From Cognatundibacterium squillarum (lineage in GTDB: Bacteria; Pseudomonadota; Gammaproteobacteria; Burkholderiales; Burkholderiaceae_D): a DNA stretch of 64,000 nt. Each line of letters begins with the position of its first letter. Positions within the stretch are counted from its first letter, which is position 1. Where the stretch lies: positions 1 through 64,000 of the forward strand of contig NZ_BMYU01000001.1 of assembly GCF_014652435.1 (NCBI RefSeq), written 5' to 3'. Position numbers and translations under genes: made by a program. Positions 1 to 64,000 of this stretch are shown in pieces. Below the pieces are notes generated by a model. That model saw nothing but the letters and a program-made list of their open reading frames with translations, did no database searches and was not told where the DNA came from.

Positions 1-45
1 ATGCATCAATGCGGATCACTGCACAGACAGTGCCCCGCCAATACC

Positions 46-285
46 TCAGAACGGGTACGCCACCCGCAGAACTGCGACATTCGCACCCGGATTCGGACGC
101 TTGATCGCGCCATTGGAAAAATGCTGCACCTTCAGACCAACGTCCAGCCCGTTGTTGAACACATAGCCGACGCCGAGGTGATCACCAAACTGGAAGGCTG
201 TTGAGAATCGACGGCCGTTGTTGTTATAAACGTGGTATGAATATATGCCCGCTAACCCGACAGTCATCAGATACTCCGAAAACAC
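46..285 (-). pseudogene. pagL-like lipid A 3-O-deacylase, C-terminal remnant
   Basis: The reading frame of about 79 residues matches only the C-terminal half of PagL-family outer-membrane lipid A 3-O-deacylases. It shows the strand-forming FQFGDHLGVGY segment, then QHFSNGAIKRPNPG, which carries the family's catalytic His-x-Ser pair and the conserved PNPG, and it ends with the aromatic YPF typical of outer-membrane beta-barrels. Full family members are about 170-190 residues with a signal peptide. Here no signal peptide or N-terminal strands can be read upstream; the only available start is a GTG at 285 with no clear ribosome site. I therefore read it as a 5'-truncated remnant. PagL removes an acyl chain from lipid A; this copy probably cannot fold as a barrel. 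An alternative is a frameshifted or mis-sequenced gene. Confidence 0.65.
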
Positions 286-429
286 ACTTTGCAGTTATAT
301 TGTTGAATGGCGCTACGCACTTGCACTGAGACAAATTAATTATGCAGTGCAAATATAGTCAAGATTTCCAGTTTTTTAGATATCCTGTGTTGCACAGTTT
401 TTCACGACAATATGAAGTAAAGGAAACAG

Positions 430-861
430 ATGAAGACAACATATCTTCATATGCATCCCGGATCGTTGACCGACCGGATGTTTATGATTCAGAACAGTTA
501 TACCCATGTTTTGGTGATTGCGCTGACGTCTGTATCAGACCACTCAAGGTATGAATTTTGTCGAAAGTTGATCAGCGATCATTTGCGCTATCTGATGTGC
601 TGGGGGGCATTTGCGAAAGCATGGGAGGATTCTGCAAATGATGTGATTTGCGATAGTCCTGAGTCAGGATCAACTAGCGTAGTGACGACCTGTCCTCCTG
701 ACGAGATGCTTGAGGAGGTATGTTGGTTTGCAAAGTACGCTGCATTAACGGCCAGCGATGAGCCTCGCAGTTTGTTAATACTGGAGATCTCTGAGGTGTC
801 TGAGTATGCTGGTGTCGCTGAGATCGTCAGTGCTGATCGCAGTACAGTATTTGATGCGTGA
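430..861 (+). CDS. small unassigned protein (143 aa)
   Basis: I do not recognise the family with certainty. The start is supported by an AAAGGA ribosome site a few bases upstream of the ATG. The protein is mixed alpha/beta in appearance. It has a hydrophobic strand (HVLVIALTSV) near residue 27, a Cys/Trp-rich middle (LMCWGAFAKAWED), a TTCPPDEMLEEVCWFAKYAA segment, and a second hydrophobic strand (LLILEIS). The pattern of a short strand, a Trp/Cys helix and an acidic loop resembles small stand-alone or immunity-like proteins of unknown function. No signal peptide or membrane segment is seen. It stands alone between the pagL remnant and upp, and a bidirectional terminator follows. Confidence 0.55.
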   Translation: MKTTYLHMHPGSLTDRMFMIQNSYTHVLVIALTSVSDHSRYEFCRKLISDHLRYLMCWGAFAKAWEDSANDVICDSPESGSTSVVTTCPPDEMLEEVCWFAKYAALTASDEPRSLLILEISEVSEYAGVAEIVSADRSTVFDA

Positions 862-932
862 TTTCCGGATGCGGCATCGAAAGGTTAGAGGGTAGCATCC
901 GGTATCCGTATTGCTGAATTATGCAGTAAAAC

Positions 933-964
933 AAAACCCCGCAGCGTTTCCGGCAGCGGGGTTT
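933..964. terminator. bidirectional Rho-independent terminator
   Basis: The GC stem ACCCCGC / GCGGGGT is flanked by AAAA on the left and TTT on the right, so it can end transcription of the 430-861 gene on the plus strand and of upp on the minus strand. Confidence 0.7.
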
Positions 965-1021
965 AATGTTTCTGAGGGCAGTGTTTAAGCACTGCTTATC
1001 AGTTTAGTCAGGGTAGCTGGC

Positions 1022-1657
1022 TTATTTTGTGCCGAAAATACGGTCGCCTGCGTCACCAAGACCTGGAACGATGTAGCCGTGTTCATTCAGACGCTGATCG
1101 ATCGAGGCGGTAATGATCGGTACATCAGGATGCGCTTTGCGCATGACTTCGATTCCTTCCGGTGCGGCCAGCAGACAAACGAATTTAATCGTTTTCGCGC
1201 CGCCGCGTTTCAGGCGTTCGATCGCGGCTGCAGCGGAGTTGCCGGTTGCCAGCATCGGGTCAACAACGATGACCAGACGCTCAGAGATATCTTCCGGCAC
1301 TTTGTAGTAATACTCTACCGGCTCCAGTGTTTCCGGATCACGATACAAGCCGATGTGGCCAACGCGGGCATTCGGCAGCAGATCCAGCATGCCGTCGAGA
1401 ATGCCGTTGCCGGCGCGCAGGACGGAGATCACGCACAGTTTTTTACCGCTGATGACCGGTGCATCGATTTCCTGAATCGGTGTTTCGATACGGGTGAATT
1501 CGATCGGCAGGTCGCGGGTGACTTCATACGCGAACATCTGGCTGATTTCGCGCAACAGGCGGCGGAAATTGTCGGTTGGCGTATCTTTGCTGCGCATCAG
1601 CGTCAGCTTGTGTTGCACCAGCGGGTGCTTAATTTCAGTCACTAAATCGTTCAACAT
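1022..1657 (-). CDS. upp: uracil phosphoribosyltransferase
   Basis: The 211-residue protein is a full-length UPRTase that makes UMP from uracil and PRPP in the cytosolic pyrimidine salvage pathway. The PRPP-binding loop [15 protein letters not shown] lies at about residues 131-145 and the C-terminal uracil-binding loop [13 protein letters not shown] closes the protein, both intact. The length is that of the family. The ATG at 1657 is preceded by GGAGAA. The gene is transcribed alone, divergent from the coiled-coil gene, and ends at the shared terminator near 950. Confidence 0.97.
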
Positions 1658-1869
1658 ATTCTCCAGCTAAATTTTTTGCAGGCGCTATTGTACGCCCCTA
1701 TGCCGTTTTACGGTGTAGTCAAACTAAAAACAAACACTCAGCACGGAAAAAGAGGGGAAATCCTGCCTGTATTCTGGTCTTTGAAACAGTTGCAAATCGG
1801 GATAATGACAGCATACGAAAGAAGTTTTTCTTCTGTTGCACGATATTGGCACTCAAAACGGGGTTGAGT

Positions 1870-4800
1870 ATGGACAAGGATCAGACACTTTTACATCGCA
1901 TGACACGCGGTTCCTTTGATGAGGAATTCGATGACAGCAGTGTATTTATGCATTCTTCCGGCTTGCTGGAATCGAATTCTCGGATTGATGTGAAGGGAAT
2001 CCGTGAGGCAATTGCCCGTGTCGAGGCACGGGCTGCACAAGCTGTTGCGGATCAGAAAGCTGCATCTCAACCGGCAGCGATAACGCCAGCCATGTCGGAG
2101 GTCACCCCGGACCCGGCAATGCTGGCGGCTGCGGAAACGAAGCGTCAGCAATTGAAGCAGCAACAGGAAGACGCACTGCGTCAGAAGCTCAGCCTTGAAG
2201 CCCGTGAGCGCGCCGATAAACAATGGCAACACGCTGCACCACTGCCTCCGGTTACCCCGATGCCGGCACCGGTAGTGCAATTGTCGTTGCCTGAAGAAGA
2301 GCATGCATCTGTTGCTGCGAACGCTGCGTTATCCCGTTTTACGCTGCAAGCGCAAGCACAGACAGCGCAGTCCCAGCCGGAAGACAGTCCGCTGACGGAA
2401 GAGCGACGCAAGATGGTGCAGATTCTGGAGCAGGAACATCTCGCTATTTCTCAGGCGCGCAGCGAATCTGAGCAGCGCGCACTGGAAGCCATCCAGATGC
2501 GCGTTCAGGCAGAGCTGGAACTGAAAGATGCCGCAGAAAAACGTGCTCAGGCGGAAGCGCAAGCGGCTGAAGCTGCGCGTGCACGCCGTGATGCCGAAGA
2601 GAAAATCCGTCTGATGACGGAAGAGCGCATCCGCACCGAAAAAGCATTGCAGGAAGCGGCAATGCAACAGATTGAATCTGCTGCCATGGCAGATCATCAG
2701 ATCAAAGCACGCTTGCAGGCAGAACAGCAAGCGCTGGCGGAAGCCGAGGCCCGTCGTCTGGCGGAAGCGGCAGCAACGGCAAATGCGGCTGCGCGTATGG
2801 AAGAAGAACAGCGTGCTGCGCGTATCGCACAGGAACGTGCGCAGGTTGAACAATCTGCACTGGAAATCGCTTGTGAGCAAGCCAATGCAGAACAGGAAGC
2901 TTTACAAGTCGCGGTACTGACAGCGCAACTGACAGGTCAGGCAAAACAGGCAGCGGAAGACAAACTGCAAATTGCGAAAGAACTGGCGGCGGCAGAAGAG
3001 CGCCGTTTGCGTGCGGAGCAAAATGCGGCTGCAGCACTGGCAGAGAAACTGGCGGCAGAACAACGTATTGCGACAGAGCTGGAATGCAAAGCGCAATCAG
3101 AGCGTGAACAGGCTGCAATGCTGGCGGAAAAAGAGGCAGCAGAACACGCAGCACGTATCGCGCAGGAAGCAGCGCTGGCGACAGCAAAACGTGAAGCAGA
3201 GCAGGCACAGCAACTGGCTGCTGTCAGTCAGCAGCGCGCAGCACTGGCGGCAGAACAGCAGCAAACCCGCGAAGCTTTGCTGGCGGCAGAATTGCAGACT
3301 GCACGTGAAGAACAGCAGGCGCTGGATTTACTGCAGGAAGCCGTCGAGACTGAAAAACTGAAGGCTGAAGCAGCACAGGATACCGTGCTGGCAGCACGCG
3401 AAAAAGCAGAAGCAATCGCGGCAGCGACCGAGGCACAGATTGCTGCGCGTAATACCGAACTGCAGGCCTTAGAGCAGGCGCGTGCACAGCAGGAGGCCGC
3501 AGAGCAAGCCCGTCTGGCTGCGGAACTCGAAGCTGCTGCACGTGAAGATGCTTTGCTGCATCAGGCGCAGCAAAAACAACTGGCAGAACAGGCTGCGGCG
3601 CTGGCTGCATTGCAGGCTGTGCAATCGGAGCAGGCAAATCAGGCCGAGCAATCGCGTTTGCAGGCAGAGGCACTCGCTGCACAGGCAATGCAGGAAAAGT
3701 TGGAACATGAGCAGGCACTGGCCGCAGTTTTGCTGGAAAAAGCAGAGCAGGAAAAAACACAGGCGGCATTGCTGGCACGCCGTCAGCATATTCAGGAAGA
3801 AGCGCGTATCGCACGCCGCGCACTGATCGATGCAGAGCAGGCAAGGGTTAGCAAGCTCGAAGAGCATGCCCGTCTGCAGCAAGACTATCTGCAACTGGCG
3901 CAGGCCCGTGCACAGGAAACGGAAGCGCTGAATCAGGTGCTGGCGCAAAAAGCAGATACAGAAGCCCGTACCCTGATCACAACGCAGGAAAATCTGCAGA
4001 CTGAACAGGCATTGCAGGCCGAACTGAATGCCCGCCTCGCGCTGGAACAAGCCAGTCTGGAAGCACGTCAGGCATCACTGGCGGCAGAACAACAGGCGCG
4101 TGAATTACTGGATCTGCGTGTGCAGGAAGAACAGTGTCTGCGTGCTGAGCAGGAGCTGATTCAGCAAGCGGAACTGGAGGCACTGGCTTTGTTGCAGCGT
4201 CGCAAAGAAGCTGCGCAACAACTGGCTGTGCTGGAGCGTGAAGCACTGCGCACTCAGCAGGAAAATGAACAGCAGTTGCAGGCACAACTGGCGGCGCAAC
4301 AACAGCGTCTGCAGGCAGAGCTTGAAGAGCGCGAGGCACAGCGTTTGCGCGCGGAAGCAGAGCAGATCGCCAGCGCGGCAGCGGCTGCCCGAGCAGAACG
4401 TGAGGCAGAGCTGGCGGCAATGGCGCAGGAACGTGCGCAGGCTGAACAACTGGCAGCGCAACTGGCTGACAGCAAGCTGGCTTCTGAGCAACGTCTGCGT
4501 GAACAGGCACGTGTGTTTGTCGCGACGCAGAAAAAAGCACTGGAACTGGTAGAAGAAAAACTGGCGAAAGTCTCGTTGCTGGCAGACACCGAAGCAGAAA
4601 AAGTACGTGCTGAAACCGAGGCGCTGGCACACACTGCCCGCGAACAGGCGATGGTGCAACAGGCCTTAGTAGCAGCCGACGCTGCGCGTGCAGAGGCTGC
4701 ACAGGCTGCCGCGTTTGCCGCCGCCAACGCACACACGGCAGAGCAGATCCGACTGGCAGAGGCAGCGCGCGCAGAAGCTGAGTGCAGCCTGCATCAGGAA

Positions 4801-6843
4801 CTGGCTGCAATTGCAGATCAGGAAGCTTTACTGGTTCGCGTGACAAACGAAAAACTGGCGCTGGCAGAACAATTGCACATCGCAACCGAGCAGCGTATTG
4901 CATCGGAAGAAGCCTTAGCAAAGGCTACTTCTGAACGCATGGCGGCCGAACAGGCGGCAAAAGCGGAAACGGATCGTCGCATAGAGGCAGCTTACCGTCA
5001 GGCAGCACTGGCACGTCAGAAAGCCAGTGCAGAGCAGGCTCGTCGTCTCGCGCTGGAGCAAGCCAATGCGGCTGCCGATGCAGCAATTCTTGCTGAACAG
5101 GCTGAAGCAGAAGCGCAGCAGCAACGTGCGGATGCGACACAGCAAAAGATTCGTTTGCTGCAGGAAAACACCGCGCTGGAACAAGCACGCGCCATAACGG
5201 AGCAAGAACTGGCAAAAGAGCTGAGTGCACGTCAGCACAGCGACCAGCAGGCGCTGCAGGCAATGCAGGCATGTGTTGCGCAAGAGGCTGCACTGGCAGC
5301 TGCCCAGGCGGAACGTGCCGCTGCAGAACAGCATGCACTGGAAATGACGCAAGCCAAACTGGCCGCAGAAAATGCAATGCTGGAACAGGCAAAACAGCAT
5401 GCGGAAATGCAGACGGCAGCCCAGCAGGCCGCATTGGAGAATCAGGAAAAAACAGCAGCATTGCTGCAGCTGGAACAGGCGCGCTTGCAGGCAGAACAGG
5501 CTGCGGCACAACATCTGGCAGAACGCATTCAGGCAGAACAGCAAGCGGCGTCTGCCGCTGCACAGGCGCAGATCGCTGAACAGCGACTGGCTAAAGCTGC
5601 AAGCGAAGCGGCAGCAGCTGCAGAGTTACAGCAACGTGCAGCACAGGAAAAAGCATCTGCACAGGAAGAAGCTGCCCGTTTATTGCAAATGGCAGCCGCG
5701 CAGGAACTGGAAGCCGCACAAATGGCGGAAGCCGCAGCACAGGAAGCCAGCCGCGTACTCGCGCTGCAGGCAGACAATGCAGAGCAGGCACGCCGCGCAC
5801 TGGCACTGGCAACGCAGCAACGTGAAACCGAACAGGAAATTCAGCGTCAACATGCAATGACGGTTGCCGCCGCAGAAGCCCGTCTGGCAGCAGAACATGC
5901 CTTGCTGGACAGCACTGAAATGCGCTTGCAGCACGAACAGAATCTGGCCCGTGAAAGTGAGGCGCGTCTGCAGGCAGAAGCACAGGCGAAACTGGCAGAA
6001 GACAGTCTGGCGCAGCAGGAACAGGCACTGGCAGCCGCCGCCAAAGCACGTGCAGAAGCCGCTGCCGCAGCAGAAGCACTCATTGCACAACGTATTGCGG
6101 AAGAGCAGCGCCTGATGGCGGAAAGTCTGGCGGTCGTTGCGAAGGAACAGGAAAAACTCGCAGCGTTGAAACAGGATCAGGCTGCGATTGCCGAAACAGC
6201 AGCCCGTACTGCGGCAATGGATGAAGAACATGCGGCGCTGGCGGATCTGATTCTGCAACGCCGTGAGGAACAGCAAGCTGCAACAGCCGCATTGCAGGCA
6301 GCACATCAGCATGTGGCGGAACTGAATCAGGCGGAAGTGGCAATGCAGGAATGGCTGCAGACGCAGGCAGAAAGCATGACCCTGCGTGCAATGCAGTTAC
6401 AGGCGATGGCAGAGCAGGCCGGTATCGAAGCGGACAGTCTGATTGCAGCACAGGCAATTCAGCGTGCAACACTGGAAAAAACACGCCGTGTTGCTGAACA
6501 GCAGGCGGAGGCAATGACCCGCGATGTACTGCGCAAGCTGCAGTACGAAGGTAACCGCGTGAACGGCTGGTCTGATCAGGTTCAGGCATTGCTGCAACAG
6601 GCCCCGGTGCAGTTTGACATGCCGGCGATGGCAGCGAACGATGCAAAGCGCAGCTGGCGTCCGGCGCTGGTGGCGGGTGCAGTGCTGACTGCGGGCGTGC
6701 TGGGTGTCGGTTTGCTGCATGTTGCCGGTCCGGCACAGGCAGTGGCAGCACCGGCTGTGGCCAAAGTGCAGGTCGTCAATGCACCTGCACAATCCTTGCC
6801 TTCACTGAAAATGTCTCTGACACTGAGCGCACCGGCACGCTGA
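1870..6843 (+). CDS. giant Ala/Glu/Gln-rich coiled-coil protein with C-terminal membrane anchor
   Basis: The protein has about 1657 residues. Roughly the first 60 residues are not coiled coil (SVFMHSSGLLESNSRI region). Residues of about 70 to 1570 are an almost unbroken run of Ala, Glu, Gln, Arg and Leu in heptad-like spacing, with recurring short units such as LAAEQ, AEQA and EARL. A short unique stretch (QYEGNRVNGWSDQVQALLQQ) precedes a single hydrophobic segment at about 1598-1620. A tail of about 37 residues, rich in Ala, Pro and Val, follows. A type II-like topology is likely, with the long rod in the cytoplasm and a short tail outside. The DNA is strongly repetitive (gcagaacaggc-like words). 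The ATG at 1870 is chosen; a TTG at 1846 would add eight residues. No enzymatic motif is visible. A scaffold or cytoskeletal role is inference; long TolA-like or SMC-like rods look similar by composition. Confidence 0.85.
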   Translation: MDKDQTLLHRMTRGSFDEEFDDSSVFMHSSGLLESNSRIDVKGIREAIARVEARAAQAVADQKAASQPAAITPAMSEVTPDPAMLAAAETKRQQLKQQQEDALRQKLSLEARERADKQWQHAAPLPPVTPMPAPVVQLSLPEEEHASVAANAALSRFTLQAQAQTAQSQPEDSPLTEERRKMVQILEQEHLAISQARSESEQRALEAIQMRVQAELELKDAAEKRAQAEAQAAEAARARRDAEEKIRLMTEERIRTEKALQEAAMQQIESAAMADHQIKARLQAEQQALAEAEARRLAEAAATANAAARMEEEQRAARIAQERAQVEQSALEIACEQANAEQEALQVAVLTAQLTGQAKQAAEDKLQIAKELAAAEERRLRAEQNAAAALAEKLAAEQRIATELECKAQSEREQAAMLAEKEAAEHAARIAQEAALATAKREAEQAQQLAAVSQQRAALAAEQQQTREALLAAELQTAREEQQALDLLQEAVETEKLKAEAAQDTVLAAREKAEAIAAATEAQIAARNTELQALEQARAQQEAAEQARLAAELEAAAREDALLHQAQQKQLAEQAAALAALQAVQSEQANQAEQSRLQAEALAAQAMQEKLEHEQALAAVLLEKAEQEKTQAALLARRQHIQEEARIARRALIDAEQARVSKLEEHARLQQDYLQLAQARAQETEALNQVLAQKADTEARTLITTQENLQTEQALQAELNARLALEQASLEARQASLAAEQQARELLDLRVQEEQCLRAEQELIQQAELEALALLQRRKEAAQQLAVLEREALRTQQENEQQLQAQLAAQQQRLQAELEEREAQRLRAEAEQIASAAAAARAEREAELAAMAQERAQAEQLAAQLADSKLASEQRLREQARVFVATQKKALELVEEKLAKVSLLADTEAEKVRAETEALAHTAREQAMVQQALVAADAARAEAAQAAAFAAANAHTAEQIRLAEAARAEAECSLHQELAAIADQEALLVRVTNEKLALAEQLHIATEQRIASEEALAKATSERMAAEQAAKAETDRRIEAAYRQAALARQKASAEQARRLALEQANAAADAAILAEQAEAEAQQQRADATQQKIRLLQENTALEQARAITEQELAKELSARQHSDQQALQAMQACVAQEAALAAAQAERAAAEQHALEMTQAKLAAENAMLEQAKQHAEMQTAAQQAALENQEKTAALLQLEQARLQAEQAAAQHLAERIQAEQQAASAAAQAQIAEQRLAKAASEAAAAAELQQRAAQEKASAQEEAARLLQMAAAQELEAAQMAEAAAQEASRVLALQADNAEQARRALALATQQRETEQEIQRQHAMTVAAAEARLAAEHALLDSTEMRLQHEQNLARESEARLQAEAQAKLAEDSLAQQEQALAAAAKARAEAAAAAEALIAQRIAEEQRLMAESLAVVAKEQEKLAALKQDQAAIAETAARTAAMDEEHAALADLILQRREEQQAATAALQAAHQHVAELNQAEVAMQEWLQTQAESMTLRAMQLQAMAEQAGIEADSLIAAQAIQRATLEKTRRVAEQQAEAMTRDVLRKLQYEGNRVNGWSDQVQALLQQAPVQFDMPAMAANDAKRSWRPALVAGAVLTAGVLGVGLLHVAGPAQAVAAPAVAKVQVVNAPAQSLPSLKMSLTLSAPAR

Positions 6844-6865
6844 GTTTGTAAAGTTTCACTGAGTC

Positions 6866-6890
6866 AGAGCGGCGTAAGCCGCTCTTTTTT
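6866..6890 (+). terminator. Rho-independent terminator of the coiled-coil gene
   Basis: The stem AGAGCGGC / GCCGCTCT with a GTAA loop is followed by TTTTT, about 25 bases after the stop codon. Confidence 0.85.
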
Positions 6891-7226
6891 ATATCCGGTC
6901 ATTGAATGAGGTTGTACTGATGTATGGCGCAGAGTTTTGCCCGACTTCGTGCCGGTTGCTCATCAGGCTGCCAATCGCCGGAAGACCGAAGTCCGGCGTG
7001 TGCGGCCGCTGAACTGCACGCTGAGTATGCAAGAATCGTCATTCGTGATTTACGGAGCCCCGGACTTTCTGCCGACGACCGCCGGATCGCTGTGCCAGAC
7101 TCCGCATTTGAGGCATTTTTGCCCCGAATTTGGCTTGCTGACGGATTTGCTGACGCTGACAGGCCGGAAACCTGTCAGTGAGTATGGATTGCAGATGGAA
7201 CGGGCGTCAGAGAACTGCTGAATATC
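6891..7226. other. intergenic stretch without a supported gene
   Basis: Short open frames on the plus strand here cross the dispersed repeat at 7025-7112 and have no convincing start or family pattern. Apart from that repeat I see no gene. The left part (6930-7020) is GC-richer and may be decayed repeat or gene sequence. Confidence 0.5.
7025..7112 (-). repeat. dispersed about 90-bp intergenic repeat, copy 1
   Basis: This copy is in the opposite orientation to those at 50.5, 51.6 and 57.3 kb. It contains the family core GGACTTTCTGCCGACGACC and GCCGGATCGCTGTGC and ends with CCGCATTTG. The end near 7025-7045 is the most diverged (TATGCAAGAATCGTC) relative to TATGCAGAACTCCGC in the others. Confidence 0.8.
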
Positions 7227-8570
7227 TCAGCGCGAACGGTGCTCAGGGATAATCATCACGGCCACAAAGCCACGATGTTCATGATTGTAAATACGTAAGC
7301 GACCGCGATGACGTTTGATGATACGGTCCACAATTGCCAGTCCGAGGCCGGAGCCATTGGCCTGACTGCGGGAAGCATCGGCGCGGGTGAAAGGTCGCAG
7401 CAAGCGGTTGATGTCATCGTCCGGTGCGCCATCACCATAGTCACGGAAACTGATCAGTACGCCTTGCTTCTTGCCATTTTTTTTCAGGCTGCACTGCACT
7501 TCCATCAGCACGGTCTGGCGATCCGGATTTTTGCCGTAACGGCAGGCATTCTCAATCAGGTTAGAAAACAAACGATGCAATTCCGTTTCATTGCCATTGA
7601 TGATCAGGCCGGGCGTGATATCCGTACGAATCTGCAGGTTAGAAATGCGCGATGCGTAATCCTTGATGACTTGCAATAACAGTTCACTGATTTCTACCGG
7701 CTCGAAATCATGGTTATCCAGCGGTTTTGCGTAATCGAGGAACTGATTAATGATCGCATCCATCTGCACCAGATCGGATTGCATACCGGCGCGCGCCTGC
7801 GGATCGAGATCCGCCATTTCCACTTCCAGCTGCATACGCGCCAGCGGCGTGCGCAAATCATGCGAAATACCGGCCAGAATGATGGTGCGGTCTGTTTCAA
7901 TCCGCGCCAGATCTTCCACCATCGAATTAAAACTGGTGTTGGTTTCGCGGATTTCTTTCGGGCCGCGTTCCGGCAAAGGCTGAGGGCGCTTACCTTGTGC
8001 GATCTGATATGCCGCCTGACTCAGCTGCGCCAGAGGGTCATTGATCAGTTTGGAAATAATGACCGCGCCGAGTAAGGTCAGCAGCAATGTTGCAGCAGCC
8101 CAGCTGATCACCGGGATGGTAATCGGCGGCTCAATACGTTCGGTATCCAGACGCAGCCAGTAAGGCTGATCATTGATGCGGAAGCTGATCCAGAAACCGG
8201 TTTCGCCATTCACCTGACGCGCAAAGCGGGTATCGGCACCAAGCGTTTGCGTCAGGGAAGCGCCGAGTTCGGTGTTAAAGGCGTTCTTCTCCAGCGGCGC
8301 AGTCACATCTTCACGGTGCAAAGTTGTGATGCGTACCCCTTCGTTACGCGCCATTGTCGTCAGAAAGGCCACGCTGTTTTCCGGCGGAGAGTGTGCAAGT
8401 GCAGCGCGACTGACCGTGACAATCGACACGATCTGCGAGCTCAGTTGCTGCGCCCGTGGTGTGCGTTCAAGACTGCGAAAACTGGCGAACCAAAGCAACA
8501 TGCTTGCCATCACAAGGGCGGCAAGCATGAAGAAGGTGCGCCAGAATAATCCGCTTTTCAGCCATTCCAT
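7227..8570 (-). CDS. envZ: sensor histidine kinase EnvZ
   Basis: This membrane histidine kinase is paired with OmpR in osmotic and envelope-responsive control. The first transmembrane segment lies near residues 10-30 (FMLAALVMASMLLW). A periplasmic domain follows, then a second transmembrane segment (WAAATLLLTLLGAVII) and a HAMP linker. The dimerisation helix has GISHDLRTPLARM (phospho-accepting His), and the ATPase part shows FSNLIENACRYG (N box), RDYGDGAP (G1) and SGLGLAIVDRI (G2), so all catalytic boxes are intact. The ATG at 8570 gives the family-typical MEWLKSGLFWRTFF start. A TTG at 8594 in the same frame is possible, and neither has a strong ribosome site. It lies 38 bases downstream of ompR in the same transcript. 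Confidence 0.92.
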   Translation of the reverse strand: MEWLKSGLFWRTFFMLAALVMASMLLWFASFRSLERTPRAQQLSSQIVSIVTVSRAALAHSPPENSVAFLTTMARNEGVRITTLHREDVTAPLEKNAFNTELGASLTQTLGADTRFARQVNGETGFWISFRINDQPYWLRLDTERIEPPITIPVISWAAATLLLTLLGAVIISKLINDPLAQLSQAAYQIAQGKRPQPLPERGPKEIRETNTSFNSMVEDLARIETDRTIILAGISHDLRTPLARMQLEVEMADLDPQARAGMQSDLVQMDAIINQFLDYAKPLDNHDFEPVEISELLLQVIKDYASRISNLQIRTDITPGLIINGNETELHRLFSNLIENACRYGKNPDRQTVLMEVQCSLKKNGKKQGVLISFRDYGDGAPDDDINRLLRPFTRADASRSQANGSGLGLAIVDRIIKRHRGRLRIYNHEHRGFVAVMIIPEHRSR

Positions 8571-8608
8571 ACTGTTGAGGTAGGAGGCAATCAAAGGTTT
8601 ACCGGTAT

Positions 8609-9376
8609 TCAGTTTTTCTGTCCGTCAGGAATAAACACATAGCCCAGTCCCCAGACTGTCTGGATGTACAGCGGGTTGGACGGGTCCGGCTCGATCAGTT
8701 TGCGCAGGCGGGAAATCTGTACGTCCAGACTGCGGTCAAACACTTCGTATTCGCGGCCGCGTGCCAGTTCCATCAGTTTTTCACGCGACATCGGCTGACG
8801 TGCATGACGCGCAAACACTTTCAGTACCGAAAATTCGCCGGTGGTCAGCGAAATGGTCTGTGTACCTTTACGCAATGTGCGGGTACCCAGATCCAGTGTG
8901 AAGTCGCCAAAACTGAAGGTTTGCGGACCATCGGATGGTGCGCCCGGCAATTCATCAGGTGCTTTACGGCGTAAGACGGCGTTGATACGTGCCACAAGTT
9001 CACGCGGGTTAAATGGCTTCGGCAGATAATCGTCCGCACCCATTTCCAGGCCGATAATACGGTCGACTTCTTCGCCTTTGGCGGTCAGCATAATAATCGG
9101 GGTCTGATCGCCACCACCGCGCAGGCGTCGGCAAATGGCCAGCCCGTCTTCACCCGGCAACATCAGATCCAGTACCAGCATGTCGTAACGTTCACGCATC
9201 CACAGCTTGTTCATGACCTGTGCGTTCTCTGCGCCGACGACATAAAAGCCTTGCTCTGTCAGATAGCGGCGCAGCAGTTCGCGCAGCCGTAAATCATCAT
9301 CAACAACCAGGATTTTCGCTTTTGGCGGAGTGCCCGGTTGGCCAGCACTTTGTTCAATCGTGTTTACAGTATTCAT
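8609..9376 (-). CDS. ompR: response regulator OmpR
   Basis: The protein (255 aa) has an N-terminal receiver domain with ILVVDDD (acid pocket), VLDLMLPGEDGL (phospho-accepting Asp) and MLTAKGEEVDRI, then KPFNPREL. The C-terminal winged helix has the LARGREYEVFDRSLDVQISRLRK and TVWGLGYVF segments characteristic of OmpR rather than other regulators of the class. A 20-residue N-terminal extension precedes the receiver. It is the first gene of the ompR-envZ operon. Targets cannot be read from this window. Confidence 0.95.
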   Translation of the reverse strand: MNTVNTIEQSAGQPGTPPKAKILVVDDDLRLRELLRRYLTEQGFYVVGAENAQVMNKLWMRERYDMLVLDLMLPGEDGLAICRRLRGGGDQTPIIMLTAKGEEVDRIIGLEMGADDYLPKPFNPRELVARINAVLRRKAPDELPGAPSDGPQTFSFGDFTLDLGTRTLRKGTQTISLTTGEFSVLKVFARHARQPMSREKLMELARGREYEVFDRSLDVQISRLRKLIEPDPSNPLYIQTVWGLGYVFIPDGQKN

Positions 9377-9629
9377 AGGCCGTAATGGTACTGAGAACGT
9401 TTCATATTGGAAACCGTTTAGGACGGGGGCTTACAAAGAGTTACATACTTTACTGTGATCAAAATCGCCGCGTTTGTCGCGGAATTTCGTCGAATCCGAT
9501 GCTTTTTTGCACACAGTTGCAAAAAACAGCAACGATGCCGGCTGATTCTCTCACGTATTTCGGGTGGCTGACAGAGCCAGATCAGAGGTCATGCCGAAAG
9601 CGCGCTGTTTGCGGCAGAAAGGGGAGCAG

Positions 9630-9651
9630 GGCGCGGCAGAAAAGCCGCGCC
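9630..9651 (-). terminator. hairpin downstream of smpB
   Basis: The perfect stem GGCGCGGC / GCCGCGCC lies 11 bases beyond the smpB stop. No good U-run follows on the minus strand, so termination is plausible but not certain. Confidence 0.5.
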
Positions 9652-9661
9652 GGAAGGAAAA

Positions 9662-10111
9662 TCAGCGGCGGTGCTGCTTCATGATTTTTTGCTGTTCGCG
9701 CTGCCAGTCGCGTTCACGCTCGGTATCACGCTTATCGTGCTGCTTTTTACCTTTCGCAAGGCCAATCTGGCATTTGATGCGGCCTTTGCTGTAGTGCAGA
9801 TTGATCGGTACCATGGTGTAACCTGCGCGTTCCACTTTACCGATCAGTTTGGAAATTTCCTCAGCGCGTAACAGCAGCTTACGGGTACGGACCGAATCCG
9901 GACGGATATGGGTGGATGCGGTTGGTAATGCGCCAATGTGCGCGCCGAACAGGAAAATTTCTCCCGCTTTCACGATCACATAAGCTTCTTTTAATTGCAC
10001 TTTGCCAGCGCGGATAGCTTTTACTTCCCAGCCTTCCAGCACCATGCCGGCTTCAAACTGTTCTTCAACAAAGTAATCGTGGAAGGCCTTTTTATTGTCT
10101 GCGATAGTCAT
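9662..10111 (-). CDS. smpB: SsrA-binding protein SmpB
   Basis: SmpB (149 aa) binds the tRNA-like domain of tmRNA and delivers it to stalled ribosomes for trans-translation. The N-terminal NKKAFHDYF, the [19 protein letters not shown] core, the RTRKLLL segment and [13 protein letters not shown] are all present. The basic tail (about residues 130-149, [16 protein letters not shown]) is the part that enters the mRNA channel in known SmpB. The ssrA gene itself is not in this window. It is divergent from ratA. Confidence 0.97.
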
Positions 10112-10221
10112 GCGTGTTTTTTCTCTGCTAATGCGTCACGGTCTTTATGCTGACGAGATGTCGTCAATCCGGCGACTCGGGTAAAATGCGAACCTGACAT
10201 TTTACCAAATGGTTTTATTCA

Positions 10222-10653
10222 ATGGCGGTAGTACATAAGACAGTTTTTGTTGCTTACAGCGCCGAGCAAATGTTTGCTCTGGTGGATAAGGTGGAAGCGT
10301 ACCCTGAATTCCTGCCCTGGTGTGGCGGTGTTTCCGTTCAGGAGCGCACAAATGCGGCATTGGTCGCAACTTTATCGATTAATTATCACGGTATTCGTCA
10401 GAGCTTTACGACGCGAAATCAGAACCAGCCACCACATGCAATGCAAATGCAACTGGTGGAAGGACCATTCCGCCATTTAACCGGTAGCTGGAAGTTTACT
10501 CCGCTGCGAGCTGATGCATGCAAGATCGAGTTTGATTTGCATTACGAATTTTCCAGCAAGTTGCTGGAGCATATTATCGGACCGGTATTCAGCAAAATTA
10601 CGAACAGTTTCGTTGACAGTTTTTGCCAGCGCGCGGAGAAGGTCTATGGCTGA
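10222..10653 (+). CDS. ratA: RatA-family START-like protein
   Basis: The protein (143 aa) belongs to the RatA / coenzyme Q-binding START-like family. It has the YSAEQMFALVDKVEAYPEFLPWC signature in the N-terminal half and the amphipathic FVDSFCQRAEKVYG helix at the end. In Escherichia coli the homologue was described as a toxin blocking 70S association, while mitochondrial relatives (COQ10) bind ubiquinone; which role applies here is not shown by sequence. It is divergent from smpB and overlaps rnfH by eight bases, the usual betaproteobacterial and gammaproteobacterial order. Confidence 0.9.
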   Translation: MAVVHKTVFVAYSAEQMFALVDKVEAYPEFLPWCGGVSVQERTNAALVATLSINYHGIRQSFTTRNQNQPPHAMQMQLVEGPFRHLTGSWKFTPLRADACKIEFDLHYEFSSKLLEHIIGPVFSKITNSFVDSFCQRAEKVYG

Positions 10654-10948
10654 ATTGATTCAGGTCGAAGTTTGTTATGCATTGCCGGAACAAGTGTTCC
10701 GTATTCCGCTGACGATCGCTTCCGGTGCCGACATCGCCGCAGCAATTCAACAAAGCGGGATTGCAGAAAAAGCCGGTATTCGCGACATCAGTGCCATGCC
10801 GGTTGGTGTTTTCGGTAAAAAGAAAACGCCGGATAGTGTGCTGAAAGATGGAGACCGCATCGAAATTTACCGTCCGCTGACCGCCGATCCTATGGAAGCG
10901 CGCCGGCGCAGAGCGGCGAAACAAAATCGCAAGCGCGGAACGATGTAA
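10646..10948 (+). CDS. rnfH: RnfH-family ubiquitin-like protein
   Basis: This protein of 100 residues has a beta-grasp pattern: IQVEVCYALPEQVF, the RIPLTIASGADIAAAI helix start, then MPVGVFGKK and DGDRIEIYRPL. That last motif, and the position directly after ratA, are hallmarks of RnfH. The tail is very basic (ARRRRAAKQNRKRG). The ATG at 10646 overlaps the end of ratA and is preceded by GGAGAAGG, so translation is probably coupled. Biochemical function of the family is poorly defined. Confidence 0.92.
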   Translation: MAELIQVEVCYALPEQVFRIPLTIASGADIAAAIQQSGIAEKAGIRDISAMPVGVFGKKKTPDSVLKDGDRIEIYRPLTADPMEARRRRAAKQNRKRGTM

Positions 10949-11002
10949 GCCGGTACGCAAATCAGCTCCGGCAATTTCTGCGGTAATAGAGAGAGAAAGA
11001 AT

Positions 11003-11040
11003 AAAAAATAAAACGGGCTATCAGAGCCCGTTTTATTTTT
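11003..11040. terminator. bidirectional terminator between rnfH and the DUF4124 gene
   Basis: The stem AAAACGGGCT / AGCCCGTTTT is extended by A- and T-runs on both sides, so it serves both convergent genes. Confidence 0.9.
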
Positions 11041-11060
11041 GCCGATACCGGAAATAAAAA

Positions 11061-11546
11061 TTACTGACAATTCGCCAGCGCTTTTTTCACCTGATCGATT
11101 TCTTTCGATCGCTGAGTATCATCGAGGAAGTAGCGTTCACCTTTGCTGTCTACGTTGGCTACGCGTTCACCGGATTCCAGACTGCGCTGGTAACTGCGAG
11201 CGCGTTCGCAATCTGCTTTTTTATCCTGACTGGCTTGCTGCTCTGCCGCGTTTTTTTGCGCAGCTTCAGCCTGCTCAGTACGGCGTTTGTTGTAATCCTC
11301 GTTTTTACTCGCTGTGGTCTGTGGTTTGGCCGGTGCCGATGGCGTGGTGGCGGCAGGGGCAGGGGCAGATGTGGTGCCTGCTGCTGCGCCCGGTGCTTTA
11401 ATAATGCGGCTCTTCGGCACAGAAGCCGGCGGCGCGGTGTCGGAGTATTGTTTGTTTCCTTTTTCGTCAACCCAGATATACTGGGCCATAGCGAGTCCCT
11501 GAACACAAATCAGAGACAGTAATGCGATCAGCGTGCGGCTTTTCAT
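11061..11546 (-). CDS. DUF4124 domain exported protein
   Basis: The protein has about 161 residues. A clear Sec signal peptide is seen (MKSRTLIALLSLICVQGLAMA, cleaved before QYIWVDE). The DUF4124 core, YIWVDEKGNKQYSDTAPP, follows. Then comes a Pro/Ala-rich linker (about residues 55-80) and a charged helical C-terminus with ADCERARSYQRSLESGERV, the usual periplasmic helix of this family, which carries one of the two Cys residues. The ATG at 11546 is chosen because it starts the signal peptide; an upstream in-frame start at 11612 would run into the guaB promoter. Function is unknown. This gene lying divergent from guaB is a common betaproteobacterial order. Confidence 0.88.
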   Translation of the reverse strand: MKSRTLIALLSLICVQGLAMAQYIWVDEKGNKQYSDTAPPASVPKSRIIKAPGAAAGTTSAPAPAATTPSAPAKPQTTASKNEDYNKRRTEQAEAAQKNAAEQQASQDKKADCERARSYQRSLESGERVANVDSKGERYFLDDTQRSKEIDQVKKALANCQ

Positions 11547-11620
11547 AGTTTGATGTGTGAAAGTGTCATAATCAATAACGAGAGTTTTACACGGTACGCG
11601 ACGCGCTCGCAAGTTTTCTG

Positions 11621-13113
<1,493 letters not shown>

Positions 13114-13142
13114 AGCTGGCTGACACGAAAACGGGGGCGTGC

Positions 13143-14183
13143 ATGTCATCAGGCGTTAGCAGTTTTCAGCTGACTTCCGGAGCGCCGGCGAATACCGCAA
13201 TTGAGCGGCTTTCTGCCGAAAAACCGGAAGCCAGAATTGCGCGCTTTGAACGACTGGGCTTGCAACTGTTTTCGGTCGCAAACTGCTTCATCACATTTGG
13301 CCGGCTTGCCGGACGCAGTAACAGTAACGGACATCCGATTTCCGAAATGGAAGCGGTGTTCAGCGATTATTTTCCGCTGACGGAAGATGTCGTGCTGATC
13401 GACGATCTGACACAGGATGCCGAACTGGCGCAACTGCCTTACGTGGCAGGTGCGCCGTTTATCCGCTTCTATGCTTCCTATCCTGTCCACGATATGCATG
13501 GTCAACTGGTGGCATGTATCCGCCTGATTGACTATCAACCGCGAAAACTCGATTCCACCGCACACTTGCTGCTGGCCGACATGGCCGTGCTGATTCAGCA
13601 TGAACTGGCACTGACTTCTGTCTGCCAGCAACAGCATGAGTTACTCAAACAAAACCGTTATCTGAAACGCGAAGCCATGATTGACCCTTTGCTGGGTACA
13701 TGGAATAAAGGTGCCATCATCCGTTCACTCGGACTGGAGCTGGAGCGTTGCCGTAAAGCGGAAAAACCGCTGTCACTCATGTTTGTGTTTCCGGATCAGA
13801 TTGAATTGCTGCGGCGTGATCATGGTGTGTCCGGTGCAGACCAGATACTCATCCGTATGGTCAGCCGCATCCGGTCATGCATACGTCCGTTTGATGCGCT
13901 GGGTCGTTTCGGCGAAGATCAGTTTCTGATTGTCTTGCCCGGCGCTTCGCATCTGGTGTCATTTGCTGTTGCCGAACGTATCCGCCTTGCTGTGATGATG
14001 CATCCAGAACCAGTAAATCAGGTTCCCACAAAATTAACTGTCTGTACCGGCACTGTTTCGACAGATGCATTTCCGGATGCAGACCCGGAGGCGCTGGTCG
14101 GCCTCGCTGAAAGAGCGCTGCTGTCTGCAAAGAGAGCAGGTAATAACAGTGTTGTTCAGGCCGAGCCAGGGCAACCGACATAA
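13143..14183 (+). CDS. GAF plus degenerate GGDEF domain protein
   Basis: The protein has 346 residues. Residues of about 30-165 form a GAF-like sensor (LGLQLFSVANCFITF; FIRFYASYPVHDMHGQLVACIRLID). Residues of about 180-340 match a diguanylate cyclase fold (IDPLLGTWNKGAIIRSL; LMFVFPDQIELLRRDHG; FDALGRFGEDQFLIVLPG). The signature loop reads GEDQF at 257-261 instead of GGDEF, so the metal/catalytic Glu is Gln and the second Gly is Glu. Synthesis of cyclic di-GMP is therefore doubtful; it may bind GTP or c-di-GMP as a regulator. It lies 29 bases after guaB and 11 bases before guaA, so it is surely co-transcribed with GMP synthesis genes. The ATG at 13143 has GGGGGCGTGC upstream, a weak ribosome site. 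Confidence 0.88.
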   Translation: MSSGVSSFQLTSGAPANTAIERLSAEKPEARIARFERLGLQLFSVANCFITFGRLAGRSNSNGHPISEMEAVFSDYFPLTEDVVLIDDLTQDAELAQLPYVAGAPFIRFYASYPVHDMHGQLVACIRLIDYQPRKLDSTAHLLLADMAVLIQHELALTSVCQQQHELLKQNRYLKREAMIDPLLGTWNKGAIIRSLGLELERCRKAEKPLSLMFVFPDQIELLRRDHGVSGADQILIRMVSRIRSCIRPFDALGRFGEDQFLIVLPGASHLVSFAVAERIRLAVMMHPEPVNQVPTKLTVCTGTVSTDAFPDADPEALVGLAERALLSAKRAGNNSVVQAEPGQPT

Positions 14184-14194
14184 ATATCTGAATT

Positions 14195-15787
14195 ATGCAT
14201 TCAAAAATCCTCATTCTTGATTTCGGATCACAGGTCACTCAGCTGATCGCCCGCCGTGTACGCGATGCAGGCGTATTTTCTGAAGTACATCCTTATGACG
14301 TTAGCGACGAATTTATTCGTACCTACGGCGCATCCGGCATTATCTTGTCCGGCGGCCCTAGCAGTGTGACAGAAGGCGATACACCGCGTGCACCGATGGC
14401 AGTGTTCGATGCTGGTGTTCCGGTGCTGGGCATTTGCTACGGTATGCAAACCATGGCAGCACAGCTGGGTGGCGTTGTGGAAAACGGTCTGGTACGTGAA
14501 TTCGGTTACGCCGAAGTACGCGCACATGGCCATACCGCGCTGCTGAACGGTATCAATGACTTCGTCACCGACGAAGGCCACGGCATGCTGAAAGTCTGGA
14601 TGAGCCACGGCGACAAAGTGAACCAAATGCCAGAAGGCTTCAAGTTGATGGCATCCACGCCAAACTGCCCGATCGCCGGCATGGCCGACGAATCCCGCCG
14701 TTTCTACGCAGTACAGTTCCACCCTGAAGTAACGCACACCCTGCAGGGCGAAGCAATGCTGAGCCGTTTCGTACATGAAATCTGCGGCTGCAAATCCGAC
14801 TGGAATATGCCTGACTACATCGAAGAAGCGGTTGCCGCCATTCGTGCGCAAGTCGGCTCCGATGAAGTGATTCTGGGCTTGTCCGGTGGTGTGGACAGTA
14901 GCGTTGCTGCTGCGCTGATCCACCGCGCTATTGGCGATCAGCTGACCTGCGTATTCGTTGATCACGGCCTGCTGCGCCTGAACGAAGGCAAAATGGTCAT
15001 GGACATGTTCGCCAAAAATCTGGGCGTTAAAGTCATCCATGTTGATGCAACTGCACAGTTCATGGGCCATCTGGCAGGCGTGACGGATCCGGAAGCAAAA
15101 CGCAAAATCATCGGTCGCGAATTTGTTGAAGTATTCCAGGTAGAAGCTGGCAAACTGAGCAACGCAAAATGGCTGGCGCAGGGCACGATTTACCCTGACG
15201 TGATTGAAAGTGCGGGCAAAGGCAAAAAAGGCGCGCACACTATCAAGAGCCACCACAATGTCGGCGGTCTGCCGGAAACACTGAACCTGAAACTGCTGGA
15301 ACCACTGCGCGAACTGTTCAAAGATGAAGTGCGCAAACTGGGCGTGGCACTCGGCCTGCCACACAGCATGGTTTACCGTCATCCTTTCCCGGGTCCGGGT
15401 CTGGGCGTGCGTATTCTGGGCGAAGTCAAACACGAATACGCAGAACTGCTGCGCCGCGCAGACGCGATTTTCATCGAAGAACTGCGCAACACTGTAGTAG
15501 ATCCGCAGGCAGAAAAACAAATCACCTGGTACGACGCCACCAGTCAGGCATTTGCTGTATTCCTGCCAGTGAAATCCGTTGGTGTGATGGGTGACGGCCG
15601 TACTTACGACTACGTTGTTGCACTGCGCGCAGTACAGACACAAGACTTCATGACTGCACACTGGGCGCACCTGCCGTACGACCTGCTGGGCCGTGTTTCC
15701 AACCGCATCATCAATGAAGTACGCGGCATCAACCGAGTTGTGTACGACATCTCCGGCAAACCACCGGCAACGATTGAGTGGGAATAA
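14195..15787 (+). CDS. guaA: GMP synthase (glutamine-hydrolysing)
   Basis: GuaA (530 aa) converts XMP to GMP using glutamine and ATP. The amidotransferase domain has ILILDFGSQ at the start, the nucleophile Cys in VLGICYGMQ, and the FHPEVTHT His-Glu pair. The ATP-pyrophosphatase domain has the P-loop [11 protein letters not shown]. The C-terminal dimerisation/XMP domain ends with the family's KPPATIEWE. All catalytic parts are intact. It is the last gene of the guaB unit and is followed by a strong terminator. Confidence 0.98.
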
Positions 15788-15820
15788 TTAGCTTGCACTG
15801 ACATTTAGTCCGAGCCATCA

Positions 15821-15850
15821 AAAAAAGCCCGCAACGAAGCGGGCTTTTTT
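15821..15850 (+). terminator. Rho-independent terminator of guaA
   Basis: Perfect stem AAAAAAGCCCGC / GCGGGCTTTTTT with a six-base loop. Confidence 0.93.
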
Positions 15851-16323
15851 GAGGGAGATACAAAATAGAATTGCAAAAGCATTTGCAGTATTTTTATCAT
15901 TTAAGTTCGTCGTGACCATGGAAAGTGGTTGTGCTTACGACTGATCGAGAATTAATTTCTCAGTGAGTTGTAAATACATTAATTTTTTATTTATATTTGG
16001 TGGCGGCAGTAATTCCTATGTCTTGGAGGCTGTTGCTGGTGGGGTATTGTGCCGATCTGGTAAGATTATCTGGCTATAAAGGAGGGTATGGTCAAAATTT
16101 GCTCAGATACAATGAACAGCAATTAGTAACGCAAAGTGCTCTCACCTTTTGGCTTGAGACATGGATTAATCCGATGAGCGTTCTTTCGATTGAAATTTTA
16201 CTCTGCTGTGACTGAATTCCTGAAAGTGTTTGATTGAATCACGAAGGTAACACGGATGCCCTGAGGATTGGGGGGGGGGCTTGAAGTAGTGAGTATGGCC
16301 GAGGTGCTTAACGGAGGTTTTAT
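15851..16323. other. AT-rich gap upstream of the DarT operon
   Basis: No convincing gene is visible. A 72-codon frame at 15997-16215 has no family pattern or good ribosome site. Base composition drops relative to guaA, which suggests this is the left part of an inserted segment. It contains the 10-G run at 16270 and the ribosome site GGAGG of the first DarT-like gene. Confidence 0.5.
16270..16279 (+). repeat. homopolymeric tract of ten G
   Basis: Ten consecutive G lie 44 bases before the ATG of the first DarT-like gene. Such tracts slip during replication; the position fits a promoter or 5' leader rather than coding sequence. Confidence 0.9.
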
Positions 16324-16893
16324 ATGTCAGATATTAAAAAGCAGAAGCTTATCTATCACCTGACTAGCCTTGAAAATATGTCTGGAATTCTCGAGCACGG
16401 ATTATTACCTCGTGCACACCTACAAGACTTTGCAGATGTCGCCGATCAGGAAATCATTGAGGGCAGAAGTGATTATGGCCTCGAAAACTATGTTCCTTTT
16501 CATTGGTTTGCTCGTAACCCGTTTGACGGTCGAGTACAGATTGATCGGCCAGATGAAGACTTTGCTATTATCGCTGTCCGGCGAAGTGTGGCACAACGCG
16601 AAAATTGGAAAGTAATTCCTCGCCATCCATTGGCTAATGTTGAACCGGAATTGTTGGACTTTCAGCGTGGGTTTGATGTGATAAATTGGGAGACGATGAA
16701 TACTCGGAACTATCACGATCCTGAGTGCAAGAGTATTTGTATGGCAGAGTGCCTCTCCTTTGGCCCGGTTCCAGTAAGTAAATTTTTCAAAATTTATGCG
16801 CCAAATGACGAAGTAGCTGAAGCAATCGGAGAAATGATTGATAACATGGATCTGGAGTTAGAAGTGGATGTAAATCCTGGGATGTTTCTGTAA
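16324..16893 (+). CDS. DarT-like (DUF4433) ADP-ribosyltransferase, divergent copy
   Basis: The protein (189 aa) has the DUF4433/DarT architecture. The N-terminal NAD-site motif is IYHLTSLENMSGILEHGL (His12). A middle strand VPFHWFARNPFDG corresponds to the VPFYFxPxSPM element. The C-terminal MAECLSFGPVPVSKFFKIY places Glu142 where the family has its catalytic Glu. The family attaches ADP-ribose to DNA bases. It is shorter than, and only distantly similar to, the darT that follows. The start has GGAGG upstream and a 10-G run before it. It overlaps the next gene by one base (TAATG), so the three genes are translationally coupled. It could be a second toxin with a different target or a degenerate partner; the sequence does not decide. 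Confidence 0.8.
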   Translation: MSDIKKQKLIYHLTSLENMSGILEHGLLPRAHLQDFADVADQEIIEGRSDYGLENYVPFHWFARNPFDGRVQIDRPDEDFAIIAVRRSVAQRENWKVIPRHPLANVEPELLDFQRGFDVINWETMNTRNYHDPECKSICMAECLSFGPVPVSKFFKIYAPNDEVAEAIGEMIDNMDLELEVDVNPGMFL

Positions 16894-17537
16894 TGCTTTA
16901 TAACAATCTCAATCCGGAAAAAGCGTTGATCTGGCGGATTGTCCATCGCGACAACCTTCCGTGGATTCTGGATAATGGCCTGTACTGTGGTAATAGTGAG
17001 GTGAGGTCTCCAGCTTGGGTGAATATCGGCAATCCGGAGCTTATTGACAAGCGAGCTCGTCATGCTGTGCCGTTGCATCCCAAAGGCTTCCTGAATGATT
17101 ATGTGCCGTTCTATTTCACACCTTTTTCGCCAATGTTGCGCAACATTCACACGGGATGGGGCGGCATCAAAAAGTGGCCGAACGAAGAAATTGTAATTTT
17201 GGTTTCCAGTCTTCGCCACGTTGCCGAGATCGGATTGCCTTTTCTGTTCACGGACAGTCATGCCTATTATCAGTGGGCAGATTACTATTCGGACTTGGCA
17301 GACCTCGATAAAATCGACTGGCCTTTGCTGCAGAGAAGGGATTTCAAACGGGACCCGGAAGACCCTGCTAAGTTTGAACGATATCAGGCCGAGGCGCTAA
17401 TTTACCAGCACGTGCCGGTAGCTGGGCTTCTTGGCATCGTGTGCTATACAGAATCTTTGAAACAATGCATCAAACAGGAAATTCAGGTTCGTCATTTGAA
17501 TCTTCCAGTTTATGTACGGACAGGGTGGTACTTTTAA
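16893..17537 (+). CDS. darT: DarT DNA ADP-ribosyltransferase toxin
   Basis: The protein (214 aa) closely follows the enterobacterial DarT2 pattern. It opens with [19 protein letters not shown], then has [14 protein letters not shown], the [18 protein letters not shown] core, [27 protein letters not shown] and the catalytic-Glu helix [14 protein letters not shown] (Glu167), ending in RTGWYF. DarT transfers ADP-ribose from NAD+ to thymidine in single-stranded DNA and blocks replication; in phage infection this causes abortive defence. Its start overlaps the previous stop by one base and its stop overlaps darG by one base. Confidence 0.95.
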
Positions 17538-18613
17538 TGATTACATTTACTCAGGGCAATTTATTGGAGGCTCGTGCTGAGGCGCTGGTCAACACCGTCA
17601 ACACCGTCGGAGTGATGGGGAAAGGCATCGCGCTGATGTTCAAAGAACGGTTTGATGAGAATTTCCATCGCTACGCTGCCGCCTGTAAAGCCAAGGAAGT
17701 GCAGACCGGAAAAATGTTTGTAACGTCGGTACACGAATTGGATGGGCCACGCTGGATCGTCAACTTTCCTACCAAGCAGCACTGGAGGGCGCCATCACGC
17801 ATGGAGTGGGTAGTGGAGGGCTTGCAAGACCTTCGGCGCTTTTTGGTTGAACAGAAGGTTCAATCCATCGCGATTCCACCGCTGGGAGCTGGAAATGGCG
17901 GGCTAGAATGGATGGATGTGCGTAAACAAATTGAGTTGGCACTAGGTGATCTGGATATAGATATCTTGGTGTTTGAGCCGACTAAACAATACCAAAATGT
18001 TGCTAAGCGGACTGGCGTAGAAAAGTTGACGCCAGCGCGTGCATTGATCGCCGAACTTGTGCGCCGGTACTGGGTGTTGGGTATGGAATGCAGCCTGTTG
18101 GAGATTCAGAAGCTTGCATGGTTTGTGGAGCGCGCTATCGAGCGCTATAACCCTGGCGACAACCCACTGAATTTGCAGTTCACTGCGCATAAATATGGTC
18201 CATATGCCAACCGACTTGATCACTTGTTGAATAACTTAGATGGAAGCTATCTGCACTCCGAAAAGCGGATTAGCGATGCTAATCCACTAGACGTGATTTG
18301 GTTCGATGATGAACAAAAGGAGTTTGTTCAAGCATATCTCAACAGTGAAGCTCGAGCTTACATTCGAGCCTTGGAATCGGCGACTGCATTGATTGATGGT
18401 TTTGAGTCACCCTTCGGAATGGAGTTGTTAGCGACTGTGGATTGGTTGCTTGCTCGCGAAGGTGTGGAGCCGAATATATCTGCTTTACGAGAAGGACTTC
18501 GTAATTGGCGAGGAGGAAAGGATGCAGCCATGCGTAAGGTCCGACTCTTCGATGATCGTGCGCTGCGCATTGCACTGGAACGTCTGACACAATCTAAGGT
18601 AGCAACGGCTTGA
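17537..18613 (+). CDS. darG: DarG macrodomain antitoxin
   Basis: The protein has 358 residues. The N-terminal macrodomain (about 1-150) begins [34 protein letters not shown] and has the phosphate loop [12 protein letters not shown]. This domain strips ADP-ribose from DNA. The C-terminal region (about 160-358) has [20 protein letters not shown], then [14 protein letters not shown], the domain that binds and blocks DarT in known systems. The full length means both antitoxin activities are probably kept. The ATG at 17537 lies in a TAATG overlap with darT. A hairpin terminator follows at 18701. Confidence 0.95.
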
Positions 18614-18700
18614 AAGGGTGATTTGAGCTGCAACGTTATATTTTTCCCAGAAATAAGAATTTGTCATTATATTTAGAGCATTGACTCTCCGTTGGTCAAA

Positions 18701-18735
18701 CAAGAGGACCGCAATCAAGCGGGCTTCTTGTTTTG
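18701..18735 (+). terminator. Rho-independent terminator of the darT-darG operon
   Basis: The stem CAAGAGGACCGC / GCGGGCTTCTTG with one mismatch is followed by TTTT. The loop and right arm resemble the guaA terminator at 15821-15850. Confidence 0.75.
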
Positions 18736-18852
18736 AATGTGAAGGCATCCGGCTACGTCAGCATGTGAAAATTACCCTGAAATCCCGCCAGAGTTGAATT
18801 CTTCCAGTCCGTGAATTAGCCTGAGTACTTGCCTGTGGTATCATATGCGGTT

Positions 18853-18874
18853 ACGCCGATTTGTATGTCGGCGT
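18853..18874 (+). promoter_or_regulatory. hairpin in the queE leader
   Basis: The stem ACGCCGA / TCGGCGT is followed by TGTCGTTTT about 100 bases before queE. It may be an attenuator-like hairpin or a weak terminator. I could not match it to a known preQ1 riboswitch. The remainder of 18736-18977 shows no gene. Confidence 0.4.
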
Positions 18875-18977
18875 TGTCGTTTTGAATCGAATCAATATCG
18901 TGGCATTTCAGGCAACGGTGCGCCGGTTGGTGTGCGTGCTTTGAAAGCGGCCATAGTCCATAGAGTGGGAATCAGGC

Positions 18978-19613
18978 GTGACTTACAGCGTCAAAGAAAT
19001 GTTTTATACGCTGCAGGGCGAGGGCAATCATGCCGGACGTCCGGCGGTGTTTTGCCGGTTTTCCGGCTGTAATTTGTGGACCGGGCGCGAGCAGGACAGG
19101 GCGACGGCGATTTGTCGTTTCTGCGATACCGATTTTGTCGGTACCAACGGCGAAGGCGGCGGTAAATTTGCGACGGCAGAGCAACTGGCTGAGCGGATTA
19201 ACAGCCTGTGGCCAGCGTCGTATCCGCAAAGCAAATATGTGGTATTCACCGGTGGTGAGCCGCTGTTGCAGCTGGATACGGTGCTGATTGACGCGATGCA
19301 TCAGCAGGGCTTTGAGATTGCGATTGAAACCAATGGTACGCTGCCGGTACCCGAGGGGGTGGACTGGGTTTGTGTCAGTCCGAAAATGGGTTCCGAGCTG
19401 GTGGTGCGACGCGGTAACGAGATCAAGGTGGTCATACCGCAGGATGGTCAGGATATGGCTTTATATGCCAGCCTTGATTTTGAACATTATTTTGTACAGG
19501 CAATGGACGGGCCGGATCAGAAGGATAATATCCGGTTGGCGATTGAGTTTTGTAAGCAGCATCCGCAATGGAAACTCAGTCTGCAAACGCATAAGCTGTT
19601 ACAAATCCCTTAA
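18978..19613 (+). CDS. queE: 7-carboxy-7-deazaguanine synthase
   Basis: QueE (211 aa) is a radical-SAM enzyme that makes 7-carboxy-7-deazaguanine from the QueD product in queuosine biosynthesis. The substrate loop FYTLQGEGNHAGRPAVF precedes a cluster motif with Cys31, Cys46 and Cys49. The spacing C-x14-C-x2-C is that of the long-loop QueE class rather than the usual C-x3-C-x2-C. VVFTGGEPLLQ is the SAM-binding GGE motif. A GTG start at 18978 with GGGA upstream is used. It is followed by queD 18 bases downstream. Confidence 0.95.
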   Translation: MTYSVKEMFYTLQGEGNHAGRPAVFCRFSGCNLWTGREQDRATAICRFCDTDFVGTNGEGGGKFATAEQLAERINSLWPASYPQSKYVVFTGGEPLLQLDTVLIDAMHQQGFEIAIETNGTLPVPEGVDWVCVSPKMGSELVVRRGNEIKVVIPQDGQDMALYASLDFEHYFVQAMDGPDQKDNIRLAIEFCKQHPQWKLSLQTHKLLQIP

Positions 19614-19631
19614 AAGAATATCTGAAGTTTC

Positions 19632-20075
19632 ATGTTAACCATTACCCGTAAACTGGAATTCGATGCGGGTCATCGTATTCCTGACCATAGCAGCCAGTGC
19701 AGAAACCTGCACGGGCACCGTTACACGCTGCAAATCACGCTGACCGGCGAGGTGGTGGAGCATGACGGTGAATCTGATAACGGCATGATTATGGATTTCG
19801 GCGATATCAAATCGCTGGCAAATCAGCATCTGGTGAATCTGTGGGACCATGCATTTATCGTGTATGAAAAAGATTTTCTGGTGCGTAATTTCCTGGAGAA
19901 ATTGCCGGGCCATAAAACAGTGATTATTGACCGTGTGCCAACCGTGGAAAATCTGGCCAAGATTGCGTTTGATATCCTGAAAGAGGTGTATCACAACCGC
20001 TTTGGCCGCGTGCTGGAACTGAAAAAAGTGACGCTGTACGAAACCCCGAACTGCTGGGCTGAGATCGACGGCTGA
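19632..20075 (+). CDS. queD: 6-carboxytetrahydropterin synthase
   Basis: QueD (147 aa) turns 7,8-dihydroneopterin triphosphate into 6-carboxytetrahydropterin, the step before QueE. It has FDAGHRIPDHSSQCRNLHGHRY with the catalytic Cys and the zinc-binding His residues, then DHAFIVYEKD, VPTVENLAK and the late Glu in LYETPNCWAE. Its stop overlaps the tadA start by one base (TGATG), so the two are coupled. queC and queF are not in this window. Confidence 0.95.
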   Translation: MLTITRKLEFDAGHRIPDHSSQCRNLHGHRYTLQITLTGEVVEHDGESDNGMIMDFGDIKSLANQHLVNLWDHAFIVYEKDFLVRNFLEKLPGHKTVIIDRVPTVENLAKIAFDILKEVYHNRFGRVLELKKVTLYETPNCWAEIDG

Positions 20076-20629
20076 TGGAAGCCGTGCCGTATTTACGTGA
20101 TGTGCCAGCCCAGCCGCAGGATGCGGAGTGGATGCAGCTGGCCATTGCGGAAGCCAGAAAAGCCGAAGCAATCGGCGAAGTGCCTGTGGGGGCGGTGCTG
20201 GTTCACGATGGCAAGCTGATTGCCACCGGCTACAACCAGCCCATTGGCCTGCACGACCCGTCTGCCCATGCCGAAATGATGGCATTGCGCGCCGCCGGGC
20301 AAGCGCTGCAAAATTACCGCTTACCGGATTGCGATTTGTATGTGACGCTGGAGCCTTGCGCGATGTGCGCAGGTGCGATCATGCATGCGCGGATTCGTCG
20401 TGTGATTTTCGGGGCCAGCGATCATAAAACCGGCGTAGCGGGTTCGGTGACGAACTTATTCGAGCAGGACAAGCTGAATCACCATACGCAGGTAACCCGC
20501 GATGTGATGGCGGAAGAGTGCGTGGGTTTGCTGCGCAGTTTTTTCGCGGAACGACGTCGTCTGAATAAACAAAAAAGGGCAGAAGCTGCTGCTTCCTGTA
20601 CCTGTCATTGCGGCAACGGGGCGCTCTGA
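20075..20629 (+). CDS. tadA: tRNA-specific adenosine deaminase TadA
   Basis: TadA (184 aa) deaminates A34 to inosine in tRNA-Arg(ACG). The zinc site HAEMMALRAAG and the second motif TLEPCAMCAGAIMHARI are intact, followed by VTRDVMAEECVGLLRSFF. A Lys/Ala tail with HCGN extends a little beyond the usual length. The gene is essential in most bacteria. It overlaps queD by one base and precedes ldcA. Confidence 0.95.
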   Translation: MEAVPYLRDVPAQPQDAEWMQLAIAEARKAEAIGEVPVGAVLVHDGKLIATGYNQPIGLHDPSAHAEMMALRAAGQALQNYRLPDCDLYVTLEPCAMCAGAIMHARIRRVIFGASDHKTGVAGSVTNLFEQDKLNHHTQVTRDVMAEECVGLLRSFFAERRRLNKQKRAEAAASCTCHCGNGAL

Positions 20630-20666
20630 GTTAAGCTCCTGCACTGGTCTTTTTACCGGTGCTGCC

Positions 20667-21617
20667 ATGTCTGATTTACCCCGTTTGTCTTCGCCGCAAA
20701 CTCTTGCGGTGGTTATTCCCAGTAGTGCGCCATTGGCGCGTCAGAACCCTGAGCGGGGCTTAGCCAGCCTGCGTGAGATGGGTTTTGCCGTGCGTTCGTT
20801 TTACGATGCCGATGCAAAATTTCAGCGCTTCGCCGGTTCCGATGCGGCGCGCGCTGTATCCATGATGCAAGCTGCGCAGGATGCGGATACTGGTATTTTG
20901 CTGGCCTTACGTGGCGGTTACGGTTTATCGCGACTCATGCCTTTGATTGACTGGGATGCGTTTGCGACTGCCGGTAAAACCTGTGTTGGTTACAGCGATT
21001 TCACCTTATGTCATCAGCAATTGCTGCGCCGTGGCGTGCCTTCGCTGGCAGGGCCGATGTTGTGTGATGACGCTTTGCGTGATCCTTTGCATCACTGGAC
21101 CTTGCAGCAGTTTGTGGATGTGCTGGAGCATGACACGCATCGCCTGCAATTCCGTCAGACCGAAGCAATTGACGCCGGAATGCAGGTGGCAGAAGAAGGC
21201 CGTTTGTGGGGTGGGAATCTGGCGATGCTGGTGCATACGCTGGGCACGCCTTACTGGCATGAAGAGCAGAACGGGATTCTGTTCCTCGAAGATATCGGTG
21301 AGCATCCTTACCGTGTGGAACGCATGCTGCTGCAACTGCATTACGCGGGCGTACTGAACCGTCAGAAGGCGATTGTGCTCGGGGATTTCTCGGGCTACAA
21401 GCTGGCGGAACACGATCAGGGCTATGACTTTGCGGCGATGCTGGCATACATCCGTTCACTGGTGACAGTGCCGATCGTGACCGGTTTGCCGTTCGGGCAT
21501 ATTCCCGACCGTGCGACGCTGGTGGTGGGCAGTCAGGCGCAATTGCTGGCGCAGGGCGCAGAAGTCAGCCTGACCATGCATTACCGTTTGCCGCATCTGG
21601 CAAGCGCTCCGCGCTGA
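20667..21617 (+). CDS. ldcA: muramoyltetrapeptide (LD-) carboxypeptidase
   Basis: The protein (316 aa) is a family S66 serine peptidase that removes D-Ala from the L-Lys/DAP-D-Ala tetrapeptide in peptidoglycan recycling. The nucleophile is Ser110 in VGYSDFT; EDIGEHPYRVERM supplies the Glu region and LPFGHIPDRATL the His. GGYGLSRLMP before the Ser is also family-typical. No signal peptide is seen, so it is cytosolic. It is the last gene of the queE run. Confidence 0.93.
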   Translation: MSDLPRLSSPQTLAVVIPSSAPLARQNPERGLASLREMGFAVRSFYDADAKFQRFAGSDAARAVSMMQAAQDADTGILLALRGGYGLSRLMPLIDWDAFATAGKTCVGYSDFTLCHQQLLRRGVPSLAGPMLCDDALRDPLHHWTLQQFVDVLEHDTHRLQFRQTEAIDAGMQVAEEGRLWGGNLAMLVHTLGTPYWHEEQNGILFLEDIGEHPYRVERMLLQLHYAGVLNRQKAIVLGDFSGYKLAEHDQGYDFAAMLAYIRSLVTVPIVTGLPFGHIPDRATLVVGSQAQLLAQGAEVSLTMHYRLPHLASAPR

Positions 21618-21633
21618 TCCTGTGCGCGTGGAT

Positions 21634-21720
21634 TGTGCAGGTATCCGCATCCGGCATTTCCGGAGAGCCGGACTTTCTGCCGACGACCGCCGGATCGCTG
21701 TGCAGAACACCGCATTTGAG
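21634..21720 (-). repeat. dispersed about 90-bp intergenic repeat, copy 2
   Basis: Same orientation as copy 1. It shares GGCATTTCCGGAGAGCC, GGACTTTCTGCCGACGACC, GCCGGATCGCTGTGC and CACCGCATTTGAG. It lies directly after ldcA. The rest of 21721-21877 shows nothing I can name. Confidence 0.85.
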
Positions 21721-21877
21721 CCTGTTTTGGTCAGTTTCGGGCTATTCCGGGCGATCCGGGGCTTAGTCTCAGCTGCTGACTCTGTCTGGCAGCATTAGCG
21801 CGTCAGATAGTTTTTCTGGCAAAGTTGTGATGAATGTCGCGATTTGCGCAAACCTGCAAACAGGTCAGTCGTTAAAA

Positions 21878-21912
21878 ACAAAAAGCCCCGCACATTCGGC
21901 GGGGTTTTTTGT
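21878..21912. terminator. bidirectional terminator between ldcA and the MHS transporter
   Basis: The stem AAAAAGCCCCGC / GCGGGGTTTTTT serves both converging genes. Confidence 0.88.
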
Positions 21913-21960
21913 TGTCTGACTGCCGGGGATCTTGAAAAAGTACCGGCAGGTCAGCAGGGC

Positions 21961-23640
21961 TTAGTCTTGCGAGTAGATGTCGTTGTCTTTGGTTTCGCGG
22001 ACAAACAGCACACCAATCACGAAGGTTGCCAGAGCGATGATGATCGGATACCACAGACCGTAGTAGATATCACCTTTGAAGGCCACCAGCGCGAAGGCTG
22101 TAGTTGGCAGCAAGCCACCGAACCAGCCGTTACCAATGTGGTAAGGCAGAGACATCGATGTGTAGCGGATACGGGTTGGGAACATTTCTACCAGCATCGC
22201 TGCAATCGGGCCGTACACCATGGTGACGTACAGAACCAGAATTACCAGCAGAACCAGAACCATCGGTTTGTTGATTTGTGCAGGATCGGCTTTGGCAGGA
22301 TAGCCCGCAGCTTTAATCGCAGCAGCAATGGTTTTCTTGAATTCCGCTTCTTTGGCTTTACTGTCAGCATCGAAGTTGCGGCCGTCAGGTGTCAGTTTTG
22401 CATCAAACGAGGTGTAAGTTTCGTTACCGATTTTGATGGTAGCCACAGAACCTGCAGGTGCTTCAACGTTAGAGTAGTTCACGGAAGAGGAAGTCAGCAC
22501 GCCTTTTGCAATATCGCAGGAGGAAGTGAACTTCTTGGTACCGGTCGGGTTGAACTGGAACTGGCAGTTTGCCGGATCAGCTGTTACCACAACAGGAGAG
22601 TTTTTCAGTGCGTTTTCCAGTGCAGGGTTTGCATAGTGTGTCAGCGCATTGAAGATCGGGAAGTAAGTCACTGCAGCGATCAGGCAGCCTGCCATGATGA
22701 TAGGCTTACGGCCGATTTTGTCAGACAGCGAACCGAATACGATGAAGAACGGTGTACCGATCACCAGCGAAGCAGCGATCAGCATATTTGCCGTTGCACC
22801 ATCGACTTTCAGTGTTTGCTGCAGGAAGAACAGCGCGTAGAACTGACCGGTGTACCAGACTACAGCCTGACCAGCAGTCAGACCAACCAGTGCCAGAATC
22901 ACGATTTTCAGGTTTTTCCACTGACCGAAGGATTCTGTCAGTGGTGCTTTGGAAGTTTTGCCTTCTGCTTTCATTTTGGCGAAAGCAGGGGATTCATTCA
23001 TGGACAAACGAATCCAGACAGAAATTGCCAGCAGGAAAATCGACACCAGGAAAGGAATACGCCAGCCCCATGCTGCAAACTCTTCTTCACCGACTGCAGT
23101 ACGGGTACCCAGAATCACCATCAGGGACAGGAACAGGCCGATCGTTGCCGTGGTCTGAATCCAGGCAGTGTAAGCACCGCGTTTGCCGTTTGGTGCATGT
23201 TCAGCCACATAAGTCGCTGCACCGCCGTATTCACCACCCAGTGCCAGACCTTGCAGAACACGCAGCGTGACCAGAATGATCGGTGCTGCGATGCCCCAGG
23301 TCGTGAAGTTCGGCAGCAAGCCGACGCCAAAGGTGGCGCCACCCATGATCAGAATCGTGACCAGGAAGGTGTATTTACGACCGATCATGTCACCGAGGCG
23401 ACCAAACACCAGCGCGCCGAACGGACGAACGATGAAGCCTGCTGCAAACGCCAGCAGCGCAAAAATGAAGCCGGTATTCGGATCGGTACCGGCAAAGAAT
23501 TGTTTCGCGATAATCGCGGCGAGCGAACCGTACAGATAAAAGTCATACCACTCAAACACTGTACCGAGAGAGGATGCAAAGATCACTTTGCGCTCTTCCG
23601 CTGTCATGCCGCTTGACGCTGCTTTTTGTGCTGTCGCCAT
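21961..23640 (-). CDS. MHS-family (ShiA/ProP-like) metabolite:H+ symporter
   Basis: The protein (559 aa) is a major-facilitator carrier of the metabolite:H+ symporter family. The opening SSLGTVFEWYDFYLYG and the GRLGDMIGRKYTF motif are diagnostic, with LGGEYGGAATYVAEHAP in the fourth helix region and GSLSDKIGRKPIIMAG before the second half. The usual length is 430-460. The excess is a hydrophilic loop of about 125 residues between two late helices (about 330-460) containing two Cys residues, placed on the periplasmic side by the topology. The substrate (organic acid, shikimate, proline/betaine) cannot be read. The start has AGGAGA upstream. Confidence 0.9.
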   Translation of the reverse strand: MATAQKAASSGMTAEERKVIFASSLGTVFEWYDFYLYGSLAAIIAKQFFAGTDPNTGFIFALLAFAAGFIVRPFGALVFGRLGDMIGRKYTFLVTILIMGGATFGVGLLPNFTTWGIAAPIILVTLRVLQGLALGGEYGGAATYVAEHAPNGKRGAYTAWIQTTATIGLFLSLMVILGTRTAVGEEEFAAWGWRIPFLVSIFLLAISVWIRLSMNESPAFAKMKAEGKTSKAPLTESFGQWKNLKIVILALVGLTAGQAVVWYTGQFYALFFLQQTLKVDGATANMLIAASLVIGTPFFIVFGSLSDKIGRKPIIMAGCLIAAVTYFPIFNALTHYANPALENALKNSPVVVTADPANCQFQFNPTGTKKFTSSCDIAKGVLTSSSVNYSNVEAPAGSVATIKIGNETYTSFDAKLTPDGRNFDADSKAKEAEFKKTIAAAIKAAGYPAKADPAQINKPMVLVLLVILVLYVTMVYGPIAAMLVEMFPTRIRYTSMSLPYHIGNGWFGGLLPTTAFALVAFKGDIYYGLWYPIIIALATFVIGVLFVRETKDNDIYSQD

Positions 23641-23970
23641 GCTTGTCTCCTGTTGTGTAATTAAATGTATAGGGCCGCCGCGTCAGGCAAACTGCAACAC
23701 CTGACTCAGATGCTTACTTTCAGTGTGGGAGACAAACCTTACTAGAGTCTTGCTTGAAACTTACAGAAACTTACACGCAGGCAATTCACCGGCAAAACAG
23801 GATTTTTTTCAGGGAAATCCGCTGCCCAAACGCGCATACCCCGAGAGCGTGACAGCAATCTTTGATCTGCTTACTGGCAGGCTTGTTGGAAAAGCACTAC
23901 ATTGAAGTCAATTGCAGCAGCATTGCACCGGAATTTTCAGGGAAGTTTCACTGTTCAGCGGGGAAATGAC
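23641..23970. other. divergent intergenic region, transporter / acyl-CoA dehydrogenase
   Basis: No gene is supported; a 60-codon frame at 23723-23905 has no ribosome site or family pattern. A tandem direct repeat AAACTTACA occurs near 23757-23776 and may be an operator for one of the divergent genes. Confidence 0.4.
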
Positions 23971-25788
23971 ATGCCTACATCGCTTATTCACCGGCAAACG
24001 CTGGAGTTTCTGCTATTTGACTGGCTGAAAGCGGATCAGTATCTGCATCACGGCGCTAAACAAATGCACAATCGTGCCAGTCTCAGTGCGTTGTTGGATC
24101 GGGCGGCGAATCTGGCCGGTGACAAACTGGCATCGTGTTACCGGCAGGCTGATGAACACGAACCTGTGCTAGAAAACGGCACAGTCCGCATGACACCGGA
24201 AATCAGAAATGCCTTACATGCGATGCGTGATCAGGGATTTTTCGGGCTGACCCAGCCATTTGAAGAGGGCGGGCTGGGATTGCCGGTACTGATCGAGCGG
24301 GCCTGTTTTGCACTGTTTGCTGCGGCGAATCCGGCGGTTGCTGCCTATCCGCAAATTTCACTGGCGTGCGCCCGTACTATCCAGAGCTGGGGTACGCCGG
24401 CACAGATAACGCAGTACGCCGCCCCGGTTTTCACAGGGAAAATGTTCGGCACAATGTGTCTGGCGGAACAGCAGGCGGGTTCCAGTCTCGGTGATATCGA
24501 AACCCGCGCCATTCCTGATGGTCCTGCTGCGTACCGCCTGTTCGGACATAAAATGTGGGTGGCGGGTGGTGCGCACACGATGGCGGACAACATCGTGCAT
24601 CTGGTGCTGGCAAGAGTACCGGACAACCACGGGAACCTGATTCCGGGTGTCCGCGGATTGTCGCTGTTTCTGGTACCCGCACTGATCCGTCAGGCGAACG
24701 GTGAGGCAATTGCGCAGAATGATATTTCAGTGACAGGTATAAACCGCACCATGGGCTATCGCGGTCTGATCAATTGCAGCCTGAGTTTCGGGGAGGGAAC
24801 ACATCGTCCCGGCGGTAAAGCCGGTGCGATCGGGTGGTTAATCGGCCCTTTGCACAGGGGGCTGGCACCATTACTGCAGTTGATGAACGAGGCGCGGGCA
24901 GGAACCGGTCTGTTTGCAGCAGCGATTGCAAGCGCAGGGTATCAGTTATCTTTGCGATATGCGCGGGAACGGCGTCAGGGAAGAGCATGGACAGAAAAGT
25001 CAGCAGAGGCGCCACAGATCCCGATCATCCGGCACGACGACGTGCGCCGCATGCTGTTGCGCCAGAAGTGTTACAGCGAAGGCGCGCTGGCGCTGAGTCT
25101 GTATTGCGCAAGACTCAGTGATGAAGAATCCACCGCACCGGATGCAGATTTACGGCGTCATGCGACCTTGCTGCGCGAATTGCTGACACCGGTAGCGAAG
25201 TGCTGGTCTGCACAGTGGGGATTGCAGGCAAACCATCTCGCGATTCAGGTTTTTGGCGGTGTCGGATACACAAAGCAGTGCGCAGCAGAGCAATTATTCC
25301 GGGACAATCGCCTGAATGCGATTCAGCAAGGCACCCACGGTGTGCAGGCGCTGGAGTTACTCGGTAAAAAATTGCGCCTTGAGGATGGAACCGCGCTGGA
25401 ATTGCTGGGCGAAACCATGCACAAAACCTTGCTTAAAGCGGGGCAACACACGGTGCTGGCTGCGCACGGAAAGCATCTTGCGAGAGCAATGCACTTGCTG
25501 GCGCGGGTGACCCGGCAGTTGCTGACCGATACGCAGCAGGAACGGGCAATGGCGCAGGCATCGCCGTATCTGGAAGCATTTGGCCATGTGGTTGTTGCAT
25601 GGATCTGGCTGGATGTGGTTTTGTGCTGTGAGCATGTCGGCGGCAATACAGAACCCCACTTTTTTGCAGGTAAGATGGCGGCACTCGACTACTTCTATTT
25701 GTGGGAATTGCCCTCAGCAGAACTGATGCTGAACCAGCTGGCGCAGGCCGGGAAAAACACCATGCATTTCCCCGATCAGTCATTTTGA
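23971..25788 (+). CDS. acyl-CoA dehydrogenase
   Basis: The protein (about 605 aa) is an FAD flavoenzyme of the long acyl-CoA dehydrogenase class with an extra C-terminal domain, the size of DmdC-like members. It has GFFGLTQPFEEGGLGLP and MCLAEQQAGSSLGDI (substrate/FAD binding), HKMWVAGGAHTMADN, then IQVFGGVGYTKQCAAEQLFRDNRLNAIQQGTHGVQALELLGKK. The catalytic base falls in that segment, where the family usually has the Glu of YEGT; here the sequence reads IQQGTHG, so a Gln occupies the position. Activity is thus uncertain. The ATG at 23971 follows a GGGGAAA ribosome site; an upstream in-frame ATG at 23902 is less likely. Confidence 0.88.
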   Translation: MPTSLIHRQTLEFLLFDWLKADQYLHHGAKQMHNRASLSALLDRAANLAGDKLASCYRQADEHEPVLENGTVRMTPEIRNALHAMRDQGFFGLTQPFEEGGLGLPVLIERACFALFAAANPAVAAYPQISLACARTIQSWGTPAQITQYAAPVFTGKMFGTMCLAEQQAGSSLGDIETRAIPDGPAAYRLFGHKMWVAGGAHTMADNIVHLVLARVPDNHGNLIPGVRGLSLFLVPALIRQANGEAIAQNDISVTGINRTMGYRGLINCSLSFGEGTHRPGGKAGAIGWLIGPLHRGLAPLLQLMNEARAGTGLFAAAIASAGYQLSLRYARERRQGRAWTEKSAEAPQIPIIRHDDVRRMLLRQKCYSEGALALSLYCARLSDEESTAPDADLRRHATLLRELLTPVAKCWSAQWGLQANHLAIQVFGGVGYTKQCAAEQLFRDNRLNAIQQGTHGVQALELLGKKLRLEDGTALELLGETMHKTLLKAGQHTVLAAHGKHLARAMHLLARVTRQLLTDTQQERAMAQASPYLEAFGHVVVAWIWLDVVLCCEHVGGNTEPHFFAGKMAALDYFYLWELPSAELMLNQLAQAGKNTMHFPDQSF

Positions 25789-25862
25789 ACTTTCGGGAAA
25801 TTCAGTTGTGGCCGCTGCTTCGGGTATGATGCGCGTTTTGCTTTATCTATCCGGAGTTCCGC

Positions 25863-26339
25863 TTGATTACCCCAGATGCAGACCACGCGCATCCTCTTTC
25901 AGATTGCGTATTCACACCCGTACAGGCTGATACCCATCCCTATTTACATGCGCTTGGCGTGATGTTTGGCAATTGTTCCGCCGGACAGGGGCGGACTTTA
26001 CTGCCGCTGACGGACTCACATATGAATAGCTGGGGAATTACCCACGGCGGAGTCCTGATGACTTTGCTTGATGTCACAATGGCGAATGCCGCCCGCAGTC
26101 TGGTCAGCGATGAGCGGGGTGTGGTGACTGTGGAAATGAAGACAACTTTTCTGCAACCCGGCGGCGTTGCGGGGATAAAGATTGAGGCGTCCGCCAGCGT
26201 GGTATTTCAATCGACGACGATGTGTTTTTGCGAAGCCGAAATCTGCGACGGAGAACGATTAATTGCAAAAGCCAGCGGTACGTTTAAATATTTGAAAATC
26301 GCCAATTCTGCGGCGCAGCTGCGCAGAATGTGCAGGTAA
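25863..26339 (+). CDS. PaaI-like hotdog thioesterase
   Basis: The protein of 158 residues is a hotdog-fold acyl-CoA thioesterase. The active-site loop NSWGITHGGVLMTLLDVTMANAA is seen at about residues 57-79, followed by VTVEMKTTFLQPG. It begins with TTG at 25863, which has CGGAG seven bases upstream; no ATG in this frame preserves the domain. It is placed between the acyl-CoA dehydrogenase and an MDR reductase, consistent with fatty or aromatic acyl-CoA metabolism. Confidence 0.88.
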   Translation: MITPDADHAHPLSDCVFTPVQADTHPYLHALGVMFGNCSAGQGRTLLPLTDSHMNSWGITHGGVLMTLLDVTMANAARSLVSDERGVVTVEMKTTFLQPGGVAGIKIEASASVVFQSTTMCFCEAEICDGERLIAKASGTFKYLKIANSAAQLRRMCR

Positions 26340-26371
26340 ATACAGGTTGGGTTATTTTTTACGGAAGAATG

Positions 26372-27361
26372 ATGAATACTTATCGCCGAATTGTGCTGGC
26401 GGAGCGGCCGCGCGGGGAGATTACCAGCCAGTGCTTCAGACTGGAGACCGTACCTGTTCCTGATCTGAAACCAGGGCAGATTCTGGTTAAGAATCATTTT
26501 CTGTCACTGGACCCCTATATGCGCGGGCGCATGAGTGAGCGTAAAAGCTATGCGAATCCGCAGGCACTGAATGAAACGATGATCGGTGGCACTGTAGGTG
26601 AAGTGATTGCCAGCGAAAATCCGCAATGGCAGATTGGCGATCGAGTCGCCGGAATGTTTGGCTGGAGCGAACTGGGAGTCAGTGATGGTCAGGGCTTGCG
26701 TCGTATCAGCAAGGATATCCCGATGTCTGCCTATCTTGGCGTTCTCGGGATGCCGGGGATGACGGCATGGTATGGCGTACATCAGATTCTGAAACCGGTC
26801 GCCGGAAAGACGGTGGTCATTTCGTCAGCCAGCGGTGCCGTTGGCGGAACAGCGGGGCAACTGGCCAGAAAGCTTGGTCGCCGTGTGGTTGGTATTGCAG
26901 GCGGGCCGGAGAAATGTGCTTATGTTGAACAAACTCTTGGGTTTGATGTTTGTATCGATTACAAGCAGATGGACTGGAAAAATGCGCTGGCTAATGCAAC
27001 GCCGGATGGTATCGATGCTGTGTTTGAAAACGTGGGCGGAGAAATATTTGATGCCAGTCTTGCCCGCATGAATCCGTTTGGACGGATAGCCTTGTGCGGA
27101 ATGATTTCCGGCTATAACGGTGAGGATATCCCTATCCGAAATTCACGCGCATTGCTGACGATGCGCTTAATGGTGCAGGGTTTCATTGTGACGGAACATC
27201 CGGAATGCTGGCCGCAGGGGTTGTCTGAACTGGAAGTGCTGGTCAGAAATCAGGAACTGGCATTCCGTGAATCGGTCTCAGAGGGGCTGGAAAGTGCGCC
27301 AGATGCGTTAATCGGGCTGCTGAAAGGCCGTAATTTTGGTAAACAATTGGTTCGTTTTTGA
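26372..27361 (+). CDS. NADPH-dependent MDR-family reductase (PTGR/CurA-like)
   Basis: The protein (329 aa) is a zinc-independent medium-chain dehydrogenase/reductase. It has LSLDPYMRGRMSERKSY, GGTVGEVIASE, GMPGMTAWYG, the nucleotide loop SSASGAVGGTAGQLAR, and VFENVGGEIFDASLARM. This is the leukotriene B4 dehydrogenase / YncB / CurA group, which reduces alpha,beta-unsaturated ketones or aldehydes. The second of two adjacent ATGs (26372) has better spacing from GGAAG. Its stop lies 11 bases before the GNAT gene. Confidence 0.92.
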   Translation: MNTYRRIVLAERPRGEITSQCFRLETVPVPDLKPGQILVKNHFLSLDPYMRGRMSERKSYANPQALNETMIGGTVGEVIASENPQWQIGDRVAGMFGWSELGVSDGQGLRRISKDIPMSAYLGVLGMPGMTAWYGVHQILKPVAGKTVVISSASGAVGGTAGQLARKLGRRVVGIAGGPEKCAYVEQTLGFDVCIDYKQMDWKNALANATPDGIDAVFENVGGEIFDASLARMNPFGRIALCGMISGYNGEDIPIRNSRALLTMRLMVQGFIVTEHPECWPQGLSELEVLVRNQELAFRESVSEGLESAPDALIGLLKGRNFGKQLVRF

Positions 27362-27372
27362 CAGGGCAGAGT

Positions 27373-27807
27373 ATGGTAGCGAGTGAATTTATAGTCAGGC
27401 TGGGGGACTGGGGAAGCCTGCAGCAAGATGCACAGTTTGTACGCAAGGCAGTGTTCGTCGAGGAACAGGGTATTCCGGCAGAGCTGGAATGGGATGCGAA
27501 CGATGTAAATTGTCTGCATGCGGTTGCTTACAGTGCCGCTGGTGAACCAGTAGGAACGGGTCGTCTTTTGCCGGATGGACATGTCGGGCGCATGGCTGTA
27601 CTGTCTTCTGTGCGAGGCCAGGGCGTAGGTGCTGAAATTTTACGCAATCTGATGGCGCAGGCGAAAAGTCGGGGCGATGGCATCGTCATGCTGAATGCAC
27701 AGCAATCTGCTGAACCTTTTTACCGGAAAGAGGGCTTTGTCCGTGTCGGAGAGATTTTTGAAGAGGCGGGCATACCGCATGTAGCGATGCAAAAAAGTCT
27801 GACCTGA
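27373..27807 (+). CDS. GNAT-family N-acetyltransferase (ElaA/YjcF-like)
   Basis: The protein (about 144 aa) has VRKAVFVEEQGIPAELEWD at its start, GRLLPDGHVGRMAVLSSVRGQGVGAEIL as the acetyl-CoA loop, and NAQQSAEPFYRKEGFVRVG as the final fold element. These are the features of the small YjcF-type acetyltransferases. The ATG at 27373 follows AGGGCAGA. The acceptor is unknown. It probably belongs to the same transcript as the reductase. Confidence 0.88.
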   Translation: MVASEFIVRLGDWGSLQQDAQFVRKAVFVEEQGIPAELEWDANDVNCLHAVAYSAAGEPVGTGRLLPDGHVGRMAVLSSVRGQGVGAEILRNLMAQAKSRGDGIVMLNAQQSAEPFYRKEGFVRVGEIFEEAGIPHVAMQKSLT

Positions 27808-27821
27808 CCCACATTTTTGCA

Positions 27822-27849
27822 TTTACATGTCAATGTAAAATTTGACATG
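27822..27849. promoter_or_regulatory. interlocking inverted repeats
   Basis: Two perfect dyads overlap: TTTACAT-gtca-ATGTAAA (27822-27839) and CATGTCAA-N8-TTGACATG (27826-27849). The second contains a TTGACA -35-like box. They sit just after the GNAT stop and before a terminator, so they may be an operator, a small RNA promoter or part of the termination structure. Confidence 0.5.
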
Positions 27850-27880
27850 ATTTCTAAGGAAAATTTAAAGTATGTTGAGA

Positions 27881-27906
27881 AAAAGCCGCTTATAGCGGCT
27901 TTTTTT
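27881..27906 (+). terminator. Rho-independent terminator
   Basis: The stem AAAAGCCGCT / AGCGGCTTTT with a TTTTT tail ends the acyl-CoA/GNAT unit. The following 27907-28193 is AT-rich and shows no gene; it is the chemoreceptor upstream region. Confidence 0.9.
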
Positions 27907-28193
27907 ATGCTCAAAAACATATGTTGTCAGTCAGATTAAGACAAATTCGGGATATTGCTGGATTTTACAAAATTTCACACTATGTTGAGTTCTGGGCACG
28001 AATATTTTTTACCACAGCCCGGGTGCTAATCGTGCGAGGTTGCCATCTGCAAAATGCATTGAAATGACATTGGCACAAAAAATGATTTTAAAGTCAATTA
28101 ATGCATATTGGTCCTGTAATGCATCGGTGTGCTAATTAGAATCATTGTAATCAGTGAATATTTAAATATGACGGTGAACTTCCGGAGGCGACT

Positions 28194-29876
28194 GTGAAAA
28201 TTGAGAATACAAAGGTTTCGACCCGTCTGGTTGCCGGCTTTGGGATGGTTCTGGTCTTTCTGATGCTGATACTGGGGCTTGGTATCCTCAATATGCAGAA
28301 AATTCATGACCGCGCAGAACACATCGTTAAGTTTAATGATGAAGAAATTCGGCTTGCACAAACGATGTATCTGACAGTGACTGAGCGTGCACTGGCTTTG
28401 CGTAATCTGATTCTTCTTGAGGAAGAAAAAGAGATCCAGATTGAAGTCGAGCGGATTGCAGCGCAAAACAAAAAATATTTCCAGGCACAGGAGAAGCTTG
28501 AAGCACTGGTCAAGAAAGATCCGGAATCCACTGATGCCGAACTGATAATGCTGAAAGCCATCAGCGAACAGGCAAAGCTGAGTGAACCTTTTATTGCAAG
28601 AGGGCTGGAACTCGCGATGCAAAAGAAAAAAGAGGAAGCCTATAAGCATCTTCGCTACGACTATCGTCCGGCTCAGAAAAAATGGTGGGAATTAATTTCG
28701 CAATTTATTCAGGCGGAGGAAAAGCAGAATCTGCTGGCTGTGGAAGCTGCGGAACAAGGATATCAGACAGCGAAATCTTTGTTGCTGACGCTCGGTGGAT
28801 TGGCATGGCTGGCAGGTGTTGCCGCATCCTGGCTGATTGTGAAGAGTCTGCTGAATCAGCTTGGTGGTGAACCAAGCTATGCCGTAAAAATTGCGGAGCG
28901 TATTGCTGGTGGTGATCTGAGCATGGAAATTCGTGTAGATGAAAAGCATCCGCACAGCCTGATGCACGCAATGCGGGACATGCGAAACGGCCTCGGAGAT
29001 ATCGTTGGCAGAGTCCGTACAGGAACAGAAACAATCGCTTCTGCTTCACGCCAGATTGCATCCGGAAATATGGATTTGTCTGAGCGCTCGGAACAGCAGG
29101 CGGGAGCACTGGAAGAAACAGCCTCTTCAATGGAACAGCTGACTTCCACGGTTCAACAGAATGCGGAAAATGCCCGTCAGGCGAATCAACTGGCGCAGTC
29201 GGCGGCAGATGTTGCGACTCGTGGCGGAACTGTGGTGGATGAAGTCGTTCATACCATGGGAGCAATTAACGATTCTTCGCGCAAAATTGTTGAAATTATC
29301 AGTGTGATTGACGGAATTGCATTTCAGACCAATATTCTGGCACTGAATGCAGCGGTTGAAGCAGCAAGGGCGGGTGAGCAGGGGCGCGGCTTTGCAGTGG
29401 TTGCCAGCGAAGTTCGTAATCTTGCGCAACGCTCTGCTGAAGCGGCCCGCGAAATCAAAAAACTGATCGAAGATTCTGTGAGCAAAGTTGTCGCAGGTAC
29501 CGAACTCGCAGATCAGGCTGGTAATACAATGGCGGAAATCGTAAGTAGTATTCAGAAAGTGACCGGCATTATGGGGGAAATTATGACGGCCACTCAGGAG
29601 CAGCGATCGGGTATCGAACAAATTAATGAAGCAATCGTGCAGTTGGATGATACCACCCAGCAGAATGCCGCTTTGGTGGAAGAGGCTGCCGCAGCGGCAA
29701 AGTCATTGCAGGATCAGGCAGATTTACTGAACGATGTTGTCTCAGCATTTGTTATTCAGGGTCAAAAGCCGATAACCGCTGAAGTAACACATGCGGAAGT
29801 GCTGACACTGCCGAAACGTGCTGTATCGCAACACATTCCAAAGCGTATGAATGCGTTGAGACAAATACGGCGTTAA
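28194..29876 (+). CDS. methyl-accepting chemotaxis protein
   Basis: The protein (560 aa) is an inner-membrane chemoreceptor. The first membrane helix lies at about residues 12-34 (GFGMVLVFLMLILGLGIL). A helical periplasmic domain of about 150 residues follows, of the four-helix-bundle type, and a second helix (LLTLGGLAWLAGVAASWLIV) precedes HAMP. The signalling tip is the conserved IDGIAFQTNILALNAAVEAARAGEQGRGFAVVA. No C-terminal NWETF-type pentapeptide is present, so it may rely on other receptors for methylation. A GTG start at 28194 has CCGGAGG upstream. The ligand is unknown. Confidence 0.93.
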   Translation: MKIENTKVSTRLVAGFGMVLVFLMLILGLGILNMQKIHDRAEHIVKFNDEEIRLAQTMYLTVTERALALRNLILLEEEKEIQIEVERIAAQNKKYFQAQEKLEALVKKDPESTDAELIMLKAISEQAKLSEPFIARGLELAMQKKKEEAYKHLRYDYRPAQKKWWELISQFIQAEEKQNLLAVEAAEQGYQTAKSLLLTLGGLAWLAGVAASWLIVKSLLNQLGGEPSYAVKIAERIAGGDLSMEIRVDEKHPHSLMHAMRDMRNGLGDIVGRVRTGTETIASASRQIASGNMDLSERSEQQAGALEETASSMEQLTSTVQQNAENARQANQLAQSAADVATRGGTVVDEVVHTMGAINDSSRKIVEIISVIDGIAFQTNILALNAAVEAARAGEQGRGFAVVASEVRNLAQRSAEAAREIKKLIEDSVSKVVAGTELADQAGNTMAEIVSSIQKVTGIMGEIMTATQEQRSGIEQINEAIVQLDDTTQQNAALVEEAAAAAKSLQDQADLLNDVVSAFVIQGQKPITAEVTHAEVLTLPKRAVSQHIPKRMNALRQIRR

Positions 29877-29904
29877 TTGTCGATACTGAAATGCGGAGGT
29901 TGAT

Positions 29905-30618
29905 ATGAATTCCCTTGCACCCGCCACGGCGATGAGAAATTTACTGAATGAAATCGCCGATCGCCAGGAAAGCTTCGGACGTTTTTTGCAACGACCGGCA
30001 CCCGCTCAACGGCAGGTAGTCTGGCATCCTACGAATGTTGTAGAAGGGGAGCGGAATGCACTTTTTCAACAACAACCTGTATGTCTCTGGATGACTGGAC
30101 TCAGTGCAGCAGGTAAATCGACAATTTCGTATGCGTTGGAGAAAAAACTGCTGCAGGCGGGGCATGCTTGTGTGGTGCTCGACGGCGACAACCTCCGCCA
30201 TCATTTGTGTAGTGATCTTGGTTTCAGTGAGCAAGACCGTCGTGAAAATTTACGTCGTGCAGCTGAGGTAGCGCATTTGTTCAATGAGGCCGGAATGATT
30301 GTGATTACCGCGTTTATCTCTCCGTCTGCCAGCGATCGGGCGATGGCAAGAGCAATTATTGGAGATACACGATTTGTTGAGATATACGTTGATGCAGCTT
30401 GTTCCGTTTGTGAAGAACGTGACCCGAAAGGCTTATACCAAAGGGCACGAAATGGTGAAATTCCTCACTTTACCGGCATAAGCGCACCTTACGAAATACC
30501 GCTGCATCCGGACATTGTCTTGAAAAGTGACAGGCAGACAGTGGGTGGATCGGTACAGGTATTGTTCGACTACTTATCGGAACACAGTTTTATTGTTCAG
30601 CAATCAAAGGACGAATAA
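29905..30618 (+). CDS. cysC: adenylyl-sulfate (APS) kinase
   Basis: The protein (237 aa) phosphorylates APS with ATP to form PAPS, the sulfate donor. The P-loop GLSAAGKS is at residues 65-72; VVLDGDNLRHHLCSDLGFSEQDRREN is the APS-binding and DGDN motif; VITAFISPSASDRAMAR follows; ERDPKGLYQRARNGEIPHFTGI matches the family's lid region. An N-terminal extension of about 35 residues precedes the usual start of the domain. The gene has a good ribosome site (GCGGAGG). No ATP sulfurylase is nearby. Its stop overlaps the DHH gene by one base (TAATG). Confidence 0.95.
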   Translation: MNSLAPATAMRNLLNEIADRQESFGRFLQRPAPAQRQVVWHPTNVVEGERNALFQQQPVCLWMTGLSAAGKSTISYALEKKLLQAGHACVVLDGDNLRHHLCSDLGFSEQDRRENLRRAAEVAHLFNEAGMIVITAFISPSASDRAMARAIIGDTRFVEIYVDAACSVCEERDPKGLYQRARNGEIPHFTGISAPYEIPLHPDIVLKSDRQTVGGSVQVLFDYLSEHSFIVQQSKDE

Positions 30619-31595
30619 TGTCACTCAGTGCAAACGGCAGAGATATTGACGTCTTCAACGGTGATGCTGATGGAATTTGTGCTGTTCATCAGTGGCGTTT
30701 GGCCTATCCGGCAGACACTGAGCTCGTAACAGGTGCAAAACGTGACATCAGTCTGTTGCAGAACTTAAGTGCTTCATACGGTGACAGCGTAAACGTATTC
30801 GACATTAGTTTTGATCAAAACATTCACTCGATCCGTCAGTTATTGGATTCAGGCGTGAAGATGACCTATTTTGACCATCACAGTGCCAATACCCGTTTTG
30901 AGCATCCCGGACTAACGATGTACTGGGATGACGACCCAAAGGTTTGCAGCAGTGTTCTTGTGAACAATGCGCTAGGCCGGCAGTATTCTGAATGGGCGAT
31001 CGTCGGCGCGTTCGGAGATAACCTCAGTAACACGGCCCGAAAACTCGCCACATCATTGGGGTTGTCTGAGTATCAAGTCGGGCAACTTTGCGAGCTGGGA
31101 AAACTGTTGAACTATAACGCTTACGGTGAATCGCTGGCAGATCTGCATTTTCATCCGGCTTTATTGTATGCAGAAATGAGCCAGTATAAAGACCCGTTTC
31201 AGATGATTACTGAGGCAAGTGCTTTCAGAACGTTGCAAAGAGGGTATCACAGTGACCAGCTGTATTTAAATTCGCTGAATCCGACTGAAACGGGCAAAGA
31301 TGCAATACTGTATGTTTTGCCGGATCAGTCTTGGGCACGACGAATTTCAGGAGAATTCGCAAACCAGCTCGCAACTGATAATCCATCCAAATCATGTGCG
31401 GTTATCGTGCCAAAAACAAATTCAGCATTCGTTGTTAGCATCCGGTCTGCAATGCCGGATCTTCATCCGGCAAATACCTTTTGCGGACGTTTTTTGACTG
31501 GTGGAGGCCGGCGCAGCGCTGGAGGAGTCAATATTTTGCCAGCATCTGAACTTGACCATTTTGTAAGGTTGTTTTTTCAGTATTTTTCCGAATGA
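30618..31595 (+). CDS. DHH-family phosphoesterase
   Basis: The protein of 325 residues carries the DHH-family metal motifs NGDADGICAVHQW (about 14-26) and YFDHHSANTRF (DHH at 86-88), and a C-terminal DHHA1-like GGGRRSAGGVNILP. The family includes NrnA, which removes the 3'-phosphate from pAp. Placement between APS kinase and a sulfotransferase, coupled to the former by a one-base overlap, suggests that it recycles the PAP released by sulfation. This substrate assignment is inference. Other DHH enzymes cleave c-di-AMP or short oligonucleotides. Confidence 0.85.
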   Translation: MSLSANGRDIDVFNGDADGICAVHQWRLAYPADTELVTGAKRDISLLQNLSASYGDSVNVFDISFDQNIHSIRQLLDSGVKMTYFDHHSANTRFEHPGLTMYWDDDPKVCSSVLVNNALGRQYSEWAIVGAFGDNLSNTARKLATSLGLSEYQVGQLCELGKLLNYNAYGESLADLHFHPALLYAEMSQYKDPFQMITEASAFRTLQRGYHSDQLYLNSLNPTETGKDAILYVLPDQSWARRISGEFANQLATDNPSKSCAVIVPKTNSAFVVSIRSAMPDLHPANTFCGRFLTGGGRRSAGGVNILPASELDHFVRLFFQYFSE

Positions 31596-31646
31596 CGATT
31601 TCGTCTTGCCGATTCGTGTGCGCAGAGATCAAAAAAGGAGTGTGCC

Positions 31647-32681
31647 ATGGCTACACATGAAAAAAATGCTTCGCGTCCAAAGCCAGTATTGATGATCCCG
31701 TTGCGTCGCTGTGGTAGTCATGCTCTGCGATTACGCCTGAATAACAGTCCGGAATTCTATTCGCCATATCCATTGCATATTATCGATTTCATGCCGCTGC
31801 TCCCGCAGTATGGTGATTTGCAAAACGACGAAAACTATTTTCGTCTGCTGGTCGATGTGATTGGGTTGCAGTCAGTCAGTATGGTGAAGTGGAAAGATAT
31901 TGTGTTTGAACCCGCAGAGTTATTTGAAGCCTTGAAGAATGAGCCGCGCTCAGTTCACCGAATTTTGTGGGAATTACTGTTGCGCGCGGGTGAGCAGCAT
32001 GAGGCCAGGGTGGTGATGGATAAATCGCTGGACAGCGTGCGTTATGCTGATGAGCTGATGACCTTATTCCCCGATATGCTGTTTTTAAATGTTGTACGTG
32101 ATCCAAGAGCACAGGTCGCTTCGATGAACAGAGCGATTATTCATGATTACGATTCGCGTCTGAATGCACTGACCTGGTGTGAGGCACATCAGCTTGCAAA
32201 AAATGTTGTGGAGAAATGGCCGGACCGCGTTTTAACAATACGGTATGAAGATTTTCTGTCAGATCAGGAAACCGTTCTGCGCAGAATTTGTGCGTTTTTC
32301 GGGATCGCATTTCTGCCACAAATGCTGGACGTTTCCCATTCAGTCGAGGCGCAACAGATTTCCCGTATGTCAGCGCTGTGGGAGAGCAATTGTTTTGCTC
32401 CGATTATGGCAAATAAAGATAAGTTTTTAAGTCAGCTCAGGCTGGATGAAGTTGATGCAATTGAGTCAATTTGTGGTGATTGGATGGACTTATACGGTTA
32501 TGAGCGGATGACGAAGGCTGTTACGCATCTGAGTCCATCCATGCTGGAAGAAGCAAAGGCGACATCTGCAACGAAGCGTTCTGAGGCATGGATCAGACTG
32601 AAAGAGAATAATTTTAAAGACTTCATTCTCAGACGATTTCGTGCGGACTATCTGAACAGTCTGGCTACCCGATTGATATGA
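31647..32681 (+). CDS. PAPS-dependent sulfotransferase
   Basis: The protein (344 aa) has the two PAPS-binding features of the cytosolic/Golgi sulfotransferase fold. The N-terminal 5'-phosphosulfate loop is IPLRRCGSHALRLRL (18-27 region), and the 3'-phosphate site is FLNVVRDPRAQVASMNRA near residue 150. YEDFLSDQETVLRRICAFFGI is the typical downstream helix. The usual Lys/Thr of the loop (PKSGTTW) is replaced by RRCGSH, as in some bacterial branches. The acceptor is unknown. The ATG follows AAAGGAG. It is the last gene of the cassette. Confidence 0.88.
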   Translation: MATHEKNASRPKPVLMIPLRRCGSHALRLRLNNSPEFYSPYPLHIIDFMPLLPQYGDLQNDENYFRLLVDVIGLQSVSMVKWKDIVFEPAELFEALKNEPRSVHRILWELLLRAGEQHEARVVMDKSLDSVRYADELMTLFPDMLFLNVVRDPRAQVASMNRAIIHDYDSRLNALTWCEAHQLAKNVVEKWPDRVLTIRYEDFLSDQETVLRRICAFFGIAFLPQMLDVSHSVEAQQISRMSALWESNCFAPIMANKDKFLSQLRLDEVDAIESICGDWMDLYGYERMTKAVTHLSPSMLEEAKATSATKRSEAWIRLKENNFKDFILRRFRADYLNSLATRLI

Positions 32682-32754
32682 ACAGATTCTGGGCAGGCAT
32701 CAGCGAATACGAATCCTACGGTCGGTGAGCTGGCGCCTGCCCATTTCGTGATGA

Positions 32755-33372
32755 TCAGTTGATTACTACCATCAAAGCTGCAAACAAGACCAAAATTCCG
32801 GCAATTCGCTCAGTGGCGACAGCATATTTTTCTTTTGTAATCAGGTGTCTTGCGCGACTTGCTGCGATTCCGTAGCCAAGCAGGATGAACCATTCAGGGA
32901 CCATCGAACAAACTGCAAGAAGAAAGATCTGTAAAGACACTGGCTGAGATGTATCGACAAACTGTGGAAGTATGGCGATAAACATTAATAAGGTTTTCGG
33001 ATTGGTTAACTGCAGCATTAAGGCTTGCAGATAAACAGTAAGCGGAGGTGGCGACGTATCTTGCAGTTGACTGATCGTTAGTGGAGACGGGCGACCAGTC
33101 AGGGCGGATATACCAAGATAAGTCAGATACAGTGCGCCAAGATACTTGATCGTGACGAATAACCCGGGCGCTTGCAAAATCAAGCCGCTGATACCGCTGG
33201 CTGATAGCACGAAATAAATTGCATTTCCGCTCAGAATTCCCAACGTTGCATAAACAGATCGGCGCCATCCGCTTGTCAGGGCACAAGTAATGACCATCAT
33301 CACCGCCGGGCCGGGGGATAGTGAAAGCGCTGCTTCGGTAAGCGTAAATAATGCGAGACTCTGATAATTCAT
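32755..33372 (-). CDS. LysE/RhtB-family exporter
   Basis: The protein (205 aa) has six hydrophobic segments and the family opening EAALSLSPGPAVMMVITCALTSGWRRSV, followed by the QLTNPKTLLMFIAILPQFV signature. LysE/RhtB proteins export amino acids, homoserine lactone or related metabolites. It overlaps the preceding hydrolase gene by four bases (ATGA), so the two are co-translated. The exported substrate cannot be read from sequence. Confidence 0.9.
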   Translation of the reverse strand: MNYQSLALFTLTEAALSLSPGPAVMMVITCALTSGWRRSVYATLGILSGNAIYFVLSASGISGLILQAPGLFVTIKYLGALYLTYLGISALTGRPSPLTISQLQDTSPPPLTVYLQALMLQLTNPKTLLMFIAILPQFVDTSQPVSLQIFLLAVCSMVPEWFILLGYGIAASRARHLITKEKYAVATERIAGILVLFAALMVVIN

Positions 33373-34181
33373 ATCCCGCCATTCAGAATTGCAGACAATA
33401 ACTGCACAGTTTCCTCGCCGGATTCAGTCATCAGTGAGTGCCCTGCATTGGGGATGACATGCAAATGACTATTCTTGAAGTATCCGCTTGCCTTTTTGGC
33501 AGCGCTGAGCGGCGTCATTTTGTCGGCTTCGCCAGCGATAATATGTACAGGTACAGAGATTTGTTTCAGAGACTCAAAGTCAGGTTGATAAGCATCGCAG
33601 GCGTTCATGTCAGAAAAAAGCGTAAGCGCAGAGTTTTCGTGATGGATACGCTCCATCAGTTGCAGGCTGGCTGCGGTAATTTCACTTGAAGTCGCTATGC
33701 CTGAAGGTGTTTTTGCCGGATTGTGTGACCACTTGCAGATCAGTCGTATCGCTTCAAGAGGATTGTCTTTTGTCATTGCCAGTAATTGCGATGAAACAGG
33801 CATCGGTAGTGCCGTGCCCAGTAAGATCAGTTTCTGGCAATTGAGCTGATGTTTCATCGCCAATTCAATCGCGATCAGCGATCCCATGCTATGACCAGCA
33901 ATGACGGGATTGCGTACACCAAAATCGGTGATGAGCATTGCTATCCAGTTCGCCATTTCAGGCACCGACGCCAAAGGCTCACCACCTGATTGTCCATGGC
34001 AGGGGAGATCGGGTGAAATGACATTCCATCCCGAGTCCGAAAGGCAGTTTACTTGCTTATCCCATACAGTGTGATCATTCTGTGCTCCATGCAGTAAAAC
34101 GATCCAGGGCTGCCCTGGCTTCCATGTGTCGCATGTATTTCCTTTGAAAATCGTAACGTCCTGACTAGCCTGTTTTTTCAT
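33369..34181 (-). CDS. alpha/beta-hydrolase
   Basis: The protein (270 aa) has the alpha/beta-hydrolase core: IVLLHGAQNDHTVWD (oxyanion region), DLPCHGQSGG, the nucleophile elbow VIAGHSMGSLIA, the acid VHIIAGEADKMTP and the catalytic His in VIPNAGHSLM. There is no signal peptide. The ATG at 34181 is preferred to an in-frame TTG at 34196. Cellular substrate is unknown. It is coupled to the LysE-type exporter and may make or modify what that exporter handles (inference). The 300 bases upstream to the CBS gene hold no other gene I can support. Confidence 0.88.
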   Translation of the reverse strand: MKKQASQDVTIFKGNTCDTWKPGQPWIVLLHGAQNDHTVWDKQVNCLSDSGWNVISPDLPCHGQSGGEPLASVPEMANWIAMLITDFGVRNPVIAGHSMGSLIAIELAMKHQLNCQKLILLGTALPMPVSSQLLAMTKDNPLEAIRLICKWSHNPAKTPSGIATSSEITAASLQLMERIHHENSALTLFSDMNACDAYQPDFESLKQISVPVHIIAGEADKMTPLSAAKKASGYFKNSHLHVIPNAGHSLMTESGEETVQLLSAILNGGI

Positions 34182-34481
34182 GTTGTATAACGTCAATGAT
34201 AAAAAGTTGGATTCAGTGCCCGTGTGTATGGTTTGCAGATTTACACCGGAAAAACTGTGCCGAAGTGATCCCTGAGTGAAATTATGCCTGCTTATGTATG
34301 CGCTGAATATTGTGCAGAGTGAAACTGTTGTTTGATGTAGGCCACCTGTGTTTGACTGCGCATCATTTAGTCCATACGGTAATGGTTATGATTTGTATCC
34401 AACACGTTCAGGCTGGATTTTTTGCGGCGCATAAGATACATTGATATGCAGTTTATAAAACAAATTCGCGTGGAGGAAAAA

Positions 34482-34934
34482 ATGAAAGTATCTGAAATTC
34501 TGCAGGTGAAAGGTAATATCCTCTACACAGTGACGCCTGATACACCGATTATGGATGCTGTCAGTGTCATGGAAGAAAAAGATATTGGTTCTCTGGTGGT
34601 GATGGAATACGGCGAGCTGGCGGGGATACTGACTTTTCGCGAAGTGATTCGTGGTATTCACGGCAATAAAGGTACGCTTGCGGAGGCTGGGACCGTGCGT
34701 AAATTTATGGATGACCATCCGCTGACGGTTACGCCGGAAACTGAAGTGAATGAAGTGCGCCGGATGATGCTCGAAAAGCATTCCCGCTACTTACCAGTGA
34801 TGGATGCCAGAACTTTGCTTGGTGTAATTTCGTTTTATGACGTGGCAAAAGCGGTTTTGGAAGCGCAGAGTTTCGAAAATAAAATGCTGAAAGCGTATAT
34901 TCGTGACTGGCCAGCGCAGGAAGGTGAAGAATAA
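34482..34934 (+). CDS. tandem CBS-domain protein
   Basis: The protein (about 150 aa) consists almost only of two CBS motifs: ILYTVTPDTPIMDAVSVMEEKDIGSLVVME, then HPLTVTPETEVNEVRRMMLEKHSRYLPVMD. Such pairs bind adenosine nucleotides or SAM. There is no attached catalytic domain. The ATG at 34482 has a GGAGG ribosome site. It stands alone between the hydrolase and the FAD oxidoreductase and ends at a strong terminator. Confidence 0.9.
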   Translation: MKVSEILQVKGNILYTVTPDTPIMDAVSVMEEKDIGSLVVMEYGELAGILTFREVIRGIHGNKGTLAEAGTVRKFMDDHPLTVTPETEVNEVRRMMLEKHSRYLPVMDARTLLGVISFYDVAKAVLEAQSFENKMLKAYIRDWPAQEGEE

Positions 34935-34954
34935 AGTTGTATGAATGGAAGATT

Positions 34955-34980
34955 GCCCGCTCTATATAGCGGGCTTTTTT
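34955..34980 (+). terminator. Rho-independent terminator of the CBS gene
   Basis: The stem GCCCGCT / AGCGGGC with a TTTTTT tail. Confidence 0.9.
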
Positions 34981-35003
34981 ATTGGTAAGAGACAGGAGTA
35001 TAC

Positions 35004-36002
35004 ATGCTGAATATTGCTGTGATCGGAAGCGGTTTGGCCGGGTTGACGGCGGCACGTCAATTGCAACATGCGGGACATCATGTCACAGTCTATGAAAAAG
35101 CAATGGGTGTCAGCGGCAGGATGAGCACCCGCCAGACTGAAATCGGTGGTTTTGACCATGGAGCGCAGTACTTTACCGCAAGTACAGCCCGATTCAGAAA
35201 AGAGGTTTCAGACTGGATAAAGCAAGGCTGGGTTGCAGAATGGGATGGCCGTATCGTTGCACTGGAACACGGGAAAGTGACGACTGAGAAAAAGCGGACT
35301 GTGCGTTATGTTGCTGTACCAGGGATGAATGCCTTGGGGAAACAGTTGCAGCATGGGCTGGATGTGCGAACTGAGCATACGATTACTGCATGTGAACGCT
35401 GGAATTCGCAATGGCTGCTACGCTTCCGTAGCCCTGCCACCGCAATTGAGGCGACTGCGGGTCCGTTTGACCGCATCATAATGGCAGTTCCGGCTGAACA
35501 GGCTGCGCCTTTGCTGTCTGTTGTGCCTGAACTTGCTGCAGAAGCATCGGCAGTACATATGTCTCCATGCTGGACGATGATGCTGGGTTTTCCGTTTGAA
35601 CTGAATTTACCGTTTGACGGTGCGTTTGTGCAAAGCCACCGCTTAAACTGGATTGCACGTGACAATGCGAAACCCGGGCGCCGTGCCGGTGAGCGCTGGA
35701 TTGCACAAGCTGGTCCGGCCTGGAGTGAAGAGCATTTGCGCGATGAGCCTGAACGGGTGCTGGAAAAAATGCTGAAGGCTTTTCATGAAGAAACAGGAAG
35801 TCAGATTCAGCCCATGCATGCCGTTGTACACCGCTGGGCATATGCGCAGGCTGAAAAGCCGGTGGCAGCGGACTTTTTATATTCGGAAGAATTTGGCATC
35901 GGCGCTTGCGGAGACTGGTTCAGTGCCGGACTGGAGGGCGGAGGGAAAATTGAACATGCTTTCCTGAGCGCTTTGAATCTGAGTAAGAAAATCAGTAACT
36001 AA
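35004..36002 (+). CDS. FAD-dependent oxidoreductase (renalase-like)
   Basis: The protein (332 aa) has the N-terminal dinucleotide fold IAVIGSGLAGLTAARQL and the VYEKAMGVSGRMSTRQ motif with Glu binding the FAD ribose; FDHGAQYFTA is typical of the renalase/amine-oxidase-like group. The C-terminal GIGACGDWFSAGLEGG closes the FAD site. These enzymes oxidise reduced nicotinamide isomers or amines; the substrate is not known here. It is followed by a terminator at 36017. Confidence 0.88.
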   Translation: MLNIAVIGSGLAGLTAARQLQHAGHHVTVYEKAMGVSGRMSTRQTEIGGFDHGAQYFTASTARFRKEVSDWIKQGWVAEWDGRIVALEHGKVTTEKKRTVRYVAVPGMNALGKQLQHGLDVRTEHTITACERWNSQWLLRFRSPATAIEATAGPFDRIIMAVPAEQAAPLLSVVPELAAEASAVHMSPCWTMMLGFPFELNLPFDGAFVQSHRLNWIARDNAKPGRRAGERWIAQAGPAWSEEHLRDEPERVLEKMLKAFHEETGSQIQPMHAVVHRWAYAQAEKPVAADFLYSEEFGIGACGDWFSAGLEGGGKIEHAFLSALNLSKKISN

Positions 36003-36016
36003 TCGTGGTTTGCCGT

Positions 36017-36049
36017 AAAAAAGGCTGAACCTCTGGCTCTGCCTTTTTT
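36017..36049. terminator. terminator between FAD oxidoreductase and cupin genes
   Basis: Arms AAAAAGGC and GCCTTTTT flank a partly self-pairing loop; it can act for both converging genes. Confidence 0.7.
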
Positions 36050-36087
36050 GTTTTGAAGCAGGGGAAATTCATAGTCTGATGTCAAGT

Positions 36088-36552
36088 TCAGACAGGTGCG
36101 AATTTGCGCTCCAGTCTGCCAGCGTCATACAGGGTCCATGTTTTCCGGATATGTTGCGGCACTTTCCAGCGTGCAACTGTGCCTGCACGGAAGAAAGCGC
36201 TGTCACCGGCTTTCAGTGAGAATTTTTTACCCAGATACTCCAGTTCAACACCGCCTTCCAGAATATAGATTGCCTCATCGTGCGAGTAATGCCATTCGAA
36301 GGTACTCGCATCGCACTCAAAGATGCCTGAGGTGGTTTTACCGTCACTGGATTTGAAAAATTCACTTGCCCGAAAATTCGGTTTACCTTCAATTACCCAC
36401 GAAGAATTGACTTCCAGTGGTTTTAACTGCGGATGCGCCGCAGAATCACTCGGCGCTGAAACATTATTCCGGTGCTGTGCAATGCTATACAGATGCACGC
36501 CTGACAGGGCGATTGCTGCGCCGGCGATACAGTTAAAAAGAATGCGCTTCAT
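36088..36552 (-). CDS. cupin-domain protein with N-terminal anchor
   Basis: The protein (about 154 aa) has a hydrophobic N-terminal segment (ILFNCIAGAAIALSGVHLYSI), either a signal peptide or an anchor. The cupin core is at about residues 80-140: WHYSHDEAIYILEGGVELEYLGKKFSLKAGDSAFF, of the DUF861 type with His and Glu metal ligands partly kept. Function unknown. It lies 23 bases after the ABC exporter gene in the same direction and probably shares its transcript. Confidence 0.85.
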   Translation of the reverse strand: MKRILFNCIAGAAIALSGVHLYSIAQHRNNVSAPSDSAAHPQLKPLEVNSSWVIEGKPNFRASEFFKSSDGKTTSGIFECDASTFEWHYSHDEAIYILEGGVELEYLGKKFSLKAGDSAFFRAGTVARWKVPQHIRKTWTLYDAGRLERKFAPV

Positions 36553-36575
36553 GAAAATCTGGCCTTTCAATATTC

Positions 36576-38366
36576 TCAGAATGTACGTTCGCCTGTTTGC
36601 AGCTTCCAAAGTGCAGCATAGATGCCCTGGTCTTGCAGCAAGGTCTGATGAGTACCTGTTTCTGTCATTTTACCGTTTTCCAGTACGCAGATAAGATCTG
36701 CATTGCGAATGGTGGATAAACGATGTGCAATGATAATGGTGGTTCTGTTTTTGCTGATCACATCAAGACTGCGCTGAATCGAGGCTTCAGTTTCGTTATC
36801 AACAGCGCTGGTTGCTTCATCAAGAATCAGAATGGGCGGGTCCTTGAGAATCGCACGCGCAAGTGCAAGGCGTTGACGCTGTCCGCCTGACAGTTTTTGT
36901 CCGCGTTCACCAACTTTGGTGGCGAATCCCAGTGGCAATTTCTCAATAAATTCCAGCGCTTCTGCAGCACGTGCAGCTTCATACACTGCTTCATCGCTGG
37001 CATTGTTGATACCGTATGCAATATTTTCCGCGATCGTACCATCAGTCAGAAAGCTATCCTGTGCGACGTACCCAATTACCCGGCGTAAATCCTGTAGATT
37101 GATCTGGTCGCTTGCCTGTCCATCCAGCAAAATCTGACCGGATTGCGGACTGTAGAAGCGTAGCAGCAGTTTAACCAGCGTCGACTTACCCGAGCCAGTA
37201 GAGCCAACAAATGCCACGGTTTTCCCTGAGGAAATCGTCAGATTAATGTTTTGCAAAGTTGGATGATCAGCGTAGCTGAAGCTGACATTCTCAAAACGGA
37301 TTTCGCCTTTTACTTCACTTGTAGTAAGTTTTTTGCCGTCGTAGCTGATCTGGATTTTCGTGTCGATCAGATTCATTGCGCGCTCAATGGCAGACATCGA
37401 TCGCTGGTACATATCTGCGACTTCGGCCAGACCCGTCATCGGCCACAGAAGGCGTTGAGTCAGATAAACAAGTACGGAATATGCACCAACTGCCAGCTCA
37501 TTATGTAAGGTCAGCCACCCGCCATATACCAGGGTGGCCGTAAACCCGGCCAGAATTGCCATGCGGATGACCGGTGTGATTGCAGAGCTGACAGCAATGG
37601 CAGCAGCATTCGCATCTTTGTAGGCCGCACTGGCTTGTGCAATGTGTTGCTTCTCAAATTCTTCGGTCGCAAAAGCCTTAATTGTGGCAAGGCCGAGTAA
37701 ATTATTATTCAGTCGTGCACTGACATCACCCGCTGCCTCCCGTACCTTTGCGTAGCGTGGGGCGAGTTTTTTCTGAAACCAGAATGCCCCGAACAGAATT
37801 GCCGGAACCGGCAGCAGGGCGATGACGGCCAGTTTGGGTTGCAATACAAAGAACACCGTGCTGACCATGATGGATGAGCAAATCACCTGAATGATCTGAT
37901 TCGCACCACCATTCAGAAAACGCTCCATCTGATTAATATCTTCATTCATGACGGACATCAGATTGCCGGTGCGCTGGTTTTCAAAATACGCCATATCCAG
38001 TTTCTGAACATGATCATAGGCATCCAGTCGAAGATCATGCTGCAGGTTTTGTGCGAGCTTACGCCAGCGCAGGCAAAGTAAGTATTCGAACCAGGATTCG
38101 CCCATCCATATAACTGCATTCAGTGCACCGAGTAAAATCAGCTGGTGCCATGTCTGGGTGATGCCGAACTGGCCAAGTATTTCTCTTGCGAGAAAACTCT
38201 TTTCACCATTGACGACGATATCAACGGCAACGCCGATCAGTACTTCGGGAAGAACATCAAAAAATTTATTGAGAACGGAATAGAGCGTCGCCAGCTGAAA
38301 ATCGCGTCGGTAATTATTGGCGTAGCGCAACAACCGCTTTAATGGATGCAGTGGGGCGGCAGACAT
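36576..38366 (-). CDS. ABC-type exporter, fused membrane and ATPase domains
   Basis: The protein (about 596 aa) is a half-size ABC exporter, with six predicted transmembrane helices (about 20-310) and then the ATPase domain. Walker A is GSTGSGKS, the Q-loop GYVAQDSFL, the signature LSGGQRQRLALARAI and Walker B ILILDEATSAVDNETE, with the H-loop in IIAHRLSTI. It functions as a dimer in the inner membrane. Its substrate is not readable; lipid A, drug and peptide exporters look alike. ATG at 38366 is chosen; a TTG four codons earlier is possible. The cupin gene follows. Confidence 0.93.
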   Translation of the reverse strand: MSAAPLHPLKRLLRYANNYRRDFQLATLYSVLNKFFDVLPEVLIGVAVDIVVNGEKSFLAREILGQFGITQTWHQLILLGALNAVIWMGESWFEYLLCLRWRKLAQNLQHDLRLDAYDHVQKLDMAYFENQRTGNLMSVMNEDINQMERFLNGGANQIIQVICSSIMVSTVFFVLQPKLAVIALLPVPAILFGAFWFQKKLAPRYAKVREAAGDVSARLNNNLLGLATIKAFATEEFEKQHIAQASAAYKDANAAAIAVSSAITPVIRMAILAGFTATLVYGGWLTLHNELAVGAYSVLVYLTQRLLWPMTGLAEVADMYQRSMSAIERAMNLIDTKIQISYDGKKLTTSEVKGEIRFENVSFSYADHPTLQNINLTISSGKTVAFVGSTGSGKSTLVKLLLRFYSPQSGQILLDGQASDQINLQDLRRVIGYVAQDSFLTDGTIAENIAYGINNASDEAVYEAARAAEALEFIEKLPLGFATKVGERGQKLSGGQRQRLALARAILKDPPILILDEATSAVDNETEASIQRSLDVISKNRTTIIIAHRLSTIRNADLICVLENGKMTETGTHQTLLQDQGIYAALWKLQTGERTF

Positions 38367-38376
38367 AAATTCATGC

Positions 38377-38409
38377 AAAAAAGAAAAGGGACTGCAATCA
38401 TACAGTCCC
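38377..38409 (-). terminator. terminator of lysS
   Basis: On the minus strand the stem GGGACTG / CAGTCCC is followed by TTTTCTTTTTT. It lies immediately before the ABC exporter start, so that gene must be read from a nearby or read-through promoter. Confidence 0.85.
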
Positions 38410-38460
38410 TCAGTCTTTCCTGCATAAATTCAGGCGGGGTAAATCGCCCGAATGTGTTTT

Positions 38461-39999
38461 TTAGTCTTCACGACGCAAATGCGGGAACAGAATCACGTCA
38501 CGAATGTTCGGAGAATCTGTGATCAGCATCATCAGACGGTCAATACCGATACCGCAACCACCGGTTGGCGGCAGACCATATTCGAGTGCACGGATATAGT
38601 CAGCATCGTAGTACATCGCTTCATCGTCGCCAGCTTCTTTCGCAGCAACCTGCGCCATAAACCGGGCAGCCTGATCTTCAGAGTCATTCAACTCAGAGAA
38701 GCCGTTCGCAATTTCGCGACCCGTCATGAACAGTTCAAAACGTTCAGTGATGCCTGCGACAGTATCGGAAGCACGTGCCAGCGGAGAAACTTCCACCGGA
38801 TAATCGATGATGTAAGTCGGGTTCCACAGTTGGGATTCAGCTGTTTCTTCAAACAGTGCAAGTTGCAGCGCGCCAAGACCAGCGGTTGCCAGTGGTTTAA
38901 CGCCGAATTTCGCCAGTTCAGCCTTGAGGAAATCTACATCGTGCAGTTGTTCGTTCGTGTAACCCGGCGCGTACTTATTGATTGCGCCAACGATGGTCAG
39001 GCGTTCAAAAGGCTTGCTCAGATCCAGCTCTTTACCCTGATATGTCAGAACTGCTGTGCCGTGTGCATCTTCTGCTGCTTTGCGAATCACTTGCTCAGTG
39101 AAATCCATCAGCCATTTGTAATCAACGTAGGCAGCGTAGAATTCCATCATCGTGAATTCCGGATTGTGGCGTGGAGAAACACCTTCGTTACGGAAGTTAC
39201 GGTTAACTTCAAATACACGCTCAAAGCCACCAACAACCAGACGTTTCAGATACAGTTCCGGTGCGATACGCAGGAACATTTCCATGTCCAGCGCATTGTG
39301 GTGAGTAATGAACGGTTTGGCAGCTGCACCGCCAGGGATTGCGTGCAGCATTGGTGTTTCAACTTCCATGAAGTCATGGCTGGCCATGAAGTTGCGGATA
39401 GAAGTCATCGCCGCAGTACGTGCTTTGAATGTACGGCGTGTTTCTTCACTGGTGATCAGGTCAACATAACGCTGACGGTATTTCATTTCCTGATTTGACA
39501 GGCCATGGAATTTGTCCGGCAGAGGGCGCAGCGATTTGGTCAGCAGACGCAGTTCGGTTACTTTGATGGTCAGTTCGTCGGTCTTGGTTTTGAACAGTAC
39601 ACCACGGATACCCAGGATATCGCCCAGGTCATAGTGACGGAATGCTTCCATTGCTTCGTCACCGGTTTTGTCCTGTGTGACGTAAATCTGAATGCGGCCA
39701 TCCGCTTTGATACCGGAAGCATCCTGCAGGGTTGCGAATGCTGCTTTTTTACCTGCTTCACGCTTGAGCATCATGCGGCCCGCAACAACCACTTCCACAT
39801 TCAGGCTTTCCAGTTCTTCGCGGTTTTGTTCCGCGTATTTTGCCTGCAGGTCAGAAGCCTTGTGCTGAGGACGGAAATCATTTGGAAACGCGATGCCCTT
39901 CTTGCGGATCGCGTCCAGCTTGGCACGGCGTTCTGCAATAATGGCATTGTCGTCGGCATGCACTTCGCTGCTGACAGTTGCTTGGTTGATTTCTGACAT
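38461..39999 (-). CDS. lysS: lysyl-tRNA synthetase (class II)
   Basis: LysRS (512 aa) has an N-terminal OB anticodon domain (about 60-180), the class II motif 2 region [20 protein letters not shown], and motif 3 [13 protein letters not shown]. The insertion [32 protein letters not shown] is the family's conserved core. It is complete, with a GAGAGAAAC ribosome site. It lies 100 bases downstream of prfB in the same direction, the classical prfB-lysS arrangement. Confidence 0.98.
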
Positions 40000-40099
40000 A
40001 AGTTTCTCTCAGTAAGACCGGGCCTTCTGGCCCTTGCTGTTGAATTTCTGACGCAGACACACGCCTGCGTCAGGATCGCATGATGTATGCAGGTGGGGA

Positions 40100-41204
40100 T
40101 CAGACACCTTGTTTCAGCGATGCTGCGATGAAATCATCGATTTCGCCATCGAGCACTGCTTTGGTATTGCCGGTTTCATGGCCGGTACGCAAGTCTTTAA
40201 TACGGGACTGATCCAGTACATAAGAACGAATCTGATGACCCCAGCCCACGTCGGTTTTGGAATCTTCCAGATTTTGTTTTTCCGCCATCCGTTTGCGTAA
40301 TTCCAGCTCAAACAGTTTCGCTTTCAGCATTTCCCACGCTTCGGCACGGTTACGGTGCTGACTGCGGTCGTTCTGACATTGCACAACGATACCGGTTGGT
40401 GCGTGGGTTAAACGTACAGCAGAGTCTGTTTTATTGATGTGCTGACCACCGGCACCGGATGCGCGGTAAGTGTCGGTACGAACATCCGCCGGATTGATTT
40501 CAATCTCAAACGATTCGTCGACTTCAGGGTAGACAAACAAGCTGGAGAAGGAAGTGTGGCGGCCGTTATTTGAATCAAACGGTGATTTACGTACCAGACG
40601 GTGTACACCGGTTTCTGTACGCAGGAAACCGTAAGCGTATTCGCCTTCTACTTTCAGAGTCGCCGTTTTGATACCTGCAACATCGCCGTCCGATTGTTCC
40701 AGAATGTCGACCTTGAAGCCTTTGCGTTCGCAATAGCGCAGATACTGACGCAGCAGCATCGATGCCCAGTCTTGTGCCTCGGTACCACCGGCACCAGCCT
40801 GAATATCGATAAAGCAATTGTTCGGGTCCATCGGGTTGTTAAACATCCGGCGGAATTCCATGCCTTCGATCAGGCCGCGGATACGCTCTACGTCGGACTC
40901 GATGGATGCCAGCGTGTCTTCGTCATTTTCTTCTTTCGCCATTTCAAACAGATCTGAAGCATCGGTCAGACCGTTGTTGGCTTCGATCAGTGTATTGACG
41001 ATCGCTTCCAGCGATTTTTTTTCTTTACCGAGGTCCTGCGCCCGTTTCGGGTCGTTCCAGACATTCGGATCTTCTAATTCTGCGTTAACTTGTTCGAGTT
41101 TCTCTGACTTGATATCGAAGTCAAAGATACCTCCGTAAATCAGCCTCGCGCGCGGTCAGGTCGGCGAGCAGGTTGGACAGACTATTCAGACGTTCGGCTT
41201 CCAT
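40100..41204 (-). CDS. prfB: peptide chain release factor 2 with programmed +1 frameshift
   Basis: The full product has about 367 residues from two frames: 41204-41124 (27 codons, MEAERLNSL...) and 41122-40100. An in-frame TGA lies at 41121-41123. RF2 recognises UGA and UAA stop codons. The SPF tripeptide that reads the stop codon is in RKSPFDSNN, and the peptidyl-transferase GGQ is in [11 protein letters not shown]. The frame break is the normal autoregulatory device of prfB: low RF2 allows the +1 shift and more RF2 is made. The ATG at 41204 has AGGATT upstream. It is transcribed with lysS. Confidence 0.97.
41120..41135 (-). promoter_or_regulatory. prfB programmed frameshift site
   Basis: On the minus strand the sequence reads CGGAGGTATCTTTGAC: an internal Shine-Dalgarno-like GGAGG, the slippery CTT codon, then the UGA stop. 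Slipping one base forward converts UGA to GAC (Asp). The spacing of three bases between GGAGG and CTT is that of the known site. Confidence 0.95.
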
Positions 41205-41297
41205 AATCCTGTATTTTCCAATGCAATTAAAACCTTGCATTATAACCTGAGCTCGCCCGGGATTTCCCGCACAATGCGGTGCGTAATGGAAAAAACC

Positions 41298-41588
41298 TTA
41301 CCAGACAGAGGTGGTTTCGGTAGCTTTGCTGCCGCGATGCGATTCAAACCAGCGACTGAGATGATTTTTGAAGCAATCAGGACAGATGTGATACTGCACC
41401 AGTCTGGAGCTGCCCCCGCTTGGCATGGACTCTTCTTCTTCCATCGCAATCGTGGTGATGACTTTCTCGTGTTCTTTTTCACTCCAGTTTTCGTCCCAGC
41501 GCGATTCTGCACCACAAACGTCGCAGGTCAGTTTATCGAACACTTCCTCAGTATGCTCGAGGATCAGAACGGTTTTCATGTGCTTCAT
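41298..41588 (-). CDS. small CxxC zinc-ribbon-like protein
   Basis: The protein (96 aa) is unassigned. It has LTCDVCGAESRWDENW at about 20-36 and ICPDCFKNHLSRWF at about 69-82, two CxxC knuckles that should bind one zinc. An acidic linker (MEEEES) separates them. The start is supported by a perfect GGAGG six bases before the ATG. It sits alone between prfB and ygiQ. Small proteins of this form act as metal-binding or nucleic-acid-binding modules, but nothing more can be said. Confidence 0.75.
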   Translation of the reverse strand: MKHMKTVLILEHTEEVFDKLTCDVCGAESRWDENWSEKEHEKVITTIAMEEEESMPSGGSSRLVQYHICPDCFKNHLSRWFESHRGSKATETTSVW

Positions 41589-41678
41589 GCTTCCTCCTTC
41601 TGTGGGTGATGCAGTTGGACAAGCTCTATCTCCGATTCATTGTATATGCTGGCAGAAAGCGGGGCAGGGTGATGGCGA

Positions 41679-41715
41679 AAAAAAAGCTGCATTCCGTAGA
41701 GGAGTGCAGCTTTTT
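41679..41715. terminator. terminator of ygiQ
   Basis: The stem AAAAAGCTGCATTCC / GGAGTGCAGCTTTTT is directly downstream of the ygiQ stop on the minus strand. Confidence 0.88.
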
Positions 41716-41717
41716 AA

Positions 41718-44039
41718 TCAGCGTCCTTTGCGAGGCGCGGCAGATTTAAATCCACCCGGTCCGGACCGGCTGGCACCAACTGGCTTCGTTCCGGTGCGTA
41801 CCGTCGTTGCTGGTTTTGTAATGCCTGTTTTACGCGCAACCGCATTTACCGAATTTTTTCCGAAGGTATTCAGCTTCGGCGCGGCAACCCGGCGGCCATT
41901 TTCCTTGCCGATTTCCTGAATCGCGACGCGAACTGCTGGCGGGCGTGGCGGAATCAGATGGTTCGGGCCAGTGCCGATCAGATCGCGACGTCCCATATAG
42001 ACCAGACCGTCACGTACAATTTCCCAGTTCTCCGGTGCATGGTAACGCAGCAGGGCTTTATGGAATTTACGGGTTTTGCCAGCGCGTGCAGTTTCCACGA
42101 CTTCAGAGTCTTGCGTGACTTTTTTCAGCGGATTTTTACGCGTGTGGTACATCGTGCTTGCCAGTGCCATCGGCGTTGGCATAAAGGTTTGCACCTGATC
42201 CAGCTTGAAGTTATTTTTCTTCAGCCACAAAGCCAGATTCACCATGTCTTCATCTGTGCAACCCGGATGGGCTGCGATGAAGTAAGGAATCAGATACTGT
42301 TCTTTACCGGCTTCACGCGAATACTTCTCAAACATGGCCTTGAACTTATCGTAGCTGCCGATGCCCGGTTTCATCATTTTGGACAGCGTGTTTTGCTCGG
42401 TATGTTCCGGTGCAATTTTCAGTAATCCGCCGACGTGATGCGTCACCAGTTCCTTCACGTATTCCGGCGATTCCACTGCCAGATCGTAACGCAGCCCTGA
42501 TGACACCAGAATTTTCTTGATGCCGGGAATCGCACGCGCTTTGCGGTAAATCTGGATCAGTTTGCTGTGATCCGTATTCAGGTTTGAGCAGATGCCCGGA
42601 TACACGCAAGACAGCTTACGGCAGGACTCTTCGATTTTCTTGTCTTTACATGCGATGCGGTACATGTTGGCGGTCGGGCCGCCGAGGTCGGAAATAATGC
42701 CGGTAAAGCCTTTGACTTTATCGCGGATTTCTTCGATTTCACGCAGGATGGAGCGTTCGGAACGGCTTTGAATAATGCGGCCTTCGTGCTCCGTAATCGA
42801 GCAGAAAGTACAGCCCCCGAAACAACCGCGCATAATATTGATCGAGAAACGGATCATTTCCCATGCCGGAATGCGGGCATCGCCATAGCTAGGATGCGGC
42901 GCACGGGCGTAGGTGCGGTCGTACACGCCATCCATTTCATCCATGCCCAGCGGCAGTGGTGGCGGATTCAGCCATACGTCACGGTTGCCGTGATTTTGTA
43001 CCAGTGCTTTCGCATTGCCCGGATTCGCTTCCAGATGGAAAACACGTGAAGCATGGGCGTACATCACAGGATCCGCCGAGACTTCATCAAACGATGGCAT
43101 GCGAATCACGGTTTTGTGCAAACGGTTTTTAATCATTTGCTGGCGTTCTTCGCGGCTCATGATACGCATCGCCTGCGCCTGTACGACATCAGGCTTGGTT
43201 TCTGCTGCAGCGGTTTCGCTGCTCGCACCATCTTTGCCTGTGCTGCACTTTGCATCATTTTCCGGCACCATCGCATACGGATTGGTTGGCGGATCAATAC
43301 GGCCCGGTTTGTCGATGCGAACGGAGTCGATTTCTGTCCATTCTTCATCCGGCAGCCAGCCTTTTGGCACCATAAACGCCGTACCGCGAATGTCGCGGAT
43401 GGATTTGATAGACTCGCCGGCAGCGATACGGTGCGTCATTTCAATCAGCGCTCGTTCTGCATTGCCGAACAGTAAAATGTCGGCTTTAGAATCCTGTAAT
43501 ACCGAGCGGCGAACTTTGTCAGACCAGTAATCGTAATGCGCAATACGGCGCAGACTGGCTTCAATGCTGCCGACCACAATATTGGTATCGGGAAAGGCTT
43601 CACGCGCACGCTGTGCATACACGGTGACAGCGCGATCCGGACGTTTGCCGCGTTCGCCGTTTGGCGTGTAGGCATCTTCAGAACGGATTTTGCGGTCAGC
43701 AGTGTATTTGTTGACCATGGAATCCATATTGCCGGCGGTAATGCCGAAATACAGATTCGGTTTGCCAAGCGCACGGAATGCATCCGCATTCTGCCAGTCC
43801 GGCTGGCTGATAATGCCGACGCGGAAGCCGTGGTGCTCCAGCAGGCGGCCAATCAGGGCCATGCCGAAACTAGGATGATCGATATACGCGTCACCGGTAA
43901 TCAGGATGACGTCACAGCTATCCCAGCCAAGCGCATCCATTTCTGCACGTGACATTGGCAGAAACGGGGCGGCATAGTCACCGCCGACTTCGTAGCGGTG
44001 CTTAGGATAAGAAAAGAGATTTTTTGGTTGAGCATTCAT
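41718..44039 (-). CDS. ygiQ: YgiQ-family radical SAM protein
   Basis: The protein (773 aa) is a long radical-SAM enzyme of the YgiQ family. An N-terminal domain carries the [26 protein letters not shown] and [15 protein letters not shown] segments. The [4Fe-4S] motif [16 protein letters not shown] lies near residue 400, with the downstream [12 protein letters not shown]. The C-terminal part is Lys/Arg-rich and disordered (about 700-773). The reaction of YgiQ is not established. It is transcribed toward the zinc-ribbon gene but ends at its own terminator. Confidence 0.95.
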
Positions 44040-44151
44040 AGGCGCGATTGTACCGGAAAGTACAAAAGCTTGCGTTTGCTCAATGTGAAATTTTGCTGAA
44101 GAATCAAAAACTTGCGTGCATCTGAAGAACTTGCTTAAGCATTAAGCAAAT

Positions 44152-44574
44152 TCAGGCTGGCTGGCGCAGTAACTGATCGGCTTCCTGATTGCGGTGACGG
44201 GGTACCCAGTGCAGATGCCAGTCAGGAAATCGTGCCAGTATTGCCTGTGCCTCGGCGCGGTAATGGCTCAGTACCGCAGCCGGACGCGGTGCGGTGCCCA
44301 GCACATCCTGAATCACGACCTGACTGTCGCCCTGAATGCGTGCGCTTTGTCCCGGCTGGCAATGCAGGGCCAGCGTTTGCAGTAAGGCGATCAGCGCCTG
44401 ATACTCCGCATCGCTGCTGTCGCCTTCACCGGCATGCCGTGCCCACTCCACGGTTTTACCACTGGCAGCATGCCGCAAAATGCCCGCGATACGGCATTTG
44501 CCCGGATTCGGTGAGCATGAACCGTCAAAAGCAGCATGCCAGTCGGCGGGTGGTTGAACGCGGGATTTTTTCAT
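44152..44574 (-). CDS. RNase HI-like protein
   Basis: The protein (140 aa) has an RNase H fold. The acidic active-site residues appear in WHAAFDGSCSPNPGK (Asp), SDAEYQALIALLQ (Glu) and IQGDSQVVIQDV (Asp), and the last in RHRNQEADQLL (Asp). The Gly-rich NPGK and the absence of the basic protrusion of RNase HI suggest the reverse-transcriptase-RNase-H-like group often annotated as a second RNase HI. It degrades RNA in RNA-DNA hybrids in relatives. It is divergent from the hydroxyacid dehydrogenase gene. Confidence 0.88.
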   Translation of the reverse strand: MKKSRVQPPADWHAAFDGSCSPNPGKCRIAGILRHAASGKTVEWARHAGEGDSSDAEYQALIALLQTLALHCQPGQSARIQGDSQVVIQDVLGTAPRPAAVLSHYRAEAQAILARFPDWHLHWVPRHRNQEADQLLRQPA

Positions 44575-44664
44575 GCGGAGTCAGTGTATGGCAGGGGCGG
44601 GATGCGGGGCGCTATGCTATCCTGTTGCGCGTTTTTTTGCCATCCACGCCGGAGAATTTTCAGT

Positions 44665-45609
44665 ATGCAACCTGTCATTCCTTTTATTGCTGCGCCCGGA
44701 TATCGCTTTACTACGCAATGGGTCGATGTTCTGCAGCAGGCATTACCGGAATGCACCGTCGTGCCGGTGGAATTTCTGAGCTCCGATCAGCGGACGCAAG
44801 TGGAAGTGGCGGTGGTGGCAAATCCGGATCCGCAAACCCTGCGTTTATTGCCGAATCTGAAATGGGTGCACAGCGTCTGGGCCGGTGTGGAACGCTTGCT
44901 CAGTGATTTGCAGGACTGGCAATTACCAGTGGTGCGGCTGAAAGACCCGGAACTTGCGCGAACCATGGCGGAAGCGGTACTCGCTTGGACTATGTATCTG
45001 CATCGCGATATGCCGGCATACCGTCAGTTGCAAGCGGAACGGCGCTGGCAACCACTGGAATATACGCCGGCGCGGGCGCGCAGAGTCAGTGTGCTGGGTA
45101 CCGGTGAGTTGGGTGGTACAGCCTTGAAATTACTGCAGCAGACCGGTTTTCAGGTATCTGGCTGGAGTCGGCGTGGTAATGGCCCTGAAGGAGTGCGCTG
45201 CTTCTCCGGTGAGCAGGGTTTGCAGGCAATGCTGGCGGAGACAGACATTCTCGTCTTGCTGCTGCCTCTAACACCGCAGACACGCGGACTGGTGAATGCA
45301 GCATTGCTGAAAAAATTACCTGCCGGTGCGGCACTGATCAATTTTGCGCGCGGTGATATTGTGGATGATGCAGATTTGCGCACCGCGCTGGATACAAAAC
45401 ACCTGCGTCACGCTGTTCTGGATGTGTTTTCCCAGGAACCATTACCCGCGCAAAGCTGGCACTGGTCTCATCCCTCCGTCACGGTGCTACCGCATATCTC
45501 TGCGCCAACCACCCGCGACACCGCCGCGCAGATCGTCGCGCAAAACCTGCGGCGCTGGCTGGCTTCCGGTGAGATCCCGGAATCCGTGGATCTGCAACAG
45601 GGCTACTGA
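44665..45609 (+). CDS. ghrA: glyoxylate/hydroxypyruvate reductase A-like dehydrogenase
   Basis: The protein (314 aa) is a D-2-hydroxyacid dehydrogenase. The NAD(P) fold reads SVLGTGELGGTALKLLQQTGFQVSGWSR; ILVLLLPLTPQTRGLVNAALL, then INFARGDIVDDADLRTAL and DVFSQEPLPAQSWHWSHPSVTVLPHISA carry the catalytic Arg, Glu and His. It is of the GhrA type, which reduces glyoxylate and hydroxypyruvate with NADPH. The ATG at 44665 has GGAGAA upstream. The downstream 45610-45757 has no gene. Confidence 0.9.
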   Translation: MQPVIPFIAAPGYRFTTQWVDVLQQALPECTVVPVEFLSSDQRTQVEVAVVANPDPQTLRLLPNLKWVHSVWAGVERLLSDLQDWQLPVVRLKDPELARTMAEAVLAWTMYLHRDMPAYRQLQAERRWQPLEYTPARARRVSVLGTGELGGTALKLLQQTGFQVSGWSRRGNGPEGVRCFSGEQGLQAMLAETDILVLLLPLTPQTRGLVNAALLKKLPAGAALINFARGDIVDDADLRTALDTKHLRHAVLDVFSQEPLPAQSWHWSHPSVTVLPHISAPTTRDTAAQIVAQNLRRWLASGEIPESVDLQQGY

Positions 45610-45757
45610 ATTTGCCTGAAAAACATTGCAATAAACTGTGTAATTCATGTAAATTCGCAAACTTTACTGCGTATTCGCTGTGGAAACTTGCAGCGGCAGT
45701 GCACTGTATTTTGTTGCTGCAGTTTTCTTCAGCGCCATCCTCGTTCCGATTTGAAGT

Positions 45758-47149
45758 ATGAGTTATTTGTCCCCTGAGTTTGCGCTGGTATTTCTGGGTT
45801 TTCTGATCCTTTACTGGGGGCTGGTACGATGGCCCCGCGCACAAAAGCTGAGTCTGCTGACAGCCAGCTACGCCATTTACGCGTCCATCGACTGGCGCTT
45901 CGCCGCAATTCTGGCGGTTTTTTCGACGATACTGACTGGCCTGATGGCCCTGAGCGCGCAGCGGACCGCATGGCGCCGCGGCATTTGCGGCACTGGCGTG
46001 GTGCTTGCGGTGGCGAATCTGGCAGTCTTTAAATACTACGACTTTTTCCGCGAAGGGATTCAGCAACTGGCGGCCGGAGCAGGGCTGCACTGGGCTTTCC
46101 CTGCGCTGGATATTCTGCTGCCGGTAGGGATTTCGTTTTATACCTTTCAGGCGATTGCCTATCTGGTATCGGTTGCGAAAGGGCAGTGCGAACCGGCACG
46201 GGCAGAAGAAAGTGCTTTATATCTGGCATTCTTTCCAACCTTATTCGCCGGGCCGATTTGCCGTGCCGATAATTTGCTGACCCAGATTCGCGATACCGCG
46301 CAGAAAACCATCCTCGCGCCGGACCTTGCTGTGTATTTGCTGTTATCGGCGCTGGTGAAAAAAGTCTGGATTGCCACCTGGGTGGCAGAAAACTGGGTCA
46401 ATCCTTTATTCGCTAATCCGGACAGCTATCAGGGAATCGAATTAATCGTCGGCATGTATGCATTTGCAATTCAGATTTTTCTGGATTTCAGCGGTTATTC
46501 CGATCTGGTGATTGCGCTGGCGCTGTTGCTCGGCTACCAGTTGCCGCAAAACTTTGATCAGCCGTATCTGGCGCGTAATCTGCGTGATTTCTGGCGCCGC
46601 TGGCATATTTCTCTGTCCAGCTGGATCCGTGATTTTGTTTACATTCCGCTCGGCGGCAACCGCCACGGCTGGCTGCGTTCGCAGGTCAATATCTTTACTG
46701 CGATGCTGATCAGTGGTTTGTGGCACGGTGCTAGCCTGAAATACCTGATCTGGGGCGGCATGCATGGCCTCGGAATGGTGGCACAAAATACGCTGGAAAA
46801 AGTTACCCGCCGTACGCCGTCCGGCTGGATCAGCGCCGTGCTGAGTTTTCATGCCGTATGTTTTGCGTGGGTGTATTTCCGCGCTGACAGTTTTCAGGAT
46901 GCGAACCACTTTATTGCCGGCATGCTGCGTACGGATGGTCCGGTGACGCTGAACGTGCTGGCTGCGCTGGTGGCGCTGGGCATGTTTTTTGTGATTTCTG
47001 TGTATGCACGCCGTATGCAGGAATTGCTGGTGCGCGGGCTGGCGGCAACGCCATTACTGATCAAGCCGCTTTTGCTGGCGGCTGTGGTACTGGTGCTGCA
47101 CTTGCTCGGACCTTCCGGCGTACCGGCATTTTTGTATTACTCTTACTGA
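45758..47149 (+). CDS. MBOAT-family O-acyltransferase (AlgI-like)
   Basis: The protein (463 aa) is a polytopic membrane-bound O-acyltransferase. It has ILLPVGISFYTFQAIAYLVSV, FLDFSGYSDLVIALALLLGY, the LRDFWRRWHISLSSWIRDFVYIPLGG signature and the active-site His in SGLWHGASLKYLIWGGMHG. Members pass acetyl groups across the inner membrane for alginate, peptidoglycan or other polymers. It is the first gene of a run with two SGNH-hydrolase-like genes, the usual make-up of an extracytoplasmic O-acetylation module. Confidence 0.93.
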   Translation: MSYLSPEFALVFLGFLILYWGLVRWPRAQKLSLLTASYAIYASIDWRFAAILAVFSTILTGLMALSAQRTAWRRGICGTGVVLAVANLAVFKYYDFFREGIQQLAAGAGLHWAFPALDILLPVGISFYTFQAIAYLVSVAKGQCEPARAEESALYLAFFPTLFAGPICRADNLLTQIRDTAQKTILAPDLAVYLLLSALVKKVWIATWVAENWVNPLFANPDSYQGIELIVGMYAFAIQIFLDFSGYSDLVIALALLLGYQLPQNFDQPYLARNLRDFWRRWHISLSSWIRDFVYIPLGGNRHGWLRSQVNIFTAMLISGLWHGASLKYLIWGGMHGLGMVAQNTLEKVTRRTPSGWISAVLSFHAVCFAWVYFRADSFQDANHFIAGMLRTDGPVTLNVLAALVALGMFFVISVYARRMQELLVRGLAATPLLIKPLLLAAVVLVLHLLGPSGVPAFLYYSY

Positions 47150-47197
47150 TTTTTTGCGCTGAACTTAACAACAAGATTGTCTGTGCTGGTGAACAAC

Positions 47198-48418
47198 ATG
47201 TATCTTGGCGAACGCTCTGAAGAAGAAACAAGCTATAACGGATTACCCGGTACGCTGGCTGTGCTGGCGGCAACGGTCGGGCTGGTGTTCTGGTGTCGTG
47301 CCGATGCATTTCATGAATACTGGCAGCAAACCCGCCATCAGGATTCCGGCCTCGGTGCGCTGAATGCGCAAAGCTGGTGGGCCAGCGGTGCAAAGCTCAG
47401 CCACACGCTGGAAGGCATGCTGACCGTACCTGCCGAATGGCAGAGTGAAACCCGCGACCGCATGATTACGGCGGTCAACGTCCTGATGCTGGGCAAAGAT
47501 GAAGCGCTGGCCGGTGAAAAATCCCAGCCGGAACCGGTGGCAATGGCAACGGCAGCGCAACTCAAGCTGCATTCTGATGCGATCCATGCGCCGAAATCTG
47601 CGCGCAGCAGTAAAGTTGCTGCTTCCGGCGAAACCGCGAAAAAGCTCAGCGCACCGGAAGTCATCGCTGCATCCGGTGTCGCCAGCACGCCTGCAACAGA
47701 AACCAGCGCCAGCCAGCCGGCGGTGACGGAAAGCAATGAAGTCCGTCACTTTGTGAAACTGGGCTCGGACGGACGACTGGTGCTGAATGAAAACGACCGC
47801 GTATTGCTGGTCGGCGATTCTATGATGCAGGGCGTTGCACCGCATCTGGCCAAAGCCTTGCAGAAAGCCCACGTCAAAGCGATTGACGCCAGCAAGCAGA
47901 GTACCGGCTTAACCTATCCGACTTACTTTGACTGGCCGGAAAAAATCCGCGAACTGATTCCGAAAGAAAAAATCAGTGTGCTGGTGGTGATGATGGGTGC
48001 AAACGATACCTGGGATATGGTGCTGGCTGGTAAATACGAACGCTTCGGTTCCGAGCGCTGGCGCAGCATTTATGCGCAGCGCGTGGCCAGTATTCTGCAG
48101 TTTGCGCATTCGCAGCACGTGCGTGTGATCTGGCTGGGTGCGCCGAACATGGGCAAAGAAAAAGTGAATAACGGCGTCCGGTTGCTGAATCAGTTATATG
48201 CATCAGCCATGACGGACGGCATTTCCCGCTTTGTATCCACCCGCGAAGCATTGAGTGATAATGCCGATGTTTACCAGCGGTATATCACCAAAGAAGATGG
48301 CACCAGTGTGGTGGTGCGCAGTGAAGACGGTATCCATTTCACCCGCGACGGTCACAAAATCCTGACTCAATTAGTGCTGAAGCAGCTGGTGTTGCCGACG
48401 CCGCAACCCCAGTCCTGA
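47198..48418 (+). CDS. membrane-anchored SGNH protein (DUF459)
   Basis: The protein (about 406 aa) has one N-terminal membrane segment (GTLAVLAATVGLVFW). A long Ala/Ser/Lys linker of about 140 residues comes next, then an SGNH domain: RVLLVGDSMMQGVAPHL (Ser block), VLVVMMGANDTWDM (Asn block) and DGIHFTRDGHKIL (Asp-His). The catalytic set is intact. Members transfer or remove acetyl groups on the periplasmic side. The start is uncertain: ATG 47198 is used; TTG/GTG codons up to 47177 are in frame. Two bases separate its stop from the next gene. Confidence 0.88.
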   Translation: MYLGERSEEETSYNGLPGTLAVLAATVGLVFWCRADAFHEYWQQTRHQDSGLGALNAQSWWASGAKLSHTLEGMLTVPAEWQSETRDRMITAVNVLMLGKDEALAGEKSQPEPVAMATAAQLKLHSDAIHAPKSARSSKVAASGETAKKLSAPEVIAASGVASTPATETSASQPAVTESNEVRHFVKLGSDGRLVLNENDRVLLVGDSMMQGVAPHLAKALQKAHVKAIDASKQSTGLTYPTYFDWPEKIRELIPKEKISVLVVMMGANDTWDMVLAGKYERFGSERWRSIYAQRVASILQFAHSQHVRVIWLGAPNMGKEKVNNGVRLLNQLYASAMTDGISRFVSTREALSDNADVYQRYITKEDGTSVVVRSEDGIHFTRDGHKILTQLVLKQLVLPTPQPQS

Positions 48419-48419
48419 T

Positions 48420-49634
48420 ATGCGTAGTATGTTGAAACAAACCCTGCCGCTGCTGTTATGCGGCAGTGTGCTCGCTGCCAGCCCCGCGCAGGCAGCGAAT
48501 GTCGTCGATTACGGCGATCCGAATGCGCCGCGTTTATGGCGGCAACTGGCGGCGCTGGAACGGCACGAGAGCAGGGAAGTGGTACGCATTCTGCAGCTTG
48601 GCGATTCGCATACGGCCGGTGATTATTTCACTCAGGCTTACCGCAGCCGTCTGCAACAACGCTTCGGCAACAGCGGCCCGGGCTGGATTACTCCCGGTTA
48701 CGTCAAAAATCAGCGCTCCGCCCAGTTTCTGATGAAAATGAGCGGCGACTGGAATATGCGCATCAGTCGCGGCAATCCTGAGAACCTGCCCGTCGGCGGC
48801 ATCGGAAACTTACCGGCACCCGGCGCACAGGCAGAACTGGTGCCGAAATTCCCGCTGAATGGCATGTATAAAATCTCGGTCTGGTCACGTAAAGTGAATG
48901 ATCAACCGGTATCGCCGTGGAAACTGACACTGCCGAACGGGGACGTACGCGAACTCTCGCCGCCGATCAGCGCAGACTGGCAAATGTCCTATGTGATCGG
49001 CAACGGCAATGATCTGAACAGCTTTTATCTGAAAGCGCAGGACAACCCCGCAGAACTGGGTGGCATTGCGATTGATGCGCTGAACCCCGGTGTCACGGTC
49101 GATGCGCTCGGCATCGTCGGCGCGATGCAGCGCGTGACACTGCGCTGGCAGCAGGAAGCCGTCAGCGATCAGTTACGCTGGCGTCAGCCGGATTTAATTG
49201 TGCTGGCTTACGGCACCAATGAAGCCTTCGATCCGAAGCCGGACTGGGATGCCTATTATCAGGATCTCAAAAACTCGATCCGCCTGCTGCGCCAGAAAGC
49301 GCCATCCGCCGCGATTCTGATGATCGGTGCACCGGACTCCGCACGCCGCAACGGCCCCGGTGATTACGTTGGCTGCCGCTTCCGTCAGCCCAGCGGCCTG
49401 AACCATGTCAAAACAATACAGCGGCAAGTGGCGATCGAAGAAAAAATCCTGTTCTGGGACTGGATGGCAGCCATGGGCGGCACTTGCGCGATTCAGCGCT
49501 ATGCCAGCGCCACGCCACCGCTGGCAGGGCAAGACCTGATCCATTTCACGCAGGATGGCTATGAAATGAATGGTGAAGCGTTTTACGAAGCGCTGATTCA
49601 GGCCTATCAGCGCGGACGGCAGGGCAAGGGATAA
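48420..49634 (+). CDS. exported SGNH-family protein
   Basis: The protein (404 aa) has a Sec signal peptide (LPLLLCGSVLAASPAQA). The SGNH core is present: ILQLGDSHTAGDYF (Ser), VLAYGTNEAFDPKPDWD (Asn block) and DLIHFTQDGYEM (Asp-His). LPVGGIGNLPAPG and SVWSRKVNDQPVSPWKL are further domain segments. It resembles PatB/AlgX-like acetyl acceptor enzymes that act with an MBOAT. Translation is tightly linked to the previous gene. A role as the final O-acetyltransferase is inference. Confidence 0.85.
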   Translation: MRSMLKQTLPLLLCGSVLAASPAQAANVVDYGDPNAPRLWRQLAALERHESREVVRILQLGDSHTAGDYFTQAYRSRLQQRFGNSGPGWITPGYVKNQRSAQFLMKMSGDWNMRISRGNPENLPVGGIGNLPAPGAQAELVPKFPLNGMYKISVWSRKVNDQPVSPWKLTLPNGDVRELSPPISADWQMSYVIGNGNDLNSFYLKAQDNPAELGGIAIDALNPGVTVDALGIVGAMQRVTLRWQQEAVSDQLRWRQPDLIVLAYGTNEAFDPKPDWDAYYQDLKNSIRLLRQKAPSAAILMIGAPDSARRNGPGDYVGCRFRQPSGLNHVKTIQRQVAIEEKILFWDWMAAMGGTCAIQRYASATPPLAGQDLIHFTQDGYEMNGEAFYEALIQAYQRGRQGKG

Positions 49635-49734
49635 ATTTTCCGGGTAACCCTGTGTTGCCGCCGGAATTTGCCGTAAATGCCAGTATCAGTCCCTGTTTGC
49701 AGCATGGCAGGCGGGGCGCAGACAAGGAGCAGAT

Positions 49735-50343
49735 ATGGCAATTTCCGGAGTGGGCAGCGATTCCCTGAGTTCCTTACTCGGCAACCTCGCTCCCGTCGTC
49801 AAATCCACGCAAACCAGCGGCACCGCCAGCACGGTAAATTCTTCAGCATCTTCTGCCAGCACACCGGCCAGTAACACCGGCACGCTGCAGGACAAATCCG
49901 TGATGGCGGCGGCGCTGATGCAATCCCTGCAGCAATTCAGCGCGGGCAGCAGTATCAGCAGCCTGTTCTCTGATACCGAAGACAGCCAGAGCAGCGGCAA
50001 TCAGTTCTTAAGCCAGTTATACGCCGCAATGCCCGAAGTCGAAGGTATGCCATCCGGCAAAACCGGCGGCGCAAACGTCTATGCCAAGCCCGCCCAACTG
50101 AATACCAGCAGCCCTACCTATCCGCTGCAGCAAGGCATACAAAAACTGATTTCGCAGTTAGAGCAGGGCAGCGGCGATCAGGCCAACTCCTTGCTGAGCA
50201 ACCTGCAATCCTCGTTTAACACCCTGATCAAAGCCAGCGGCGGCAACCCGCAGCAAGGTGATTTGCAATCCTTCCTGAAACTGGTCGCCACACAAGTGCA
50301 GGGCAGCTTATCCGTCGGCAGCCTGTTCTCCGCCAGCGCCTGA
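49735..50343 (+). CDS. Ser/Gln-rich protein of unknown function
   Basis: The protein (202 aa) is low-complexity at its N-terminus (SSLLGNLAPVV, then Ser/Thr/Ala runs to about residue 55). The second half has helical segments with Gln and Leu (QQGIQKLISQLEQ; LLSNLQSSFNTLIKASGG). There is no signal peptide or membrane segment. The ribosome site AAGGAG is good. It has no recognisable family; the composition recalls secreted or surface-associated proteins. It ends at a very strong terminator. Confidence 0.75.
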   Translation: MAISGVGSDSLSSLLGNLAPVVKSTQTSGTASTVNSSASSASTPASNTGTLQDKSVMAAALMQSLQQFSAGSSISSLFSDTEDSQSSGNQFLSQLYAAMPEVEGMPSGKTGGANVYAKPAQLNTSSPTYPLQQGIQKLISQLEQGSGDQANSLLSNLQSSFNTLIKASGGNPQQGDLQSFLKLVATQVQGSLSVGSLFSASA

Positions 50344-50379
50344 GTTTCACCTAAGCATTTCTGAACGCTGAATCCCGTC

Positions 50380-50423
50380 AAAACCAAGCCGGTGCCGTAA
50401 AAACGCACCGGCTTGGTTTTTTT
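50380..50423 (+). terminator. strong Rho-independent terminator
   Basis: A 16-base stem AAAACCAAGCCGGTGC / GCACCGGCTTGGTTTT with a TTT tail. Between this and the next repeat (50424-50493) nothing is seen. Confidence 0.93.
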
Positions 50424-50493
50424 AAGGGTAGGGACGAGGCCTCTGGTAAGCATCTGCCACAGTTCACAAAGCCGTTGAAACGCCATTTTGAAG

Positions 50494-50582
50494 ACCAAAT
50501 GCGGACTTCAGCACAGCAATCCGGCGGTCGTCGGCAGAAAGTCTGGCTGTCCGGAAATGCCAGATGCGGAGTTCTGCATAAC
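50494..50582 (+). repeat. dispersed about 90-bp intergenic repeat, copy 3
   Basis: Reads CCAAATGCGGACTTCAGCAC, then GGCGGTCGTCGGCAGAAAGT, then GAAATGCCAGATGCGGAGTT and CTGCATAA. It lies just outside the DUF817 gene and in the same orientation as copies 4 and 5. Confidence 0.9.
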
Positions 50583-50607
50583 AGCAGTGCCGGACGACTG
50601 AGCGGGC

Positions 50608-51450
50608 TTACTCCGCCACATGCACATGCTGCTTGATGTGTTTCAGATTCGCGATCAGCGTAAAACTCATGATCACCAGCAGCGACCATGAACTCCATTT
50701 GCCCAGATGCACGGTAGACCACGCGCCGATCTGATTCGGATAGCGCCAGATGCCGAACAGCGTGCCGATGTTTTCCGCCAGCCAGATAAAAAAGCCGATC
50801 AGAATGAAACTCAGCAGCAAAGGCATGCGCCGGTCAGTATCCAGCGGACGGAAAATGACGGTTGAACGGGCATACAGACCCAGTGCACAGGCCGCCAGAT
50901 ACCAGCGATAGTCACCCAGAAAATGGTGCGTGAAAAAATTCAGATACATCAGCACCGCAATCAGTCCGGCCATCCAGTACGGTGGATGATGGCGTATGCG
51001 CAAATCAAACAAACGCCATGCCTGAATAATGTAACTGCCCACCGCAGCGTACATAAAGCCGCTGAACAGTGGAACACCCCAGAGTTTTGTCAGCCCCGGC
51101 TCAGGATACGCCCACGACTGAATCTTACCCGACACCTTAAACACTTCCAGTGCAAATCCCAGAACGTGAAACAGGCTGATCGCCTTCAGCTCATCCAGCG
51201 TTTCCAGCTTGCTCCACACCATCCCCGCCTGAATCGCCAGCGCCAGTATCAGCAACACATCGTAACGCGCCACACCCAGCACACCGGCGCGCGGCACCAG
51301 CAATACCGAGGCGAAAAACAAACCCACAAACAAACAGGAGCGTGCTTCTTTCAAACCAAAAAACCAGAACTCCCGCCAAAACCGCTGCCAGCCTGCCAGT
51401 TGACGGGGACGGGAATTCATCAGAAACGCATCAATACGGGCCAGTGACAT
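50608..51450 (-). CDS. DUF817 membrane protein
   Basis: The protein (280 aa) has about eight hydrophobic segments and the DUF817 pattern: FGLKEARSCLFVGLFF, LGFALEVFKVSGKIQSWAYPE, LFSGFMYAAVGSYI and IWLAENIGTLFGIWRYPNQ. It is an inner-membrane protein of unknown function. The ATG at 51450 is chosen since upstream codons are not membrane-like. It lies between repeat copies 3 and 4, divergent from rdrA, and is probably not part of RADAR. Confidence 0.88.
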   Translation of the reverse strand: MSLARIDAFLMNSRPRQLAGWQRFWREFWFFGLKEARSCLFVGLFFASVLLVPRAGVLGVARYDVLLILALAIQAGMVWSKLETLDELKAISLFHVLGFALEVFKVSGKIQSWAYPEPGLTKLWGVPLFSGFMYAAVGSYIIQAWRLFDLRIRHHPPYWMAGLIAVLMYLNFFTHHFLGDYRWYLAACALGLYARSTVIFRPLDTDRRMPLLLSFILIGFFIWLAENIGTLFGIWRYPNQIGAWSTVHLGKWSSWSLLVIMSFTLIANLKHIKQHVHVAE

Positions 51451-51603
51451 GCAAAAGACTTTCACAAAACGATGATAGGAAATGCAATCGTTAAATCGCA
51501 AGCAAGCGATTCTACGCAGACCATCACCGCAACAGCAATTTAGCGGCACTGGACGGCAGAGGTCGCAGCGGAGCGCAGCCAGCCCGTCAGCAGGCATTTT
51601 CAG

Positions 51604-51693
51604 CCCCAAATGCGGTGTTCAGCACAGCCATCCGGCTGTCGTCGGCAAAAAGTCTGGGGCTTTGGAAATGGCAGATGCTGAGTTCTGCACAAT
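51604..51693 (+). repeat. dispersed about 90-bp intergenic repeat, copy 4 (left flank of RADAR)
   Basis: Reads CCCCAAATGCGGTGTTCAGC, CATCCGGCTGTCGTCGGCAA and GGAAATGGCAGATGCTGAGT. Two related end segments, AAATGCGGTGTTCAGCACA and AGATGCTGAGTTCTGCACA, form direct repeats inside the unit. Confidence 0.9.
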
Positions 51694-51876
51694 AGGTGTG
51701 ATTGTTGGCTGGCATGAAAATAGCCTGCTAAAGAGGCGTGGTGCCTCATGAACCATTGAGCATTTTCTTTAGTTTGGAACGAAGCAGGGCACCAGTGGAA
51801 AGCTCGTTTGTCGAGAAGAAAAGCAACATAACCGGAAATGTTCTATGCATTTCTTAAGGTGTCAAATGGTATAAAA

Positions 51877-51897
51877 ATGCCATGCACATATGCCATG
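51877..51897 (+). promoter_or_regulatory. direct repeat ATGCCATG upstream of rdrA
   Basis: Two perfect ATGCCATG copies start 13 bases apart, 58 bases before the rdrA ATG. The stretch 51694-51954 is AT-rich and otherwise empty. They may be operator half-sites for control of rdrA-rdrB. Confidence 0.4.
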
Positions 51898-51954
51898 ATA
51901 TGATTATTGCCATTTCCATTAATAAACTTTCTGACCATTCGTCAAGCGCCGATC

Positions 51955-54477
51955 ATGACCCAGAACAAGCGATACATTCCCATTGATGCTGTTGAAAGTG
52001 CTGTATTACCCGATGCCAATACGCTACTGCCAATCAAAGTATATGAGCAGCTGGCACAAAGGATCGGTGAAGCCGTGAAAAAAGCGGAAGCAGCGAAAGG
52101 TAAATCGCTGAACCAGTTGCGCGAACACAATGCCATTTCCATTGACGGTGCGCGTGGTACTGGTAAGACGGCGGTACTGGTCAATCTGAAGAGTTATCTG
52201 AATACGGATAAGCACAAGGATATTCTGAGCAAAGTCCATATTTTTGATCCGGTAGATCCTACTTTGTTAGAAAACGGCGAATCCTTATTTCTGCATATCA
52301 TTGTTGCTGCTGTGCTGCATGACAATGAAGTGAAAGAAGCGCAAAGAAAAGACCCCAACAAAGCCCGTCACCTGAACCAGACTCTGGAAAAGCTCGTCCA
52401 TTCTCTGGAATCGGTCGAGACTCAGCATGAGCGTCACGGCATGGACAAGGTACGTGCCATGTACAGCAATAAGCAACTGGCGGACTGCGTGCAGGATTTT
52501 TTCCGCGAAGTGCTGGGATTGTTGGGCAAACAATTGCTGATTCTGCCAATTGACGATGTTGATACCTCGTTAAACCGCGCCTTTGAAAACCTCGAAATCG
52601 TACGCCGTTATCTGGCCACGCCTTATGTTTTACCTATCGTTTGCGGTGACCGTTCACTATACGACGAAATTACCTGGCGCGATTTTCATGGGCGACTGAC
52701 GAAAGATTCCAGTCATAAGTCAGATAATGCTTACGATCGCGCTGTCGAGTTGGCAGAAGAATATCAGCGAAAAATTCTGCCGTTTCCTCGTCGCTTAACC
52801 ATGCCGGAAGTAAATAGCTATTGGCAACAAAGCGATATTTTTTTACGCGATGGGCAACAAGCGGAATTAATGCCGCTGCGGAATTTCATAGCCTGGCTCG
52901 AAATTTTTCTGGTCGGGCCGGTGAATGGGTTGGAAGGAAGTCGTTTGCCACTGCCGATTCCGTCTATTCGCGCTTTAACCCAGCTCTTGCAGCATTGCCG
53001 GGAATTCATTCCTCAATTACCAGACACAATCCGTTCTGCGAAAAGCGAACTGGAGGTTCGCAAGCACTGGCCGTGTTTGCTTTCTGATGGTGAAGCTTCG
53101 GGCAAAAATGCTACTGCGGAGCAGTTGGCAAAATATTTTTGTTTTGAGCCTAAGGCCGGCGCAGCTTATCTGATACTACTTGCCAAACAGCACTGGCAGG
53201 ACTGGTCGGATCGGTCTTTGCTGCGGCCTAGTATTCTGGACACACCTTTGTTCGATCCATTTGCACATGCTGAGGCGAGATTTGAGTTATTCGATAGGGA
53301 AGATGACCTTTCAGCTTGGCCGATTTTATTAAATGGACGCTTGCCGGAAGAATGGCTGTTTGGTATCCGATCACAAGTAACCATGTTGCCGTATCCGGTG
53401 GCGGAAATTGGCGTCAATACAAGCAAGGGTTGGAAGTACACCGATGAAATTCATCGTCTTTCGATTCAAGATCTGACGGAAGATCGTAAAAATAAGGCGA
53501 GATTTTTGATTGCGCTGCTGACACAACGCAACTTTTACACCAACGCGAAACAAACCATGCTGCTGAATATTGGTCGCATTTTCGAATTGCTGATGGCCAG
53601 TATTGTCGGTCGGATAAGTGAGGATGATATTTATGCGATCATGGGACGTGCACCATTCTTTTCTGCTGCGGCACTGGCGCCGACCAAAACCATCACGATT
53701 GATGATAGGGATAAAACTACTAACGCTGCAGATGAAGACTTAGAGCAAAAGTATGAAGCTATTCCGGACTCAGTTATACCTGAAATAGTCCAGACACTGT
53801 GTCGTGATATTAATAAGTGGTACGACAGTCATCATGTTAGCGAATTGGAGTTGTCTCCTTGGTTGGTTTACAAGGTATTCAATAAAGTATTTAGCCAGGT
53901 AGCAAGTAATAAAATAGACCCGAACGGTATGAAGGATATTGGAACGGCATTGAATACTGCTGCGTATGCGTTCTATTCAACCTGGTTTGCCTTTGGTAGT
54001 TTTGAAAAGGGGGAATTGTTTGGCTTAGAAAATGTGGTAGCTACAACCAACATCCATCCTGAAAATCTTAAAAATTATACAGGTAATGACCAGTTTAATA
54101 TCAATGTCAAACCAATATTGGATGCATTTAATAGAAATAGTTCACTTAGGGCAGTGAGTATCGTGCTGGCAGAGCACCCGCTGAAGAAGTGGATTGATGA
54201 AGTAATTAAGTTAAATTGGCCAAAGAAAGATTCTCTTCCAAATAATAAGATTTTAAATAAACCAATCAAAGATACTTCAAAAGTTTGGTTGTGCAAGACA
54301 TTAAATATTAGCCCGGTTCCAGCAAGATTGTCACAAACACGAATTGAAAAAGCTTTAGAGCATAAAAATTTGGATGAATGCCGCGAATTACTGCATTCAG
54401 GAATAAAGATTTATACTGATGGCGATGATGTGATTATTACTCTTAGACATGCAATTCAAAATCACTTGGCTAGGTGA
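51955..54477 (+). CDS. rdrA: RADAR ATPase RdrA
   Basis: The protein (about 840 aa) is a KAP-like STAND-type AAA+ ATPase. It has Walker A SIDGARGTGKTAVLVNL (Gly65 to Thr72), Walker B LLILPIDDVDTS (Asp200, Asp201) and the sensor segment PYVLPIVCGDRSLYDEITW. The C-terminal half (about 450-840) has no named domain but matches the size of RdrA. With the adenosine-deaminase gene next to it, this is the RADAR anti-phage pair; RdrA forms a ring that associates with the RdrB shell. The ATG at 51955 is chosen; an in-frame TTG at 51907 is possible. The 3' third is AT-richer than flanking core genes. The next gene starts five bases later. Confidence 0.92.
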   Translation: MTQNKRYIPIDAVESAVLPDANTLLPIKVYEQLAQRIGEAVKKAEAAKGKSLNQLREHNAISIDGARGTGKTAVLVNLKSYLNTDKHKDILSKVHIFDPVDPTLLENGESLFLHIIVAAVLHDNEVKEAQRKDPNKARHLNQTLEKLVHSLESVETQHERHGMDKVRAMYSNKQLADCVQDFFREVLGLLGKQLLILPIDDVDTSLNRAFENLEIVRRYLATPYVLPIVCGDRSLYDEITWRDFHGRLTKDSSHKSDNAYDRAVELAEEYQRKILPFPRRLTMPEVNSYWQQSDIFLRDGQQAELMPLRNFIAWLEIFLVGPVNGLEGSRLPLPIPSIRALTQLLQHCREFIPQLPDTIRSAKSELEVRKHWPCLLSDGEASGKNATAEQLAKYFCFEPKAGAAYLILLAKQHWQDWSDRSLLRPSILDTPLFDPFAHAEARFELFDREDDLSAWPILLNGRLPEEWLFGIRSQVTMLPYPVAEIGVNTSKGWKYTDEIHRLSIQDLTEDRKNKARFLIALLTQRNFYTNAKQTMLLNIGRIFELLMASIVGRISEDDIYAIMGRAPFFSAAALAPTKTITIDDRDKTTNAADEDLEQKYEAIPDSVIPEIVQTLCRDINKWYDSHHVSELELSPWLVYKVFNKVFSQVASNKIDPNGMKDIGTALNTAAYAFYSTWFAFGSFEKGELFGLENVVATTNIHPENLKNYTGNDQFNINVKPILDAFNRNSSLRAVSIVLAEHPLKKWIDEVIKLNWPKKDSLPNNKILNKPIKDTSKVWLCKTLNISPVPARLSQTRIEKALEHKNLDECRELLHSGIKIYTDGDDVIITLRHAIQNHLAR

Positions 54478-54482
54478 TCTGA

Positions 54483-57242
54483 ATGCTTCATCGGACTTTG
54501 ACTGAACATGCCGCCGAGTGCTTCTTCGGCGATGAAAAGTTGGCAGTATGGCTTTGGAACGAATTGCTAAAGCCAGTTGATGCGCTGGAGTCAGATCGCT
54601 GGCATCAGCTGCAAGAGAATTTCTACCATTTGCTGGTGGAAGGCATCGAAGCGCGTTATCCGCGTGAACACCGGCTGACGGATGTTCGGCAATTGATGGG
54701 GCGCATGCTTGATGGGGATCTGCTGCTGACACCGGCACTGCCGTGGCTGGACGAGCTGCAGCAACGGCTCATGCAACGCAATGGTGATTTGCTGTGCTAC
54801 CGCGAAGGGGAAGTACGGGCATATGTGCGCCTGGCGGCGGGGATGGATCCGACGCTACTGGCGGGATGGCATTTCGCAAGCTGGTTAGCGGAAATTTCAC
54901 ACCCTAAAGTCAATGACATTCGTCGCATTGTGTCGGCGCAAACGGCTTTCTTCGCGCCGCCGGGCAACCCGTCATTTCCATTTGCCGAGGGGCATGTGCA
55001 TTTCTGGGGTGTTACTGCGGATAGTGCGATTCTTGATGAGTTTCTTCTGTCCGATGGCGCCTTGTCTCTTAAAGAAAAGGCGGGTTTGTGGCAGCGCGAA
55101 CAACATGATGGTCTGCAGATTTTATTGCAACGTGCGCGGCAATTGCTGGTGCTGCTGTTAGAGCCTCGAGAGCAGCACTGTATCTCACATGGTACGCAAA
55201 GTGTCTGGCCGTCGCATTCGGCGAGTTGGCCGCAGCATCTTGCGCGTCTTACGCTTGCCACACATGACCCCTGTCGTCACCCAGAGTGGGATTTGCTGGC
55301 CAGCCGCCTGTCTGCCGCGAACACTGGCAGCGCTGATTGGCTGCTTGGCGAGTTTGCTCAGGCGATGAGTCGTGGTGACGCCAATCGCTGGCTGTGGCTG
55401 TATATCTATCTGTGTGCGTGCTACAGCGATGCAGAGACACATCCGTTGCAACGTGCGGCGATTTTGTGCTTTTGGCAGACAGTCAATCAGCTGCGTCGCA
55501 GCCTGATCATGGATGGGCAAGGTCTTACACGCTTTGCGGAGCGGTATTTCGGCTCGGCAATGCATCGTAAGTCAAAACGGCATGATAATTTTCGGCGTCT
55601 CTGGTCTTCCAACGCTGATGTAGCAGAAATTAAGTCTGGGCCAGATGCATTTTCCGGAGAATTTACGCGCTCATTTACCAGGGGAATGACAAAAACAGCG
55701 GAATTGAGCCAACCAAAACCACCGTACGTTTTTGGCGAGCATGAAATTAAGCTCGACAGTAAAGCGTTGAGCTACTTACAGAATCTGGAGCGATGGCAGT
55801 TCTGTGGCCATTTCTCCCGTTCACAACCTCATAAGCAAAACCAACGTCCCAAGGCTGAAAGCAATCAGCTGTGGAAAGATGCTGAAAAACTGATGTGTAA
55901 CCTGCAAAGTCGGTCTGGCTGGAACACATCAGAATTTCTGGGCGGTAAACTGAACCCGAATTTTCATTTTCAGCCTGCCAGATGGTTTCGCGGGCTGGAT
56001 GTGGCGGGCGATGAAAATGCACTGAAAATCGAATGGTTTGCGCCGGTACTGCGCTGGTTGCGCTGTGGCTTTAAGTCACGGCCGGATGGTGAGCGCGCCA
56101 GTACGGGTTTTCATCTGAGCATTCATGCCGGTGAGGACTACGCGCATCCTGCATCGGGTATGCGCCATATTGACGAGACCGTACGTTTTTGCGAAATGCG
56201 CGAAGGTGACCGGCTGGGCCATGCACTGGCGCTGGGTATTGAGCCGAAACAATGGGCAGCAAGGCAGGGGGAGATGGTGCTGCCGCTGGATGAGCATCTG
56301 GATAATCTGGTGTGGTTGTGGCATCACGCAGGCGTATTGAGTGGTGTTTTGCCGCTGGCGCAGCAGGTTTTGCCCTTGTTAGAGCGCCGCATTGTGCGCT
56401 TCTGGCGGTTGTCACAATGGTGGCAACCAAGCGATTTGATGGCGGGCGTTGCTGCAAATCCGCAGCCAGATTCCAATTTGTCTGAGGGGTTCGAGACTTC
56501 GCCCTTGTGCCACGCAAGGCCGGACGATTTGTATCAGGCATGGTGGCTGCGGCGTAATTGTTACTATCGACTGAATCAAGTTCAAGATAGCTGGCAAATC
56601 ACTGCGCAAGAACAGTGCGCCTTACCTGATCATCAAGAATTAAGCGAGCGCCGTACGCTGGCAAGTAAGCTGTATCAGGCACGTCATACTTGGCTTGCGG
56701 CGCTGAAGGAGGCGCCGATGGTTATTGTGCGAATGGGCGATGAAGCAGCAGCGCATGGTGGATTCCATTCAAAGGCTGGCGCCAGAGCAGGCCTCGGAAG
56801 TCGCAAAGACATACTGGAAGATGTTGATACACCGGCCGAGCTGGATTTCATGTATGCACTGCAAGACTGGTTACTTACCGAGTACGATAAGCTGGGTCTG
56901 ATCATTGAGGCGAATCCGACATCCAATGTGTATATTGCCCGACTGAAATCACACGCAGAGCATCCGATTTTTCGCTGGCATCCACCGGATGAATCAATAC
57001 TCGACACCGGCGCTGCCGCCAATCTTTACGGGCTGCGCCGAGGGCCGGTTCGTGTATTGGTAAATACTGACGATCCCGGAATTATGCCGACCACACTGCT
57101 TACGGAGTTCTTGCTGCTACGCGAAGCTGCGCTGGAGCAGAAGGTCGGTCGCACCGTTGCAGAACGCTGGCTGGAGACTTTGCGTCAGTACGGAATCGAG
57201 CAGTTTCATCGCAATCATTTGCCGGTGTTTGAACCGGTTTGA
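54483..57242 (+). CDS. rdrB: RADAR adenosine deaminase RdrB
   Basis: The protein (919 aa) is a large adenosine/AMP-deaminase-like enzyme. Metal and catalytic motifs are spread over the length: EGHVHFWG (His171, His173), IHAGEDY (His548, Glu551), RLGHALAL (His580), EANPTSN (809-815) and NTDDPGI (Asp863, Asp864). All are intact. In studied RADAR systems RdrB deaminates adenosine in RNA or ATP/dATP on infection and causes abortive defence. The inserted regions between the motifs, compared with normal deaminases of about 340 residues, are a RADAR feature. It is co-transcribed with rdrA. No RdrC/RdrD-like membrane accessory gene is adjacent. Confidence 0.93.
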   Translation: MLHRTLTEHAAECFFGDEKLAVWLWNELLKPVDALESDRWHQLQENFYHLLVEGIEARYPREHRLTDVRQLMGRMLDGDLLLTPALPWLDELQQRLMQRNGDLLCYREGEVRAYVRLAAGMDPTLLAGWHFASWLAEISHPKVNDIRRIVSAQTAFFAPPGNPSFPFAEGHVHFWGVTADSAILDEFLLSDGALSLKEKAGLWQREQHDGLQILLQRARQLLVLLLEPREQHCISHGTQSVWPSHSASWPQHLARLTLATHDPCRHPEWDLLASRLSAANTGSADWLLGEFAQAMSRGDANRWLWLYIYLCACYSDAETHPLQRAAILCFWQTVNQLRRSLIMDGQGLTRFAERYFGSAMHRKSKRHDNFRRLWSSNADVAEIKSGPDAFSGEFTRSFTRGMTKTAELSQPKPPYVFGEHEIKLDSKALSYLQNLERWQFCGHFSRSQPHKQNQRPKAESNQLWKDAEKLMCNLQSRSGWNTSEFLGGKLNPNFHFQPARWFRGLDVAGDENALKIEWFAPVLRWLRCGFKSRPDGERASTGFHLSIHAGEDYAHPASGMRHIDETVRFCEMREGDRLGHALALGIEPKQWAARQGEMVLPLDEHLDNLVWLWHHAGVLSGVLPLAQQVLPLLERRIVRFWRLSQWWQPSDLMAGVAANPQPDSNLSEGFETSPLCHARPDDLYQAWWLRRNCYYRLNQVQDSWQITAQEQCALPDHQELSERRTLASKLYQARHTWLAALKEAPMVIVRMGDEAAAHGGFHSKAGARAGLGSRKDILEDVDTPAELDFMYALQDWLLTEYDKLGLIIEANPTSNVYIARLKSHAEHPIFRWHPPDESILDTGAAANLYGLRRGPVRVLVNTDDPGIMPTTLLTEFLLLREAALEQKVGRTVAERWLETLRQYGIEQFHRNHLPVFEPV

Positions 57243-57315
57243 GGTGGGAATTCGCTGGGGCTGAATAGGCGGTGTTTTGGAGGCTGTTAATTTGCCTCGC
57301 AACGTGCTTTTTTTA

Positions 57316-57404
57316 CCCCAAATGCGCTGTTCAGCATAGCCATCCTGTGGTCGTCGGCAGAAAGTCTGGTTCTCTGGAAATGGCGGATGCGGAGTTCTGC
57401 ATAA
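57316..57404 (+). repeat. dispersed about 90-bp intergenic repeat, copy 5 (right flank of RADAR)
   Basis: Reads CCCCAAATGCGCTGTTCAGC, GGTCGTCGGCAGAAAGTCTG, GGAAATGGCGGATGCGGAGT and CTGCATAA. It begins 74 bases after the rdrB stop and is in the same orientation as copy 4. Between it and the terminator nothing else is seen. Confidence 0.9.
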
Positions 57405-57439
57405 CAAGCGTGGATAATAGTGAATGTGGAGCGGTCATA

Positions 57440-57479
57440 AAAAAGCGCGTCACCTGTGATCAGGGTGACGCGCTTTTTT
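57440..57479. terminator. strong bidirectional terminator
   Basis: The stem AAAAAGCGCGTCACC / GGTGACGCGCTTTTT serves rdrB and the pat gene that converges on it. Confidence 0.92.
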
Positions 57480-57538
57480 GTTGATGCCAGCAATGGCGGA
57501 AGGCGGGTGTAACTGCGCTCCGTGAACAGAGCGCAGGG

Positions 57539-60217
57539 TTACAGGGGTTTCACGCAGAGTTTGAAGTCTTCGTCTTCTTCGTATTTCATCACCTGAAATT
57601 CGAGGCTGCGCATCAGTTTCAGCATGCTGCTGTTTTTGGTCAGCACCAGTCCTTCGATTTTTTGCAGGCCGCGCTGGCTGGCGACGTCGATGATGGATCG
57701 CATCATGCGGGAGCCAAGGCCTTGTCCGCTGAATTCGTCGGCGATCAGCAGAGAAAATTCGCAGGTGGTTTTGTCGGGGTTGGTCACGTAGCGCGAGACG
57801 CCGATGATTTTTTCGGTTTCGGTGAAGCCGCCTTCCTGATCCGGTTTGCGTTCGCGGTAGACCGCCACCAGCGCCATTTCGCGGTCGTAGTCGATCAGCG
57901 TGAATTTGGCCAGCATGCGGTCAGACAATTCTTTAATCGACGATACAAAGCGGAAATAGCGGCTTTCTTCCGACAGGCCGCGTACCAGCGCCTGCAGCAT
58001 GTCTGCATCATGCGGATGCAAGGGACGCACCAGATAGTGCGAACCGTCGCGCAGCGGGTATTCCATTTCGCTGCCGGCGGGGTAGGGCGAAATCGCCAGA
58101 TGTTCGTAATTGCCGGGTTTCAGGGTGACGTTTTCCACCACAATGCGTGCATCCACCACAATCGCGCCTGCGGAATCGACGATGACCGGATTGATATCCA
58201 TTTCTTTCAGTTGCGGCAGCGCGCACACCATTTCCGACACGCGCAGCAGAATTTGTTCGATGGATTCGCGGTGTACCGGCGCATAACCGCGCCACGCATC
58301 GAGTATGTGCGAAGAGCGCACGCGCTGGATCAGACGGTGGGCTAAGAACTGGTTCAGCGGGGGCAGTTCCAGACTGCGGTCCGCGATCAGCTCAATCATG
58401 ATGCCGCCGATACCGAAGGAAATCACGGGGCCGAATAATTCATCACTAGTGACGCCGATAAACAGTTCGCGGCCTTCGGTTTTGCCGGCCATGTTTTGTA
58501 TCGTGACGCCATTGATACGCGCATCCGGACGCAGTTTGCTGACACGCGCCATCATGGTTTGCCAGGTTTCGCGCACCGCTGCCGCATTGGCGACATTCAG
58601 TGCCACGCCTTGTACATCGGATTTATGGCTGATCTCTGCGGAGTCAATTTTTAACGCGACCGGATAACCAAGCTGATTAGCAACCAGCATTGCTTCATTG
58701 TTGCTGCGCGCGAGGATGGTTTTGGTCACCGGAATATGGAAGGCCGACAGCAGTGCTTTGGACTCCATTTCGGTCAGCACTTTGCGGCGTTCAGCCAGCA
58801 CGCTTTCTATCAGTATCCTTGCGCCTTCAATATCCGGTTCTGCCAGTTGCGATAAGGAAGAGGGCACTTGCCGCAGCAATTGCTGGTTCTGATGGAACAG
58901 GGAAATGTGGTGGAAGGCATCGACAGCGGCTTCCGGTGTGCGGAAGCTCGGTACATTGGCTTTGTACAGAATGCGGCGCGCTTCAATCACGCGGTCGTCA
59001 CCCATCCAGCAACTGATGATGGTTTTGCCGGCCAGCGCCTGTTCTTCTGCCAGTGCCTGCGCCACGGCAGAACTGTCTGCGCCCGGCGTGGGTGCGAGCA
59101 TGACCAGTATGCCGTCGATCTCGCTGCATTGCGCGCAGGCTTTGATCGCGGCGCGGTAATGTTCTGCATTCGCATCCAGACCCAGATCGAGGATGGAATC
59201 AATCTTTGCAAGCGGCGACAATTGCGGTTTTAAGGTCCCAGCAGAGGCCGCTGGCAGACTTGCCAGCGATAAGCGCAATTCATTGACCGCATCTGCCGCC
59301 AGCACTGCAGGCCCGCCACCATTGGAAATAATCGCCAGACGACGACCCATCGGCAAATACGGCGAGGACAGACACTTAATCGCCGCAAACATTTGCACCA
59401 TCGAACCCACACGTACCGCACCGGCACGCTGCAAGGCGGCATCAAAAATCGCATCGCTGCCCGCAATATTGCCGGAATGGGTGAGGGCGGCGCGGGAGCC
59501 GTCTTCTTCACGGCCGGATTTCAGTACGATCACCGGCTTCGCATTTGCCGCTGCGCGCAGAGAACTCATAAAGCGCCGCGCATGGCGTATGCTTTCCAGA
59601 TACACGACAATGCTGCGCGTATCGCGGTCTTCCGCCAGAAAATCCAGCACCTGTGCGATATCGACCGCAGTATTGCTGCCCAGTGTAATCAGTGAAGAAA
59701 AACCGATGCCGCTTTTTTCTGCCCAGTCCAGCACGGAACTGGCGAGTGCACCGGATTGCGACACCACGGCGATATGGCCGGGGCGCGCCAGTTTGCCCAT
59801 CACGCTGGCATTCAGTAAGGCTTTCGGACGCTGGAAACCCATGCTGTCCGGTCCCAGTAAATGAATCTGATGCTGTGCGGCAATCGCATACAAACACGCT
59901 GCCAGCGCTGCATCCACACCTTGCGATAACACGACTGCCGCCTTGCACTGTATGCGTCCGGCCACTTCAAGCGCATTCGCAATTTCATCATTCGGCAAGG
60001 CAATCAGCGCCAGATCGGCTTTCGATGCCGCCAGATCGCCCAGCGTGCCGGTCATGCTGCTGTCTAAAAAGCTGACCGGCCCCTGAAAGCCACCGCTTTC
60101 CAGATCTTTCAGTAACTGAGCCGCCAGATCATTCAGACTGTCCGGCTGCGCAGGATTGCCTGCAAAAACCACCAGCGAACGCGGTGAAAACAGATTAGAA
60201 AGATAGTGTTTGTCCAT
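57539..60217 (-). CDS. Pat-type protein lysine acetyltransferase (NDP-forming acyl-CoA synthetase-like plus GNAT)
   Basis: The protein (about 892 aa) joins an ADP-forming acyl-CoA synthetase-like body to a C-terminal GNAT domain (about 720-892). The body has the CoA-binding fold SLVVFAGNPAQPDS, GPDSMGFQRP, SQSGALASSVLDWA and an ATP-grasp region with YPVALKIDSAEISHKSDVQGVALN. The GNAT part has VYRERKPDQEGG, and LIADEFSGQGLGSRMMRSI as the acetyl-CoA loop. This is the architecture of YfiQ/Pat enzymes that acetylate lysines of acetyl-CoA synthetase and others. The ATG at 60217 starts MDKHYLSNLFSPRS. It lies 64 bases after the deacetylase gene. Confidence 0.9.
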   Translation of the reverse strand: MDKHYLSNLFSPRSLVVFAGNPAQPDSLNDLAAQLLKDLESGGFQGPVSFLDSSMTGTLGDLAASKADLALIALPNDEIANALEVAGRIQCKAAVVLSQGVDAALAACLYAIAAQHQIHLLGPDSMGFQRPKALLNASVMGKLARPGHIAVVSQSGALASSVLDWAEKSGIGFSSLITLGSNTAVDIAQVLDFLAEDRDTRSIVVYLESIRHARRFMSSLRAAANAKPVIVLKSGREEDGSRAALTHSGNIAGSDAIFDAALQRAGAVRVGSMVQMFAAIKCLSSPYLPMGRRLAIISNGGGPAVLAADAVNELRLSLASLPAASAGTLKPQLSPLAKIDSILDLGLDANAEHYRAAIKACAQCSEIDGILVMLAPTPGADSSAVAQALAEEQALAGKTIISCWMGDDRVIEARRILYKANVPSFRTPEAAVDAFHHISLFHQNQQLLRQVPSSLSQLAEPDIEGARILIESVLAERRKVLTEMESKALLSAFHIPVTKTILARSNNEAMLVANQLGYPVALKIDSAEISHKSDVQGVALNVANAAAVRETWQTMMARVSKLRPDARINGVTIQNMAGKTEGRELFIGVTSDELFGPVISFGIGGIMIELIADRSLELPPLNQFLAHRLIQRVRSSHILDAWRGYAPVHRESIEQILLRVSEMVCALPQLKEMDINPVIVDSAGAIVVDARIVVENVTLKPGNYEHLAISPYPAGSEMEYPLRDGSHYLVRPLHPHDADMLQALVRGLSEESRYFRFVSSIKELSDRMLAKFTLIDYDREMALVAVYRERKPDQEGGFTETEKIIGVSRYVTNPDKTTCEFSLLIADEFSGQGLGSRMMRSIIDVASQRGLQKIEGLVLTKNSSMLKLMRSLEFQVMKYEEDEDFKLCVKPL

Positions 60218-60281
60218 GATGTTCAGTGTTCTCAGTGAAGACTTCAGCAATGTCAGTGTGTTGCAGGCTTCAGGCAGGCAA

Positions 60282-61217
60282 TCAGTCCGCGCCGATCAGC
60301 ACTTTCACGTGCGCAGCGGCGCTGCGGCCCAGCGGCGATAATTCATAACCGCCTTCCAGACAGGAAACAATCCGGCCTTTTGCATGGCGGTTCGCCACGC
60401 CGACCAGTTCCCGCGTTACCCATTCAAAATCAGCTTCGGTTAAACCCAGATTGCCCATGTCATCTTCGCGATGACCGTCGAATCCGGCAGAAATAAACAG
60501 CAATTGCGGGCGGAATGCGTCCAGCGCCGGAATCCAGTGCTGGCTGACCGCTTCGCGGAAAGCTTTGCCGCCGGAACGCGAAGGCAGGCCGGTGTTCACC
60601 ATATTCGCTGCCTTAGGCACGTCGCCGCAAAACGGATAGATGCCGCTTTCAAAACTGGAACACATTAACACGCGGGTATCACCGGCCAGAATATCCTCAC
60701 TGCCGTTGCCGTGATGTACATCAAAGTCCACCAGCGCCACGCGCTCCAGCCCGTAAGTGTCCAGCGCATGCAGTATCGCCACTGCCACATTATTGAAGAA
60801 GCAGAAACCGCCAGCCGCAGCCCGTTCTGCATGGTGGCCGGGCGGTCGGATATTACAGAACGCCACCGGCGCCTTGCCGGTCGCCACCAGATCCGCTGCC
60901 ATCACCGCCGCACCGGCAGCACGCAGGGCAGCGCGATAAGAATAGGCGTTGATGCGGGTATCAGGATCAATCTGCACATAGCCGTCTTCCGGCACATTCG
61001 CACCGGTCTCGGCAAACTGCTGCAGATAGTCTGCACTGTGCGCCCGTGCCAGCTGATCCTGCGTCGCCAGCGGCGGATCAAACGCATGCATATAGTCGAG
61101 CAAACCACGCATCAGCAACTGATCACTGACCGCACCCAGCCGCTCAGGACTCTCAGGATGCTGCGCCCCCATCTCATGCTTCAGACAATCCGCATGACTC
61201 AGATAAGCAGGTAACAT
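60282..61217 (-). CDS. histone-deacetylase-family amidohydrolase
   Basis: The protein (311 aa) is a zinc deacetylase of the HDAC / acetylpolyamine amidohydrolase family. It has HPESPERL near the start, the charge-relay NIRPPGHHAERAAAGGFCFFNNVAVA, the zinc ligands in VDFDVHHGNG, and LLFISAGFDGHREDD, with the late LEGGYEL. All catalytic residues are present. It is the first gene of an operon with the Pat enzyme, so it may remove acetyl groups that Pat adds, or may deacetylate small amines. Confidence 0.93.
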   Translation of the reverse strand: MLPAYLSHADCLKHEMGAQHPESPERLGAVSDQLLMRGLLDYMHAFDPPLATQDQLARAHSADYLQQFAETGANVPEDGYVQIDPDTRINAYSYRAALRAAGAAVMAADLVATGKAPVAFCNIRPPGHHAERAAAGGFCFFNNVAVAILHALDTYGLERVALVDFDVHHGNGSEDILAGDTRVLMCSSFESGIYPFCGDVPKAANMVNTGLPSRSGGKAFREAVSQHWIPALDAFRPQLLFISAGFDGHREDDMGNLGLTEADFEWVTRELVGVANRHAKGRIVSCLEGGYELSPLGRSAAAHVKVLIGAD

Positions 61218-61424
61218 AATTTTTATCAGATATTGGTCTCCGCTGATGATTATAGGGAGACAGGCTTATGGTTTGCTTACAAATTCAGCAAGCGTGACGT
61301 GGTGGTTTGCGGTGTGTCAGGGTTTTGTGCGGAACTTTGCCAGCTGCGGTGAGTGCCATGTATCAACCTGAATATTCACCGCAACGGAAGATACTGAGAG
61401 CGTTGGAATAAAGGAAACAGATTG

Positions 61425-61964
61425 TTAATTCGATATTTTTTGCTTCCTATTAATCAACATAATTAATTGGCCAAGACCAAGTAAAAAAAGTGACTGTGGT
61501 ACAGCTGATAGTGAGAAGTATAACCAGCAGGCAAATCCCTCTCCCATTCGGTTGCCGCACAATTTTAATAGTGTCTCAAGACTTTGCGAGAGCAAAAGCT
61601 GAAAACTATCTGGCAAGAATGCGGTCAGAAAAAGAGTGGGCATCAAGACAGGTAAATAGGTCACAAACAAAACAACATCCGCACCGTGTGTCTCAGTCCA
61701 GTGCTCAAAGCCCATAGAAGAGGAAAGGAAAAGCAATAAAACAGCGATGTCAATTACGCCCCAAAGTATTAACAGATGAACGAGATTTCGCTGTCGCCGA
61801 ATGAAAACTGCGCAACAGACCCATAATGCCCATAAAAAAGGCAAATAGAGAAAAAGCCAGGCAAATGTTCCCGGATGCGCTCCCAGATCCAAAATGCTCA
61901 TCAGCGATAACAGCACGCCTAACAAGCTGAGTGCAAAAGTGGCGCGATACATTTTTGAAATCAT
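61425..61964 (-). CDS. small membrane protein of unknown function
   Basis: The protein (179 aa) has four to five hydrophobic segments (ATFALSLLGVLLSLMSIL; FAWLFLYLPFLWALWVCCAVFI; LVHLLILWGVIDIAVLLLFL; VVLFVTYLPVLMPTLFLTAF; LFLLGLGQLIMLI). No family is recognised. AT content is higher than neighbours. A ribosome site is not strong. The 207 bases before the deacetylase gene are empty. Confidence 0.65.
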   Translation of the reverse strand: MISKMYRATFALSLLGVLLSLMSILDLGAHPGTFAWLFLYLPFLWALWVCCAVFIRRQRNLVHLLILWGVIDIAVLLLFLSSSMGFEHWTETHGADVVLFVTYLPVLMPTLFLTAFLPDSFQLLLSQSLETLLKLCGNRMGEGFACWLYFSLSAVPQSLFLLGLGQLIMLINRKQKISN

Positions 61965-62167
61965 TGGCGTCTTTTTAGTTGATTATGCGAATTATTTCGC
62001 AAGCAATTTTATTGTTATTCTTGCATAAATTATTGTCTGATAATAATTTATTAAGGCGGCAGTGCAAAATGAAGGGTTTTGAATCATTGCTGAGAACCTG
62101 CCAGCAGGGCGCTGATTTTGTATCAGATGCTTCAGGAGTATTTTGAAATTTAGCTGAACGCAGAAAT

Positions 62168-62203
62168 AAAAAAAGACCAACAGCAAACTGTTGGTCTTTT
62201 TTT
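62168..62203. terminator. strong terminator downstream of tRNA-Pro
   Basis: The stem AAAAAAAGACCAACAG / CTGTTGGTCTTTTTTT with a CAAA loop. Confidence 0.93.
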
Positions 62204-62209
62204 ATTTGA

Positions 62210-62286
62210 TGGTCGGGGCGAGAAGATTCGAACTTCCGACCCCCTGCACCCCATGCAGGTACGCTACCAGGCTGCGCTACGCCCCG
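62210..62286 (-). tRNA. tRNA-Pro (anticodon GGG)
   Basis: Read on the minus strand, the acceptor arm CGGGGCG pairs with CGCCCCG, the D-arm is GCGCAGCCTGGTAGC, the anticodon stem CCTGC / GCAGG encloses ATGGGGT (anticodon GGG), and the T-arm is GGAAG-TTCGAAT-CTTCT. The encoded 3' end is ACCA. It is 77 bases and has its own terminator directly downstream. Confidence 0.95.
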
Positions 62287-62510
62287 ACTCGAACCTCTGA
62301 TTATAGACGAAAGGATACTGAATTTCTACTTGCCGCCGGCGGGTGCACCGGGAAATGACAAAAACTGCAGTGCACCATCAAAAAAGTGGAAAAAAATTTC
62401 CACACTTCTCTGAAAAGTTCATCAATTGTGCGCAAAAAACTGCAACAATACGCGCCACTATGCGGCGGACGCGGTGTCCTGCCGGGGAATACAGAGAGTG
62501 AGACAACATC

Positions 62511-63641
62511 ATGACAATCAAAATCAGTCAGAATTTTGATGCGGGTGCCATCGAGGTGGTAAAAGCAGAGCAGGCGGGTGATATTCAGCTGAATCTGCGC
62601 AAGGATTCGAACGCGGATTTCTGCCAGTGGTTCCATTTCCGTCTGCAGGGTGCGCGTGATCAGGAAGTGGTGATGCAATTCCTGAATGCAGGTGAATCGA
62701 CTTACGCTAAAGGCTGGGAAGATTACCGTGCGGTGGCCAGTTATGACCGCGAAACCTGGTTCCGTGTGGATACGGAGTTTGACGGCAAAGTGATGACTGT
62801 GCGCCATACGCCGGAACGCGACAGTGTTTATTACGCTTACTTTGAGCCATACAGCTGGGAGCGTCATCTGTCTTTGCTGGGCGGGGCAGAGCACTCGCCG
62901 CTGGCACGTGTGGAAGATCTGGGTAACACCGTGGATGGCCGCGATCTGAATATGGTAGTGGTGGGTGATCCTGAAGCGCCGAAAAAAATCTGGATCATTG
63001 CGCGTCAGCATCCGGGTGAAAGCATGGCGGAGTGGCTGGTAGAAGGTACACTGAATGCCTTGCTGGACCCTGCAAATCCGTTTGCGCGTGAAATTCTGCA
63101 GCGTGCAGTCGTTTATGTGGTGCCGAACATGAATCCGGATGGTTCTGTGCGCGGCAATCTGCGTACCAATGCAGCCGGTGCGAATCTGAACCGTGAATGG
63201 ATGACGCCATCGCTGGAAACATCGCCGGAAGTGTATTACGTGAAAAACAAAATTCACGAAACCGGTTGCGATATGTTCCTGGATATTCACGGCGATGAAG
63301 CGTTGCCTTACATTTTCGTGGCAGGCAGTGAAATGATCGAAGGTTTCACTGAGAAACAAGCGCGTGAGCAACAGATTTTTGTGGATGCGTTCTGCGCAGC
63401 CAGCCCGGACTTCCAGACCAAGTACGGTTACGAAGCGTCTAAGTACAATGCAGATATGCTGAAACTGGCATCCAAATACATCGGCCATACGTTCAAATGC
63501 GTATCGCTGACACTGGAATTGCCGTTCAAGGATAATGCGAATCTGCCGGACGAATTCGTCGGCTGGGATGGTGCACGCAGCGCCAAACTGGGCGAAGCGA
63601 TGTTGCAGCCGATTCTGGCTTCGCTGAAAGCGGCTGAATAA
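62511..63641 (+). CDS. M14-family carboxypeptidase, cytosolic type
   Basis: The protein (376 aa) joins an N-terminal beta-sandwich (about 1-130; QWFHFRLQGARDQEVVM) to a metallocarboxypeptidase domain: IARQHPGESMAEW (zinc ligands His167 and Glu170), VVPNMNPDGSVRGNLRTNAAGANLNREW, FLDIHGDE (His260) and the catalytic Glu336 in LTLELPF. This two-domain build is that of AGBL/CCP-like cytosolic carboxypeptidases, whose eukaryotic members trim glutamates. No signal peptide. Bacterial substrate unknown. A hairpin follows at 63667. Confidence 0.9.
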   Translation: MTIKISQNFDAGAIEVVKAEQAGDIQLNLRKDSNADFCQWFHFRLQGARDQEVVMQFLNAGESTYAKGWEDYRAVASYDRETWFRVDTEFDGKVMTVRHTPERDSVYYAYFEPYSWERHLSLLGGAEHSPLARVEDLGNTVDGRDLNMVVVGDPEAPKKIWIIARQHPGESMAEWLVEGTLNALLDPANPFAREILQRAVVYVVPNMNPDGSVRGNLRTNAAGANLNREWMTPSLETSPEVYYVKNKIHETGCDMFLDIHGDEALPYIFVAGSEMIEGFTEKQAREQQIFVDAFCAASPDFQTKYGYEASKYNADMLKLASKYIGHTFKCVSLTLELPFKDNANLPDEFVGWDGARSAKLGEAMLQPILASLKAAE

Positions 63642-63666
63642 GCGCTTTCCGGTCACGGAATCTGAT

Positions 63667-63696
63667 AAGCGTCTGCTGCGGCAGGCGCTTTTTTTA
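63667..63696 (+). terminator. terminator of the M14 carboxypeptidase gene
   Basis: Arms AAGCGTCTGC and GCAGGCGCTT, with one mismatch, are followed by TTTTT. Confidence 0.8.
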
Positions 63697-63706
63697 TGAG
63701 GAAAAT

Positions 63707-64000
63707 ATGGGAAAAGAAATCGAGCGTAAGTTTCTGGTGACGTCGGATGCCTGGCGCAGTGAAGGGCACTCTTCCTTGCTGAGACAAGGCTATATCAGCG
63801 CCGAACCGGGCCGTATCGTGCGTGTGCGTATCGACGGCGACCGTGGCTGCATCACGATTAAAGGCATGGCAACGGGTGCAAGCTGCGGCGAATGGGAATA
63901 TCCGGTGCCTTTGCAGGACGCAGCGGAATTGCTGGATCAGGTATGCGAAAAGCCGCTGATCGAAAAATACCGCCACCGTATCGCGCGCGATGGTGTGCTG
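63707..64000 (+). CDS. CYTH-domain protein (partial, runs off the window)
   Basis: Ninety-eight codons are visible, from the ATG with GAGGAAA upstream to the end of the window. The start GKEIERKFLV is the ExExK motif of the CYTH (CyaB-thiamine triphosphatase) fold, and later QGYISAEPGRIVRVRIDG and CITIKG continue the acidic-basic strand pattern. The family hydrolyses triphosphates such as thiamine triphosphate or inorganic tripolyphosphate. The C-terminal part is missing from view. Confidence 0.9.
   Translation, partial: MGKEIERKFLVTSDAWRSEGHSSLLRQGYISAEPGRIVRVRIDGDRGCITIKGMATGASCGEWEYPVPLQDAAELLDQVCEKPLIEKYRHRIARDGVL

Follow-up and report, generated by a model that had tools for sequence, protein, structure and literature searches.

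Three subtypes of the RADAR anti-phage system have been described, standalone, Csx27-associated and SLATT-associated (PMC7699616). In the E. coli system, for which structures are available (8FNT, 8FNV and 8FNW), RdrA forms a heptameric AAA+ ring that docks on a dodecameric RdrB shell via a crown belonging to the N-terminal domain, and nearly all contacts between the two proteins run through this crown (PMC9994260). Conversion of ATP/dATP to ITP/dITP upon infection has been reported for the E. coli and C. rodentium systems; the C-terminal helical domain of RdrA is hypothesised there to be the sensor, and what RADAR senses is described as an open question (PMC9994260).

The locus studied here lies in a 64,000-nt stretch of the Cognatundibacterium squillarum genome (the window). 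We consider it probable that it is a standalone RADAR, horizontally acquired by a genome that also carries a SLATT-associated RADAR, and that the C-terminal half of its RdrA is a swappable low-GC module likely to serve in trigger recognition. The E. coli RADAR shares with it the ATPase and deaminase motifs and the rdrA-rdrB tandem, but is distant: RdrA matches with E 4e-9 (8hr7; 4.7e-9 for 8fnt) and over residues 29-283 only, RdrB matches with E 5.9e-19, and the window RdrB has 919 residues versus 799 in E. coli. RADAR chains were the sole matches for both window proteins in a PDB sequence search at E 1, and S. suis RdrA (8FNU) gave no match to window RdrA at this threshold.

Closest to the window are two other operons. 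The RADAR of Aquaspirillum serpens DSM 68 (L004) has an identical gene order, 79% identity in RdrB and 81% in the N-terminal part of RdrA, but its RdrA C-terminal part is only 35% identical and 211 nt separate its genes. It also has a 284-aa ORF (L004 10669-11523) that overlaps the end of rdrB, lacks a PADLOC match and has only sub-threshold Pfam matches; the ORF appears hydrophobic by eye and is a possible third RADAR component. In Chromobacterium aquaticum DSM 19852 (L005), where tblastn found no SLATT gene at the RADAR locus, the order of similarity is turned around: compared with Aquaspirillum, RdrB is farther from the window (72%), whereas the RdrA C-terminal part is nearer (58%; N-terminal part 82%), and the trees conflict accordingly.

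The RADAR operon of the window

The original prediction described an intact ATPase gene followed five bases later by a gene for a 919-residue deaminase-like protein, and the ORF coordinates confirm this arrangement, with rdrA and rdrB in tandem on one strand and 5 nt between the rdrA stop and the rdrB start. The features of the operon are:

51955..54477, + strand: rdrA, 840 aa, ATG start, RADAR ATPase; NF041743 847.6 bits (cut-off 600), PDLC02216 1181 bits
52147..52170, + strand: Walker A, GARGTGKT (RdrA 65-72), aligned with E. coli RdrA
52282..52524, + strand: approximate crown insertion of RdrA (~residues 110-190), placed by alignment of E. coli RdrA, limits approximate
52534..52563, + strand: Walker B, LLILPIDDVD (RdrA 194-203), aligned with E. 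coli RdrA
53035..54474, + strand: RdrA C-terminal part (361-840), with low GC3, identity drop and tree conflict; apparently exchanged part and candidate sensor
54483..57242, + strand: rdrB, 919 aa, ATG start, RADAR adenosine deaminase; NF041744 1038.7 bits (cut-off 800), PDLC02219 1525 bits
54993..55001, + strand: putative zinc motif HVH (RdrB 171-173), assigned by pattern and conservation only
56124..56138, + strand: HAGED (RdrB 548-552), zinc His and catalytic Glu, aligned with H498 and E501 of 8fnw
56205..56222, + strand: GDRLGH (RdrB 575-580), third zinc His, aligned with H530 of 8fnw
57063..57080, + strand: NTDDPG (RdrB 861-866), deaminase Asp motif, by alignment to E. coli RdrB; pattern in 11 of 13 RdrB

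Both proteins match the NCBIfam RADAR equivalog profiles above cut-off and PADLOC agrees. Judged by these scores and motifs, the locus is a complete RADAR anti-phage system, in the minimal two-gene form that had been proposed. The metal and catalytic motifs foreseen for RdrB are present as HVH, HAGED, GDRLGH and NTDDPG. Its H548, E551 and H580 align with H498, E501 and H530 of E. coli RdrB (residues counted across alignment gaps), which are zinc and catalytic residues (PMC9994260). The HxH pattern occurs in 12 of the 13 RdrB examined, the thirteenth (G301) being without its N-terminal part. For RdrA, the description as a KAP/STAND-like ATPase with Walker motifs held for the motifs, while the family label is only weakly borne out by Pfam (KAP_NTPase 19.2 bits, cut-off 20; nSTAND3 18.1 bits, cut-off 27.2). 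The crown was placed on the basis that K150/E151 of E. coli RdrA align with ~residues 134-135 of window RdrA. AlphaFold monomer models from 3-row alignments had mean pLDDT values of 38.8 and 31.5, too low for a structural comparison.

An RdrD-like partner was said not to be adjacent, in agreement with tblastn, by which three SLATT proteins matched nothing in the window (E 1e-3), and with the lack of any + strand ORF of at least 80 aa between 57242 and 57538 in the ORF list. As tblastn brought up no SLATT gene in the window, the locus looks like the standalone subtype, judged by that search and the ORF list. The upstream neighbour of rdrA is a DUF817 gene (50608-51609) on the opposite strand, without PADLOC match, which lies between two copies of a dispersed repeat and within the same inserted stretch as RADAR. 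Counting the own genome, 11 of 39 genomes of the genus have a DUF817 gene, with other surroundings in both that were examined, G011 and G042. Farther away, a 1665-aa ORF (1846-6843) lies in a stretch with strong AT skew (~0.3-0.4) and raised GC.

Probable acquisition at this site and a second RADAR

In the window, ~7.9 kb containing a 202-aa ORF, the DUF817 gene and RADAR lie between an acyl-CoA-synthetase-like gene (57539-60250) and a gene at 48420-49634. Among the 38 congeners scanned (39 genomes with the own one), G011, G001 and G053 have the most similar copy of the flanking gene, and in these three genomes the two flanking genes are only 56-79 bp apart, i.e. the site is empty. Five congeners were compared around the flanking gene, and the other two, G009 and G002, have a different neighbour and no RADAR there. 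RdrB matches occur in five of 43 genomes of the genus (own included), with a SLATT gene beside RdrB in the other four; the near relatives of window RdrB, in Aquaspirillum serpens, Chromobacterium aquaticum and G275, are outside the genus. Because of the empty site in three congeners and these outside relatives, RADAR was likely acquired at this site by horizontal transfer. Seven plasmid records match RdrB; no match was found in phage records, nor in IMG/VR by exact peptide patterns.

A dispersed repeat of ~93-107 nt accompanies the locus:

51594..51700, + strand: dispersed repeat, copy upstream of rdrA (middle of three)
57306..57412, + strand: dispersed repeat, copy downstream of rdrB (82% identity with 51594..51700)

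Further copies are located at 50483-50589, 21632-21724 and 7048-7114. Three copies frame the DUF817 gene and RADAR, the middle one sharing 80% and 82% identity with the outer two, where 0.41 copies would be expected (P of at least three = 0.009; density from ~108 kb of the own genome, test chosen post hoc). Genome-wide, 40 matches were scored of 259 first-look candidates, and similar short direct repeats were seen by eye at both ends. Repeat-mediated entry of RADAR is not claimed, given the divergence of the outer copies and how common the repeat is. The copies at the locus had no Rfam match, and no match to the repeat was found in the loci of 16 relatives at E 1e-4; a lone Rfam match near the locus was dismissed (28.9 vs gathering score 73).

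The AT-rich 3' third of rdrA, previously taken as a sign of recent transfer, is real (GC by thirds 0.473, 0.471 and 0.380, vs 0.539 for rdrB), but the step from GC to recent transfer was rejected. GC is lower in rdrA than in rdrB in 12/12 operons, from hosts with GC of 0.34-0.67 (the twelve are not independent, G001, G011 and G053 being near relatives), and GC3 drops from the N- to the C-terminal part of rdrA in all except the Salmonella plasmid copy (11/12). Over the 12 operons, mean flank GC exceeds that of rdrB by 0.002 and that of rdrA by 0.112, i.e. rdrB tracks the host on average. The low GC is thus a trait of the gene family and not a mark of recent transfer, and cannot date one; the transfer itself is likely on the other evidence given above.

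The same genome carries a second RADAR (L006 13019-19184 = C1:521018-527183, minus strand) in which rdrA and rdrB are accompanied by a SLATT gene (PF18183, 40.1 bits vs cut-off 25). PADLOC scores are 380.5 bits for RdrA and 674.5 bits for RdrB, and the RdrA, at 517.2 bits, does not reach the 600 bits of the NCBIfam cut-off. The two loci share the RdrA-RdrB core, but are only 34% identical in RdrB, 40% in the RdrA N-terminal part and 20% in the C-terminal part, and a SLATT gene was found at the second alone. Among 11 genomes with an RdrB match (one weak, G036), this genome alone has two RADAR loci. Relative to a homologous dicarboxylate symporter gene, the second locus and the SLATT-type RADARs of G001, G011 and G053 are all located on one and the same side; in the own genome and in G011, further genes separate symporter and RADAR. 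Because of this common position, the second locus may represent the genus's resident RADAR. Titles and abstract beginnings in one open-access literature collection yielded no report of two RADARs per genome or of RdrA exchange. The presence of a standalone and a SLATT-associated RADAR in one genome makes the subtypes comparable within a single host.

Exchange of the RdrA C-terminal part

Seven close operons were available, in two clades. Segment identities were calculated for 11 operons (without G053), while 12 were used for the trees, the RdrA-C comparison among congeners and the GC comparison. Left out of the pair counts were G005 (no rdrA on the contig), G301 (rdrB fragment), G036 (E 9.4e-11), the plasmid matches H3-H7, the E. 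coli copies and G132 (identical to the Aquaspirillum genome L004).

The first clade consists of G001 and G011, two different species that carry RADAR at a common site, and G053, whose RADAR occupies that chromosomal site too. The rdrA genes of G001 and G011 are 86-99% identical per 90-nt segment up to codon ~285, after which identity is 34-61% to the end of rdrA, followed by one mixed segment (62%); non-homologous flank forced into the same alignment gives 35-52%, which is the baseline for unrelated DNA. From codon ~25-36 of rdrB onward, identity is again 89-100%, placing the breakpoints in rdrA at ~codon 285 and in rdrB at ~codon 25. At the protein level, the three operons have RdrB that are 95% identical and RdrA C-terminal parts that are only 27-33% identical. 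G053 differs from the other two across nearly all of rdrA, beyond the C-terminal part (N-terminal part 68-69%, C-terminal part 28-33% identical to G001/G011). It groups with the second RADAR of the window's genome in the RdrA-N and RdrA-C trees (79/97 and 100/99), and with G001/G011 in the RdrB tree (99/99). A common G001+G011+G053 group is rejected by AU test for RdrA-N (p 0.009) and RdrA-C (p 0.0004), and so is the pairing of G053 with the second RADAR for RdrB (p 0.0015); for RdrA-C, the pair G001+G011 remains compatible with the data (p 0.072). As read from these alignments and trees, the three operons have one rdrB and three different RdrA C-terminal parts. A 948-aa ORF with Sel1 repeat and DUF1444 matches adjoins the G011 RADAR (L048 15679-18525) and is missing there in G001 and G053.

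The second clade comprises the operons of the window, Aquaspirillum, Chromobacterium and G275. In all six pairs, the RdrA N-terminal part is 79-83% and RdrB 72-79% identical. The C-terminal parts are 58% identical between the window and Chromobacterium and 59% between Aquaspirillum and G275, and only 33-39% across these pairs, with the drop located at ~residue 360 of window RdrA. The last ~90 residues of window RdrA are 13-34% identical even to Chromobacterium. The RdrA-C tree places the window with Chromobacterium (99/99) and rejects window+Aquaspirillum (lnL difference 197), while the RdrB tree places the window with Aquaspirillum, at 81/95, which is not strong. RdrB rejects window+Chromobacterium (p 0.018) and Aquaspirillum+G275 (p 0.006). 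The RdrA-N tree leaves the quartet unsplit (p 0.09-0.34). The clades compared in the tests were chosen with the identities already in view, which makes the p values lenient. A swap of the C-terminal part within the window's clade is the simplest reading; two old C-terminal lineages reassorted on a common chassis would give the same pattern.

Judged by identities and topologies, the C-terminal half is replaced in both clades while the half with the ATPase and crown largely stays together with RdrB. Each of the 12 RdrA C-terminal parts has a match of E 1e-20 or better to one or more of the others, so they are divergent versions of a single domain. Of 399 genomes of the order, four had a C-terminal match (E 1e-6 or better), all four together with an RdrB match, and no standalone C-terminal part was seen outside RADAR. 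Since the matches lie only alongside RdrB, the exchange, within these 399 genomes, would have been between RADARs and not with free-standing genes. The rdrB type of the Salmonella plasmid is present in 23 of 5426 E. coli genomes (21 over at least 80% of its length) and the corresponding rdrA in 21, all at 99% or more. In these 21 genomes, which have another RADAR type, rdrA showed no variation and exchange was not visible, given how uniform the copies are. One of the two partial rdrB copies, in E. coli ET826 (L078 5249-6767), retains only the last third of the gene, beside an IS1 element.

Possible function of the exchanged part

From family membership and the intact motifs, window RdrA is predicted to form an AAA+ ring that would dock on the RdrB deaminase shell via the crown in its N-terminal half, and upon infection the complex would convert ATP/dATP to ITP/dITP, stopping phage replication. 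Recombination between RADARs would replace the C-terminal half of RdrA, with the ATPase-crown half and RdrB largely staying together. The C-terminal half would recognise a phage-derived trigger and its exchange would re-aim the system; as the constant part includes the crown and the exchanged part the C-terminal lobe, docking and catalysis would persist while recognition changes. Polymorphic toxins likewise combine a constant N-terminal part with a recombining C-terminal part, which is a toxin, whereas that of RdrA is a candidate receptor within the ATPase of a defence system. More specifically, RdrA could be a polymorphic receptor with an interchangeable AT-rich recognition cassette on a constant chassis of ATPase-crown half and RdrB, with crossovers in conserved rdrA stretches and near the rdrB start, and the window operon would be such a mosaic; we regard this fuller picture as evenly balanced between being right and wrong.

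The exchange could have a different benefit, namely escape from phage inhibitors or a changed complex geometry, which we consider possible but rather unlikely. To our knowledge no RADAR inhibitor has been described, which counts against the escape reading. The G001/G011 exchange includes the first ~25 rdrB codons, and that the C-terminal part acts as sensor is itself hypothetical (PMC9994260). The four C-terminal helices of S. suis RdrA flip outward into an interface between proteins, but docking on RdrB in E. coli maps to the crown, in the unexchanged half (PMC9994260). Improbable is a decayed or silent RADAR in the window, which the retention of a second RADAR by the genome would accommodate; neither ORF is truncated, the motifs sought are present, and RdrB aligns over its whole length with its Chromobacterium and Aquaspirillum counterparts.

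Improbable, too, is that the C-terminal half was never exchanged and merely evolves faster, under weak constraint or diversifying selection. It is less conserved than the N-terminal part in 55/55 pairs of 11 operons, and RdrA conservation is reported to be limited outside the ATPase site (PMC9994260). However, identity between G001 and G011 falls from ~90% to the level of unrelated DNA within a few codons and recovers equally abruptly in rdrB, point mutation at the G001/G011 divergence would keep synonymous sites alike, and the topology itself, beyond branch lengths, changes between RdrB and RdrA-C. An unrelated AAA+ protein next to an ordinary adenosine deaminase, as the weak Pfam AAA/ADA matches might suggest, is refuted by the RADAR equivalog scores (1038.7 bits vs cut-off 800 for RdrB, against 12.7-20.8 bits vs cut-offs of 216.55-510 for four ordinary ADA models).

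Returning to trigger recognition by an exchangeable C-terminal half, operons that have a common rdrB (95%) and different RdrA C-terminal parts (27-33%) at one site are ready-made tests of a sensor role. If the C-terminal part is the sensor, the operons of G001, G011 and G053 should differ in phage range, and not in effector.
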